From: Chitinophagaceae bacterium
GTDB taxonomy: Bacteria; Bacteroidota; Bacteroidia; Chitinophagales; Chitinophagaceae
Length of the DNA stretch: 36,397 bases
NCBI GenBank assembly: GCA_013140985.1
Contig: JABFRU010000036.1
Span: 1-36,397 of the forward strand
Direction of reading: 5' to 3'
Shown here piece by piece: positions 1-36,397 of this stretch (position 1 is its first letter; every line of letters starts with the position of its first letter). A program made the position numbers and the translations under genes. The notes beneath the pieces are model-generated. The model worked only from the letters and a program-made list of their open reading frames with translations. It did no database searches and was not told the origin of the DNA.

Positions 1-731
1 CATCTTACAATTGCAAACCTACTGGTAGCACAACAACTCCGGCACCGGTTGCCCTTGTAGTTGGCGAGGGATATGGTATCAGCAGTACTATCAGCCGTGA
101 CTATGAGATCACCGATAAAAAAGCAACGTTGAAATTATTGGACGGAACAATTGAAGAATATGATCTTACTGATAAAAAAGCAAAAGTGGCTTTTGAAAAA
201 AAATACGGAAAGATCATTCATATCAATACAAATGTAAATGCCAATATTGCAACTTCAGTAAGTGGTAATGTAAATGTCAACTCTGTTATTACCATTCCGG
301 CACCCAAAGCTTCTGTAAATGGTCATCTCACTACTGCTACTGTTGCACCGGCAGCCATATCACATGGTGGTGTTACATCTGTTGGGTCTTTATCTCCAAC
401 ACCCGGCGGTTTGGCAACAACTGTGAGAGACCCCTATAGCCATGTTATTACCGGCAATGAAGACATCATGATAGTGATAAGCAATAAGACGACCCGTCAG
501 GAACTGGAAAATTATAAGAAGCAAATGAATGCGAAAGGAATAGAATTGTCTTACGATGGGATCGAGTACAATGACAAAGGACTTCTTGTATCGATCAGCG
601 GAACCATGAAGGGAAAAGATGGGCAGAGCAATTTTGTAGCTAATGATTTTGATAAACTCGTACTGGCCATGATCAAAAAAGGTGACAAAACCTGGTTCAA
701 AGTAAGTGTGAAAGAGAAGGAAGTGATTTAG
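1..731 (+). CDS. C-terminal fragment of a secreted/periplasmic protein, possibly BlaR1/M56-like
   Basis: The reading frame is open from the left edge (first full codon at base 3) to TAG at 729-731, so the start lies outside the window. About 242 residues are visible. There is a short segment containing YDLTDKKAKVAFEKKYGK, then a low-complexity Val/Asn/Thr/Pro/Ala-rich linker, then a compact C-terminal domain beginning near DIMIVISNKTTRQELENY and ending with a Lys-rich tail. The pattern of a residue-poor linker followed by a domain with 'ITKxTTxxxLxxxKxxMxxKG' character resembles the periplasmic tails of Bacteroidota M56 (BlaR1-type) antirepressor peptidases, but the HExxH peptidase part would be upstream and is not visible. 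The family call is from memory of that pattern only. No TM segment is seen in the visible part. The gene converges on the PspC gene, and a hairpin separates them. Confidence 0.6.
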   Translation, partial: SYNCKPTGSTTTPAPVALVVGEGYGISSTISRDYEITDKKATLKLLDGTIEEYDLTDKKAKVAFEKKYGKIIHINTNVNANIATSVSGNVNVNSVITIPAPKASVNGHLTTATVAPAAISHGGVTSVGSLSPTPGGLATTVRDPYSHVITGNEDIMIVISNKTTRQELENYKKQMNAKGIELSYDGIEYNDKGLLVSISGTMKGKDGQSNFVANDFDKLVLAMIKKGDKTWFKVSVKEKEVI

Positions 732-733
732 TG

Positions 734-785
734 AGCAGGAAATAGCTAGTAGGAAATGGAATTCTCCTACTAGCTATTTCCTACT
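734..785. repeat. Inverted repeat between convergent genes
   Basis: The 18-base arm 737-754 (AGGAAATAGCTAGTAGGA) is perfectly complementary to 765-782, with a 10-base loop. Three further positions on each side pair with one mismatch. On the minus strand the unit 'AGCTAGTAGGAAAT' is partly tandem. It lies between the stop codons of two convergent genes (731 and 789) and could terminate both transcripts, although no long T-run follows. It belongs to the general class of intergenic inverted repeats in this window. Confidence 0.85.
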
Positions 786-788
786 AGC

Positions 789-1010
789 TTACAAATAATA
801 CCAGGGATTTCTCTTAGATGCCCGGATATACCTTCGCATATTTCTCCAAAAGGCGAGTACCATATAAATAATGATGGGTGAGCCTACCGTAAGCAGGGAA
901 GTATAGATAAAATACTGCCTTATTTTGCTGGTAGCGATCCCAAGTCGCTGACCTATAGCAGCGCAAACGCCAAATGCATTCCATTCCATAAAGCTCTTCA
1001 GGCGGTTCAT
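789..1010 (-). CDS. PspC domain membrane protein (small)
   Basis: A 73-residue protein. The N-terminal half (FGVCAAIGQRLGIATSKIRQYF) is the conserved core of the PspC domain, where a small amphipathic region precedes a transmembrane helix (about residues 36-57, with SPIIIYMVLAFW). The tail is short and basic. PspC proteins of Proteobacteria are inner-membrane stress sensors; stand-alone short copies are common in Bacteroidota, and their role there is mostly unknown. The ATG start at 1010 gives a domain beginning right at the N-terminus, as usual for the family. No psp operon partners are adjacent. Confidence 0.8.
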   Translation of the reverse strand: MNRLKSFMEWNAFGVCAAIGQRLGIATSKIRQYFIYTSLLTVGSPIIIYMVLAFWRNMRRYIRASKRNPWYYL

Positions 1011-1077
1011 ATAGCTAATTTAGAAAATTGCCGCAAAATCAATTCAATTTAATACCCACAAAAAAGGCCTGTTTTCG

Positions 1078-1085
1078 TAATTTCG
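1078..1085 (+). promoter_or_regulatory. Possible -7 box upstream of aconitase
   Basis: TAATTTCG matches the Bacteroidota -7 consensus TAnnTTTG at all but one fixed position, 32 bases before the aconitase ATG. No convincing -33 TTTG box is seen at the expected spacing, so this is tentative. Confidence 0.3.
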
Positions 1086-1117
1086 CAGCTCATTAGCTAA
1101 TTATCAAACTCTTTCTC

Positions 1118-3385
1118 ATGGTATTCGACCTCCCCCTTATTAAAAAGCTTTATAGTGAATTGCCGGGTAAAATTGCTGCTGCAAGAAAACTGATCGGCAA
1201 ACCGCTTACCCTTACTGAAAAAATATTGTACTCACATCTGCATGGTTCATTGCCAGGATCAGCCTATGAAAGGGGAAAGAACTATGTGGATTTTGCCCCG
1301 GACAGAGTGGCGATGCAGGATGCTACTGCACAGATGGCTTTGCTTCAATTCATGACCTGCGGCCGTTCTACAGTGGCTGTTCCTTCTACTGTTCATTGCG
1401 ATCACCTGATACAAGCCAAGGTAGGCGCTAAAAGCGATCTGAAACTTGCATTGGAGACCAACAGGGAAGTGTATGATTTTCTTGGCTCTATCTCCAATAA
1501 ATATGGGATTGGTTTTTGGAAAGCTGGTGCCGGTATCATTCACCAGGTTGTATTGGAGAACTATGCTTTTCCCGGTGGTATGATGATAGGAACGGACTCT
1601 CACACACCCAATGCCGGTGGTTTGGGAATGGTGGCGATCGGTGTGGGTGGCGCTGATGCAGTGGATGTAATGGCAGGCCTGGCATGGGAATTAAAAATGC
1701 CTAAAGTGATCGGTGTAAAACTCACCGGTAAAATGAGCGGATGGACATCAGCTAAAGATGTTATTCTTTGGGTAGCTGGTCAATTGACAGTGAAAGGCGG
1801 CACAGGCGCCATTGTTGAATATTTTGGTGATGGTGCAGATAGTATGAGTGCAACGGGTAAAGGAACTGTTTGTAATATGGGAGCGGAGATCGGCGCTACC
1901 TGTTCTTTGTTTGCTTATGATGAAAAGATGAGTGATTATTTGAAAGCAACCGGAAGAACAGAAGTGGCTAAACTCGCTGATGGTATCAGGGAGCATTTAC
2001 GTCCGGATGAAGAAGTGTATGCTGATCCGGCAAAATATTATGATCAATTGCTGGAATTGGACCTGAGCAAACTGGAACCTTATGTCAATGGCCCTTTTAC
2101 ACCGGATCTTGCTACGCCTATTTCGAAAATGAAAGACGCAGTAGAGAAAAATGGCTGGCCTGCTAAACTGGAAGTGGCATTGATCGGATCCTGCACCAAT
2201 TCTTCGTATGAAGATATAAGCCGCAGCGCTTCTATTGTAAGAGATGCGGTGACGAAAGGAGTAAAAACAAAATCAGAGTTTACGATCACTCCGGGTAGTG
2301 AACAGGTTCGTTTCACTATCGAAAGGGATGGATTTATAAAAGAATTTGAAGATGCAGGTGGCATTGTATTGGCCAATGCCTGCGGTCCTTGTATCGGTCA
2401 ATGGGCAAGGCATATTGATGATCCGAACAGGAAGAATACCATTATCACATCTTTCAACAGGAATTTTGCAAAAAGAAATGATGGGTTGGCTTCAACACAT
2501 GCATTTGTTGCTTCTCCTGAAATTGTTACAGCAATGGCAATGGCAGGTACGATCGCATTTAATCCATTAACAGATAAATTAACCAATGAGAAAGGTGAAC
2601 TAGTGATGCTGAAAGAACCGACCGGATTTGAATTACCTCCGAATGGTTTTGCAGTAGAAGATGCAGGCTACCAGGCTCCGGCTGCTGATGGCAGCAGTGT
2701 GCAGGTCAAAGTAGCGGCAGATTCAAAGCGTTTGCAGTTATTGGAACCCTTTGCTGCCTGGGAAGGAACAGATCTGAAAGGATTAAAATTATTGATCAAG
2801 GCAAAAGGAAAATGTACCACAGATCATATAAGTATGGCAGGGCCATGGTTGAAATTCCGTGGACATTTGGATAATATTTCTAATAATATGCTGATCGGCG
2901 CTATCAATTTTTATAATGATAAAACTGATTCAGTAAAAAATCAACTGACCGGTGAATATGGACCGGTACCTGCCACACAAAGAGCCTATAAAGCTGCTGG
3001 TATTGGAAGTATTGTGGTAGGAGATGAGAACTATGGTGAAGGTTCATCAAGAGAACATGCGGCAATGGAACCAAGACATTTGGGAGTAAGAGCTATTGTA
3101 GTAAGAAGTTTTGCCCGCATACATGAAACCAATTTGAAAAAACAAGGAATGCTGGCATTGACATTTGCCAATAAAGAAGATTACGATAAAGTGCAGGAAG
3201 ATGATAGTATTGATATTACCGGCTTAACTTCATTTGCACCGGGCAAACAATTGACCGTTGTACTGAATCATAAGAACGGACCGGCAGATAAAGTTCCGGT
3301 GAATCATACTTACAATGAGCAGCAGATCGAATGGTTCAAAGCAGGTGGTGCATTGAATGTGATCAGGGCTGAGATTGCGAAGTAA
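1118..3385 (+). CDS. acn: Aconitate hydratase
   Basis: A 755-residue enzyme of the TCA cycle that converts citrate to isocitrate through cis-aconitate using a [4Fe-4S] cluster. The cluster cysteines are visible: Cys359 in [11 protein letters not shown], and Cys422 and Cys425 in ACGPCIGQW. Substrate-binding stretches [13 protein letters not shown] (62-74) and [13 protein letters not shown] (158-170) are intact. The C-terminal swivel domain carries GEGSSREHA (640-648), whose Ser/Arg contact the substrate in characterised aconitases. Its length matches the mitochondrial/Bacteroidota-type single-chain aconitase (about 750), shorter than the AcnA/IRP type (about 890). The ATG at 1118 starts a typical N-terminus with no export signal, so the protein is cytoplasmic. 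A strong terminator follows, so it is probably monocistronic. Confidence 0.97.
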
Positions 3386-3404
3386 TAGAAGCGTTTACTA
3401 TCAG

Positions 3405-3434
3405 AAAAGGCTTTGCAGATGCAAAGCCTTTTTG
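3405..3434 (+). terminator. Rho-independent terminator after acn
   Basis: The perfect 12-bp stem 3405-3416 / 3421-3432 (AAAAGGCTTTGC and its complement) has loop AGAT and a T-run at its 3' side. It lies 20 bases beyond the aconitase stop and just before the convergent, frameshifted gene. Confidence 0.9.
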
Positions 3435-3449
3435 TTAATATGATCCTTG

Positions 3450-3892
3450 TTAAGTTGTTTGGCGGCCGGTATTGATGGAGGCCAGCATTCTTCCTCCCGG
3501 CAGCTCTGTAGAAGAATAATACAGTTTCAAAACAATATTCCCTTTTTTCAGACCTGTGATATCTTTTACCGGAACAGATATAGCTGCCACAGGTGTTGCT
3601 GCATCGGTGTATTTAAATTCTTTCAGGATGTTATTCTGAGCGTCTTTAATTGTTACGATCCTGTTTTTGCCCACCTTACCCAGTGATGATATTTAATGAC
3701 CAACTGGTCAGTTGCAGAAGCAGAACTTAATTCCAGAGTGGTAGCATTATTCATGCCTTCACCAAAGCGCTGTACCAGCAACTTGCTATTGAGATAGATC
3801 TCAAATCCTTCACCGCCAGGGTTGGAAGTAAAAGAGAAAAGAGCTGTACAGATGGCCAGCAGGGCCAGTGTTTTACTGATGATCTGTTTCAT
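3450..3892 (-). pseudogene. Small secreted protein gene split by a one-base frameshift
   Basis: Two overlapping minus-strand frames make one protein. Frame one (3892 down to 3653) starts with a signal peptide (MKQIISKTLALLAICTALFSF) and then SNPGGEGFEIYLNSKLLVQ up to IKYHH, followed by out-of-frame residues. Frame two (stop at 3450) picks up at GKVGKNRIVTIKDAQN and runs to LLYYSS-like KLYYSSTELPGGRMLASINTG. The junction is near 3679-3682, where the minus strand reads CACTGGGTAAGG. One extra base there (for example TGCGGT instead of TGGGT) would give the continuous HHCGKVGKNR and a protein of about 146 residues. From memory, Chitinophagaceae have a family of such small secreted proteins of unknown function. 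This is either a genuine recent inactivation or a sequencing/assembly error; no slippery heptamer suggests programmed frameshifting. Confidence 0.75.
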
Positions 3893-4038
3893 AACATATA
3901 CTTTTAAGGTTAAAAATTATTGTCAACACAAAAGAACACTGTATAGGAGGCGGATAAAAATCCCTTTGACCAACCGGTAGAGAGGCTTGATGTAATGCAG
4001 GTGGTTCGCCCAAAAAGATTACTTATTTTCACTTTATC

Positions 4039-4464
4039 ATGCAGCGACTAAAACCCGAGGTGGATATTGTTCTCGATATTTTGGAGGCGGTGGCAGAAGC
4101 GCAACCCGAAAATGCATTTGCTCAAAGCATCCTTCATCAATACAAGGAAAGGGGAGGGCTGAGTAAAAAACAATTGCAGGGACTTTATGCCAAAGCACAA
4201 AAAATAACAACGATACCTGTTAACAAGCTGGCCACGCTGGAAGCTATCATTCTGCGGAAACATACAAAAGAAAGATCTGTATTGCCCGAATCAACTCCTT
4301 TATATAATAAGGATGAAAAAACAGGTAAGATGATAAACGATATTCTTGCAAAATACCCCGGGCACAAACGGGTATTATTTCTCCGGTCAAAATATGATAA
4401 CAATGAAGTGCTTTCAGTAACTGAGATAGCAGAACTGGAAAAGTTTAGTAAGTTGCTTAAATAA
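4039..4464 (+). CDS. Hypothetical protein, helical and charged
   Basis: A 141-residue soluble protein with no signal peptide or membrane segment. It is rich in Lys, Glu and Leu, with predicted helices throughout, for example VDIVLDILEAVAEAQPENAF at the N-terminus and a C-terminal TEIAELEKFSKLL. A central segment (about 95-115) holds ETGKMINDILAKYPGHKRVLF. No known family is recognised. The ATG at 4039 is the first in frame. It is followed after 11 bases by the next gene on the same strand and then a secreted hydrolase, so the three are probably cotranscribed. Confidence 0.75.
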   Translation: MQRLKPEVDIVLDILEAVAEAQPENAFAQSILHQYKERGGLSKKQLQGLYAKAQKITTIPVNKLATLEAIILRKHTKERSVLPESTPLYNKDEKTGKMINDILAKYPGHKRVLFLRSKYDNNEVLSVTEIAELEKFSKLLK

Positions 4465-4475
4465 AAGAACGGTCT

Positions 4476-4787
4476 ATGTATATCTGTCAATGGTCGCTTG
4501 AAATAGTTTTTGGAAAACAAAAACAGGCGCTTGATATCATGAAAGAGTGGGGCGCTGAAAAATTCAGATCATCCCGTTTCGCCAGGTCAAAGAACAGGGT
4601 ATATGTGGGGCATATCGGTGAATCACCTTCCCTGATCATAGATGAATATGAGTTTGAGCATATCGAAGATTTTACCGTGGCGCTGACTGAAATGGGGCAA
4701 CCGCAATTCAAAAAATATTCGGATGCTATTGCTCCCTTCATTGTTCCGGCATCGCAAAAATGGAAAGTATTCAGGATAATAAGTTGA
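4476..4787 (+). CDS. Small protein, possible dimeric alpha/beta-barrel (ABM/NIPSNAP-like) fold
   Basis: A 103-residue cytoplasmic protein. A beta-alpha-beta rhythm is visible: strand CQWSLEIVFGKQ, helix QALDIMKEWGAEKF, strands RVYVGHIGE and SLIIDEYEFE, then helix DFTVALTEMGQPQFKKYSDAI and a final strand KWKVFRII. That layout is typical of small ferredoxin-like dimeric barrels (antibiotic monooxygenase, NIPSNAP), but no diagnostic catalytic residue can be named, so the fold is an inference. The start is ATG at 4476, 11 bases after the previous gene and 16 before the next, in an apparent operon. Confidence 0.65.
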   Translation: MYICQWSLEIVFGKQKQALDIMKEWGAEKFRSSRFARSKNRVYVGHIGESPSLIIDEYEFEHIEDFTVALTEMGQPQFKKYSDAIAPFIVPASQKWKVFRIIS

Positions 4788-4803
4788 CATCAAGTATAAG
4801 CAG

Positions 4804-5907
4804 ATGAAATATTCTATTCTTACTATTTTACTATTGCCTTTTTTTGCAACCGCTCAAACGGATAAAAACTTTTCCATGCATCTTGATACATTATTTCAAT
4901 CTTATTTTAAACAGGGGGAACCCGGAGGAGCTGTGCTGCTGGTAAAAAACGGAGTGACCATGTATCAAAACTCATTCGGGATTGCTGATATCAATACAAA
5001 AGAACCCATAACAACAAAAACGATCTTTAATACCGGCTCTGTCAGCAAAACATTTGTTGCGTATGGTATATTGAAGCTGGCTAATGAAGGAAAACTTTCA
5101 TTGGATGATGATCTCTATAAATATTTCCCTGATTTTAAAAATGCTGCTATTGCTGAAAAAGTAAAGCTGTATCATTTATTGACACATACCTCCGGGATTC
5201 CTGACAGCCGGCCAGTGAAGGCACAGCATGATTTTTATTTGATAGCAAAGGATGAAGAAAATTTTGCACCGCTGAAGCAAACAGATACGCTGCAGTTTGA
5301 GCCGGGCACAAAGTACCGCTATTCGAATCCTGCTTTTAATGGCCTTGCATTGATCATTGAAAAAGTGACGGGCAAAAAATGGCAGCGTTATATCGATGAG
5401 GTTATTTTCAAGCCGGCTGGTATGAAAACATCAACGATCACTGATGGGCCGCATCCGGCCAGCGGGGTTCCGCATGCTTATATGCTGAATAATAAAAAGG
5501 AATTTGAAGAACTGGATTATGGCGAGGAGCCCACATTTGCTGCAGCAGGAAATGGTGGTGTGTGGAGCACAGTTGAAGAATTATGGAAATATGAGCAGGC
5601 GATACAGCAATTTGTTTTTTTAGATAGCAACTGGGTCAAAAGATCAAGATCGGTATATCCATTTAATGATTGGAAAGACAGTATTCCGTCCAGGCTTGGA
5701 TTAAGTTGGTTCATCACCCAGGAATCGGGGCAACTCATGATCGGGCATACCGGTTCACAGGGAGGTTTCAGGGCTGATTATTGCTGGCTGCCGGAGAAGA
5801 AGCTCTTTTACGTTTTGCTCTGCAATATCCCAAAGCCATTAAAAGAGATCAGGACAAAGCTTTTTGCTGAATTACAACGCAATAACTGGTTGGATAGCCA
5901 AAAATAA
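4804..5907 (+). CDS. Secreted beta-lactamase-family serine hydrolase
   Basis: A 367-residue member of the class C beta-lactamase / DD-peptidase / esterase superfamily. An N-terminal signal peptide (about 1-17, ending ATAQ) points to the periplasm. All three active-site elements are present: SxxK at 79-82 (GSVSKTF), YxN at 173-175 (YRYSNPAF), and a KTG-equivalent HTG at 315-317 (GHTGSQGG). The C-terminal Lipocalin-like domain seen in some relatives is absent. The HTG box and length favour an esterase or peptidase-like role over a true antibiotic-resistance beta-lactamase; the substrate cannot be told from sequence. It ends the 4039-5907 gene run; a hairpin follows. Confidence 0.9.
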   Translation: MKYSILTILLLPFFATAQTDKNFSMHLDTLFQSYFKQGEPGGAVLLVKNGVTMYQNSFGIADINTKEPITTKTIFNTGSVSKTFVAYGILKLANEGKLSLDDDLYKYFPDFKNAAIAEKVKLYHLLTHTSGIPDSRPVKAQHDFYLIAKDEENFAPLKQTDTLQFEPGTKYRYSNPAFNGLALIIEKVTGKKWQRYIDEVIFKPAGMKTSTITDGPHPASGVPHAYMLNNKKEFEELDYGEEPTFAAAGNGGVWSTVEELWKYEQAIQQFVFLDSNWVKRSRSVYPFNDWKDSIPSRLGLSWFITQESGQLMIGHTGSQGGFRADYCWLPEKKLFYVLLCNIPKPLKEIRTKLFAELQRNNWLDSQK

Positions 5908-5946
5908 TTCTCTGATGAACCTCTCCGAAATCAGACAAAATATTGG

Positions 5947-5973
5947 TGTAACTTGTATGTCCTTAAACGGATA
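5947..5973 (+). promoter_or_regulatory. Possible ECF-type promoter upstream of the sigma factor gene
   Basis: TGTAAC (5947-5952), a 15-base spacer and CGGATA (5968-5973) resemble a GTAAC-type -35 and CG-containing -10 box as found in front of autoregulated ECF sigma operons. It is 32 bases from the sigma factor ATG. This is an inference from position and base pattern only. Confidence 0.3.
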
Positions 5974-5990
5974 AAGGGGCAACCCCTTTT
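5973..5990 (+). terminator. Hairpin with T-tail between hydrolase and sigma factor genes
   Basis: AAAGGGG (5973-5979) pairs with CCCCTTT (5983-5989) around a three-base loop, and one further T follows. It may end the upstream 4039-5907 transcript. If the ECF promoter just before it is used, the hairpin would lie in the 5' leader of the sigma factor mRNA. The short T-run makes termination uncertain. Confidence 0.5.
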
Positions 5991-6004
5991 GATAGTATTC
6001 CGAT

Positions 6005-6613
6005 ATGTTAGTGAAACAAAATTCAGACTTGCTTTCTGCAGAAGAACTGACCTATCATGTTGAGGGATGTGCCCGCAACAGCAGGGAGAGCCAGAAAATA
6101 CTATATGGTTCATTCTATGGCTATGCTATGGCCATTTGCGACCGCTACACCAACAAGCAGGAAGATGCCGTAGAAATATTGAATGATGGGTTTCTGAAGG
6201 TTTTTCGTGAGATACATCATTACCAACCTGCTTATGCGGATGTGATCAGTTCTTTTAAAGGCTGGTTGCGGAAGATCATGGTTTATACAGCGATCGATCA
6301 TTTCAGGAAGAATCAAAAACATCAAATGGTAACACAACTGGATAATGTGGTTTACCATGTGCCGAATGTTGGTGAAGATGCTTTAGATAAACTTTCTTAT
6401 GAAGAGATCATCAGGTCTATACAGGAGTTATCACCGGGTTACAGAACTGTTTTTAACCTTTTTGTCATAGATGGATTGAGTCATGAAGAGATCGCCAATC
6501 AGTTGGGGATCTCCACCGGCACATCCAAGTCGAATCTTTCCAAAGCAAGAAGGCAGTTGCAGAAAATTTTATTTAAACAGAACGATATAAAAGTTGCCAG
6601 GAATGCAGTTTGA
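6005..6613 (+). CDS. RNA polymerase ECF sigma factor (sigma-70 family)
   Basis: A 202-residue protein. Region 2 lies around residues 35-105 (YAMAICDRYTNKQEDAVEIL, then FKGWLRKIMVYTAIDHFRK), and region 4 around 145-195 (PGYRTVFNLFVIDGLSHEEI, GISTGTSKSNLSKARRQL, a helix-turn-helix for the -35 element). Length and motifs are typical of the large Bacteroidota ECF group. It recruits RNA polymerase to a small regulon, and such genes usually sit next to their membrane-bound regulator. Here the next gene overlaps it by 11 bases (ATG at 6603 inside the sigma stop region ATGCAGTTTGA), indicating translational coupling with a membrane-anchored partner. Confidence 0.95.
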   Translation: MLVKQNSDLLSAEELTYHVEGCARNSRESQKILYGSFYGYAMAICDRYTNKQEDAVEILNDGFLKVFREIHHYQPAYADVISSFKGWLRKIMVYTAIDHFRKNQKHQMVTQLDNVVYHVPNVGEDALDKLSYEEIIRSIQELSPGYRTVFNLFVIDGLSHEEIANQLGISTGTSKSNLSKARRQLQKILFKQNDIKVARNAV

Positions 6614-7973
6614 AGATTTTGATAAGAAAGTAAAAGACGCAGCCGATCACCATCATGCTGCCTATGATGAGAAGGCATGGGGCAAGATGGAAAAACTGCT
6701 CGATAAACATCTTCCGCAAAAAGAAGATAACAGGAGAAGATTTATTTTCTTCCTGTTGTTATTCCTTTTAGCCGGCGGCGGTACATGGCTGATGATAAGT
6801 AAGCCGTGGCAGGGCGATAAAAAAATTGCCACAATAAATCCTGTTGCTGAAAAGGATCCTGTTTCAAAAAATTCAACAAGCGATAATACGATAGAGAAAA
6901 ACAATACACCGGTTTCAACAAATAATACCGGGGCTGATAATAATAACACAGAGGTTCCTTCCGTAACTATGAATGATCAGCCCGTTAATAATACAGTGGG
7001 AACACCTGTCAATAATTTGCCTGCAAAAACAAGATCGCAAAACAAAATAAGTGGTAAAGAAAAAGAAGATCAAACATCATTCGCCGTAACAGAGGCGAGG
7101 AAAAAATCAAAAAGAGTTCCCGGTGCTGATCAGCAAAAGAATGATAAAGCTATAACAGCAAATTCACCAGTAGGGCAAAACCCTGTAACGATTGTACCCG
7201 GGGTATCCTCTGATATGAGTAAGAGTGAACCTGTAGCAAACACCACAAAACCCGTTGTTTTATCACCGGTAGCCGTAGCCACTGAAAAGCCTGTTCAAAA
7301 AGAAGACCCGGTCATTGCTAAAACAGATATTCCTGAAAGCAAAACAACGGAGGCAAAAAAGAAGAACGATAAGACCAAAAGGAAAAATTCTCTTTTCTTT
7401 ACTCTTAGCACAGGCCCTGACCTGAGTTTTGTTGGCTCCGGTAATTCAAGCAAAACAAAGCTGATGGCCGGTGCAGGAATTGGGTTTACCTATAAAGAAA
7501 GATTTACATTAAGAACCGGTTTTTATTCCGGCAGAAAGGTATATTCAGCCAGGGCATCGGATTATAAGGCCCCACCTGCATTTTACCAGTTCTATCCTTA
7601 CCTCGAAAGAGTGGATGCTAATTGCAAGGTTTACGAGATACCTGTTTCGGTATCATATAATTTTGGGAAGAAGCAAAACTTTTTTGTATCCGCTGGCATT
7701 TCTTCCTTACTTATGAAAGAAGAGTCATACGATTATTTGTACAAATACACTCCAACAGGTAATACATACAGCAATACCTGGACAATAAAAAATGAGAACT
7801 CTCATTATTTTTCTGTAGGAACCCTTTCTGCAGGGTATAAGCATAACATTGGTAAAAGGATAAGTGTAATGGCTGAACCTTATATTAAAATTCCTTTTGC
7901 CGGCGTTGGTTACGGAAAAGTAAAGCTAAACAGCGGAGGTGTTTTATTTACAGTTGGTATAAAAGTTTTTTAA
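6603..7973 (+). CDS. Membrane-anchored protein with C-terminal outer-membrane-barrel-like domain, probable sigma-factor regulator
   Basis: Starting at ATG 6603 the protein has 456 residues. A TTG nine bases upstream is less likely. Residues 1-45 are a charged cytoplasmic-type segment (MQFEDFDKKVKDAADHHHAA, EKAWGKMEKLLDKHLP). Residues 47-65 are one transmembrane helix (FIFFLLLFLLAGGGTWLMI). About 70-255 is a Thr/Asn/Pro/Lys-rich disordered linker. From about 260, amphipathic beta strands (SLFFTLSTGPDLSF, AGIGFTYKERFTLRTGFYSG, ending GVLFTVGIKVF) look like an 8-strand OMP beta-barrel domain. The N-terminus plus the overlap with the sigma gene suggests an anti-sigma role; the barrel would put the other end at the outer membrane. 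Such fusions occur in Bacteroidota, but the function is inferred. Confidence 0.75.
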   Translation: MQFEDFDKKVKDAADHHHAAYDEKAWGKMEKLLDKHLPQKEDNRRRFIFFLLLFLLAGGGTWLMISKPWQGDKKIATINPVAEKDPVSKNSTSDNTIEKNNTPVSTNNTGADNNNTEVPSVTMNDQPVNNTVGTPVNNLPAKTRSQNKISGKEKEDQTSFAVTEARKKSKRVPGADQQKNDKAITANSPVGQNPVTIVPGVSSDMSKSEPVANTTKPVVLSPVAVATEKPVQKEDPVIAKTDIPESKTTEAKKKNDKTKRKNSLFFTLSTGPDLSFVGSGNSSKTKLMAGAGIGFTYKERFTLRTGFYSGRKVYSARASDYKAPPAFYQFYPYLERVDANCKVYEIPVSVSYNFGKKQNFFVSAGISSLLMKEESYDYLYKYTPTGNTYSNTWTIKNENSHYFSVGTLSAGYKHNIGKRISVMAEPYIKIPFAGVGYGKVKLNSGGVLFTVGIKVF

Positions 7974-7983
7974 AAACATAGCA

Positions 7984-8823
7984 ATGAAACTAACTGCATT
8001 GCTTTATATGTTGATCATTGTTCTATTCTTACCAACTTCCTGCAGTAAGACAGGGGGAATATTGCCACCACCTCCGCCTGATCCCTGTTCATTAATTAGT
8101 GTAAACCTGAACGGTGTTGTCGTCAACCCATCAGTTTCCGGCGCTTCGGATGGAAGCATTACTTTGTCGGCTTCGGGCGGCAGTGGATTTACTTTCAATA
8201 TTAATGGAGGCGCCTTTCAATCGTATCATAAATTCAATAACCTGCCGGCGGGTAACTACACAGTTATGGCAAGGAATTCGGACGGGTGCAGCAGCGTTGT
8301 AGCTTTTTTATTATCAAACCCAACGCCTTCTTGTACCGGGGTAAATATTACAGTGTCAGCTACTGCAACCAATAATGTTTTTTGTGAATCATCCACTGCA
8401 ACGATCACTGTTTCTGCATCAGGCGGAACAGCTCCCTACACTTATAACCTGAATGGCGGAGCTTACCAGGCTGCCAATGTTTTTACAAATATCGCAACAG
8501 GCAGTTATATGATCACTGCTAAAGACGCAAATGGCTGCATTGGCAATGCTTCCACTACGGTAAATAATGGAACAGCAGGGCCATTATTTACACAGGTAAG
8601 AACACTGGTAAGAAACAATTGTCTTTATTGTCATGGCGGAGTATTTTCAAGCGGAGGAGTAAGCTACTCTGATGATTGTAATATAGTATCAGGCAAACTA
8701 CGAATACAGGCAAGAGCGGTGGATGGTAATCCTTCACCCATGCCGCAATCAGGTTTGTTACCAGCAGCCGATCGTCAAAAGATCATTGACTGGATAAATG
8801 CAGGAGGTCGCTATAGCGACTAG
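7984..8823 (+). CDS. Lipoprotein with SprB-like repeats and a c-type haem motif
   Basis: A 279-residue protein with a lipoprotein signal: a hydrophobic helix, then LPTSC with Cys20. A Pro-rich spacer follows, then two SprB/PKD-like beta repeats (about 38-110 and 118-192), each with the pattern SASGG-x-FNINGGA / NLPAGNYTV-x-DGC. The C-terminal domain (about 200-279) has CLYCH at 213-217, the CxxCH haem-attachment motif, a possible distal Met at 253 (SPMPQSGLLP), and the ending RQKIIDWINAGG typical of cytochrome-c-like domains. It is probably a surface-exposed haem lipoprotein. It lies 10 bases after the barrel protein gene and shares the sigma factor operon. Known ccm genes for haem loading are not in the window. 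Confidence 0.8.
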   Translation: MKLTALLYMLIIVLFLPTSCSKTGGILPPPPPDPCSLISVNLNGVVVNPSVSGASDGSITLSASGGSGFTFNINGGAFQSYHKFNNLPAGNYTVMARNSDGCSSVVAFLLSNPTPSCTGVNITVSATATNNVFCESSTATITVSASGGTAPYTYNLNGGAYQAANVFTNIATGSYMITAKDANGCIGNASTTVNNGTAGPLFTQVRTLVRNNCLYCHGGVFSSGGVSYSDDCNIVSGKLRIQARAVDGNPSPMPQSGLLPAADRQKIIDWINAGGRYSD

Positions 8824-8960
8824 TTAATTGGTTAAATGGGTATTGGTTAATTAGGTAGCAAGCTCGAAGCAACTTTACAGGTTTTGGGCTTTTGTGCTGA
8901 AAGAAAAATTTCTGCTTTGAAGCCTAATTACCTAATCAACTAATTAACCAGTTAACCAAT
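8824..8960. repeat. Long imperfect inverted repeat made of 8-9 bp units
   Basis: The left arm (about 8824-8858) and right arm (about 8923-8960) are imperfectly complementary, and each consists of tandem variants of GGTTAATT/GGTTAACT. It fills the whole gap between two convergent genes: the left arm starts right after the TAG of the haem lipoprotein, and the right arm ends at the first base of the ubiX stop codon. About 64 bases lie between the arms, and nothing coding was recognised there. Confidence 0.8.
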
Positions 8961-9517
8961 CACTTCCCCCAACGAAAAGATTTGATATCAAAGCCTGCAA
9001 GATCAAGCACCCGGTCAACAACAGTGTTGGCTACTTCATCAATTGTTTTGGGCTGACTGTAAAAAGAAGGAGTGGCAGGGCAAATAATGCCGCCGGCCAA
9101 TGTGATGCTTTCCATATTGCGGATATGAATAAGGCTATAAGGTGTTTCTCTCACTACGCAGATAAGTTTTCTTCTTTCTTTTAATACAACATCAGCAGCT
9201 CTTGTAATAAGATCATTGGAAACTCCTGAAGCTATTCTTCCCAAAGTTCCCATGGAGCAGGGAATGATGATCATCGTTTCATATCGGCCAGAACCGGAAG
9301 CAAAGGGCGCCGAGAAATCTGTTGTCGAATAAAATTTTACCGGGAGGTCCTTCCAGGAATCATTGTTCAACTCCGTCTTCCAAACTTCTTTGGCATTTTC
9401 CGTCATAACCACAGATAGTTCTTCCCACTGACCTTTTATCGCCAGTAGTTTGTTGATACAATTGGCTGCATATATTGAACCGCTGGCTCCTGTTATGGCT
9501 ATGGCTATTCTTCTCAT
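8960..9517 (-). CDS. ubiX: Flavin prenyltransferase UbiX
   Basis: This enzyme prenylates reduced FMN with dimethylallyl phosphate to make prenyl-FMN, the cofactor of UbiD decarboxylases. The ATG at 9517 gives a 185-residue protein beginning MRRIAIAITGASGS, the nucleotide-binding N-terminus characteristic of the family. An in-frame start 57 bases upstream would add an unusual tail and is rejected. Other family marks are SAPFASGSGRYETMIIIPCS (central, with the conserved CSMGTLGRIASG), LKERRKLICVVRETPYS near the dimethylallyl phosphate site, and GGIICPATPSFYSQP near the C-terminus. No ubiD gene is adjacent. It is transcribed on the minus strand and separated from the peptidase gene by about 350 bases, so it probably has its own promoter. 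Confidence 0.95.
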   Translation of the reverse strand: MRRIAIAITGASGSIYAANCINKLLAIKGQWEELSVVMTENAKEVWKTELNNDSWKDLPVKFYSTTDFSAPFASGSGRYETMIIIPCSMGTLGRIASGVSNDLITRAADVVLKERRKLICVVRETPYSLIHIRNMESITLAGGIICPATPSFYSQPKTIDEVANTVVDRVLDLAGFDIKSFRWGK

Positions 9518-9773
9518 GTAAATTGTTACAGACTTTTGCAGGCAAAGTTGGGATAAGTAAATGAATTGCCGCAAACGTTTTCGGCTAAGGAGCTACTTGT
9601 AGAATTATTTCAGGAAACCATTGAGTTGGGTCAATAAATTGTGTTTTTTCTACATATTTTGAACATTGGCCCAAAAAAGACCCGGTAAAACTTGGTATTA
9701 AATTTAGATTAACGATATTAGCATTGAATTTTCATAGGATAAGGTTTAATGGTTAATGGTTTTTGATTAGGGC

Positions 9774-9802
9774 CCCCCGATTCTCATCGGGGGTTCTTTT
9801 TT
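9774..9802 (+). terminator. Orphan plus-strand terminator hairpin
   Basis: CCCCCGA (9774-9780) pairs with TCGGGGG (9787-9793) around loop TTCTCA and is followed by TTCTTTTTT. The T-run is only on the plus-strand side, yet no plus-strand gene lies upstream between it and the 3' end of the haem lipoprotein at 8823. It may terminate a small RNA or stop antisense readthrough. Confidence 0.75.
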
Positions 9803-9815
9803 ATAAAGAGGGTAT

Positions 9816-9845
9816 AAAAAAAATGTCCCTCTCTCAAGGAACATT
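9816..9845 (-). terminator. Terminator of the DPP-IV peptidase gene
   Basis: On the minus strand AATGTTCC (9845-9838) pairs with GGGACATT (9829-9822) with one G-U pair and an 8-base loop, followed by a run of T (plus-strand A-run from 9816). It lies 22 bases beyond the peptidase stop codon. Confidence 0.8.
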
Positions 9846-9866
9846 CTCATTTGATCGATCTCTTTA

Positions 9867-12041
9867 TTAAAATCCTTTTGGCTGTTTGGCTTTCTCGTAT
9901 TTCTGTGTATTCTCGTTGCCCAAATTCTCCTGTATCCATTTTGTCATCTTGCTCCAGAGATGAAAGGTTGTATTGTCGCCTGTGCCTGAAATGCCATGAT
10001 TTTTATTGGGGTAGTAACCACTTTCAAAATCAATATTACTTTTCACCAATGCAGTGATCATTTGTGTTGCGTTTTGAAAATGAACATTATCATCGGCCGT
10101 GCCATGAATGATCAGGTATTTGCCTTTTATCTTATCGGTGAAATTGATCGGTGAATTATCATCATATCCTTTAGGATTTTCCTGCGGGGTACGCATATAT
10201 CTTTCTGTATAGATATTGTCGTAGTATCTCCAGTTTGTAACCGGGGCTACTGCTACTCCTGCCGTGAATACATCAGCGCCTTTTGTAACCGCCAGTGAAC
10301 TCATAAAGCCGCCATAGCTCCATCCCCAATGGCCGATATTGCTTTTATCAACAAATGGCATGGTGCCAAGATATTTTGCCGCATCTATCTGGTCTTCGAT
10401 CTCATATTTCCCCAATTGCAGGTAGGTTTTCTTTTTAAATTCTTCACCACGATAACCGGTGCCGGTATTGTCAACACTCACAACAATGAAACCTCTTTCA
10501 GCAAGGTATTGATGCCACATGTTGACAGCACCAAAGCGGTTACCCACTTGCTGAGAACCGGGCCCGCCGTAATTGCAGAACAGGACAGGATATTTTTTTG
10601 ATGCATCGAAATTGGCGGGCTTCAGCATCCAGCCATTCAATGTATCTCCCTTGCTATTAGGAACCCGGATGAATTCAGCTTTGCCAATGACGTATTCATC
10701 GAGTTTTGCTTTGAGTTTGTTATTCTCATTCACTGTTCTTTCCAGTAGTACACTGATACCTTTCTTTTTATCGTGGACGATCTTATTCAATGTAACAACC
10801 TGCGGACTGTTCAGGTCGGAACGATAATCATAGAACCTGCTGAAGCTGTCATTGAGAACGATCCGGTGCCAGCCTTCGCCTTGTGTAAGCGCTGTAGTTT
10901 TTTTACCGTCAAAATCAGTTACAAATACATTCCTGTCCATCGGGCGGGGATAAGCCGCCGTGTAATAGATCAGTTTATTTGCTTCATCAACACCATTCAC
11001 ATCAACGATCTCGTAATTACCTTTTGTTACCTGTGTTTTTGTTTTGCCATCCAGGCCATAGAGATATAGATGACGGAAGCCGTTCATCTCACTGGTAAAT
11101 AAAAAGTTCTTCCCATCTTTCAGGAACCACCAGTCATCATTTATCTCAACAAAATATTTATTCTTTTCCTGGTAAAGCAAACTGCTGGTGCCGGTTTTTG
11201 CATTTGTCAGCAAAAGTTTCAGATCATCCTGGTGGCGGTTCATCCAATATACCACCAGTGAATTATCATCCTGTGTCCATTTTATGCGGGGAATATAAAT
11301 ATCGCCCTGTTCGAATTGGGCTTTTACATCTTTGTTATTGCCCACATCATAGATATGTATCTCCACTTTTGAATTCTCATCACCAGCTTTGGGATATTTA
11401 TAAGTGTATTGCTTATTGTACGTGTCGTTGTATTGTGTGAACTGGTATTCTTTCACATTCGTTTCATCAAAGCGGTAATAAGCAATATGATTTCCTTTCG
11501 GGCTCCATTCATAAGCCCGGGTAAATTCAAACTCTTCTTCATACACCCAGTCGCAGTTGCCATTGATGATATGATTCCATTTTCCATCAGTAGTAATAGT
11601 TCTTGAGCTTTTGGTAGCGATATCATACAACACAAGATTATTGCTTTTTACAAATGCAATTTTGCTTCCATCCGGTGAAAGGGTAGGGTGCAATACTTTT
11701 TCATCAGCCAGCTTTGTCACTTTTTTTGAAAGGACATCATAGAGATAAACAAATGCTTTCGATGAGCGACGATAGATCTGCTCAACATCTTTGCGCAGCA
11801 ATACTGTATTCGGATAGGAAGAGCTGTAGATGATATCTGTCATTTGGGGAAAGGGCTTCCCGGTCTCATCTTTTATTTCAGAAAGATTTACTTCGGGATC
11901 AGTACTGGCTTGTCCAAAATCAGCTCTCACAGGCTCACCTGCAAAAATCCTGTTCTTATAAATATCTTCTAAGGTGATCTGTTTTTTTTGCGCTACCGCA
12001 AACAAAGGCAGCAAAAACAATAGCAAAAACAATTGACGCAT
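9867..12041 (-). CDS. S9 family dipeptidyl peptidase IV-type peptidase
   Basis: This gene encodes a 724-residue exported serine exopeptidase. The ATG at 12041 gives a clean signal peptide (MRQLFLLLFLLPLFAVAQ); the frame runs 38 codons further upstream through repeat DNA, which is not expected to be coding. Residues about 20-490 form the beta-propeller, which carries DWVYEEEFEF (164-173); its Glu pair binds the substrate N-terminus in DPP-IV. The C-terminal alpha/beta-hydrolase domain has the nucleophile Ser575 in GWSYGG, Asp near 650 in HGTADDNVHF, and His682 in NKNHGISG, a complete triad. It likely removes X-Pro or X-Ala dipeptides in the periplasm as part of peptide scavenging. A terminator follows it and the gene stands alone. 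Confidence 0.95.
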   Translation of the reverse strand: MRQLFLLLFLLPLFAVAQKKQITLEDIYKNRIFAGEPVRADFGQASTDPEVNLSEIKDETGKPFPQMTDIIYSSSYPNTVLLRKDVEQIYRRSSKAFVYLYDVLSKKVTKLADEKVLHPTLSPDGSKIAFVKSNNLVLYDIATKSSRTITTDGKWNHIINGNCDWVYEEEFEFTRAYEWSPKGNHIAYYRFDETNVKEYQFTQYNDTYNKQYTYKYPKAGDENSKVEIHIYDVGNNKDVKAQFEQGDIYIPRIKWTQDDNSLVVYWMNRHQDDLKLLLTNAKTGTSSLLYQEKNKYFVEINDDWWFLKDGKNFLFTSEMNGFRHLYLYGLDGKTKTQVTKGNYEIVDVNGVDEANKLIYYTAAYPRPMDRNVFVTDFDGKKTTALTQGEGWHRIVLNDSFSRFYDYRSDLNSPQVVTLNKIVHDKKKGISVLLERTVNENNKLKAKLDEYVIGKAEFIRVPNSKGDTLNGWMLKPANFDASKKYPVLFCNYGGPGSQQVGNRFGAVNMWHQYLAERGFIVVSVDNTGTGYRGEEFKKKTYLQLGKYEIEDQIDAAKYLGTMPFVDKSNIGHWGWSYGGFMSSLAVTKGADVFTAGVAVAPVTNWRYYDNIYTERYMRTPQENPKGYDDNSPINFTDKIKGKYLIIHGTADDNVHFQNATQMITALVKSNIDFESGYYPNKNHGISGTGDNTTFHLWSKMTKWIQENLGNENTQKYEKAKQPKGF

Positions 12042-12106
12042 AGTTATTTTTTTGAGGGTATAAATGTAGCTTAATACAGGGAAAATGACGAGCCGTATAT
12101 ATAAAA

Positions 12107-12192
12107 GACGGGAGTCCGGAAGACAGGAAGACCGGAAGTCCGAAAGACACTTCATTAATCTTGAAAAATCTTTCGGTCTTTCAGACTTTCCA
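12107..12192. repeat. Inverted repeat of the GTCCGGAAG family, copy 1
   Basis: The left arm (about 12107-12148) has tandem variants of GTCCGGAAGAC / AAGACCGGAAGTCCGAAAGAC. The right arm (12169-12192) reads TCTTTCGGTCTTTCAGACTTTCC, which is complementary. It lies between the start of the peptidase gene and the end of the next minus-strand gene. The second copy of the same family is at 25618-25702, where the arms share GTCCGGAAG and GTCTGAAAGAC. Confidence 0.8.
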
Positions 12193-12209
12193 ACTATTTA
12201 TTTTTCGGC

Positions 12210-13466
12210 TTATCTCTCAGCCATATCGGGAATCTTTTCCACCTTGTATTCACCGGCATCCAGTTTCTTCTTGGTCTCCGAGAAAGCAGTTAGTGTTGTT
12301 TCAATATCCTCATCGGTATGTATTGCCGAAGGGATCAGCCTGTAAATGATATGCCCCTTCGGTATGACAGGATACACAACGATCGAAGCAAACACATGAT
12401 AATTTTCCCGCAGGTCCATCACCATCGCTGTTGCTTCCGGTACGTCACCTTTCATATAAACAGGTGTAACAACAGAATCTGTTTTACCAATATCAAAACC
12501 TCTTTCTTTTAAACCTTTTTGCAGTTTCTGTGCATTGCTCCATAATTTTTCTTTTAATGATGGATTAGTGCGGAGCAATTCAAGACGTTTGAGATTGCCA
12601 ACAACTAAAGGCATTGGTAAGCTCTTTGCAAATATCTGGCTGCGGATATTGTAGCGGATATAATCAATGATCTTCATATCACCGGCAACAAAAGCGCCGA
12701 TAGAGGCCATTGATTTGGCGAATGTAGAAAAATAGAGGTCTATCGCATCCTGGCAACCTTGTTCTTCACCGGCGCCGGCGCCTGTTTTTCCCAATGTGCC
12801 GAAACCATGCGCATCATCTACTAATAACCTGAAATCATATTTCTTTTTCAATGCTGCGATCTCTTTCAGTTTTCCCTGGTCGCCGGCCATACCAAATACA
12901 CCTTCTGTAATGACGAGTATGCCACCGGCTTTTTGTTTTTCGATCAAAGCAGTAGCTCTTTGTATCTGTTTTTCGCAATCTTCCACATCGTTATGTTTGA
13001 AAACATAACGATGACCGGGATGCAAACGAAGACCATCAATAATACAGGCATGACTTTCTGCATCGTAAACGATCACATCATGACGGCTGCACAATACGTC
13101 TATAAGGCTCACCATTCCCTGGTAACCGTAATTCAATAAAATAGAATCTTCTTTATTTACAAATGCTGCGAGTTCAGCTTCGAGTTGTTCATGTAGATTA
13201 CTGTTGCCACTCATCATCCTGGCGCCCATTGGAAGGGCCAGGCCATAATCTTTGGCGCCATCTGCATCTGCTTTTCTTACTTCAGGATGATTGGCCAGGC
13301 CGAGATAATTATTCAAACTCCATACGATCACATCTTTGCCACGAAACTTCATACGGCTGCTAATTTCACCTTCCAGTTTTGGAAAAGCAAAATAACCATG
13401 TGCCCTTTCACGATGCTGACCGATAGGGCCGTAATTTTTTAATAAGCGTTCAAAAATATCTGCCAT
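12210..13466 (-). CDS. Alpha-oxoamine synthase family PLP enzyme (serine palmitoyltransferase / KBL / AONS-like)
   Basis: A 418-residue fold-type I PLP enzyme that condenses an amino acid with an acyl-CoA and releases CO2. Visible marks are NNYLGLANHP (52-61), His139 stacking on the PLP ring (YDAESHACIIDG), LVDDAHGFGTLG (215-226) binding the PLP nitrogen, and the Schiff-base Lys251 in FSTFAKSMASIG. The N-terminal extension to residue about 45 (GPIGQHRERAHGYFAFPKLE) fits lipid-forming members of Bacteroidota, where serine palmitoyltransferase makes sphingolipids. No biotin or threonine catabolism genes are adjacent, so bioF and kbl are less likely, but sequence alone does not fix the substrate. 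The ATG at 13466 is preceded by a non-coding leader. The 3' end abuts the repeat at 12107-12192. Confidence 0.85.
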   Translation of the reverse strand: MADIFERLLKNYGPIGQHRERAHGYFAFPKLEGEISSRMKFRGKDVIVWSLNNYLGLANHPEVRKADADGAKDYGLALPMGARMMSGNSNLHEQLEAELAAFVNKEDSILLNYGYQGMVSLIDVLCSRHDVIVYDAESHACIIDGLRLHPGHRYVFKHNDVEDCEKQIQRATALIEKQKAGGILVITEGVFGMAGDQGKLKEIAALKKKYDFRLLVDDAHGFGTLGKTGAGAGEEQGCQDAIDLYFSTFAKSMASIGAFVAGDMKIIDYIRYNIRSQIFAKSLPMPLVVGNLKRLELLRTNPSLKEKLWSNAQKLQKGLKERGFDIGKTDSVVTPVYMKGDVPEATAMVMDLRENYHVFASIVVYPVIPKGHIIYRLIPSAIHTDEDIETTLTAFSETKKKLDAGEYKVEKIPDMAER

Positions 13467-13563
13467 AACCTTTGATTTATAAAATTGGAAAGATTGTCAG
13501 AATGGTTGACACTCAACCCGGTAGCCTGCAAATCTTTTAATTAAACGTTGCAAAAATAAGGGA

Positions 13564-14076
13564 TTAGCCCTTAATGAGCCGCCTGATCTTTGTCAGTTCA
13601 TGATCATCATGTTCGGCAACAAAAAAGAGTGAATCTATCAATCGCATCGGTGTTTTTAAACGGGGATGTAATGCTATTAATGAAGCAGTGGGTTCATCAA
13701 TATCTTTTACCCGGTCAATGAGTATATTTCTTGTTTCGGAGAATTGTTTTAATAATTCAGTTGTTGATCTCAGGTTGTGATTGGCAGTAGTTGTTTTAGC
13801 ATTGGTCATATCAGCAGCCCGCAGGATTTCTTTATGATCCAAAAAATCGTCAATTCTTCCGCTCCATAGTTCTTCCACATCATGCAAATGCCCGATCACT
13901 TCTTTTGCAGACCATTTACCATCTGCTTTTATAGTTAATTTTTCTTCATCAATATCTTTTACCATGGCTTGCAATTGGGTAATGGTCCCTCTCAACCGTT
14001 CAATAATGACAGGGAATAATCCAATAGGAAAATTGAAATCAAATTTTCTTTCTATCCAGGGTGTTTGTTTTATCAT
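13564..14076 (-). CDS. DinB family protein
   Basis: A 170-residue four-helix-bundle metal-dependent protein of the DinB/YfiT superfamily. The metal-binding His positions are visible: GHLHDVEELW in the second helix and AEHDDHELTKI near the C-terminus. The motif DGKWSAKEVIGHLHDVEE is typical. Members act as thiol-dependent transferases or have unknown roles. It is cytoplasmic with no signal peptide. The start is ATG at 14076, and a strong hairpin (14154-14194) separates it from the upstream porin gene, so it has its own transcript. Confidence 0.85.
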   Translation of the reverse strand: MIKQTPWIERKFDFNFPIGLFPVIIERLRGTITQLQAMVKDIDEEKLTIKADGKWSAKEVIGHLHDVEELWSGRIDDFLDHKEILRAADMTNAKTTTANHNLRSTTELLKQFSETRNILIDRVKDIDEPTASLIALHPRLKTPMRLIDSLFFVAEHDDHELTKIRRLIKG

Positions 14077-14153
14077 GAGACTAAATTAGAAAGCTGCCTG
14101 TGCCGGAATATGTATCAGATATAAAATTTATTGCAGGTTCACTTAAATAAAGA

Positions 14154-14194
14154 GAAAAGGTCCCGTCTCGTTTAGAACGAGACGGGACCTTTTC
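14154..14194. terminator. Perfect 19-bp hairpin terminator
   Basis: 14154-14172 (GAAAAGGTCCCGTCTCGTT) is exactly complementary to 14176-14194, loop TAG. A- and T-rich bases at both stem ends allow action on either strand. It lies 25 bases past the OmpP1 stop in the direction of that gene, and upstream of the DinB gene. Confidence 0.9.
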
Positions 14195-14218
14195 ATAAAC
14201 AGTAAGATCTGGTCGTGA

Positions 14219-15757
14219 CTATATTTTGAAACCTACAGTGAGAAGCACATTGCCGCCGGTGGACTTGATAGTTGCACCGTAATAAGGACTATTTTCCAAA
14301 CGATACGCAAAATGAATATCCTTACTCATCGTATGAACATAGGTAAGGTCAACAAAAACACCTTTGTTGCGATAGCCTAATCCACCGCTTAGTTGAAAAC
14401 GATTTCCTTTTTCACCATGACCTGAATTTTTATATGGGTTACCGTAATATGCCGCACCCAACCGGGCCATGATGGTTGTGAATTTTAGTTCGCCACCCAC
14501 TTTGAAGTTGAAGGCGCTTTTATAAGTGTTATCAATTGTTTTATTCAATGATTTTAAATAACTCTTTGTTCCGGAACTATTATCACCTTCAGGATCGGTG
14601 GTAAATGAGGATGCTTTATAATTGATATATTCTATATCTGCCGTCAAAAATCCTTTTTGTTTTCTCACATCTTGTATTTCTCTCAATACATAAGAAGCGC
14701 TGATCATCACTCTGTATGGAGATATGAGCCAGTATTTGAATTGTGCATCTTCGCCGTTAGTAAGCGTACTTGAGTTTTGAACCAACTGCCCCATATATGT
14801 TTCTGTGTTGGTAGTAACGGAGGCACTGTATTTATCGGTAAGCTGGTACAAGGTAGGTGTATGAACAGCAATGCCGAGTCGTATATATTCTTTGGGTTTA
14901 TAAAGGAAACCTAATTTTAAATTGATGCCAGCTCCATCAGTAGTAAGGTTCTCAGTAATAGATGCAAAATCAAAATTGTTGATATTGGTAGTAGCATCCG
15001 CTTCTGCAAACGTAGCTTCTCTTGAATAATGAAGAAATGGCACACCCAGTGTCAATCCAAAAAAATATTTTTCTTTACTTGTCGCAGCAAAAGCCAATGC
15101 CAGCTCAGTGATACCTCCTTTATTAACGATAGCATTTTCCTGTATTAGGCCTGAAGTAACAGGTGCTCTTGTTTGAAATTGATAATTATTGGCTGTACCG
15201 CCTGCAATAGTGTCGATCCAATATGTATTAAAAGCAAGGCTTGTTCCAAAAGGATAATTGGAAGCTACATTGTTTGCATCTTTGTCGTTATTGTTTTGTA
15301 TCTCTTCCAAAAATTTTTGGGAATAGGAACTTTGATTATTGATACCACGGTACAAAAGATTGCTTCCGAAGCTGGCTGTTCTGTTAATAGCGATAGCCAT
15401 TGCTACACCGCTTCTTTGCTTTCCTGTTGCTGTACCAAATACAACACCAGTAGCGCCAAATGAACCAGTATTTCTTTTGTTCGCCTCCGTACGGCCGAAA
15501 TAAGTGGCTTTATTATTTAATAGATTAAATCCGGGTGTAATGACAATATCACCTGTTTTATAAAATGCAAGGCCCGCAGGATTAATATAAGCAGCAGAAA
15601 GATCGCCACCCAATGATGTCATAGCGCCGCCAACAGCTTGCTGCCTTGCTGTACCACTCTGTGTGTACCATGAATAGCGGAGAGCATCAGCAGGTTCCTG
15701 CGCTATCAGCCATGAGTAAGTTGTGATACTAATAAGTACCAGGAATATCTTTTTCAT
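14219..15757 (-). CDS. OmpP1/FadL family outer membrane transporter
   Basis: A 512-residue protein with an N-terminal signal peptide (MKKIFLVLISITTYSWLIAQ) followed by DALRYSWYTQSGTARQQAVG and GGDLSAAYINPAGLAFYKTG, the signature plug region of the OmpP1/FadL/TodX family of long-chain fatty acid and hydrophobic-compound channels. The remainder alternates aromatic-edged beta strands (for example YFFGLTLGVPFLHYS, EYIRLGIAVHTPTLYQL), and the C-terminus ends in a strand (GGNVLLTVGFKI) fit for Bam recognition. It sits in the outer membrane. The length is typical. Neighbours are not linked to fatty acid uptake. It is transcribed alone, bounded by terminators on each side. Confidence 0.9.
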   Translation of the reverse strand: MKKIFLVLISITTYSWLIAQEPADALRYSWYTQSGTARQQAVGGAMTSLGGDLSAAYINPAGLAFYKTGDIVITPGFNLLNNKATYFGRTEANKRNTGSFGATGVVFGTATGKQRSGVAMAIAINRTASFGSNLLYRGINNQSSYSQKFLEEIQNNNDKDANNVASNYPFGTSLAFNTYWIDTIAGGTANNYQFQTRAPVTSGLIQENAIVNKGGITELALAFAATSKEKYFFGLTLGVPFLHYSREATFAEADATTNINNFDFASITENLTTDGAGINLKLGFLYKPKEYIRLGIAVHTPTLYQLTDKYSASVTTNTETYMGQLVQNSSTLTNGEDAQFKYWLISPYRVMISASYVLREIQDVRKQKGFLTADIEYINYKASSFTTDPEGDNSSGTKSYLKSLNKTIDNTYKSAFNFKVGGELKFTTIMARLGAAYYGNPYKNSGHGEKGNRFQLSGGLGYRNKGVFVDLTYVHTMSKDIHFAYRLENSPYYGATIKSTGGNVLLTVGFKI

Positions 15758-15809
15758 TGTATAATGAATTAGGTATAATAGAATGTTTGTTCAACAGTTT
15801 GCAGAATAG

Positions 15810-15841
15810 AATAAAGAGGGCCGTAAACGACCCTCTTTATT
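15810..15841. terminator. Terminator hairpin after the Ser-rich lipoprotein gene
   Basis: The 11-bp stem AATAAAGAGGG (15810-15820) / CCCTCTTTATT (15831-15841) is directly downstream of the minus-strand stop codon (15843-15845). A-rich and T-rich stem bases suit minus-strand termination. It also precedes the OmpP1 gene start by about 50 bases. Confidence 0.85.
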
Positions 15842-15842
15842 A

Positions 15843-16565
15843 TTAAAATTTTCTTACAGGAGCACTGCTGCTGCTGCTTGATGACGAAGATGATGATGAG
15901 CTTGAGCTACTGCTGCTGTTATTAGTTCCGGACGAACTATTTGAACTGTTGTTTGAAGAACTGGAATTACTGGGTTTAAAAATATCCCTTAATACTCTAC
16001 CGGCATTGCTGTTATTATTATTGGTGGAGCTGTTGCTGCTTGTTCTTGGCCCGTTATAAGTATTCGGGCTGTTGCTATACCCGTTATTGCCGTTATACTT
16101 TGTACCTGAATAAGACCTGGTTGGTGAAGTATTATTGCCATAGCTGTTCAGGTTAAATAGCCGGGGCTTTGTATAAGTATAACTGCCCGTCTTGGGATTA
16201 CCGTAGCTGTAATTGGTGTGGCAGCAACAATAAGGGTTATAATAATAGTTCCATGAGTTGTATGGATTGTTATAGGAGCCATAGTAATAATTATAAAGAA
16301 GGCTGTACCTGTCATTATAATACCAATCATCAAAAGATGACCAGCGGCTCCGGTTCCTTATTTTCATTCGCAGGTAGCGGTCATCATAATATTCTTCACT
16401 ATTGTATTTATCATCTTGTTTTTCTGATTGCACATATTCTTCATCCTGTTGCGGACGGGAAGGAGAATAATAAACATCATCGGGTGTTTGACCGGTTTTG
16501 TAAGAAGTGCTGCAACTGGTTAGAATGGCTGCAAAAACTGCCAGGAGTAGAATTGTTTTTTTCAT
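15843..16565 (-). CDS. Low-complexity Tyr/Asn/Ser-rich lipoprotein
   Basis: A 240-residue protein. The lipoprotein signal is MKKTILLLAVFAAILTSC, with Cys18 as the lipid anchor. The first part is acidic and Tyr-rich (PDDVYYSPSRPQQDEEYVQS), then RWSSFDDWYYNDRYSLLYNY with an unusual PYCCCHTNYSY segment near residues 110-120. The last third is Asn/Ser-rich and ends with a run of about 20 serines before APVRKF. The Ser tract is encoded by mixed Ser codons, mostly AGC/TCA triplets. The composition suggests an extended, surface-exposed or adhesive protein, but no family was recognised. No partner genes are obvious; a terminator follows, and a divergent proS lies upstream. Confidence 0.8.
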   Translation of the reverse strand: MKKTILLLAVFAAILTSCSTSYKTGQTPDDVYYSPSRPQQDEEYVQSEKQDDKYNSEEYYDDRYLRMKIRNRSRWSSFDDWYYNDRYSLLYNYYYGSYNNPYNSWNYYYNPYCCCHTNYSYGNPKTGSYTYTKPRLFNLNSYGNNTSPTRSYSGTKYNGNNGYSNSPNTYNGPRTSSNSSTNNNNSNAGRVLRDIFKPSNSSSSNNSSNSSSGTNNSSSSSSSSSSSSSSSSSSAPVRKF

Positions 16566-16674
16566 GGCAAATGGTTTGACTGGTTAAAAATGAGTTTACT
16601 TATTTTTGTGCCCCGTTACCGGGATCGAAGTTACACAATCGTTTGCGTACATGGAGCAAATATTTATTCATTTC

Positions 16675-16707
16675 TTGGAATTATTGTCATGTGTTGTGTT
16701 AATTTAA
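16675..16707 (+). promoter_or_regulatory. Possible promoter for proS
   Basis: TTGG (16675-16678) and TAATTTAA (16700-16707) are separated by 21 bases, the spacing known for Bacteroidota primary promoters (-33 TTTG, -7 TAnnTTTG). Both boxes are imperfect. They lie in the 180-base divergent region between the lipoprotein gene and proS. Confidence 0.3.
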
Positions 16708-16745
16708 TCTAAAAGGTCGGGAACGAATAAAATCAAAAACCCAAT

Positions 16746-18224
16746 ATGAGTAAGGAAATAACATCGAGGGCAGCGGACTATTCGCAGTGGTATAATGACC
16801 TTGTTATAAAAGGGGAACTCGCTGATTATTCGGCTGTTCGGGGTTGTATGGTCATCAAGCCTTACGGCTATGCTTTATGGGAAAATATGCAGGCTGCGCT
16901 GGACAAAATGTTCAAGGATACCGGGCATGTGAATGCTTATTTCCCATTGTTTGTTCCCAAAAGTTTGTTTGAGGCCGAGGAAAAAAATGCGGAGGGCTTC
17001 GCAAAGGAATGTGCGATAGTCACTCACTATCGTCTGAAAACCGATCCTTCCAATAAAGGAAAACTAATGGTTGATCCCGAAGCCAAACTGGAAGAAGAGT
17101 TGATCATCCGCCCAACCAGTGAAGCTATCATCTGGAATACGTATAAAGGATGGATACAATCTTACAGGGATCTTCCATTGCTCATCAACCAATGGGCTAA
17201 TGTGGTAAGATGGGAAATGCGGACAAGATTATTTCTTCGTACCGCAGAATTTTTATGGCAGGAAGGTCATACGGCCCATGCAACAAAAGAAGAAGCCATT
17301 GTTGAAGCAGAAAAAATGTTGAATGTATATGCCGATTTTGTAGAGAACTGGATGGCAGTACCGGTGATCAAAGGAATAAAATCTCCTAATGAAAGATTTG
17401 CCGGCGCTGAAGAAACTTATTGTATCGAAGCAATGATGCAGGATGGAAAAGCATTGCAGGCGGGTACTTCGCATTTTCTTGGACAAAATTTTGCCAAAGC
17501 ATTTGATGTAAAATTTTTAAGCAAGGAAAATCAACTCGAACATGTATGGGCCACCAGTTGGGGAGTGAGTACAAGACTGGTGGGTGCATTAGTCATGGCG
17601 CATAGCGATGACCAGGGATTGATATTGCCTCCGAGGATCGCTCCGGTACAGGTTGTCATTGTACCTATCTATAAAGGTGATGAGCAAAAGGCACAGATTG
17701 ATGCGAAGGTAAAAGAGGTATCTGCCCAGCTAAAGGATCTTGGTATAAGAATAAAATATGATGACAATGATAATGCAAGACCGGGATGGAAGTTTGCAGA
17801 ATATGAAATGAAAGGAGTGCCGGTAAGATTGGCTATCGGGGCTAGAGATCTTGAAAAAAATGTAGTGGAAGTGGCCCGCCGTGATACCAAAGAAAAAAGA
17901 GTGATAGACCTTACTGGTATTGCCGATTATATCAATGCACTACTTTTGGAGATTCAGAATAACATGTTCGCCAAAGCAAAAAATTATATGGATGAACATA
18001 TAACTCCGGCCAATAGCTGGGATGAGTTTGAAAGATTGCTTGACGAAAAAGGTGGGTTCATTTCTGCTCATTGGGATGGCACCCCGGAAACAGAAGAGGC
18101 GATCAAAGAAAAAACCAAAGCAACTATTCGTTGCATTCAGCTTAATAATACACAGGAGAACGGGAAATGTATTTTGACTGGTAAGCCTTCAACACAACGG
18201 GTATTGTTTGCGAGAGCTTATTAA
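16746..18224 (+). CDS. proS: Proline--tRNA ligase, archaeal/eukaryotic-like type
   Basis: A 492-residue class II aminoacyl-tRNA synthetase that charges tRNA-Pro. There is no inserted editing (INS) domain between motifs 2 and 3, and a C-terminal extension follows the anticodon domain, which is the ProS type 3 layout common in Bacteroidota. Motif 1 is around [19 protein letters not shown]. Motif 2 is [20 protein letters not shown] (about 140-160) with [14 protein letters not shown], and motif 3 is [19 protein letters not shown]. The anticodon-binding domain begins at about residue 305 ([15 protein letters not shown]). The ATG at 16746 starts [20 protein letters not shown], the standard family N-terminus. 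It is cytoplasmic and essential. Confidence 0.97.
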
Positions 18225-18288
18225 GGTTAAAAAATTTGAGGGATATTAAAAGACAGCTATATTTATTGTAATTAAAATCAATCAGACA

Positions 18289-18750
18289 ATGGACCAATTT
18301 CAAAACACCAACCCAAACCCAACTTCATCATTGTTCCAGATGAACCTTGATGCTCAAAACAGTTATAATCTCAGAAGTTCAGCATCATGGGCCAAAGTAT
18401 TAGGTGTAGTTGGTATCCTCACCGGCGCTATACTTATTATTATGATGGGTATCACCCTTAGTCGTATAGAGGAAGTAGATCGTTACAGCCGTTACGATCG
18501 CAATACGATCCAGGAAATATTTGCAGCCAAAACAGGCCTATGGATAATGATCATTAGTGGTATTATTTTCATTATTGGAGGAGTTTTTTCTTTCAATTTT
18601 GGTAATAGGATAAATGCGGCACTAAAGTCAAATGACCAGGACGGATTAAATGCAGGATTTGCAGCACTCCGCAATTATTTTGCATTAAGGGGTATAACAC
18701 TGATCATTGTTCTGATATTATTCCTGATAGGGCTGGCTAATATGGTATAA
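18289..18750 (+). CDS. DUF5362 family membrane protein
   Basis: A 153-residue protein. The N-terminus is Asn/Pro/Ser-rich and cytoplasmic (MDQFQNTNPNPTSSLFQMNL), followed by transmembrane helices at about 35-57 (AKVLGVVGILTGAILIIMMG), 84-106 (WIMIISGIIFIIGGVFSF) and 133-152 (GITLIIVLILFLIGLANMV). The stretch around NRINAALKSNDQDGLNAGFA between helices is characteristic of this Bacteroidota family of unknown function. The start is ATG at 18289, 64 bases after proS; a terminator follows that is shared with the convergent RDD gene. Confidence 0.8.
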   Translation: MDQFQNTNPNPTSSLFQMNLDAQNSYNLRSSASWAKVLGVVGILTGAILIIMMGITLSRIEEVDRYSRYDRNTIQEIFAAKTGLWIMIISGIIFIIGGVFSFNFGNRINAALKSNDQDGLNAGFAALRNYFALRGITLIIVLILFLIGLANMV

Positions 18751-18777
18751 AAACGAATAAGATTGAATATAGCCGCA

Positions 18778-18808
18778 ACAGCCCTGCTGAAACAGGGGTG
18801 TTCTTTTT
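18778..18808 (+). terminator. Terminator after the DUF5362 gene
   Basis: ACAGCCCTG (18778-18786) pairs with CAGGGGTGT (18793-18801) with one internal mismatch and loop CTGAAA, followed by TTCTTTTT. It overlaps the stop codon of the convergent RDD gene. Confidence 0.75.
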
Positions 18809-19622
18809 ATCGTATAGAAAGGAAGTTATAATCTTTCAAAAGCACATCCAGGAAATCAAATGGATCTAAATTTGACTCAATCCTTAAATGTGTTTTGATC
18901 TTTGTGCTGGCCGCTTCGGCCATATTAAAATCTCCTTTTCTCCGGGCTGTTTCCAAAATACTTTTAATAGCATTAATATCCTTATCGCTTAGCTGCATGA
19001 TCTGCGGAAATGAGGGAACATAATTATCAGCCACTTCCCTGAAAACGGTTTCTTCAATATTCCCTTTTGTGTTGATACGGATCAGGATGGTTTTAGCAAG
19101 CAGATCGCCAATGCGCTGCCCTTTTTTGGAAGAAACAACCAATACAATATCAGTAATTAAAAAACCAAGAGCTGCTATTACCATAAAGGTTGTTTCAAAG
19201 TCACGGCCCAGGTTTGGATCCCTTAAAATGGTATAAAGCAGTATAGCGATCCAGAGGTCTGAAACTCTCAATAACCAGCGGATCAGGAACTGGCTGATGC
19301 TGGGCCGGCCACCGATCTCATTCACCACACGGATACCCATAATTTTTTTTCCAATGCTTTGCCCGTTCATGGTGATCTCCTGTACAACATGATAAAGCAT
19401 AATGGGAAGGATAAGCAGCAACACAACTGCTCCCAGGTTATATTCAGCATCAATACTGTACCTGGTGTTCTTTATAATGCTTTTCAATATTTCCTCTGCA
19501 ATACGCAGGTAAAAGTATTGGATCACTATATCTATCAGCAGGGAAACAAGCCGCCGGTAGAATTCAGGGATCTCGAATTCCACGTCAATATTGAAGTTGG
19601 TAGGTACTTTTATTACCGCCAT
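18807..19622 (-). CDS. RDD family membrane protein
   Basis: A 271-residue inner-membrane protein. The RDD domain covers about residues 15-185: EFYRRLVSLLIDIVIQYFYL (the conserved Arg/Asp-containing first helix), a second helix AVVLLLILPIMLYHV, the signature NGQSIGKKIMGIRVV, further helices near 110-130 and 145-165, and GQRIGDLLAKTILI at the end. A soluble helical tail (about 190-271) follows. RDD proteins are suspected transporters or ion exchangers. It is divergent from the SpoIIM-led operon with 114 bases between start codons. This RDD/SpoIIM/DUF4129/DUF4350/MoxR/DUF58 arrangement is a recurring Bacteroidota gene cluster, so the protein is likely to work with it. Confidence 0.9.
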   Translation of the reverse strand: MAVIKVPTNFNIDVEFEIPEFYRRLVSLLIDIVIQYFYLRIAEEILKSIIKNTRYSIDAEYNLGAVVLLLILPIMLYHVVQEITMNGQSIGKKIMGIRVVNEIGGRPSISQFLIRWLLRVSDLWIAILLYTILRDPNLGRDFETTFMVIAALGFLITDIVLVVSSKKGQRIGDLLAKTILIRINTKGNIEETVFREVADNYVPSFPQIMQLSDKDINAIKSILETARRKGDFNMAEAASTKIKTHLRIESNLDPFDFLDVLLKDYNFLSIR

Positions 19623-19736
19623 TTATCTCCATTTTGTTCAGGGGAACAAATTAGTATTTTTTTTGAGGAACTAAATTTTATCGCTGCACTAATATCTTTT
19701 TAAAATGCAGTATTTTACAACCCTAAAACGCTTTTA

Positions 19737-20708
19737 TTGAGAGAGGCACTCTTTATAAAAAAGAATAAGGACCGTTGGTTAAAGATACAGCAGGAGCCCT
19801 CGCAGGACCCGGATGAAATGGCGGCTGATTTTACCCAACTGGTAAATGATCTTGCCTATGCAAAAACTTTTTATCCTTCAGGAAAAGTTACCGGCTTTAT
19901 CAACTCACAGGCATCAAAAATATATCTTGACATTTATAAGAACAGGAAAGAAGAATCAAACAGGCTGGTTACGTTCTGGAAATACGATCTGCCGCTTACC
20001 ATCCGCAAGCATTATAAAGTAATGTTATTCTCGCTGGCACTTTTTCTTCTTTTTGCTTCTATTGGTTTCTTCCTGGCGAAAAAAGATGAAAGCCTTCTTG
20101 TCAGCATGATGCCCGCCGGATATGATATTGAAACGACAAAAGAAAATATTAGAGAGGGCAACCCGTTTGAGGTGTATGAGCATGGGAATGTTTTTCTGAG
20201 CTGGCTTCATTTGATGATCCATAATATCCGGGTATCTTTTATCATGTTTGTATCAGGGATTTTTTGCGGAATTCCCAGTATGTTCATGGCTGCAAAAAAT
20301 GCTGTTATGCTTGGCGGGTTCGATCAGTTATTTGCAAGCCGTGGATTTGGAGTTGATTTCTGGTTGGTCGTTTTTGTGCATGGTACTTTAGAGATAACGG
20401 CATTGATATTAGCATCGGGAGCCGGTCTTATATTAGGAAAAAGTTTTCTTTTTCCCGGAACAATTAAAAGGATGGATGCATTCAAGCAGGGAGCAAAGGA
20501 TGGTGTAAAGATCATGATCGGTTTGATGCCGGTGTTTGCACTGGCAGCTTTTTTCGAAGGATTCATTACCCGTTTGTATAATAATATTTCCTGGTTCACC
20601 ACTTTTATTTTTGGATTATCGGTCGTCTTTGTCGCCTGGTATTTTATTATTTATCCCATCCGGTTAGGTAAAAAATTCAAAGCACAGTTAAACGAGGAGG
20701 AAGTATAG
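19737..20708 (+). CDS. Stage II sporulation protein M (SpoIIM) family membrane protein
   Basis: A 323-residue membrane protein. It starts with TTG at 19737, because MREALFIKKNKDRWL is the standard N-terminus of the family and no ATG is available near it. A cytoplasmic helical region (1-95) is followed by about five to six transmembrane segments, for example LFSLALFLLFASIGFFL (near 100), a segment at 160-185 (NIRVSFIMFVSGIFCGIPSM), 210-235 (GTLEITALILASGAGLILG), and a last pair near 260-310. The HGTLEI motif is typical. In non-sporulating Bacteroidota it accompanies MoxR/DUF58 genes, with a suggested role in membrane-associated complex assembly. It is the first gene of a five-gene operon, 2 bases from the next gene. 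Confidence 0.88.
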   Translation: MREALFIKKNKDRWLKIQQEPSQDPDEMAADFTQLVNDLAYAKTFYPSGKVTGFINSQASKIYLDIYKNRKEESNRLVTFWKYDLPLTIRKHYKVMLFSLALFLLFASIGFFLAKKDESLLVSMMPAGYDIETTKENIREGNPFEVYEHGNVFLSWLHLMIHNIRVSFIMFVSGIFCGIPSMFMAAKNAVMLGGFDQLFASRGFGVDFWLVVFVHGTLEITALILASGAGLILGKSFLFPGTIKRMDAFKQGAKDGVKIMIGLMPVFALAAFFEGFITRLYNNISWFTTFIFGLSVVFVAWYFIIYPIRLGKKFKAQLNEEEV

Positions 20709-20710
20709 GT

Positions 20711-21538
20711 TTGAAACAGTATAAAAAAGATATTTTCTGTTTTTTGAAGGGCCACGGAAATTTGTTCCTGTTATTTTTTTTCCTGCCTTTGACAGGGCTG
20801 TCGCAAAATGACAGGGATTCAATAGGGCGAACTATTATAGAAGAGCAAGCTCCCGATGTAGTCGTTGAAGATGATTCATATGATGATTATGATGATGACG
20901 GGAACAGGCAGTATTTTACATATTGGTGGGAGGTCGAAGACAGCTTTATCGTTCAACAACGAAAAATACCGGGTGATCATATAAAGAAAATGCAGGAGGA
21001 TGATGATTTTTGGTATGCCAACAGTGAGATCAAAAAAAAAGATGAAAAAAACGGAGCAGGGTATAAACCGCTTGGGCAACAAAAATGGTTTCAAACGCTG
21101 CTTTGGATAGTAATTGTTGGAGGTTTCGCTGCTTTTATTGCGCTATACCTGTCAGGAAGCAATGTAGGCTTATTCAGAAGAAGAACAGAGACAGTAGCTT
21201 CCGAATCTGAGACAGATGAAATACCCCAGGATATTTTTGCCATTAATTATCAAAAGGAGATCGACAAAGCTGCGGCTACTGGCAATTACAGGCTGGCCAT
21301 CCGGTTGATGTTTCTCCGTTTGCTAAAACAAATGACAGAACGGAATATCATTCAATACAAACATGATAAGACCAACTTTGATTATTTAATGCAGCTGCAA
21401 CCAACCAGCTATTACAATAGTTTTTTCCGGGTGACCCGCAATTATGAATACAGCTGGTATGGAAAATTTCCGGTAAGTGAAGAAACATATAAAACGATCA
21501 GGAACGATTTTGCACAATTTGACCGCCAATTTCGTTAA
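20711..21538 (+). CDS. DUF4129 domain-containing membrane protein
   Basis: A 275-residue protein with TTG start (20711), two bases after the SpoIIM stop. It begins with a hydrophobic export segment (about 18-32, NLFLLFFFLPLTGLSQ). A very acidic stretch (SYDDYDDDGNRQ) and a second transmembrane helix near 132-153 (TLLWIVIVGGFAAFIALYL) follow. The cytoplasmic C-terminal part (about 185-275), IDKAAATGNYRLAIRLMFLR and YEYSWYGKFPVSEETYKTI, is the DUF4129 domain. The family is found with MoxR and DUF58 genes and protein-glutaminase or transglutaminase-like genes. Its job is unknown. No alternative ATG precedes the export segment. Confidence 0.85.
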   Translation: MKQYKKDIFCFLKGHGNLFLLFFFLPLTGLSQNDRDSIGRTIIEEQAPDVVVEDDSYDDYDDDGNRQYFTYWWEVEDSFIVQQRKIPGDHIKKMQEDDDFWYANSEIKKKDEKNGAGYKPLGQQKWFQTLLWIVIVGGFAAFIALYLSGSNVGLFRRRTETVASESETDEIPQDIFAINYQKEIDKAAATGNYRLAIRLMFLRLLKQMTERNIIQYKHDKTNFDYLMQLQPTSYYNSFFRVTRNYEYSWYGKFPVSEETYKTIRNDFAQFDRQFR

Positions 21539-21541
21539 GAC

Positions 21542-22795
21542 TTGAATAAATACATACCATATGTCATAGGAATATTGCTGGCAGGGGCGCTGGTGATTCT
21601 TTTTTTTACAGCAGAGAGTAAAAAGAAATGGCGCTTCAATGAAAACGTAACACTGAAGCGGCAGGATAAAATACCCTATGGCACCTGGGCTGCTTACGAG
21701 AATCTGCAGTATATATTTCCCAACGCCGCTATTCATACTAATAAATATGAGCCGGGCTACTGGGATTCTATTTCGATTAACAATTCAAAACAGGCGTTGA
21801 TCATTGTTTGCCCAAGCTTCAGGGCCGATAGCTATGAAATGCAAAAGATGATCCGTTTTGCAGAAAATGGGAATGATGTTTTTATCAGCACCCGTTATAT
21901 CTCAGCTGCTGCAGACAAGATATTGCAATGCAACAGCAGTGCTTACGATCTTTCTTATATCACCATTGAGAACCTGGCCGATTCAATGAAAATAAAATTA
22001 GAAGGGCCACCATTTGCACAGCCGCTTGTTTATACGTATCCAGGCAAAACCTTCAACACTTTTTTTGCCAGTATAGATTCAAATACTACAGAAGTGCTGG
22101 GGCAAGATGAGTACAGGCATGCAAATTTTATTCATTTAAGGGCTGGCAAGGGAAATTTTTATGTACACACAGAGCCGCTTGCATTCACCAACTATTTTAT
22201 CTTACATAAGAACAATAAAGAATATTATGAAAAAGCATTGTCGGTCATTAACCCGGATGTAACCAGGGTGGTATGGGATGAATACTACCTGGATAAAAAA
22301 GAACAGTTTGAAATGCCGGAGTATAAGGATAAAAAAAAGGGATGGTTCCGTACTCTGTTGAATTTGAAAAATGATAATGATCAGAAATCTTTTGGGGTTG
22401 CCTTCTGGTTGCTGATCCTTCTTTTGCTTTTATATGTATTATTGGGGATGCGGCGTAAGCAAAGACATATCCCCGTCATTGCAAAACCAAGAAACGATTC
22501 ACTCGACTTTGTAAAAACGATCGGGCGCTTGTATTATGACCGCGGCGATCATAAAAACCTGTGTAAGAAAATGGCAGCTTATTTCCTTGAGCATGTCAGA
22601 AATAAGTATAAATTACCTACCGGCACACTCGATGATAGTTTTATCAGCCAGCTTAGATTCAAAACAGGAGCACCGGAATCAGAATTGCGGGGCATTGTTT
22701 CATTTATCAAATATCTTGAAGATGAACCTATCATTAACAGCGGGTCATTGACCGATTTTCACAAGCAACTTGAATCTTTTTATAAAAAAGCATAA
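21542..22795 (+). CDS. DUF4350 domain-containing membrane protein
   Basis: A 417-residue protein with TTG start at 21542, three bases after the DUF4129 gene. An N-terminal transmembrane helix (about 3-22, IPYVIGILLAGALVILFFT) is followed by a large extracytoplasmic part whose DUF4350 region (about 75-130) reads ALIIVCPSFRADSYEMQKMI and GNDVFISTRYIS, then VVWDEYYLDKK. A second transmembrane helix at about 282-300 (FWLLILLLLLYVLLGM) is followed by a cytoplasmic helical tail. DUF4350 domains resemble glutamine-amidotransferase-like folds without catalytic residues. It is part of the MoxR operon, 11 bases ahead of moxR. Confidence 0.85.
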   Translation: MNKYIPYVIGILLAGALVILFFTAESKKKWRFNENVTLKRQDKIPYGTWAAYENLQYIFPNAAIHTNKYEPGYWDSISINNSKQALIIVCPSFRADSYEMQKMIRFAENGNDVFISTRYISAAADKILQCNSSAYDLSYITIENLADSMKIKLEGPPFAQPLVYTYPGKTFNTFFASIDSNTTEVLGQDEYRHANFIHLRAGKGNFYVHTEPLAFTNYFILHKNNKEYYEKALSVINPDVTRVVWDEYYLDKKEQFEMPEYKDKKKGWFRTLLNLKNDNDQKSFGVAFWLLILLLLLYVLLGMRRKQRHIPVIAKPRNDSLDFVKTIGRLYYDRGDHKNLCKKMAAYFLEHVRNKYKLPTGTLDDSFISQLRFKTGAPESELRGIVSFIKYLEDEPIINSGSLTDFHKQLESFYKKA

Positions 22796-22806
22796 ACAGA
22801 TATACA

Positions 22807-23784
22807 ATGGAAGAACAAATTTTTCAACAACGCACCGACTTGTCAGCTTTAAATGAGGCCGTCATGTCTATCAGGAATGAGATCAAAAAGATCATTGTGG
22901 GGCAGGATGAGATGGTAAAGCTTATCATTACTGCTTTGCTGGCAGATGGTCATGTGTTGATAGAAGGCGTACCCGGTGTTGCAAAGACTTTGACCGCAAA
23001 GCTAGTGGCGAAAAGTGTAAATGCAGGTTTCTCCCGCATACAATTTACTCCCGATCTGATGCCATCTGATGTACTGGGTACACCAGTATTCAATCCAAAG
23101 GAGGCCATTTTTGAATTCAAGAAAGGTCCTGTTTTCAGCAATATTGTATTAGTGGATGAGATCAACAGGGCCCCTGCAAAAACACAGTCTGCATTGCTGG
23201 AAGTGATGGAAGAAAGACAGGCAACAGTGGATGGAAGAACATACCCTATGTCTGCTCCTTTCATGGTGCTGGCTACTCAAAACCCGGTGGAGCAGGAGGG
23301 AACCTATCGGTTGCCCGAAGCACAACTGGATCGTTTTCTTTTTAAAATAGTTGTTCCTTATCCCAGCGAGACGGAGGAAGGAACAATTCTCAGCCAATTC
23401 CATAACATGGGCAATACAGTTCCGTTGGATATGATAAAGCCGGCTTTGCAGGCACAACAGATCATTGCATTGCGGCAGCAGATCAAAACACAAATAATAG
23501 AAGAAAGACTGTTACATTTTATCGCCAAACTCATTCATCAAACAAGAAATCACAAGTCCATTTACCTGGGTGCATCACCAAGGGCATCACTGGCAGTAAT
23601 GAATGCATCAAAAGCATTGGCTGCCATGCAGGGAAGAGATTTTGTTACGCCGGAAGATATCCTGGGGGTAGTGCCATCTGTACTTCGTCACCGTATCATT
23701 CTTTCTCCCGATAAAGAGATGGAAGGTGTGACCGAGGATGATGTGATAAAACAAATAATACAAAGTATGGATGTGCCGAGGTAA
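22807..23784 (+). CDS. MoxR family AAA+ ATPase
   Basis: A 325-residue cytoplasmic ATPase. Walker A GVPGVAKT lies at 54-61, Walker B VLVDEI near 114-119 in NIVLVDEINRAPAKTQSALL, and the family signature ATQNPVEQEGTYRLPEAQLD in the middle. A C-terminal lid includes ASPRASLAVMNASKALAAMQ and VLRHRIILS. MoxR proteins act as chaperone-like ATPases that mature or insert partner proteins, often with von Willebrand A proteins. DUF58 proteins, encoded just after here, are vWA-related. ATG at 22807 is the only ATG start in the five-gene operon. A four-helix-bundle insertion separates it from the DUF58 gene by 507 bases. Confidence 0.95.
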   Translation: MEEQIFQQRTDLSALNEAVMSIRNEIKKIIVGQDEMVKLIITALLADGHVLIEGVPGVAKTLTAKLVAKSVNAGFSRIQFTPDLMPSDVLGTPVFNPKEAIFEFKKGPVFSNIVLVDEINRAPAKTQSALLEVMEERQATVDGRTYPMSAPFMVLATQNPVEQEGTYRLPEAQLDRFLFKIVVPYPSETEEGTILSQFHNMGNTVPLDMIKPALQAQQIIALRQQIKTQIIEERLLHFIAKLIHQTRNHKSIYLGASPRASLAVMNASKALAAMQGRDFVTPEDILGVVPSVLRHRIILSPDKEMEGVTEDDVIKQIIQSMDVPR

Positions 23785-24280
23785 GCAAGAAATAAATATT
23801 CAATAATCAATTTTTAATAATCAACGCTCAAGTATAAAACCAGCAATCTTTTAAATATGGCAACTAGAGTGTATGATCTTGAAGAAAGACTTATTGAATT
23901 TGGGACAAGAATTGTTGATGTGGTTGAATCATTGCCTAATAAAAGAGCTGGTAATTATATTGCCGGGCATTTGATCCGTTGTGGACTGGCACCGCCATTG
24001 CTTTATGGAGAGGCACAGGCATCAGAATCTTCTGATGATTTTATTCACAAGATGAAAGTTGTCCTTAAAGAATTAAAAGAGGCCAGGGTTTGTTTGAAAT
24101 TGATCATTCGCAAAGAGATGATAAAGCCTGTTAAGCGGCTTGACAGCGTAAATAATGAATGCGACAGCTAATAAAAATAATAGCTGCCAGCATCGAAACA
24201 GCTAAGAAGAATAAAAGGAAGCCTGGTGCTTGACTTGTTTATTGATTTATTGGGTATTGAATATTGAATATTTTCTAAAA
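23785..24280. mobile_element. Inverted-repeat-bounded cassette carrying a four-helix-bundle gene
   Basis: The spacer between moxR and its usual partner DUF58 holds an AT-rich imperfect inverted repeat around a small gene. The core arms 23794-23811 (AAATATTCAATAATCAAT) and 24256-24273 (complement, one mismatch) are extended inward by matches such as AATAATCAA/AATAAATCAA, TCAAG and CCAG up to about 23850 and back to 24212. No target-site duplication was found. No transposase is present, so mobility is inferred from position (interrupting a conserved gene pair) and from the inverted-repeat architecture. Confidence 0.55.
23857..24171 (+). CDS. Four-helix-bundle protein, S23 / 23S rRNA intervening-sequence protein family
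   Basis: A 104-residue helical protein. Motifs of the family (TIGR02436-type) are the N-terminal helix YDLEERLIEFGTRIVDVVES, SLPNKRAGNYIAGHLIRCGL with the basic turn, the EAQASESSDDFIHKMKVVLK segment and ELKEARVCLKLIIR. The founder proteins are encoded inside intervening sequences of 23S rRNA genes, where they lie in hairpin extensions. The diversity-generating retroelement protein Avd has the same fold and binds nucleic acid. Here the gene is inside an inverted repeat between moxR and DUF58. The start is ATG at 23857. Its function is unknown. Confidence 0.85.
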   Translation: MATRVYDLEERLIEFGTRIVDVVESLPNKRAGNYIAGHLIRCGLAPPLLYGEAQASESSDDFIHKMKVVLKELKEARVCLKLIIRKEMIKPVKRLDSVNNECDS

Positions 24281-24291
24281 CCTATAACAGA

Positions 24292-25617
24292 TTGATAAGG
24301 TCATTTTATCTAAACAACATCTTCTATTACATCACTGGTTCTGCAGCAGTAGTGTTTGTGCTGAGTTATTTTTTCCCGGCATGGTTTCGCATAGGTGGTG
24401 TGATCCTTCTTTTATTGCTGATGGCTGTTATTATAGATGCGATACTGGTGTACAGCAAAAAAAACGGGATCAAAGGTGAACGGATGGTGAATGAAAGATT
24501 CAGTATTGGCGATCCAAACAAAGTAGTGCTAGTCTTTGAGAATCGCTATTTATTTCCTGTACGTATCAGTATCATTGACGAATTACCCGTACAATTCCAG
24601 GATAGAAAATGGATGCGAAAAACAAAACTCGAAAGAACGTCCGGCTATCAGCTTGAATATTTTTTACAACCTACCACCCGGGGCGAGTATATTTTCAATG
24701 ATATTAATATCTATGTTCATGCTCCATTGCAGTTGGTAAAACGGAGATACACTTTCCCGGCACAGCAAACGGTGAAGGTGTATCCTTCCTATGTGCAAAT
24801 GAGGCGTTACCAGTTATTGGCCGTCAGCAACAGGTTGCAGGAAGCAGGTGTAAAACGCATAAGAAGAGTAGGGCATAGCATGGAATTTGAGCATATAAAG
24901 GAATATGTGCGGGGCGATGATTATCGTATCATCAACTGGAAAGCCACCGCAAGGAAGGACAACCTGATGGTGAACAATTATACGGATGAACGAAGCCAGC
25001 AGATATATTGCCTGATCAATAAGGGAAGAGTAATGAAGATGCCCTTTGATGGAATGACATTATTGGACTATGCTATTAATGCGTCGCTGGTGCTAGCCAA
25101 TGTGGCTTTGGTGAAGCAGGATAAGGCCGGCGTCATCACCTTTGAAAAAAATATTGACTCATTTGTGCTGGCCGATAAAAAGACCACGCAAATGAATTTG
25201 GTGCTGGAAGCCTTGTACAGGCAGAAGACAGAATTTTTAGAACCTGATTTCGAAAAACTTTTTTCTGTTATTCGTAACAGGATCACCAACCGGAGCCTGC
25301 TGGTATTATTCACCAATTTTGAATCGCTGGAAAGTTTGCAGCGGGAAATGACGGCACTGAAAAAAATTGCACACTATCATTTGTTGCTGGTAGTATTTTT
25401 TGAGAATACTGAACTCAGGTCGGTGATCGGGAAAAAAGCAGATACACTGGAAGATATCTATATCAAAACAATTGCAGAGAAATTTGCTTACGAAAAAAGG
25501 CTGATGGTAAAAGAGCTGCACAAAAACGGCATTCCTTCCATTCTTACTACTCCTGAAAATCTTACAGTAAATACGATAAACAAGTATTTGGAATTGAAAA
25601 CAAGGATGTCTATTTAA
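24292..25617 (+). CDS. DUF58 domain-containing membrane protein
   Basis: A 441-residue protein with TTG start at 24292. It has two adjacent transmembrane helices (about 10-50: YYITGSAAVVFVLSYFF and IGGVILLLLLMAVIIDAIL), then a beta domain, then the DUF58 signature GHSMEFEHIKEYVRGDDYRI followed by INWKATARKDNLMVNNYTDE near 198-235, and a vWA-like C-terminal domain (SLLVLFTNFESLESL). DUF58 proteins are paired with MoxR ATPases and thought to be their clients. In this genome a four-helix-bundle cassette separates the two. A GTCCGGAAG-type inverted repeat begins right after the stop codon. Confidence 0.9.
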   Translation: MIRSFYLNNIFYYITGSAAVVFVLSYFFPAWFRIGGVILLLLLMAVIIDAILVYSKKNGIKGERMVNERFSIGDPNKVVLVFENRYLFPVRISIIDELPVQFQDRKWMRKTKLERTSGYQLEYFLQPTTRGEYIFNDINIYVHAPLQLVKRRYTFPAQQTVKVYPSYVQMRRYQLLAVSNRLQEAGVKRIRRVGHSMEFEHIKEYVRGDDYRIINWKATARKDNLMVNNYTDERSQQIYCLINKGRVMKMPFDGMTLLDYAINASLVLANVALVKQDKAGVITFEKNIDSFVLADKKTTQMNLVLEALYRQKTEFLEPDFEKLFSVIRNRITNRSLLVLFTNFESLESLQREMTALKKIAHYHLLLVVFFENTELRSVIGKKADTLEDIYIKTIAEKFAYEKRLMVKELHKNGIPSILTTPENLTVNTINKYLELKTRMSI

Positions 25618-25702
25618 AGTCCGGAAGCCCGAGAGTCCGGAAGTCTGAAAGACAACTCACTATATTATAGACGTTCTTCCGGACTTCCCAACTTTCCGAC
25701 TT
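25618..25702. repeat. Inverted repeat of the GTCCGGAAG family, copy 2
   Basis: The left arm (25618-25652) contains AGTCCGGAAG repeated with variants and ends AGTCTGAAAGAC. The right arm (25676-25702) reads CTTCCGGACTTCCC and then ACTTTCCGACTT, complementary to the left. It begins immediately after the DUF58 stop and ends 10 bases before truB. It is the same family as 12107-12192 and could terminate the operon mRNA. Confidence 0.85.
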
Positions 25703-25712
25703 ATTTTGCAGT

Positions 25713-26381
25713 ATGAACATTTACGAAGAAGGCCAGGTTCTTCTCATTAACAAACCTCTTCAATGGACTTCCTTTGATGCGGTAAGAAAGATCAGGAACC
25801 TTATCCGCATAAAAAAAGTAGGACATGCCGGTACGCTTGATCCATTAGCAACAGGATTGCTTATTATTTGCACCGGTAAATTCACCAAGCGAATAAATGA
25901 GTTCATGGCGCAGGAGAAGGAATACACCGGCAGCATTACGCTTGGTGCCACTACACCAACCTACGACCTTGAAAGCAAGCCGGAGAATGTAAAACCAGTT
26001 GACGGGCTCACCAATGATAAAATAAGATCGGTAACACAAGAATTTACAGGGCCAATATTACAGATACCCCCGGCTCATTCTGCCATTAAAGTAGATGGTA
26101 AAAGAGTATATGAGCTGGCCAGGCAAGGAAAAGAAGTAAAACTGGAACCAAGGCCGGTCACTATTCATTCTTTTGAGATAACGGAAATTAAAATGCCGGT
26201 TGTTTATTTCAAGGTGGTATGTTCTACCGGCACTTATATCCGCAGCCTTGCTAATGACTTTGGTGAGGCATTGGGATGCGGGGCTTATTTAAGCAGCCTT
26301 TGCCGCACAAGGATCGGAAATTTTTCTCTTAGCGATGCAATGACCATTGACGAATTTGAAAAATCAATTGTCAATAGGTAA
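25713..26381 (+). CDS. truB: tRNA pseudouridine(55) synthase TruB
   Basis: A 222-residue enzyme that isomerises U55 in the T-loop of tRNAs. The catalytic Asp43 lies in [13 protein letters not shown]. Other family elements are [20 protein letters not shown] (N-terminus), [36 protein letters not shown], and [19 protein letters not shown]. Like other short Bacteroidota TruB proteins it ends shortly after the catalytic domain and has no C-terminal PUA domain. The start is ATG at 25713. It is convergent with tamL with 41 bases between the stops. Confidence 0.95.
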
Positions 26382-26422
26382 TGAACAATATGAATCTTTA
26401 AAGCCCGGAAAATCATTCACCA

Positions 26423-28801
26423 TTACAATATAAATGGATAACTGATACCCAGTTGGAATTGCCCGTTGAATAATTCCCAATTATTAAACCATTTATTCTG
26501 CTTGTTAATATCAGAGGGGCTTGGGTCTTTTACTTTATAAGAATAATCAAAACGGATCAGAAAAAAGCTAAGGTCAACCCGAAGCCCAAAGCCAGCGCCA
26601 ATAGCAATATCTTTTCCAAGACGGCTGAAATTAAAAACTTCTTCGTCCGGGCGGCCTGATATTTTTTTCATAAACCATACATTGCCGATATCGGTGAACA
26701 AGGCGCCATTTACTTTTACACCAAATGGCTTTCCCAATGGGAAACGGTATTCAATATTGCTTTCTAATTGTACATCGCCATATCGTTCAGGGTTCAACCC
26801 AAAATCTTTAACGGATGATCCCGGCCCCAGCTTTCGCAATGCCCATGCCCGCATACTATTAGGCCCACCCGCAAAATATTGTTTAAAAAATGGCAGGTTG
26901 TTCTTTTTATTTGGATGAACAGTAGAATTAAACTCATACCCAACACCTGCAAAAAAACGAAGTACCAATGCAGTATTCACATAATTGATCTTGCGTACAA
27001 ACTCAACATCTGCTTTTACAAACCGGTATAAATTGGTATCGAGAAATTTATTTTTTTGTATCAGCCCGGCAGTTAACCCTGAAGCTTCAAAATTGCTGCG
27101 GAAAATAGTTGCCCCTTTTTTTCTGGTTCCTGATCTTGTATAGCCTGCAATAATGGAAGAAATGAAACCATCTGTAAACACATATTGCAGGGAAGGGTTC
27201 TTTGCAAAAAGGTCAAGTAGCAACGGTTTGGGATCAAGAGAGGAGTATTCAAAATTTGGTATCCGTAAAGAAACAGAACTGGAGTGAGTATCCCTGTTCC
27301 ATCGGAATTCATATCCCCATGAACTGTTTACTGTAACAAGATTGAATAATTCTCTGCGTTCAGTGTAGGCAGCATTCAGCGCAAAGAGAGTACTTGCATT
27401 TTCTCTTAGCTTAAGCGGGAGCAATTTTTTTATCAAGAGCGGCCTGGGAAAATAAAATGACTGGCTGAAGCTTACCTGCCTTGTTTGAATGAATTTTATA
27501 TCTGTTACTTCATTCTTGCCTGTTTCAACCCCAAACCGGATACTGGTACTTGACAGGTTAGCCATTTTAAAAACATTCCTGATCTGCAGGTTAGCATTGA
27601 GACTAAAACCAACCAGGTTGCCGGAGATGGCACTATTGTTCAGGCTTGCTTCAAGGTTGGTAGTAAAAGAATATTTTTTTGCAGGGGTAAGACGAATGAT
27701 AAAATCTGCTGTATCTTTTCGTTTATACGGGGTATCCACGCTTACCAATCCCCATGCACCAAGTGCATTGAGCCGGTCAATGGTCTTGTTATAATTCTGC
27801 TGTTTGTATAAACTGTCATGAAACAGGTAAATATTCGGCGGGAATAATTTGGGTTTAAAAAGATCATGAAAACTCCTGACTTTTACTTCTCCAATAATGG
27901 TTTCTTTTGCTGTTAGAGTTGTTGTATCAGGCGCCACATCCGGGTCGGGGCTGTAATTGAAATCAGGATATACAGTGACATTGCCAACATAATATTTGGT
28001 GAGGCGGGTGGTATCAATACCCGGTTTCAATCTTATTTCAAGATCGGCTTTGGGATTTTCCCTTTGTTCTTTTAATTTTTGTAATACGGCTAATTGCTCC
28101 AGCGGGTCAAGAGTAGGTTTTAATAATTCTACATCAATGGTGTCCCATAATCCCTGCAACATATCCCGTCCGAACCGTAAATAACCATTGTTCCTGTATA
28201 TATCGGTGAGGCGATCCAGTTCAAGAGATATATTTCCCTTGGCAAAAGGTTCTCCCTTTTTCAACAGGGAGTTATTTTTTGAAGCCAATGCCAGTTGTTG
28301 CAGTTCGGGGTGTTTGATATTATAGCCAATGGAATCCATAGGTACAGGCCGGCCTGGTTTTACATCAAAAGTTACTGTGGTCCGGTATTGATCAGCTTTT
28401 GCAGTATCAGTCTTTGCACTGTACGTAATAGTATCTCTGAAATATCCCAGTGAAACAAGTAATGCTTTCATATAAATGATCGACCGGTCGGCGCTGGCAG
28501 AATCATAAACAGGGGGTTTATCCAATACAGGACGGTTAAACATCCAGTTAGCAATTAGTTTTCTTACTGTTCTTACCTTCAGGCTGTCATCCAGTTGGTT
28601 CTTTAGTCGTTGCTGAAGTATTTCGATAGTGTCTTTTGAAAGATTGCCGGTAAGATTGATATTTGTCTGGAAAACAAACGGTTTATTCTTTGGATAATTC
28701 TTTACAAAAACCCTGTTGCAGGAAGTGGTAGTTGCGATAAATAAGCCGGCAATAATGAAATTGCGGATGGTGGAACAGGAAAAAGGCCGGCTGGGCTGCA
28801 T
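26423..28801 (-). CDS. tamL: BamA/TamA-like outer membrane lipoprotein TamL
   Basis: A 792-residue Omp85-superfamily protein. ATG at 28801 gives a lipoprotein signal (basic start, FIIAGLFIATTTSC, Cys at about residue 28), the mark of the Bacteroidota TamL variant, which replaces the TamA protein. POTRA-like domains fill about residues 45-370, and the C-terminal half is the 16-strand Bac_surface_Ag barrel, with KQYFAGGPNSMRAWALRKLG (the conserved motif with Arg in loop 6) and the final strand GQFQLGISYPFIL. It assembles outer membrane proteins together with TamB, which is not in the window. A longer start at 28843 would overlap the divergent methyltransferase. No other start precedes the lipobox. 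Confidence 0.9.
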   Translation of the reverse strand: MQPSRPFSCSTIRNFIIAGLFIATTTSCNRVFVKNYPKNKPFVFQTNINLTGNLSKDTIEILQQRLKNQLDDSLKVRTVRKLIANWMFNRPVLDKPPVYDSASADRSIIYMKALLVSLGYFRDTITYSAKTDTAKADQYRTTVTFDVKPGRPVPMDSIGYNIKHPELQQLALASKNNSLLKKGEPFAKGNISLELDRLTDIYRNNGYLRFGRDMLQGLWDTIDVELLKPTLDPLEQLAVLQKLKEQRENPKADLEIRLKPGIDTTRLTKYYVGNVTVYPDFNYSPDPDVAPDTTTLTAKETIIGEVKVRSFHDLFKPKLFPPNIYLFHDSLYKQQNYNKTIDRLNALGAWGLVSVDTPYKRKDTADFIIRLTPAKKYSFTTNLEASLNNSAISGNLVGFSLNANLQIRNVFKMANLSSTSIRFGVETGKNEVTDIKFIQTRQVSFSQSFYFPRPLLIKKLLPLKLRENASTLFALNAAYTERRELFNLVTVNSSWGYEFRWNRDTHSSSVSLRIPNFEYSSLDPKPLLLDLFAKNPSLQYVFTDGFISSIIAGYTRSGTRKKGATIFRSNFEASGLTAGLIQKNKFLDTNLYRFVKADVEFVRKINYVNTALVLRFFAGVGYEFNSTVHPNKKNNLPFFKQYFAGGPNSMRAWALRKLGPGSSVKDFGLNPERYGDVQLESNIEYRFPLGKPFGVKVNGALFTDIGNVWFMKKISGRPDEEVFNFSRLGKDIAIGAGFGLRVDLSFFLIRFDYSYKVKDPSPSDINKQNKWFNNWELFNGQFQLGISYPFIL

Positions 28802-28820
28802 AATAAACAAAAAATGAGGT

Positions 28821-29552
28821 ATGCTTGTTAAACAGAAGGTCAAATATATTCAAACTTTAGGCCAGAAAAAATTCAGGGAGCAGGAGAGGGTCTTTATTGC
28901 TGAAGGCTCTAAATTGGTAAAAGAGTTAGTAGAAGGAAGTCCATCTATCGTAAAAGAGATATATGCAGTTAAAGACTGGATCGAAGACAATAAAGGATTG
29001 CTTTCAAAAACGAGTGTGACAGAGGTTGCCGAGTTTGAATTAGAAAAAATATCCCAACTCGCCACTCCCAACAAGGTACTGGCCATTGTTCAGCAGTGTG
29101 ACAATGAGAAACTGGTTGCAAAAGGTAAAATAACATTAGCATTGGATCGTATCCAGGATCCCGGTAACCTGGGCACTATTATCCGCATTGCCGATTGGTT
29201 TGGCGTTGAGCAGATCGTTTGCAGCAATGATTCAGCAGACGTTTATAATAACAAAGTGGTGCAGGCTACGATGGGCAGTATTGCAAGAGTGAAAATTTTT
29301 TATACGGATCTTGAAAATTGGCTGGCAGGGCAAAACGATGTTCGGATATATGCAGCTGTATTGGAAGGCCAGGATATAACTACGGCAAAGAGAATAACAG
29401 AGGGAATTATACTTATTGGGAACGAGTCCAGAGGTATCGGTGAAACTGCATTGAAACTGGCGAATGTAAAACTCACTATTCCCAAAAAAGGGAAAGCAGA
29501 ATCATTGAATGCAGCAGTGGCAACAGGGATAATACTTTCCTGTATTGTTTAA
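28821..29552 (+). CDS. SpoU/TrmH family 2'-O RNA methyltransferase (RlmB-like)
   Basis: A 243-residue SAM-dependent SPOUT (trefoil knot) enzyme that methylates ribose 2'-OH of rRNA or tRNA. The N-terminal substrate-binding domain starts MLVKQKVKYIQTLGQKKFRE, and the catalytic domain has motif 1 LDRIQDPGNLGTIIRIADW, motif 2 LIGNESRGIG, and motif 3 IPKKGKAESLNAAVATGI. The exact target nucleotide cannot be told. Its ATG at 28821 is only 19 bases from the divergent tamL start, so their promoters must overlap the opposite gene. Confidence 0.92.
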   Translation: MLVKQKVKYIQTLGQKKFREQERVFIAEGSKLVKELVEGSPSIVKEIYAVKDWIEDNKGLLSKTSVTEVAEFELEKISQLATPNKVLAIVQQCDNEKLVAKGKITLALDRIQDPGNLGTIIRIADWFGVEQIVCSNDSADVYNNKVVQATMGSIARVKIFYTDLENWLAGQNDVRIYAAVLEGQDITTAKRITEGIILIGNESRGIGETALKLANVKLTIPKKGKAESLNAAVATGIILSCIV

Positions 29553-29559
29553 GATCATT

Positions 29560-30831
29560 CTACCTGAATTGTATTGCTTTCACCGGTTGTATCTTTTTCA
29601 CAAATAAGGAGGGGATCATCAGCACCAGGAAAGAAACCAGCAATGTGCCTGCTGCAATAGCGCCGATCTGCCACCATACAATTTTTACAGCTGCTTCAGA
29701 CATATAATAGGCTTCTTCCCGTAGTTTAATAAAGCCTGTTTCCTTTTGCAGAAAAAGAAGACCCAACGCCACAAGGGTCCCGATAATGATACCGGTGATG
29801 GTGATAAAAACAGAATGACGAAGAAATATTTTTTGTACCGTCCAGTCAGTAGCGCCTAATGCTTTCAAAACTCCTACCATTCTTACTCTCTCCAATACTA
29901 AAACGATAAGACAAGTGATCAGGTTAATAACAGCAACAATTATCATAATGCCGATCAGTACATTCCGGGTATTGTCCTGCATATTCAGCCAGTCAAAAAT
30001 ATTCGGTGAAATTCTTTTTACGCTTACCGGGGCCCAGGTGGCAGGAAAATCATCCATATCATGTATCTCATTTGACACCTGGCTGATGAGATGATAATCT
30101 TTCAAAAAAATCTCATAACCACCTATTTCATTTTTATATGAATCATCGCCTGCACTGTCACGGTTCAGCTGTTGCAATAATTTGATATCGCCGATGGCAA
30201 ATGTTTTGTCATAATCTTCAATACCTGTTTTATAAATCCCGGCTACTTTCAATTTATCAGGTCTTATTTTTCCATTCGGCCTTATAAAATAGATGAACAG
30301 GCTGTCGTTGGCTTTTAATTTCAACGCTGCCGCTGTGTTGGCCGACAACATGATCTCACGGCTGTAAGTGTTGCTCTTAAATTGGATGGGTTCACCTTGC
30401 TTAATGAAGGGGCGGATGCGGTCAAAATCATAAATGCTGTCAACTCCTTTGAATAAAACGCCTTCTATTTCATCCTTTGTTTTCACCATGGCATACTTGG
30501 TGGAATAAGGATGAATGCTGGCTACCTGTGGATTTTCCCGGATCTGTTCAGCCAGGTCATCATTCCTGGTAATAGGAGATTCTTCTGAAATAATTGATTT
30601 GTCCGGCAGGTTATCCTGTATGCGGATATGACCGAGAAAGCTGAATACTTTTTGGCTTACCGTTGCCTGGAATCCATTGGCAAACGATAAAGTAACGATC
30701 ATAACGGTAACACTGATCACCGTAGCCACTATGGAAAGACGGATGATAAAACGGGAAAAAGGTTTTTGTCCGCCAGGGCCGGCAGATCTGTTGAATGCAA
30801 TACGGTTTGCTATAAAGCCTGCAACCTTCAA
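29560..30831 (-). CDS. ABC transporter permease, LolC/E-type (FtsX/MacB fold)
   Basis: A 423-residue inner-membrane permease. Transmembrane helix 1 is at about 28-50 (LSIVATVISVTVMIVTLSFA). A periplasmic MacB-like domain follows at about 55-265. Three C-terminal helices are at about 285-310 (NVLIGIMIIVAVINLITCLI), 335-355 and 385-410. The FtsX-type cytoplasmic loop reads VLERVRMVGVLKALGATDW. LolC/E-type permeases extract lipoproteins from the inner membrane; the family assignment is firm, the substrate inferred. No LolD ATPase gene is adjacent. It converges on the methyltransferase gene with 7 bases between stops. Confidence 0.88.
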   Translation of the reverse strand: MKVAGFIANRIAFNRSAGPGGQKPFSRFIIRLSIVATVISVTVMIVTLSFANGFQATVSQKVFSFLGHIRIQDNLPDKSIISEESPITRNDDLAEQIRENPQVASIHPYSTKYAMVKTKDEIEGVLFKGVDSIYDFDRIRPFIKQGEPIQFKSNTYSREIMLSANTAAALKLKANDSLFIYFIRPNGKIRPDKLKVAGIYKTGIEDYDKTFAIGDIKLLQQLNRDSAGDDSYKNEIGGYEIFLKDYHLISQVSNEIHDMDDFPATWAPVSVKRISPNIFDWLNMQDNTRNVLIGIMIIVAVINLITCLIVLVLERVRMVGVLKALGATDWTVQKIFLRHSVFITITGIIIGTLVALGLLFLQKETGFIKLREEAYYMSEAAVKIVWWQIGAIAAGTLLVSFLVLMIPSLFVKKIQPVKAIQFR

Positions 30832-30900
30832 ATGAATAGATTTGTCTTTAGTCGGAAAATTTACCTCAAAGGGATGATTTCATCACAGATCAAAAATAAG

Positions 30901-30950
30901 CCGGTTAAAAAGATTTCCCTGCTTTTTTACCGGATTTTCACAATATTGTG
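30901..30950. promoter_or_regulatory. Palindromes in the divergent region before the T9SS plug gene
   Basis: Two dyads lie between the divergent permease and plug genes: CCGGTTAAAAA (30901-30911) with TTTTTTACCGG (30923-30933), one mismatch, and the perfect 12-base palindrome CACAATATTGTG (30939-30950), 26 bases before the plug ATG. The latter is the right size for a dimeric repressor site; no regulator is known. Confidence 0.45.
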
Positions 30951-30975
30951 AGTCATTTACGAGTTACAGATACCG

Positions 30976-32256
30976 ATGAAGAGAATTCTTTTATTCATAT
31001 TTTTTTTACCGGCATTAAGTGCAACAACACAAATACCCGATCATATCTATAAATCGAATATCAGGACGGTCAAACTTCACAAATATGGAGATATATACAG
31101 CTACCCGGTTCTGATGCTGAATGGCGCCGACCAGTTAGAACTTCATTTTGATGATATGGATGGCGATGTGAAATATTATTATTACACATTCCAGCTTTGT
31201 AATGCAGATTGGGCGCCGGCAAATATTCAATCCTATGATTATATCCGTGGATTTCAAACCAACCGCATCACTACTTACCGGACCTCATCTATTGTTGCTG
31301 TAAAATACACTCATTACCAGGTCACTTTTCCTGAAAGAAGTTCAACGCCAACCCGCTCAGGTAATTACCTGTTGAAAGTTTTTTTAAATGATGATACTAC
31401 CAAATTGGCTTTTACAAAAAGGTTTTTAGTAGTAAATAATAAAGCAGCCGTAACAGCACTGGTCACACAACCTTTCAATAACAATTTTTTCAGGACACAC
31501 CAGCGGCTGCAGGTAACAGTGAATACAACAAATGCACAGATCAATGCTTTTTCGCCGCAGGATATAAAAGTGGCAGTGGTACAAAACAATGTATGGTCAT
31601 CTGCATCGGTCATTGATCGCCCTACTATTTTCCGGGGTAATTATTATGAATACAGTGATGAAGAGTACACTACTTTCCAGGCAGGAAAAGAATGGCGGTG
31701 GTTAGATCTCCGGAGCTTACGATTGTTAAGCGACAGGATGCAGCGAATTGTTGATACTAACAGAACGAGAACAGATGTCTATGTAAAACCAGATGCCGAA
31801 AGAAGAGAACAGGTCTATGTTTTTTACCGGGATTATAATGGTATTTATACAATTGAAAATATTGATGGAACCAATCCATACTGGCAAAGTGATTATGCAT
31901 GGGTTCATTTTACATATATTCCTCCCGGCAACAGGGCGTATGAAGGAAAAAGTGTTTACCTCTTTGGGGAACTCACAAATTATTATCCTGATGAATCATC
32001 ACGGATGATCTTCAATGAAACAACAGGAGTATATGAAAAAGAACTTTACCTGAAGCAGGGTTATTATAATTATTCTTATGTGACAATGACAGATAAGAAA
32101 AATATACCTTTCCCTCAAATTTCACTTGAGAATACAGAAGGTAACTATTGGGGAACCGAAAACAACTACATGGTATTGATTTATTACCGGCCTTTTGGCG
32201 CAAGAGCCGATGAACTGATCGGGTTTACAAGGACCAATTCTGTATTCCCGAGATAA
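30976..32256 (+). CDS. Type IX secretion system plug protein (DUF5103 family)
   Basis: A 426-residue secreted protein. A signal peptide (MKRILLFIFFLPALSATTQ) is followed by IPDHIYKSNIRTVKLHKYGD, VLMLNGADQLELHFDDMDGD, and ADWAPANIQSYDYIRGFQTN, the conserved start of the DUF5103 family. A second domain from about 300 (YVFYRDYNGIYTIEN, FGELTNYYPD, ELYLKQGYYNYSYVTMTD) has an immunoglobulin-like or CBM-like beta pattern. In Flavobacterium johnsoniae the plug protein occludes the periplasmic side of the SprA translocon of the type IX secretion system. Function here is inferred from the family. The other T9SS genes are elsewhere in the genome. Confidence 0.88.
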   Translation: MKRILLFIFFLPALSATTQIPDHIYKSNIRTVKLHKYGDIYSYPVLMLNGADQLELHFDDMDGDVKYYYYTFQLCNADWAPANIQSYDYIRGFQTNRITTYRTSSIVAVKYTHYQVTFPERSSTPTRSGNYLLKVFLNDDTTKLAFTKRFLVVNNKAAVTALVTQPFNNNFFRTHQRLQVTVNTTNAQINAFSPQDIKVAVVQNNVWSSASVIDRPTIFRGNYYEYSDEEYTTFQAGKEWRWLDLRSLRLLSDRMQRIVDTNRTRTDVYVKPDAERREQVYVFYRDYNGIYTIENIDGTNPYWQSDYAWVHFTYIPPGNRAYEGKSVYLFGELTNYYPDESSRMIFNETTGVYEKELYLKQGYYNYSYVTMTDKKNIPFPQISLENTEGNYWGTENNYMVLIYYRPFGARADELIGFTRTNSVFPR

Positions 32257-32259
32257 TGA

Positions 32260-32395
32260 GAGTTTAATGGTTTAAAGGTTTAATGTTATCGTGTTATTGC
32301 AGGCCTCTCCTGCATGAGCAGGGACTCTGTATTTTACGGTTCAACCTTTTGAACCTCTTGAACTTTTAAACCATTAAACTTTTAAACCCTTAAAC
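32260..32395. repeat. Inverted repeat with tandem 9-10 bp units between the plug gene and ffs
   Basis: The left arm (32260-32288) consists of GTTTAATG/GTTTAAAG units. The right arm (32341-32395) is their complement, including tandem AACTTTTAAACCATTAAAC-like units and degenerate AACCTCTTG. A smaller hairpin (TCCTGC / GCAGGG) sits in the loop. The left arm overlaps the end of the plug gene's stop region and the right arm ends three bases before the ffs -7 box. Confidence 0.8.
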
Positions 32396-32398
32396 GGC

Positions 32399-32406
32399 TA
32401 TCTTTG
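32399..32406 (+). promoter_or_regulatory. -7 box of the ffs promoter
   Basis: TATCTTTG is a perfect match to the Bacteroidota -7 consensus TAnnTTTG and lies four bases before the first base of the SRP RNA (32411). It supports both the RNA's start and the taxonomic call. A clear -33 TTTG is not seen upstream, where the inverted repeat arm lies. Confidence 0.75.
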
Positions 32407-32410
32407 CGGC

Positions 32411-32504
32411 GGCAGGTCTTACACGACCAGCTCCTGCTGAACCCTCCCAGGGCCGGAAGGCAGCAAGAGTAGGTGGTTGAGCGGTGCGATGTAATCAGCC
32501 TGCC
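32411..32504 (+). ncRNA. ffs: Small signal recognition particle RNA (4.5S RNA)
   Basis: A bacterial 4.5S RNA of about 94 nt. The end helix GGCAGG (32411-32416) pairs with CCTGCC (32499-32504). The conserved apical domain is visible as CCAGGGCCGGAAGGCAGCA, with the GGAA tetraloop and the Ffh-binding symmetric loop AGCA. A T-run (32506-32510) ends it, and a perfect -7 box precedes it. With Ffh it targets membrane proteins to the translocon. Confidence 0.95.
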
Positions 32505-32513
32505 ATTTTTAAC

Positions 32514-32606
32514 TAATTTGAAAATGAGCCAATTTGAAAATTTGAAAATGAATTTCAGGTTGGCTCATTAATTTTCAAATCAGTTTATCTTCAAATTTTC
32601 AAATCA
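32514..32606. repeat. Inverted repeat with AATTTGAAAATG units upstream of the transaldolase gene
   Basis: The left arm (32514-32550) is made of tandem TAATTTGAAAATGAGCC / AATTTGAAAATTTGAAAATG units. The right arm (32561-32606) has ATTTTCAAATC-type units and TGGCTCATTAA, the complement. It fills the space between ffs and the transaldolase start (32611), so the right arm would lie in the leader of that mRNA. Confidence 0.8.
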
Positions 32607-32610
32607 TTAT

Positions 32611-33264
32611 ATGAAGTTTTTTATCGACACGGCTAATCTTGCTCAAATTAAAGAGGCAAATGAACTCGGTATTTTGGATGGCGTGACCACCAACCCATCA
32701 TTGATGGCCAAAGAAGGCATCAAAGGGAATGATGCTATCATGAATCATTATAAAACTATCTGCGAAATGGTGGATGGTGATATCAGCGCCGAAGTGATCA
32801 GCACCGAGTTCAGTGCAATTGTTGAGGAAGGAAAAAAGTTGGCTGCCATTCATCCAAACATTGTTGTAAAAGTGCCGATGATCAAAGATGGTGTAAAAGC
32901 CATTAAATGGTTTACCGATAATGGTATCAGGACGAATTGCACATTGGTATTCTCTGCCGGCCAGGCAATATTAGCTGCAAAGGCCGGGGCCACTTATCTT
33001 TCCCCTTTTATCGGACGTATTGATGACAGCAACTGGGACGGGGTCGAACTGATCTCCCAGATCTCCCAGATCTATTCTATCCAGGGTTTTAAGACACAGA
33101 TATTGGCCGCATCGATTCGTAATGCACTGCATATTGTAAGATGTGCTGAAGCTGGTGCAGATGTTTGTACCTGTCCCTTGGATTCCATCCTCGGATTATT
33201 AAAACATCCATTAACAGATATCGGGCTGGCAAAATTTTTAGAAGACGCAAAGAAAACGGTGTAA
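32611..33264 (+). CDS. fsa: Short transaldolase / fructose-6-phosphate aldolase family
   Basis: A 217-residue TIM-barrel class I aldolase of the short (TalC/FSA) family. It either transfers dihydroxyacetone in the pentose phosphate pathway or cleaves fructose 6-phosphate; the sequence does not separate the two. The catalytic Schiff-base Lys87 is in IVVKVPMIKDG. The N-terminus MKFFIDTANLAQIKEANELG and VTTNPSLMAKEG are characteristic, as are TNCTLVFSAGQAILAAKAGA and SPFIGRIDDSNWDG. It is cytoplasmic, with length typical for the subfamily. The ATG at 32611 follows directly after an inverted repeat arm. It is convergent with a small secreted-protein gene. Confidence 0.93.
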   Translation: MKFFIDTANLAQIKEANELGILDGVTTNPSLMAKEGIKGNDAIMNHYKTICEMVDGDISAEVISTEFSAIVEEGKKLAAIHPNIVVKVPMIKDGVKAIKWFTDNGIRTNCTLVFSAGQAILAAKAGATYLSPFIGRIDDSNWDGVELISQISQIYSIQGFKTQILAASIRNALHIVRCAEAGADVCTCPLDSILGLLKHPLTDIGLAKFLEDAKKTV

Positions 33265-33267
33265 GCT

Positions 33268-33672
33268 TTATCTCCTGTTTTTCCCTTTATTCTTTTGCTT
33301 TCCTTTAAGGACCTCATCATTGGTGGGCAATCGTTCATCATCTGGTTTCTTCTTGATCCAGATCGTTCTTTCAATTACCATCAAAGGATTTGATTTCAAT
33401 ACTGCTTTTACCGTTACTTTTTCCGGTTTAAAGTCAATTGGTATGATCAGTTCATTTCCTTCAAAGCTGGCTTCTGTGCAGGTGAAAATTATGTCTTTGG
33501 ATGTAAGCGGCATCCAGCGGCCATTGGATAATTTGCCATCCACATTGATATAATTATGCTGGCCTTTTTTCAGGCTGTCAGTATATAAATGAAAATAGAT
33601 ACTGTCCACTTTTTGAGCGGAAAGAGAAGAGGCTGAAACGAGGATAAATGTAAAAAGTAAATATTTTTTCAT
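33268..33672 (-). CDS. Hypothetical secreted protein
   Basis: With ATG at 33672 the protein has 134 residues and a signal peptide (MKKYLLFTFILVSASSLSAQ). The mature part, KVDSIYFHLYTDSLKKGQHN and LIIPIDFKPEKVTVKAVLKS, is mostly beta and looks like one immunoglobulin-like domain, ending in a very basic tail (LKGKQKNKGKNRR). An upstream extension of 43 codons in the same frame reaches into the neighbouring MITE and is rejected. No known family was recognised. It is convergent with the transaldolase gene (three bases apart). Confidence 0.75.
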   Translation of the reverse strand: MKKYLLFTFILVSASSLSAQKVDSIYFHLYTDSLKKGQHNYINVDGKLSNGRWMPLTSKDIIFTCTEASFEGNELIIPIDFKPEKVTVKAVLKSNPLMVIERTIWIKKKPDDERLPTNDEVLKGKQKNKGKNRR

Positions 33673-33743
33673 CGCACTACAAAAGTCGAAAATCCGGGCC
33701 AAATGGTTGTTTGAAACAAAACTTTGGGTCTTTTTACTTCTAT

Positions 33744-33891
33744 TCAGTCTTTGGTAGTGTATCAGTTTCAATTTTGTTTCCCACAAAGACACTAAGAACA
33801 CAAAAAAGGCATATTGATCTTAACCACTTTGTGGTTTTTGTGTCTTTGTGGGATGCCTTTATTTTTCAAAATGAGACACTACTCAGTCTTT
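33744..33891. repeat. 9-bp target-site duplication flanking the MITE
   Basis: TCAGTCTTT is found at 33744-33752 and again at 33883-33891, exactly outside the inverted-repeat element 33753-33882. This is the footprint left by a transposition event. Confidence 0.8.
33753..33882. mobile_element. 130-bp MITE at the 3' end of a membrane-protein gene
   Basis: The terminal inverted repeats are imperfect and about 55 bases long: the left end reads GGTAGTGTATCAGTTT, the right end read inward GTAGTGTCTCATTTTG, and both continue into a shared CCCACAAAGACAC core. The middle contains AACCACTTTGTGGTT, a palindrome. There is no coding capacity, so a transposase would have to act in trans. It is flanked by a perfect 9-bp direct repeat. 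The right tip provides the TAG stop of the adjacent minus-strand gene. Confidence 0.85.
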
Positions 33892-34517
33892 TGTTTGCCA
33901 TAACGGTTAAATCCCACTATCGCCAGGCCAAAAACTACAATGGCTGTCAATACGAGTAAAGAATTAATGACAACTTTTCCATAACCCAATTGATCTGCAT
34001 TAATAAAGGGGTAGGGATACCAGCCTGTTGATGCACCTCTTAGTAATGAATAGGCCAGGTAAACAGCCGGGAAAATGAGCCATGGCAGAATATTCATCCA
34101 TCCCAGACTTTTCTTAGGAGTAAATAATATCCAGAAAATGACATAGAATAATGGTACGATAACATGTAAAAGATTATCAGCAACCAACTGCCAGCCTTCA
34201 GGTTTCCAAAGGTTGCGCAACACCAAATTATAGACAAGTCCGACAATGAATATATACAATGCAATGGCAGAGCATACTGTGATCTTTGAAAAGAATTTAC
34301 CTGCTGCTGATGCAGGACTTACAGAAGAAACAGTAAGACTGACCGCTACCATGAGATTACTGAGTATAGTAAAATAGCTGAAAAAATTGATGATCGTATT
34401 TACTGTACCGAGTGTGGAAGCGGCGGGACCTGTCAGCATCAGGTATAATTGTAACACAAGTGCAAACCAGGTAATCCCTGCGATCGCAATCATCCATATT
34501 TTTTTACGATCTCTCAT
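33879..34517 (-). CDS. Pr6Pr family membrane protein
   Basis: A 212-residue integral membrane protein with six transmembrane segments: WMIAIAGITWFALVLQLYLM, NFFSYFTILSNLMVAVSLTV (with the conserved SYFTILSN), the ITVCSAIALYIFIVGLVYNL region, LLHVIVPLFYVIFWILF, ILPWLIFPAVYLAYSLLRG and the last at 180-200. YPYPFINADQLGYGKV is the family's conserved loop. Pr6Pr is a family of unknown function related to FAR-17a/AIG1 proteins. The last codons read K-T-E-stop; the TAG stop is made by the end of the inserted MITE. It lies 15 bases downstream of a divergent-free neighbour on the same strand, so it may be cotranscribed with it. Confidence 0.85.
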   Translation of the reverse strand: MRDRKKIWMIAIAGITWFALVLQLYLMLTGPAASTLGTVNTIINFFSYFTILSNLMVAVSLTVSSVSPASAAGKFFSKITVCSAIALYIFIVGLVYNLVLRNLWKPEGWQLVADNLLHVIVPLFYVIFWILFTPKKSLGWMNILPWLIFPAVYLAYSLLRGASTGWYPYPFINADQLGYGKVVINSLLVLTAIVVFGLAIVGFNRYGKQKTE

Positions 34518-34532
34518 GCAGTTTTACTGGTG

Positions 34533-35444
34533 TCAGTTTTTAGTGAGCCGCAACAGTATCGTTTTTTCTTTAGCAGGCTGATCGCATAGAGCCTTACCCG
34601 AAGTATTGTCGCTGACAACATAGATATTGCCATCTTTATCAACCGTCACACCTTCGAGGTTCATGCTGTACAATTGATCCTTGTATTGATTGGATATTTG
34701 TGAAAAATTTTCTACCGGTACATCCTTCAATGTTTCCACCAGCAGATTTCCTTTTTTATCAACATCAACCGATTCGATGTATTGCTGTCTCAACTTTCCT
34801 TTTGAAAATGATTTCAAACAAAGCAGGCGGTTATTTTCTTTATCATAACAAATATCGGAATAGCGCCATTGTGCTGTTTGCAGCGGCAACTCGATCATGG
34901 ATTCATATTTCAGGGAAAAACTGTTGTCCTCACTGCCCGGCTCTATTGTATATGTATATATCTGTGACTTTGTCATCTCCTCATTTCTTTCACGGAGCAG
35001 GTAGAATTTATTGTCGTTGCTATTGCCGGCAATCCCTTCCATACCATCACCGCTTTTGGATTTGGGGGGGAGAGGAGCAGATGTCTCTACTGTTTTTGTA
35101 GCGCCGGTAGAAGGATCCACTTCATAAACAGCCGCCATATTTTCCGAAACGAGATAAAGTTTATTCTTATAAGATGTCAGGCCTTCCATTTCAAACTCAC
35201 GGGGTACTTGTATAGAGATGGTCTTTGTAATAGTGCTTGTTTCGGGGTCCATTTCTATGATCAGCGGGCATCTTTCCGAAGCGAAATAGAGTTTGCCATC
35301 CATATATTTCATGCCGGAGATACAGACCTGCTTGTTCATTTCAGTCGGCAGTACCATATTATTAATAGTATAAACAGGCAATGGCTTAGATAATAATGCT
35401 TGAATGCCAAAGGCAAAAAAGATGAACAGGCTGAAGTTTCGCAT
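34533..35444 (-). CDS. Secreted SdiA-regulated / esterase-like beta-propeller protein
   Basis: A 303-residue protein with a signal peptide (about 1-20, FSLFIFFAFGIQALLS). The rest repeats blades such as GKLYFASERCPLIIEMDPET, FEMEGLTSYKNKLYLVSENM, GDGMEGIAGNSNDNKFYLL, and ends in LEGVTVDKDGNIYVVSDNT, the pattern of the SdiA-regulated/esterase-like-of-phytase propeller family. Conserved E-G-(L/I/V) steps at each blade start are visible. It is likely a periplasmic binding or hydrolytic propeller; the substrate is unknown. The Pr6Pr gene follows 15 bases after its stop. The start is ATG at 35444. Confidence 0.8.
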   Translation of the reverse strand: MRNFSLFIFFAFGIQALLSKPLPVYTINNMVLPTEMNKQVCISGMKYMDGKLYFASERCPLIIEMDPETSTITKTISIQVPREFEMEGLTSYKNKLYLVSENMAAVYEVDPSTGATKTVETSAPLPPKSKSGDGMEGIAGNSNDNKFYLLRERNEEMTKSQIYTYTIEPGSEDNSFSLKYESMIELPLQTAQWRYSDICYDKENNRLLCLKSFSKGKLRQQYIESVDVDKKGNLLVETLKDVPVENFSQISNQYKDQLYSMNLEGVTVDKDGNIYVVSDNTSGKALCDQPAKEKTILLRLTKN

Positions 35445-35562
35445 AACGGGGATTGTAAGGCTAATTTAGTTGAAAGTTTTGGGAAATGGGAGCTAAAGGA
35501 TTGATAAAGATAAGTACACACTAATCAACCAACATAGCCCTTAGGTTTGTGCGTTCGCATTC

Positions 35563-36093
35563 TTATAAGTCGTCTAATGCCTGCTTTTTTATTGTCGCAC
35601 TATTAATTTTGTCAAAGTAAGCTAACTTGACAAAACAACTTGTTACACTATTGTGGTCAATTGATAACTGAATTTCTCCTTTATCTGTCTTCCAAACTGA
35701 ATAATATTTACAGCGGTCGAATTTAACTTCATACATTTTAGATTCGTCATCTCTGGGTTCAGATCGGGAGTCAAATTTTTCCACTACATCAGTTGGGTTA
35801 CCATATTTTTCTGTCAACAGCTGTTTCAGGTCGAAGTAATTTCCTGAAAGTGTTGACCAAGTGTCTTTTTCTGGATACAGAACGCCAATTTTATGAACTA
35901 AGTCTTTTTGTTTTAAAATAGAAACTCCGACATAGCAACTTTTATAACCTGCGAAATCACCTTGCAACATTGCCACTCCGTCTTCCGTACTTAAATGTTT
36001 AAATCCGTTCTGTTTCATCTTAGAAACATACTGGTCAAGTGTCCCGTCAAGAGGAATACCTTTAAAAGTTAAATGCTTAATGACTGTCCGCAT
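35563..36093 (-). CDS. Hypothetical protein with lost signal peptide, 5' end replaced by IS-like DNA
   Basis: From the ATG at 36093 the protein has 176 residues; a TTG 18 bases upstream would add six. The body (HLTFKGIPLDGTLDQYVSKM, EDGVAMLQGDFAGYKSCYVG, WSTLSGNYFDLKQLLTEKYG, VKLAYFDKINSATIKKQALD) resembles, from memory, a Bacteroidota family of secreted proteins of unknown function that start with a signal peptide before 'LTFKGIPLDG'. Here none is present: the first nine codons overlap an 18-base sequence matching the end of the IS1595 element to the right. So the gene is probably 5'-truncated and mislocalised or silent. If so it should be treated as a pseudogene. Confidence 0.6.
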   Translation of the reverse strand: MRTVIKHLTFKGIPLDGTLDQYVSKMKQNGFKHLSTEDGVAMLQGDFAGYKSCYVGVSILKQKDLVHKIGVLYPEKDTWSTLSGNYFDLKQLLTEKYGNPTDVVEKFDSRSEPRDDESKMYEVKFDRCKYYSVWKTDKGEIQLSIDHNSVTSCFVKLAYFDKINSATIKKQALDDL

Positions 36094-36161
36094 GTATGAA
36101 CCACCATGCAAACGTTAACGAGTTCTGAATTATCAATCCGCTGGGTTCATACAAGCGGATA
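36085..36161. repeat. Pair of inverted IS-end-like sequences
   Basis: GGTTCATACAAGCGGATA (36144-36161) and, on the opposite strand, 36102-36085, which reads GGTTCATACATGCGGACA, match at 16 of 18 positions. Their GGTTCATAC tips face each other across 41 bases. The first is the left end of the IS1595-type element; the second runs into the truncated gene. Confidence 0.7.
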
Positions 36162-36397
36162 ACGTTTTATCTTGATGCTATCAAGTAAAACAACTGTTTA
36201 TGAAACTTTTCTCCTTCAACAATCGCTTTCCAGATGAAGCATCCTGCCGTGAATATTTAAAGACAAAACGGGAAGAACAAGGAATTACCTGCAAACGTTG
36301 TGGCTGCAAAAAGCACTACTGGATAACAACAATGCAACTATGGAAATGTGCCGAATGCGCTTCCCGCACTAATCTTCGTGCTGGTACAGTAATGGTC
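36144..36397 (+). mobile_element. IS1595-family insertion sequence, left part
   Basis: The probable left terminal inverted repeat starts at about 36144 (GGTTCATACAAGCGG), 56 bases before a transposase ATG. The right end is outside the window. Confidence 0.7.
36200..36397 (+). CDS. IS1595-family transposase, N-terminal zinc-ribbon part
   Basis: The first 66 codons of a transposase that runs off the right edge. The start is ATG at 36200 (MKLFSFNNRFPDEASCREYL). A zinc ribbon is formed by CKRCGC (31-36) and CAEC (50-53), characteristic of the N-terminus of IS1595/IS1016-type transposases, which precede a DDE or DDNK catalytic domain (not visible). The frame is intact as far as seen, so the copy may be functional. 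Confidence 0.85.
   Translation, partial: MKLFSFNNRFPDEASCREYLKTKREEQGITCKRCGCKKHYWITTMQLWKCAECASRTNLRAGTVMV

What the first reader, a model, noticed from the sequence alone, without database searches (positions are those of the whole stretch)
23785..24291. Four-helix-bundle (S23) gene inside an inverted repeat splitting a moxR-DUF58 operon
moxR and DUF58 genes are normally adjacent. Here they are 507 bases apart, and the gap holds an S23-type four-helix-bundle gene between AT-rich inverted arms (core 18 bases, 17 matching, with partial pairing reaching the gene on both sides). S23 proteins were first known from hairpin insertions in 23S rRNA genes, so a gene-plus-hairpin cassette outside rRNA suggests that this protein family may travel with, bind, or process its own stem structure. 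If transcribed with the operon, the whole insertion would fold into one large hairpin between moxR and DUF58.
Basis: partly seen in the sequence, partly recalled or inferred. Interest (0 to 1): 0.72.

Follow-up and report, generated by a model that had tools for sequence, protein, structure and literature searches.

The report
Mobile gene in heptamer hairpin arms
The small gene between moxR and DUF58 looks like one copy of a widespread jumping cassette: a ring-protein gene between mirror-image rows of 7-8-letter repeats, whose repeat "word" goes with the protein's subfamily and also lies scattered without the gene, which may explain heptamer repeats long left unexplained in bacteria.

Summary
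Observation confirmed: an S23/four-helix-bundle (4HB) gene between inverted arms (17/18 core) splits moxR-DUF58. Each arm is about five degenerate heptamers. The window gene is frameshifted near codon 101; its orthologue in G014 is intact. Of 22 genus genomes with both genes, 4 carry a 4HB cassette there (three types, each with its own arms) and 18 do not; three have a bare TAAATGA overlap. In the genus 106 of 125 tested 4HB genes have inverted arms beating shuffles. Arm words differ between copies but keep a 7-nt (8-nt in one subfamily) period and track protein subfamily and strand, also at unrelated sites and, for one subfamily, across phyla. Gene-less hairpins and solo arms with the same words occur in 4HB-bearing genomes; none were seen in 240 kb of four 4HB-free relatives. 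Cyanobacterial plasmids carry the same cassette, with empty sites in relatives (86-97% flank identity at the clear sites). The own genome lacks reverse transcriptase; RAYTs have other repeats. Best reading: a mobile element whose S23/Avd-fold, presumably pentameric, protein recognises its own arms. Binding and movement chemistry are inferred. S23-bearing 23S rRNA intervening sequences may be its rRNA-resident form.

The parts
22807..23784 (+). moxR-type AAA ATPase gene; left target gene, not part of the element
   Evidence: AAA_3 E 1.7e-63; ends VPR-stop as in relatives
23794..23833 (+). 5' arm; five heptads at 23799-23833: TTCAATA ATCAATT TTTAATA ATCAACG CTCAAGT
23857..24171 (+). S23/4HB gene, 104 aa in frame; single-base frameshift near codon 101 relative to the intact orthologue L024, so the last helix runs on in another frame to about 24230
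   Evidence: TIGR02436 49.5 bits; comparison with L024; predicted fold of L024
24233..24273 (-). 3' arm, the inverted partner: about five heptads of the same CAATNNN type read on the minus strand, with one extra base (units read by eye)
24292..25617 (+). DUF58 gene; right target gene, not part of the element
   Evidence: DUF58 E 7.6e-16

Best explanation
The insertion is one (here probably dead) copy of a large family of small mobile elements. An element is a single S23/Avd-fold four-helix-bundle gene between two inverted arrays of about 4-5 degenerate 7-nt (in some subfamilies 8-nt) repeats. SHOWN by sequence: cassette structure, periodic copy-specific arms, presence in some and absence in other relatives at otherwise tight junctions, presence/absence between related plasmids (86-97% flank identity at the clear sites), subfamily- and strand-specific arm words, and same-word gene-less hairpins and solo arms in the same genome. 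INFERRED: the 4HB protein forms a pentameric ring that binds the C-poor strand of an arm (as single-stranded DNA or RNA), roughly one repeat unit per subunit, and this recognition lets the cassette in cis, and gene-less arms in trans, be copied or inserted elsewhere. Catalysis is borrowed from host replication or repair, since the cassette has no known enzyme. It works like a RAYT/REPIN system with a ring-shaped binder instead of a Y1 transposase. The rRNA intervening sequences that encode S23 look like the same element resident in rRNA.
For: Inverted arms at 106 of 125 testable genus loci (126 of the 144 TIGR02436 matches were fetched, one too short). 0 of 600 random positions reach score 17; 99 of the 106 arm-positive loci do. 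Lag-7 autocorrelation .578 vs .332 shuffled, z 32.5; of lags 4-15 only 8 and 14 also stand out. Arm similarity falls with protein distance at sites without flank similarity: close pairs .140 vs .061 permuted, maximum of 2000 permutations .083; opposite strand at background. GTTKA at least twice in 36 of 48 arms of one subfamily (several phyla), 0 of 24 of the window's; [CG]AAT in 4 of 48 and 15 of 24. Three different cassettes and bare sites at moxR-DUF58. Empty sites on cyanobacterial plasmids. 15 of 16 gene-less arrays in 393 kb of the own genome match an own-genome 4HB arm at cosine 0.4 or more. No period-7 array in 240 kb of four 4HB-free genomes, against 18 in 393 kb of the own genome, two of these 18 being arms of a 4HB gene. 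Fold matches S23 2rld/2gsc, then weakly Avd 8ub7/4dwl. An S23 protein is a homopentamer (PMC4990558 passage).
Against: No movement, binding or expression was observed. Co-variation of arm and protein is partly expected if both are simply inherited together; it does not by itself prove recognition. No fixed target duplication: 3, 10-11, or none, with 7-42 nt unmatched at several sites. 19 of 125 genus loci, 26 of 77 named loci, 5 of 29 class loci and 1 of 11 cyanobacterial loci do not beat all shuffles; among the named ones the failures include loci labelled Pirellula, Akkermansiaceae, Verrucomicrobia and Planctomycetota (L300, L314, L324, L334). The 15-of-16 array match had no permuted control, and arms from other genomes match about as well in many cases. 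Unit number is 4-5; the estimator overstates and cannot prove five, and one subfamily sits nearer 4. The 4HB-free genomes sampled are smaller. The window copy is frameshifted. The Coxiella S23 ORF is reported as probably not translated in vivo (PMC4990558 abstract passage).
Confidence: 0.66

Rival explanations
1. RNA-level rival: the 4HB protein binds the heptad hairpin only in RNA (autoregulation, protection or processing of its transcript, as rRNA IVSs are cut by RNase III), and cassettes are spread by some unrelated process.
For: S23 hairpins in rRNA are cut from RNA by RNase III (PMC4990558 passages); fold weakly resembles Avd, which sits in a ribonucleoprotein (8ub7 title); arms often lie between stop and start codons.
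Against: Does not explain why gene-less arms of the same word are scattered and were not seen in sampled 4HB-free relatives. DNA and RNA recognition are not exclusive.
Confidence: 0.3
2. Heptad arrays are an independent genome feature (polymerase slippage or hot spots), and 4HB genes merely land in or between them.
For: Heptamers are over-represented in many bacteria (PMC4692102 and PMC4679880 passages); arm words at shared sites can differ wholly between species.
Against: Arm word tracks protein subfamily at unrelated sites and, for one subfamily, across phyla, strand-specifically; no array in 240 kb of 4HB-free relatives; the clear plasmid insertions span about arm to arm, roughly 400-500 nt.
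Confidence: 0.09
3. The cassette is a passenger (MITE-like) moved by a known enzyme in trans: reverse transcriptase, Y1/RAYT or another transposase.
For: All 18 genus genomes with a Y1 match (17 over the cut-off) have 4HB genes and none of the 12 4HB-free ones has Y1. Avd works with a reverse transcriptase (recalled; 8ub7 title).
Against: No RT in the own genome nor in the 4HB-rich G021, G047, G053, G052, G014; RT in 6 of 42. 12 genomes have 4HB without Y1, one (G041) with nine copies. 0 of 20 Y1 loci have heptad arms at the gene; several have GC-rich repeats of their own. Genome size confounds the co-occurrence. Other transposases were not tested.
Confidence: 0.2
4. A resident autoregulated gene with a long terminator hairpin, vertically inherited and lost in some species.
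For: G000 and G014 share the orthologous cassette at moxR-DUF58.
Against: Three different cassettes at one junction, opposite orientations at shared sites, presence/absence between related plasmids.
Confidence: 0.03

Closest known systems
S23-encoding intervening sequences (IVS) of 23S rRNA (Coxiella, Leptospira)
   Same: S23 ORF in a long hairpin of about 430 nt; Coxiella's has a 28-bp terminal stem and tandem heptamers GACAGAT upstream of the ORF (PMC4990558 passages)
   Different: Ours lie between protein genes, in many copies per genome, with copy-specific arms and gene-less relatives; no rRNA excision tested. The paper reports the mobile-element idea as one hypothesis among several.
RAYT / REP / REPIN (system recalled)
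   Same: One gene between inverted repeats, the same repeats dispersed as singles and as gene-less inverted pairs
   Different: RAYTs are Y1 transposases; here the protein is a 4HB without a known catalytic domain and arms are low-C heptads. Y1 genes of the genus show no heptad arms, several have GC-rich repeats.
Cyanobacterial STRR heptamers; Xanthomonas GGGAATC and Nostoc GGGGA(T/C)T arrays
   Same: 7-nt units; in xanthomonads mostly four units, many as convergent inverted pairs; STRRs form hairpins (PMC4692102, PMC2670836 passages)
   Different: Not tied to a gene in the passages I read; PMC4692102 generally found no association with known mobile elements. Here heptad arrays flank 4HB genes at 10 of 11 tested cyanobacterial plasmid loci.
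Beggiatoaceae TAACTGA repeats
   Same: Heptamers just upstream of start codons; also in cyanobacteria and Bacteroidetes (PMC4679880 passages)
   Different: No 4HB link in the passages read ('four helix' and 'S23' do not occur in the main text); not tested here.
Avd of diversity-generating retroelements
   Same: Similar fold (8ub7, 4dwl)
   Different: No RT in the genome; the Foldseek match is weak (E 0.1); template/variable repeats not searched for.

Membership tests
S23 / four-helix-bundle protein family (TIGR02436, PF05635) | Score over curated cut-off | tested here: met
   TIGR02436 49.5 vs 24 bits; but PF05635 28.1 vs 33.8, below its cut-off
S23 / four-helix-bundle protein family (TIGR02436, PF05635) | S23 fold | tested here: met
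   Intact orthologue L024 modelled, pLDDT 89.8, four helices; 2rld TM .79/.90. The window's own frameshifted protein was not modelled.
S23 / four-helix-bundle protein family (TIGR02436, PF05635) | Homopentamer | not testable with these tools
   Stated for X. campestris S23p (PMC4990558 passage); 2gsc and 2rld each list five chains
23S rRNA intervening sequence (IVS) | Lies inside an rRNA gene | tested here: not met
   Lies between moxR and DUF58; Rfam scan of 23600-24500 gives no family over gathering score
23S rRNA intervening sequence (IVS) | S23 ORF within a long terminal hairpin | tested here: met
23S rRNA intervening sequence (IVS) | Cut out of RNA by RNase III | not testable with these tools
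   needs RNA data
RAYT/REPIN | Y1 (HUH) transposase gene | tested here: not met
   Gene is 4HB; Y1 loci of the genus have no heptad arms at the gene, 0 of 20
RAYT/REPIN | Same repeats as singles and inverted pairs elsewhere in the genome | tested here: met
Diversity-generating retroelement | Reverse transcriptase | tested here: not met
   No RVT_1 in the own genome; 6 of 42 genus genomes have one
Classical IS / MITE | Fixed-length target duplication | tested here: inconclusive
   Overlaps of 3, 10-11 or none at six plasmid sites
Classical IS / MITE | Conserved terminal inverted repeat shared by copies | tested here: not met
   Arms copy-specific; arm score median 10 between loci vs 22 within, 45 loci

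The most novel reading that the evidence does not exclude
S23/4HB proteins are the specificity factors of a previously unrecognised, phylum-spanning class of mobile element. A pentameric ring reads about five heptads of its own arm, one per subunit, and without any enzyme of its own makes those arms multiply as cassettes, gene-less hairpins and solo arrays. The classic heptamer repeats (cyanobacterial STRRs, Xanthomonas GGGAATC arrays) and S23-bearing rRNA intervening sequences are all its products.
Probability: 0.35. Interest if true: 0.95.

Novelty: categorically new. Interest (0 to 1): 0.86.

Why it matters
It gives a function hypothesis to a protein family that has solved structures but, as PMC4990558 puts it (passage), no known function, and links it to heptamer hairpins reported as unexplained (PMC2670836, PMC4692102 passages). 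It predicts a code: protein subfamily to core word and 7- or 8-nt spacing, testable with one binding assay. It suggests a kind of mobile element whose only gene is a ring protein without a known enzyme activity. It also warns that S23 genes found inside CRISPR or other operons may be hitchhikers: a CRISPR survey's figure legend lists '23S rRNA IVP' (PMC10910872 passage), and here the gene sits between cas6 and cas4 and between cas10 and a cmr3-family gene.

Tried and rejected
Reverse-transcriptase-driven movement: no RT in the genome or the 4HB-rich relatives named above. Y1/RAYT-driven movement: 20 Y1 loci read, none with heptad arms at the gene; one (L422) has a heptad array over 1 kb away. 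Known RNA family: none over gathering score; the only hit with E up to 1 is a chance one. 'Exactly five repeats': the first histogram peaked at 5.0-5.5, but simulation shows the estimator adds about 0.6-1 unit, so 4-5 is all I claim. A solo arm 'inserted' in valS of G021: the loop has the same length as in many relatives, so it may be native and is not counted as an insertion; other relatives (L220-L222) do show in-frame heptad hairpins there, by eye. Concerted evolution of arms: within-locus arm score 23.3 vs 15.6 between same-site relatives, 48 of 54 pairs, but the within score is a maximum by construction and independent insertions are not excluded, so it is only suggestive. A scan hit in G021 that was a run of N was discounted. 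No heptad array was found in the window by a 35-nt scan at 75%; that strict scan also misses the window's own degenerate arms. Fetched but not tested: 19 loci (L368-L386), L064 (same gene as L011), L437 (near-duplicate of L436). Searches list 30 plasmid rows; 12 were fetched, all cyanobacterial; the Riemerella rows were not fetched.

Full report
WHAT IS IN THE WINDOW. moxR (22807-23784) and DUF58 (24292-25617) are separated by 507 nt holding an S23/four-helix-bundle (4HB) ORF at 23857-24171. Inverted arms lie at 23794-23820 and 24247-24273 (27 nt, 81%) and beat all 200 dinucleotide shuffles (22 vs at most 17). The whole gap folds at z -3.1. The 5' arm is five heptads, TTCAATA ATCAATT TTTAATA ATCAACG CTCAAGT (23799-23833); the 3' arm is the inverted counterpart. 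Against the intact orthologue L024 in G014, the window gene carries a single-base frameshift near codon 101 and loses its last helix in frame, so this copy is probably inactive unless it is an assembly error.

THE SITE IN RELATIVES. In 22 genomes of the genus (own included) both genes were found and the junction was read, or for G051 only measured from coordinates. Four carry a 4HB gene: the window genome G000 and G014 share one; G021, the closest by DUF58 (86%), has a different 4HB gene with GAAGTCG-type arms; G053 has a third with GTTGATG-type arms. Eighteen have none. In G044, G045 and G050 the genes overlap as TAAATGA, which I take as the bare site. By eye, G041 keeps a shrunken hairpin with a remnant that resembles the G053 gene's end, and G043 keeps a 5' array only. 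So at least three different cassettes have occupied one junction.

THE FAMILY IN THE GENUS. The own genome has 17 TIGR02436 matches and 30 of 42 genus genomes have some. I fetched 126 of the 144 matches counted (29 genomes, 19 with matches); the other 18 were mostly fragments, interrupted copies or close to contig ends. One of the 126 was too short to test. 106 of 125 have an inverted pair that beats 100 of 100 shuffles; 19 do not. As a control, none of 600 random positions in 393 kb of the own genome reaches score 17, while 99 of the 106 positives do. Arm sequences are copy-specific: median score 22 within a locus, 10 between loci, in the first 45 loci. What they share is a period: identity at lag 7 is .578 against .332 in shuffles (z 32.5), lag 14 z 23.4, lag 8 z 10.0; the other lags from 4 to 15 are at or below background. 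The 5' arm is C-poor on the gene strand (C 7.7%, G 27.8%). There are about 4-5 units per arm: median estimate 5.3, with an upward bias of about 0.6-1 unit by simulation; the paired part has median length 35 nt.

ARM WORD GOES WITH PROTEIN. Among the 106 positives, over pairs of loci without flank similarity, 5-mer similarity of arms falls with protein tree distance.378 (10 pairs).158.116.076, then .058 to .026. Close pairs (under 1.5) average .140, against .061 with arms permuted and a maximum of .083 in 2000 permutations; similarity on the opposite strand stays at background. Flanks were compared over at most 1.25 kb a side, so some shared sites may be missed, and gene and arms inherited together would give part of this. 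The window's subfamily (L016, L024, L147, L149) has CAATNNN heptads at three different sites. Searched with alignment A3, this subfamily occurs in 72 of 395 class genomes, own included; of 29 tested loci outside the window, 24 have inverted arms, strictly period 7 (z 19.0; lag 8 z -0.3). Nineteen more fetched were not tested. A different subfamily (alignment A2), searched in named genomes, gave 80 loci, three of them from the window's genus (L257, L258, L261, by matching contigs); 51 of 77 testable have inverted arms, and the 48 outside the genus show period 8 (z 21.0; lag 7 z 3.4). Positives include loci labelled Acidobacteria, Desulfuromonadales, Cloacimonadota, Pirellulales, Patescibacteria and Aliifodinibius; L300 (Pirellula), L314 (Akkermansiaceae), L324 (Verrucomicrobia) and L334 (Planctomycetota) are negative. 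The core word GTTKA occurs at least twice in 36 of the 48 arms (3 of 48 for its reverse complement), but in 0 of 24 arms of the window's subfamily; [CG]AAT occurs in 4 of 48 and 15 of 24. So word, strand and spacing behave as subfamily traits over great distances.

ARMS WITHOUT THE GENE. A search with the window DNA hit its arms alone elsewhere. L188 (own genome) is a gene-less hairpin with a 6-nt loop; L189, L190, L192, L194-L196 and L198 look like solo arms, several between a stop and a start codon (by eye). In 393 kb of the own genome there are 18 period-7 arrays and 0-3 in total at each of periods 5, 6, 8, 9 and 10. Two of the 18 are the arms of L008. Of the other 16, 15 match the arms of an own-genome 4HB gene at cosine 0.4 or more, six above .75; no permuted control was run, and the same subfamilies' arms from other genomes often match as well. 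In 240 kb from four 4HB-free relatives (G019, G015, G002, G010) there are no period-7 arrays; G042 has 7 in 40 kb and G021 3 in 120 kb after discounting a run of N. The 4HB-free genomes are smaller (1.7-2.6 Mb), which confounds the comparison.

CYANOBACTERIA AND EMPTY SITES. Of the 30 plasmid rows listed I fetched 12, all cyanobacterial, and tested 11. Ten lie between inverted heptads that beat 100 of 100 shuffles, such as TAGGGAG repeats between nrdB and nrdA in Nostoc edaphicum and AGGTGAC repeats between cas6 and cas4 in Anabaena sp. 90; L429 ties. Relatives lack the insert (aligned; flank identity 86-97% at the clear sites). In Nostoc ATCC 53789 pNsp_c about 500 nt sit in a TAATG stop/start overlap that is intact in two Nostoc C052 plasmids (about 93%). 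In pNsp_a 406-408 nt are flanked by an imperfect 10-11 nt duplication by comparison with two of the four empty plasmids; against the other two, 7 nt are unmatched. Picosynechococcus 7003 has the cassette at the end of cas10 where 7002 has a short gap. Nostoc C052 and N. edaphicum carry a cassette at a TraM site that is empty in two Nostoc C057 plasmids (36-42 nt unmatched there) and in pNsp_c holds what looks like a decayed gene-less heptad pair. The nrd site differs by 494 nt from Calothrix. The cas6-cas4 comparison is too rearranged to place ends. No fixed target duplication emerges.

WHAT THE PROTEIN IS. The intact orthologue is modelled as four helices (pLDDT 89.8) and matches S23 structures 2rld (TM .79/.90) and 2gsc, then, weakly (E 0.1), DGR Avd (8ub7, 4dwl). 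PMC4990558 (passages read) states that X. campestris S23p is a toroidal homopentamer, that the Coxiella IVS has a 28-bp terminal stem and tandem heptamers GACAGAT upstream of its S23 ORF, that IVSs are excised by RNase III, and that a mobile-element origin has been one hypothesis.

HOW IT MOST LIKELY WORKS. The simplest account of word-protein matching is that each 4HB protein recognises its own arm. A ring of five small subunits binding about five short, low-C repeats recalls how TRAP binds spaced triplets (recalled, not looked up). Because the same words spread without the gene, and were not found in 4HB-free samples, I infer that recognition promotes copying or insertion of arms in cis and in trans. 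The cassette holds no known enzyme, the genome no reverse transcriptase, and Y1 genes of the genus have no heptad arms, so catalysis is assigned to host replication or repair, without direct evidence. An RNA-only role remains the strongest rival.

LITERATURE. Ten searches of the held library (one search was rejected) listed no paper that, by title and abstract start, ties S23/4HB genes to dispersed heptad hairpins; the lists were cut (15 of 26, 12 of 36, 12 of 199). Heptamers themselves are known: PMC4692102 (passages) counts 186 and 183 GGGAATC arrays in two xanthomonads, mostly four units, 70 and 75 cases as convergent pairs, generally not with known mobile elements; PMC2670836 (passages) calls STRR hairpins of unknown function; PMC4679880 (passages) describes TAACTGA repeats. 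Most subscription papers and all bioRxiv preprints are outside the library, so absence from print is not established. On rechecking I lowered the main confidence slightly (.68 to .66) because the array match lacked a permuted control and the plasmid pairs are related rather than near-identical; for the same reason the slippage rival went from .08 to .09.

Noticed in passing
L049-L052 (G042, G003, G007, G009): A second moxR-DUF58-like site in the genus also carries 4HB cassettes in four genomes; listed protein identities 57-70%, arms different except that L051 and L052 are alike.
   Followed up: partly
L220, L221, L222 (valS of G003, G047, G009): In-frame gene-less heptad hairpins appear to sit in a variable loop of valyl-tRNA synthetase, of at least two word types (by eye).
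   Followed up: partly
L070 vs L072; L063/L067 vs L074; L057/L062 vs L076: The same region carries 4HB cassettes in opposite orientations in different relatives: inversion across the arms or separate insertions.
   Followed up: no
L428, L429 (cyanobacterial plasmids): 4HB genes lie inside CRISPR operons (cas6-cas4; cas10-cmr3 family), a possible source of false CRISPR-association signals for '23S rRNA IVP'.
   Followed up: partly
L342, L346, L351, L354: Arms share a GAACAAGGATTAACGATTT-like string across three bacterial families, hinting at recent transfer.
   Followed up: no
L367 (G000:C43 end): A second gene of the window's wider subfamily, cut by a contig end, with AAATNAG-type 3' arm; several gene-less arrays on C24 match this type.
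   Followed up: partly
L407, L413, L421, L422: Y1/RAYT genes of the genus lie between GC-rich inverted repeats without heptads, apparently a separate REP system.
   Followed up: no
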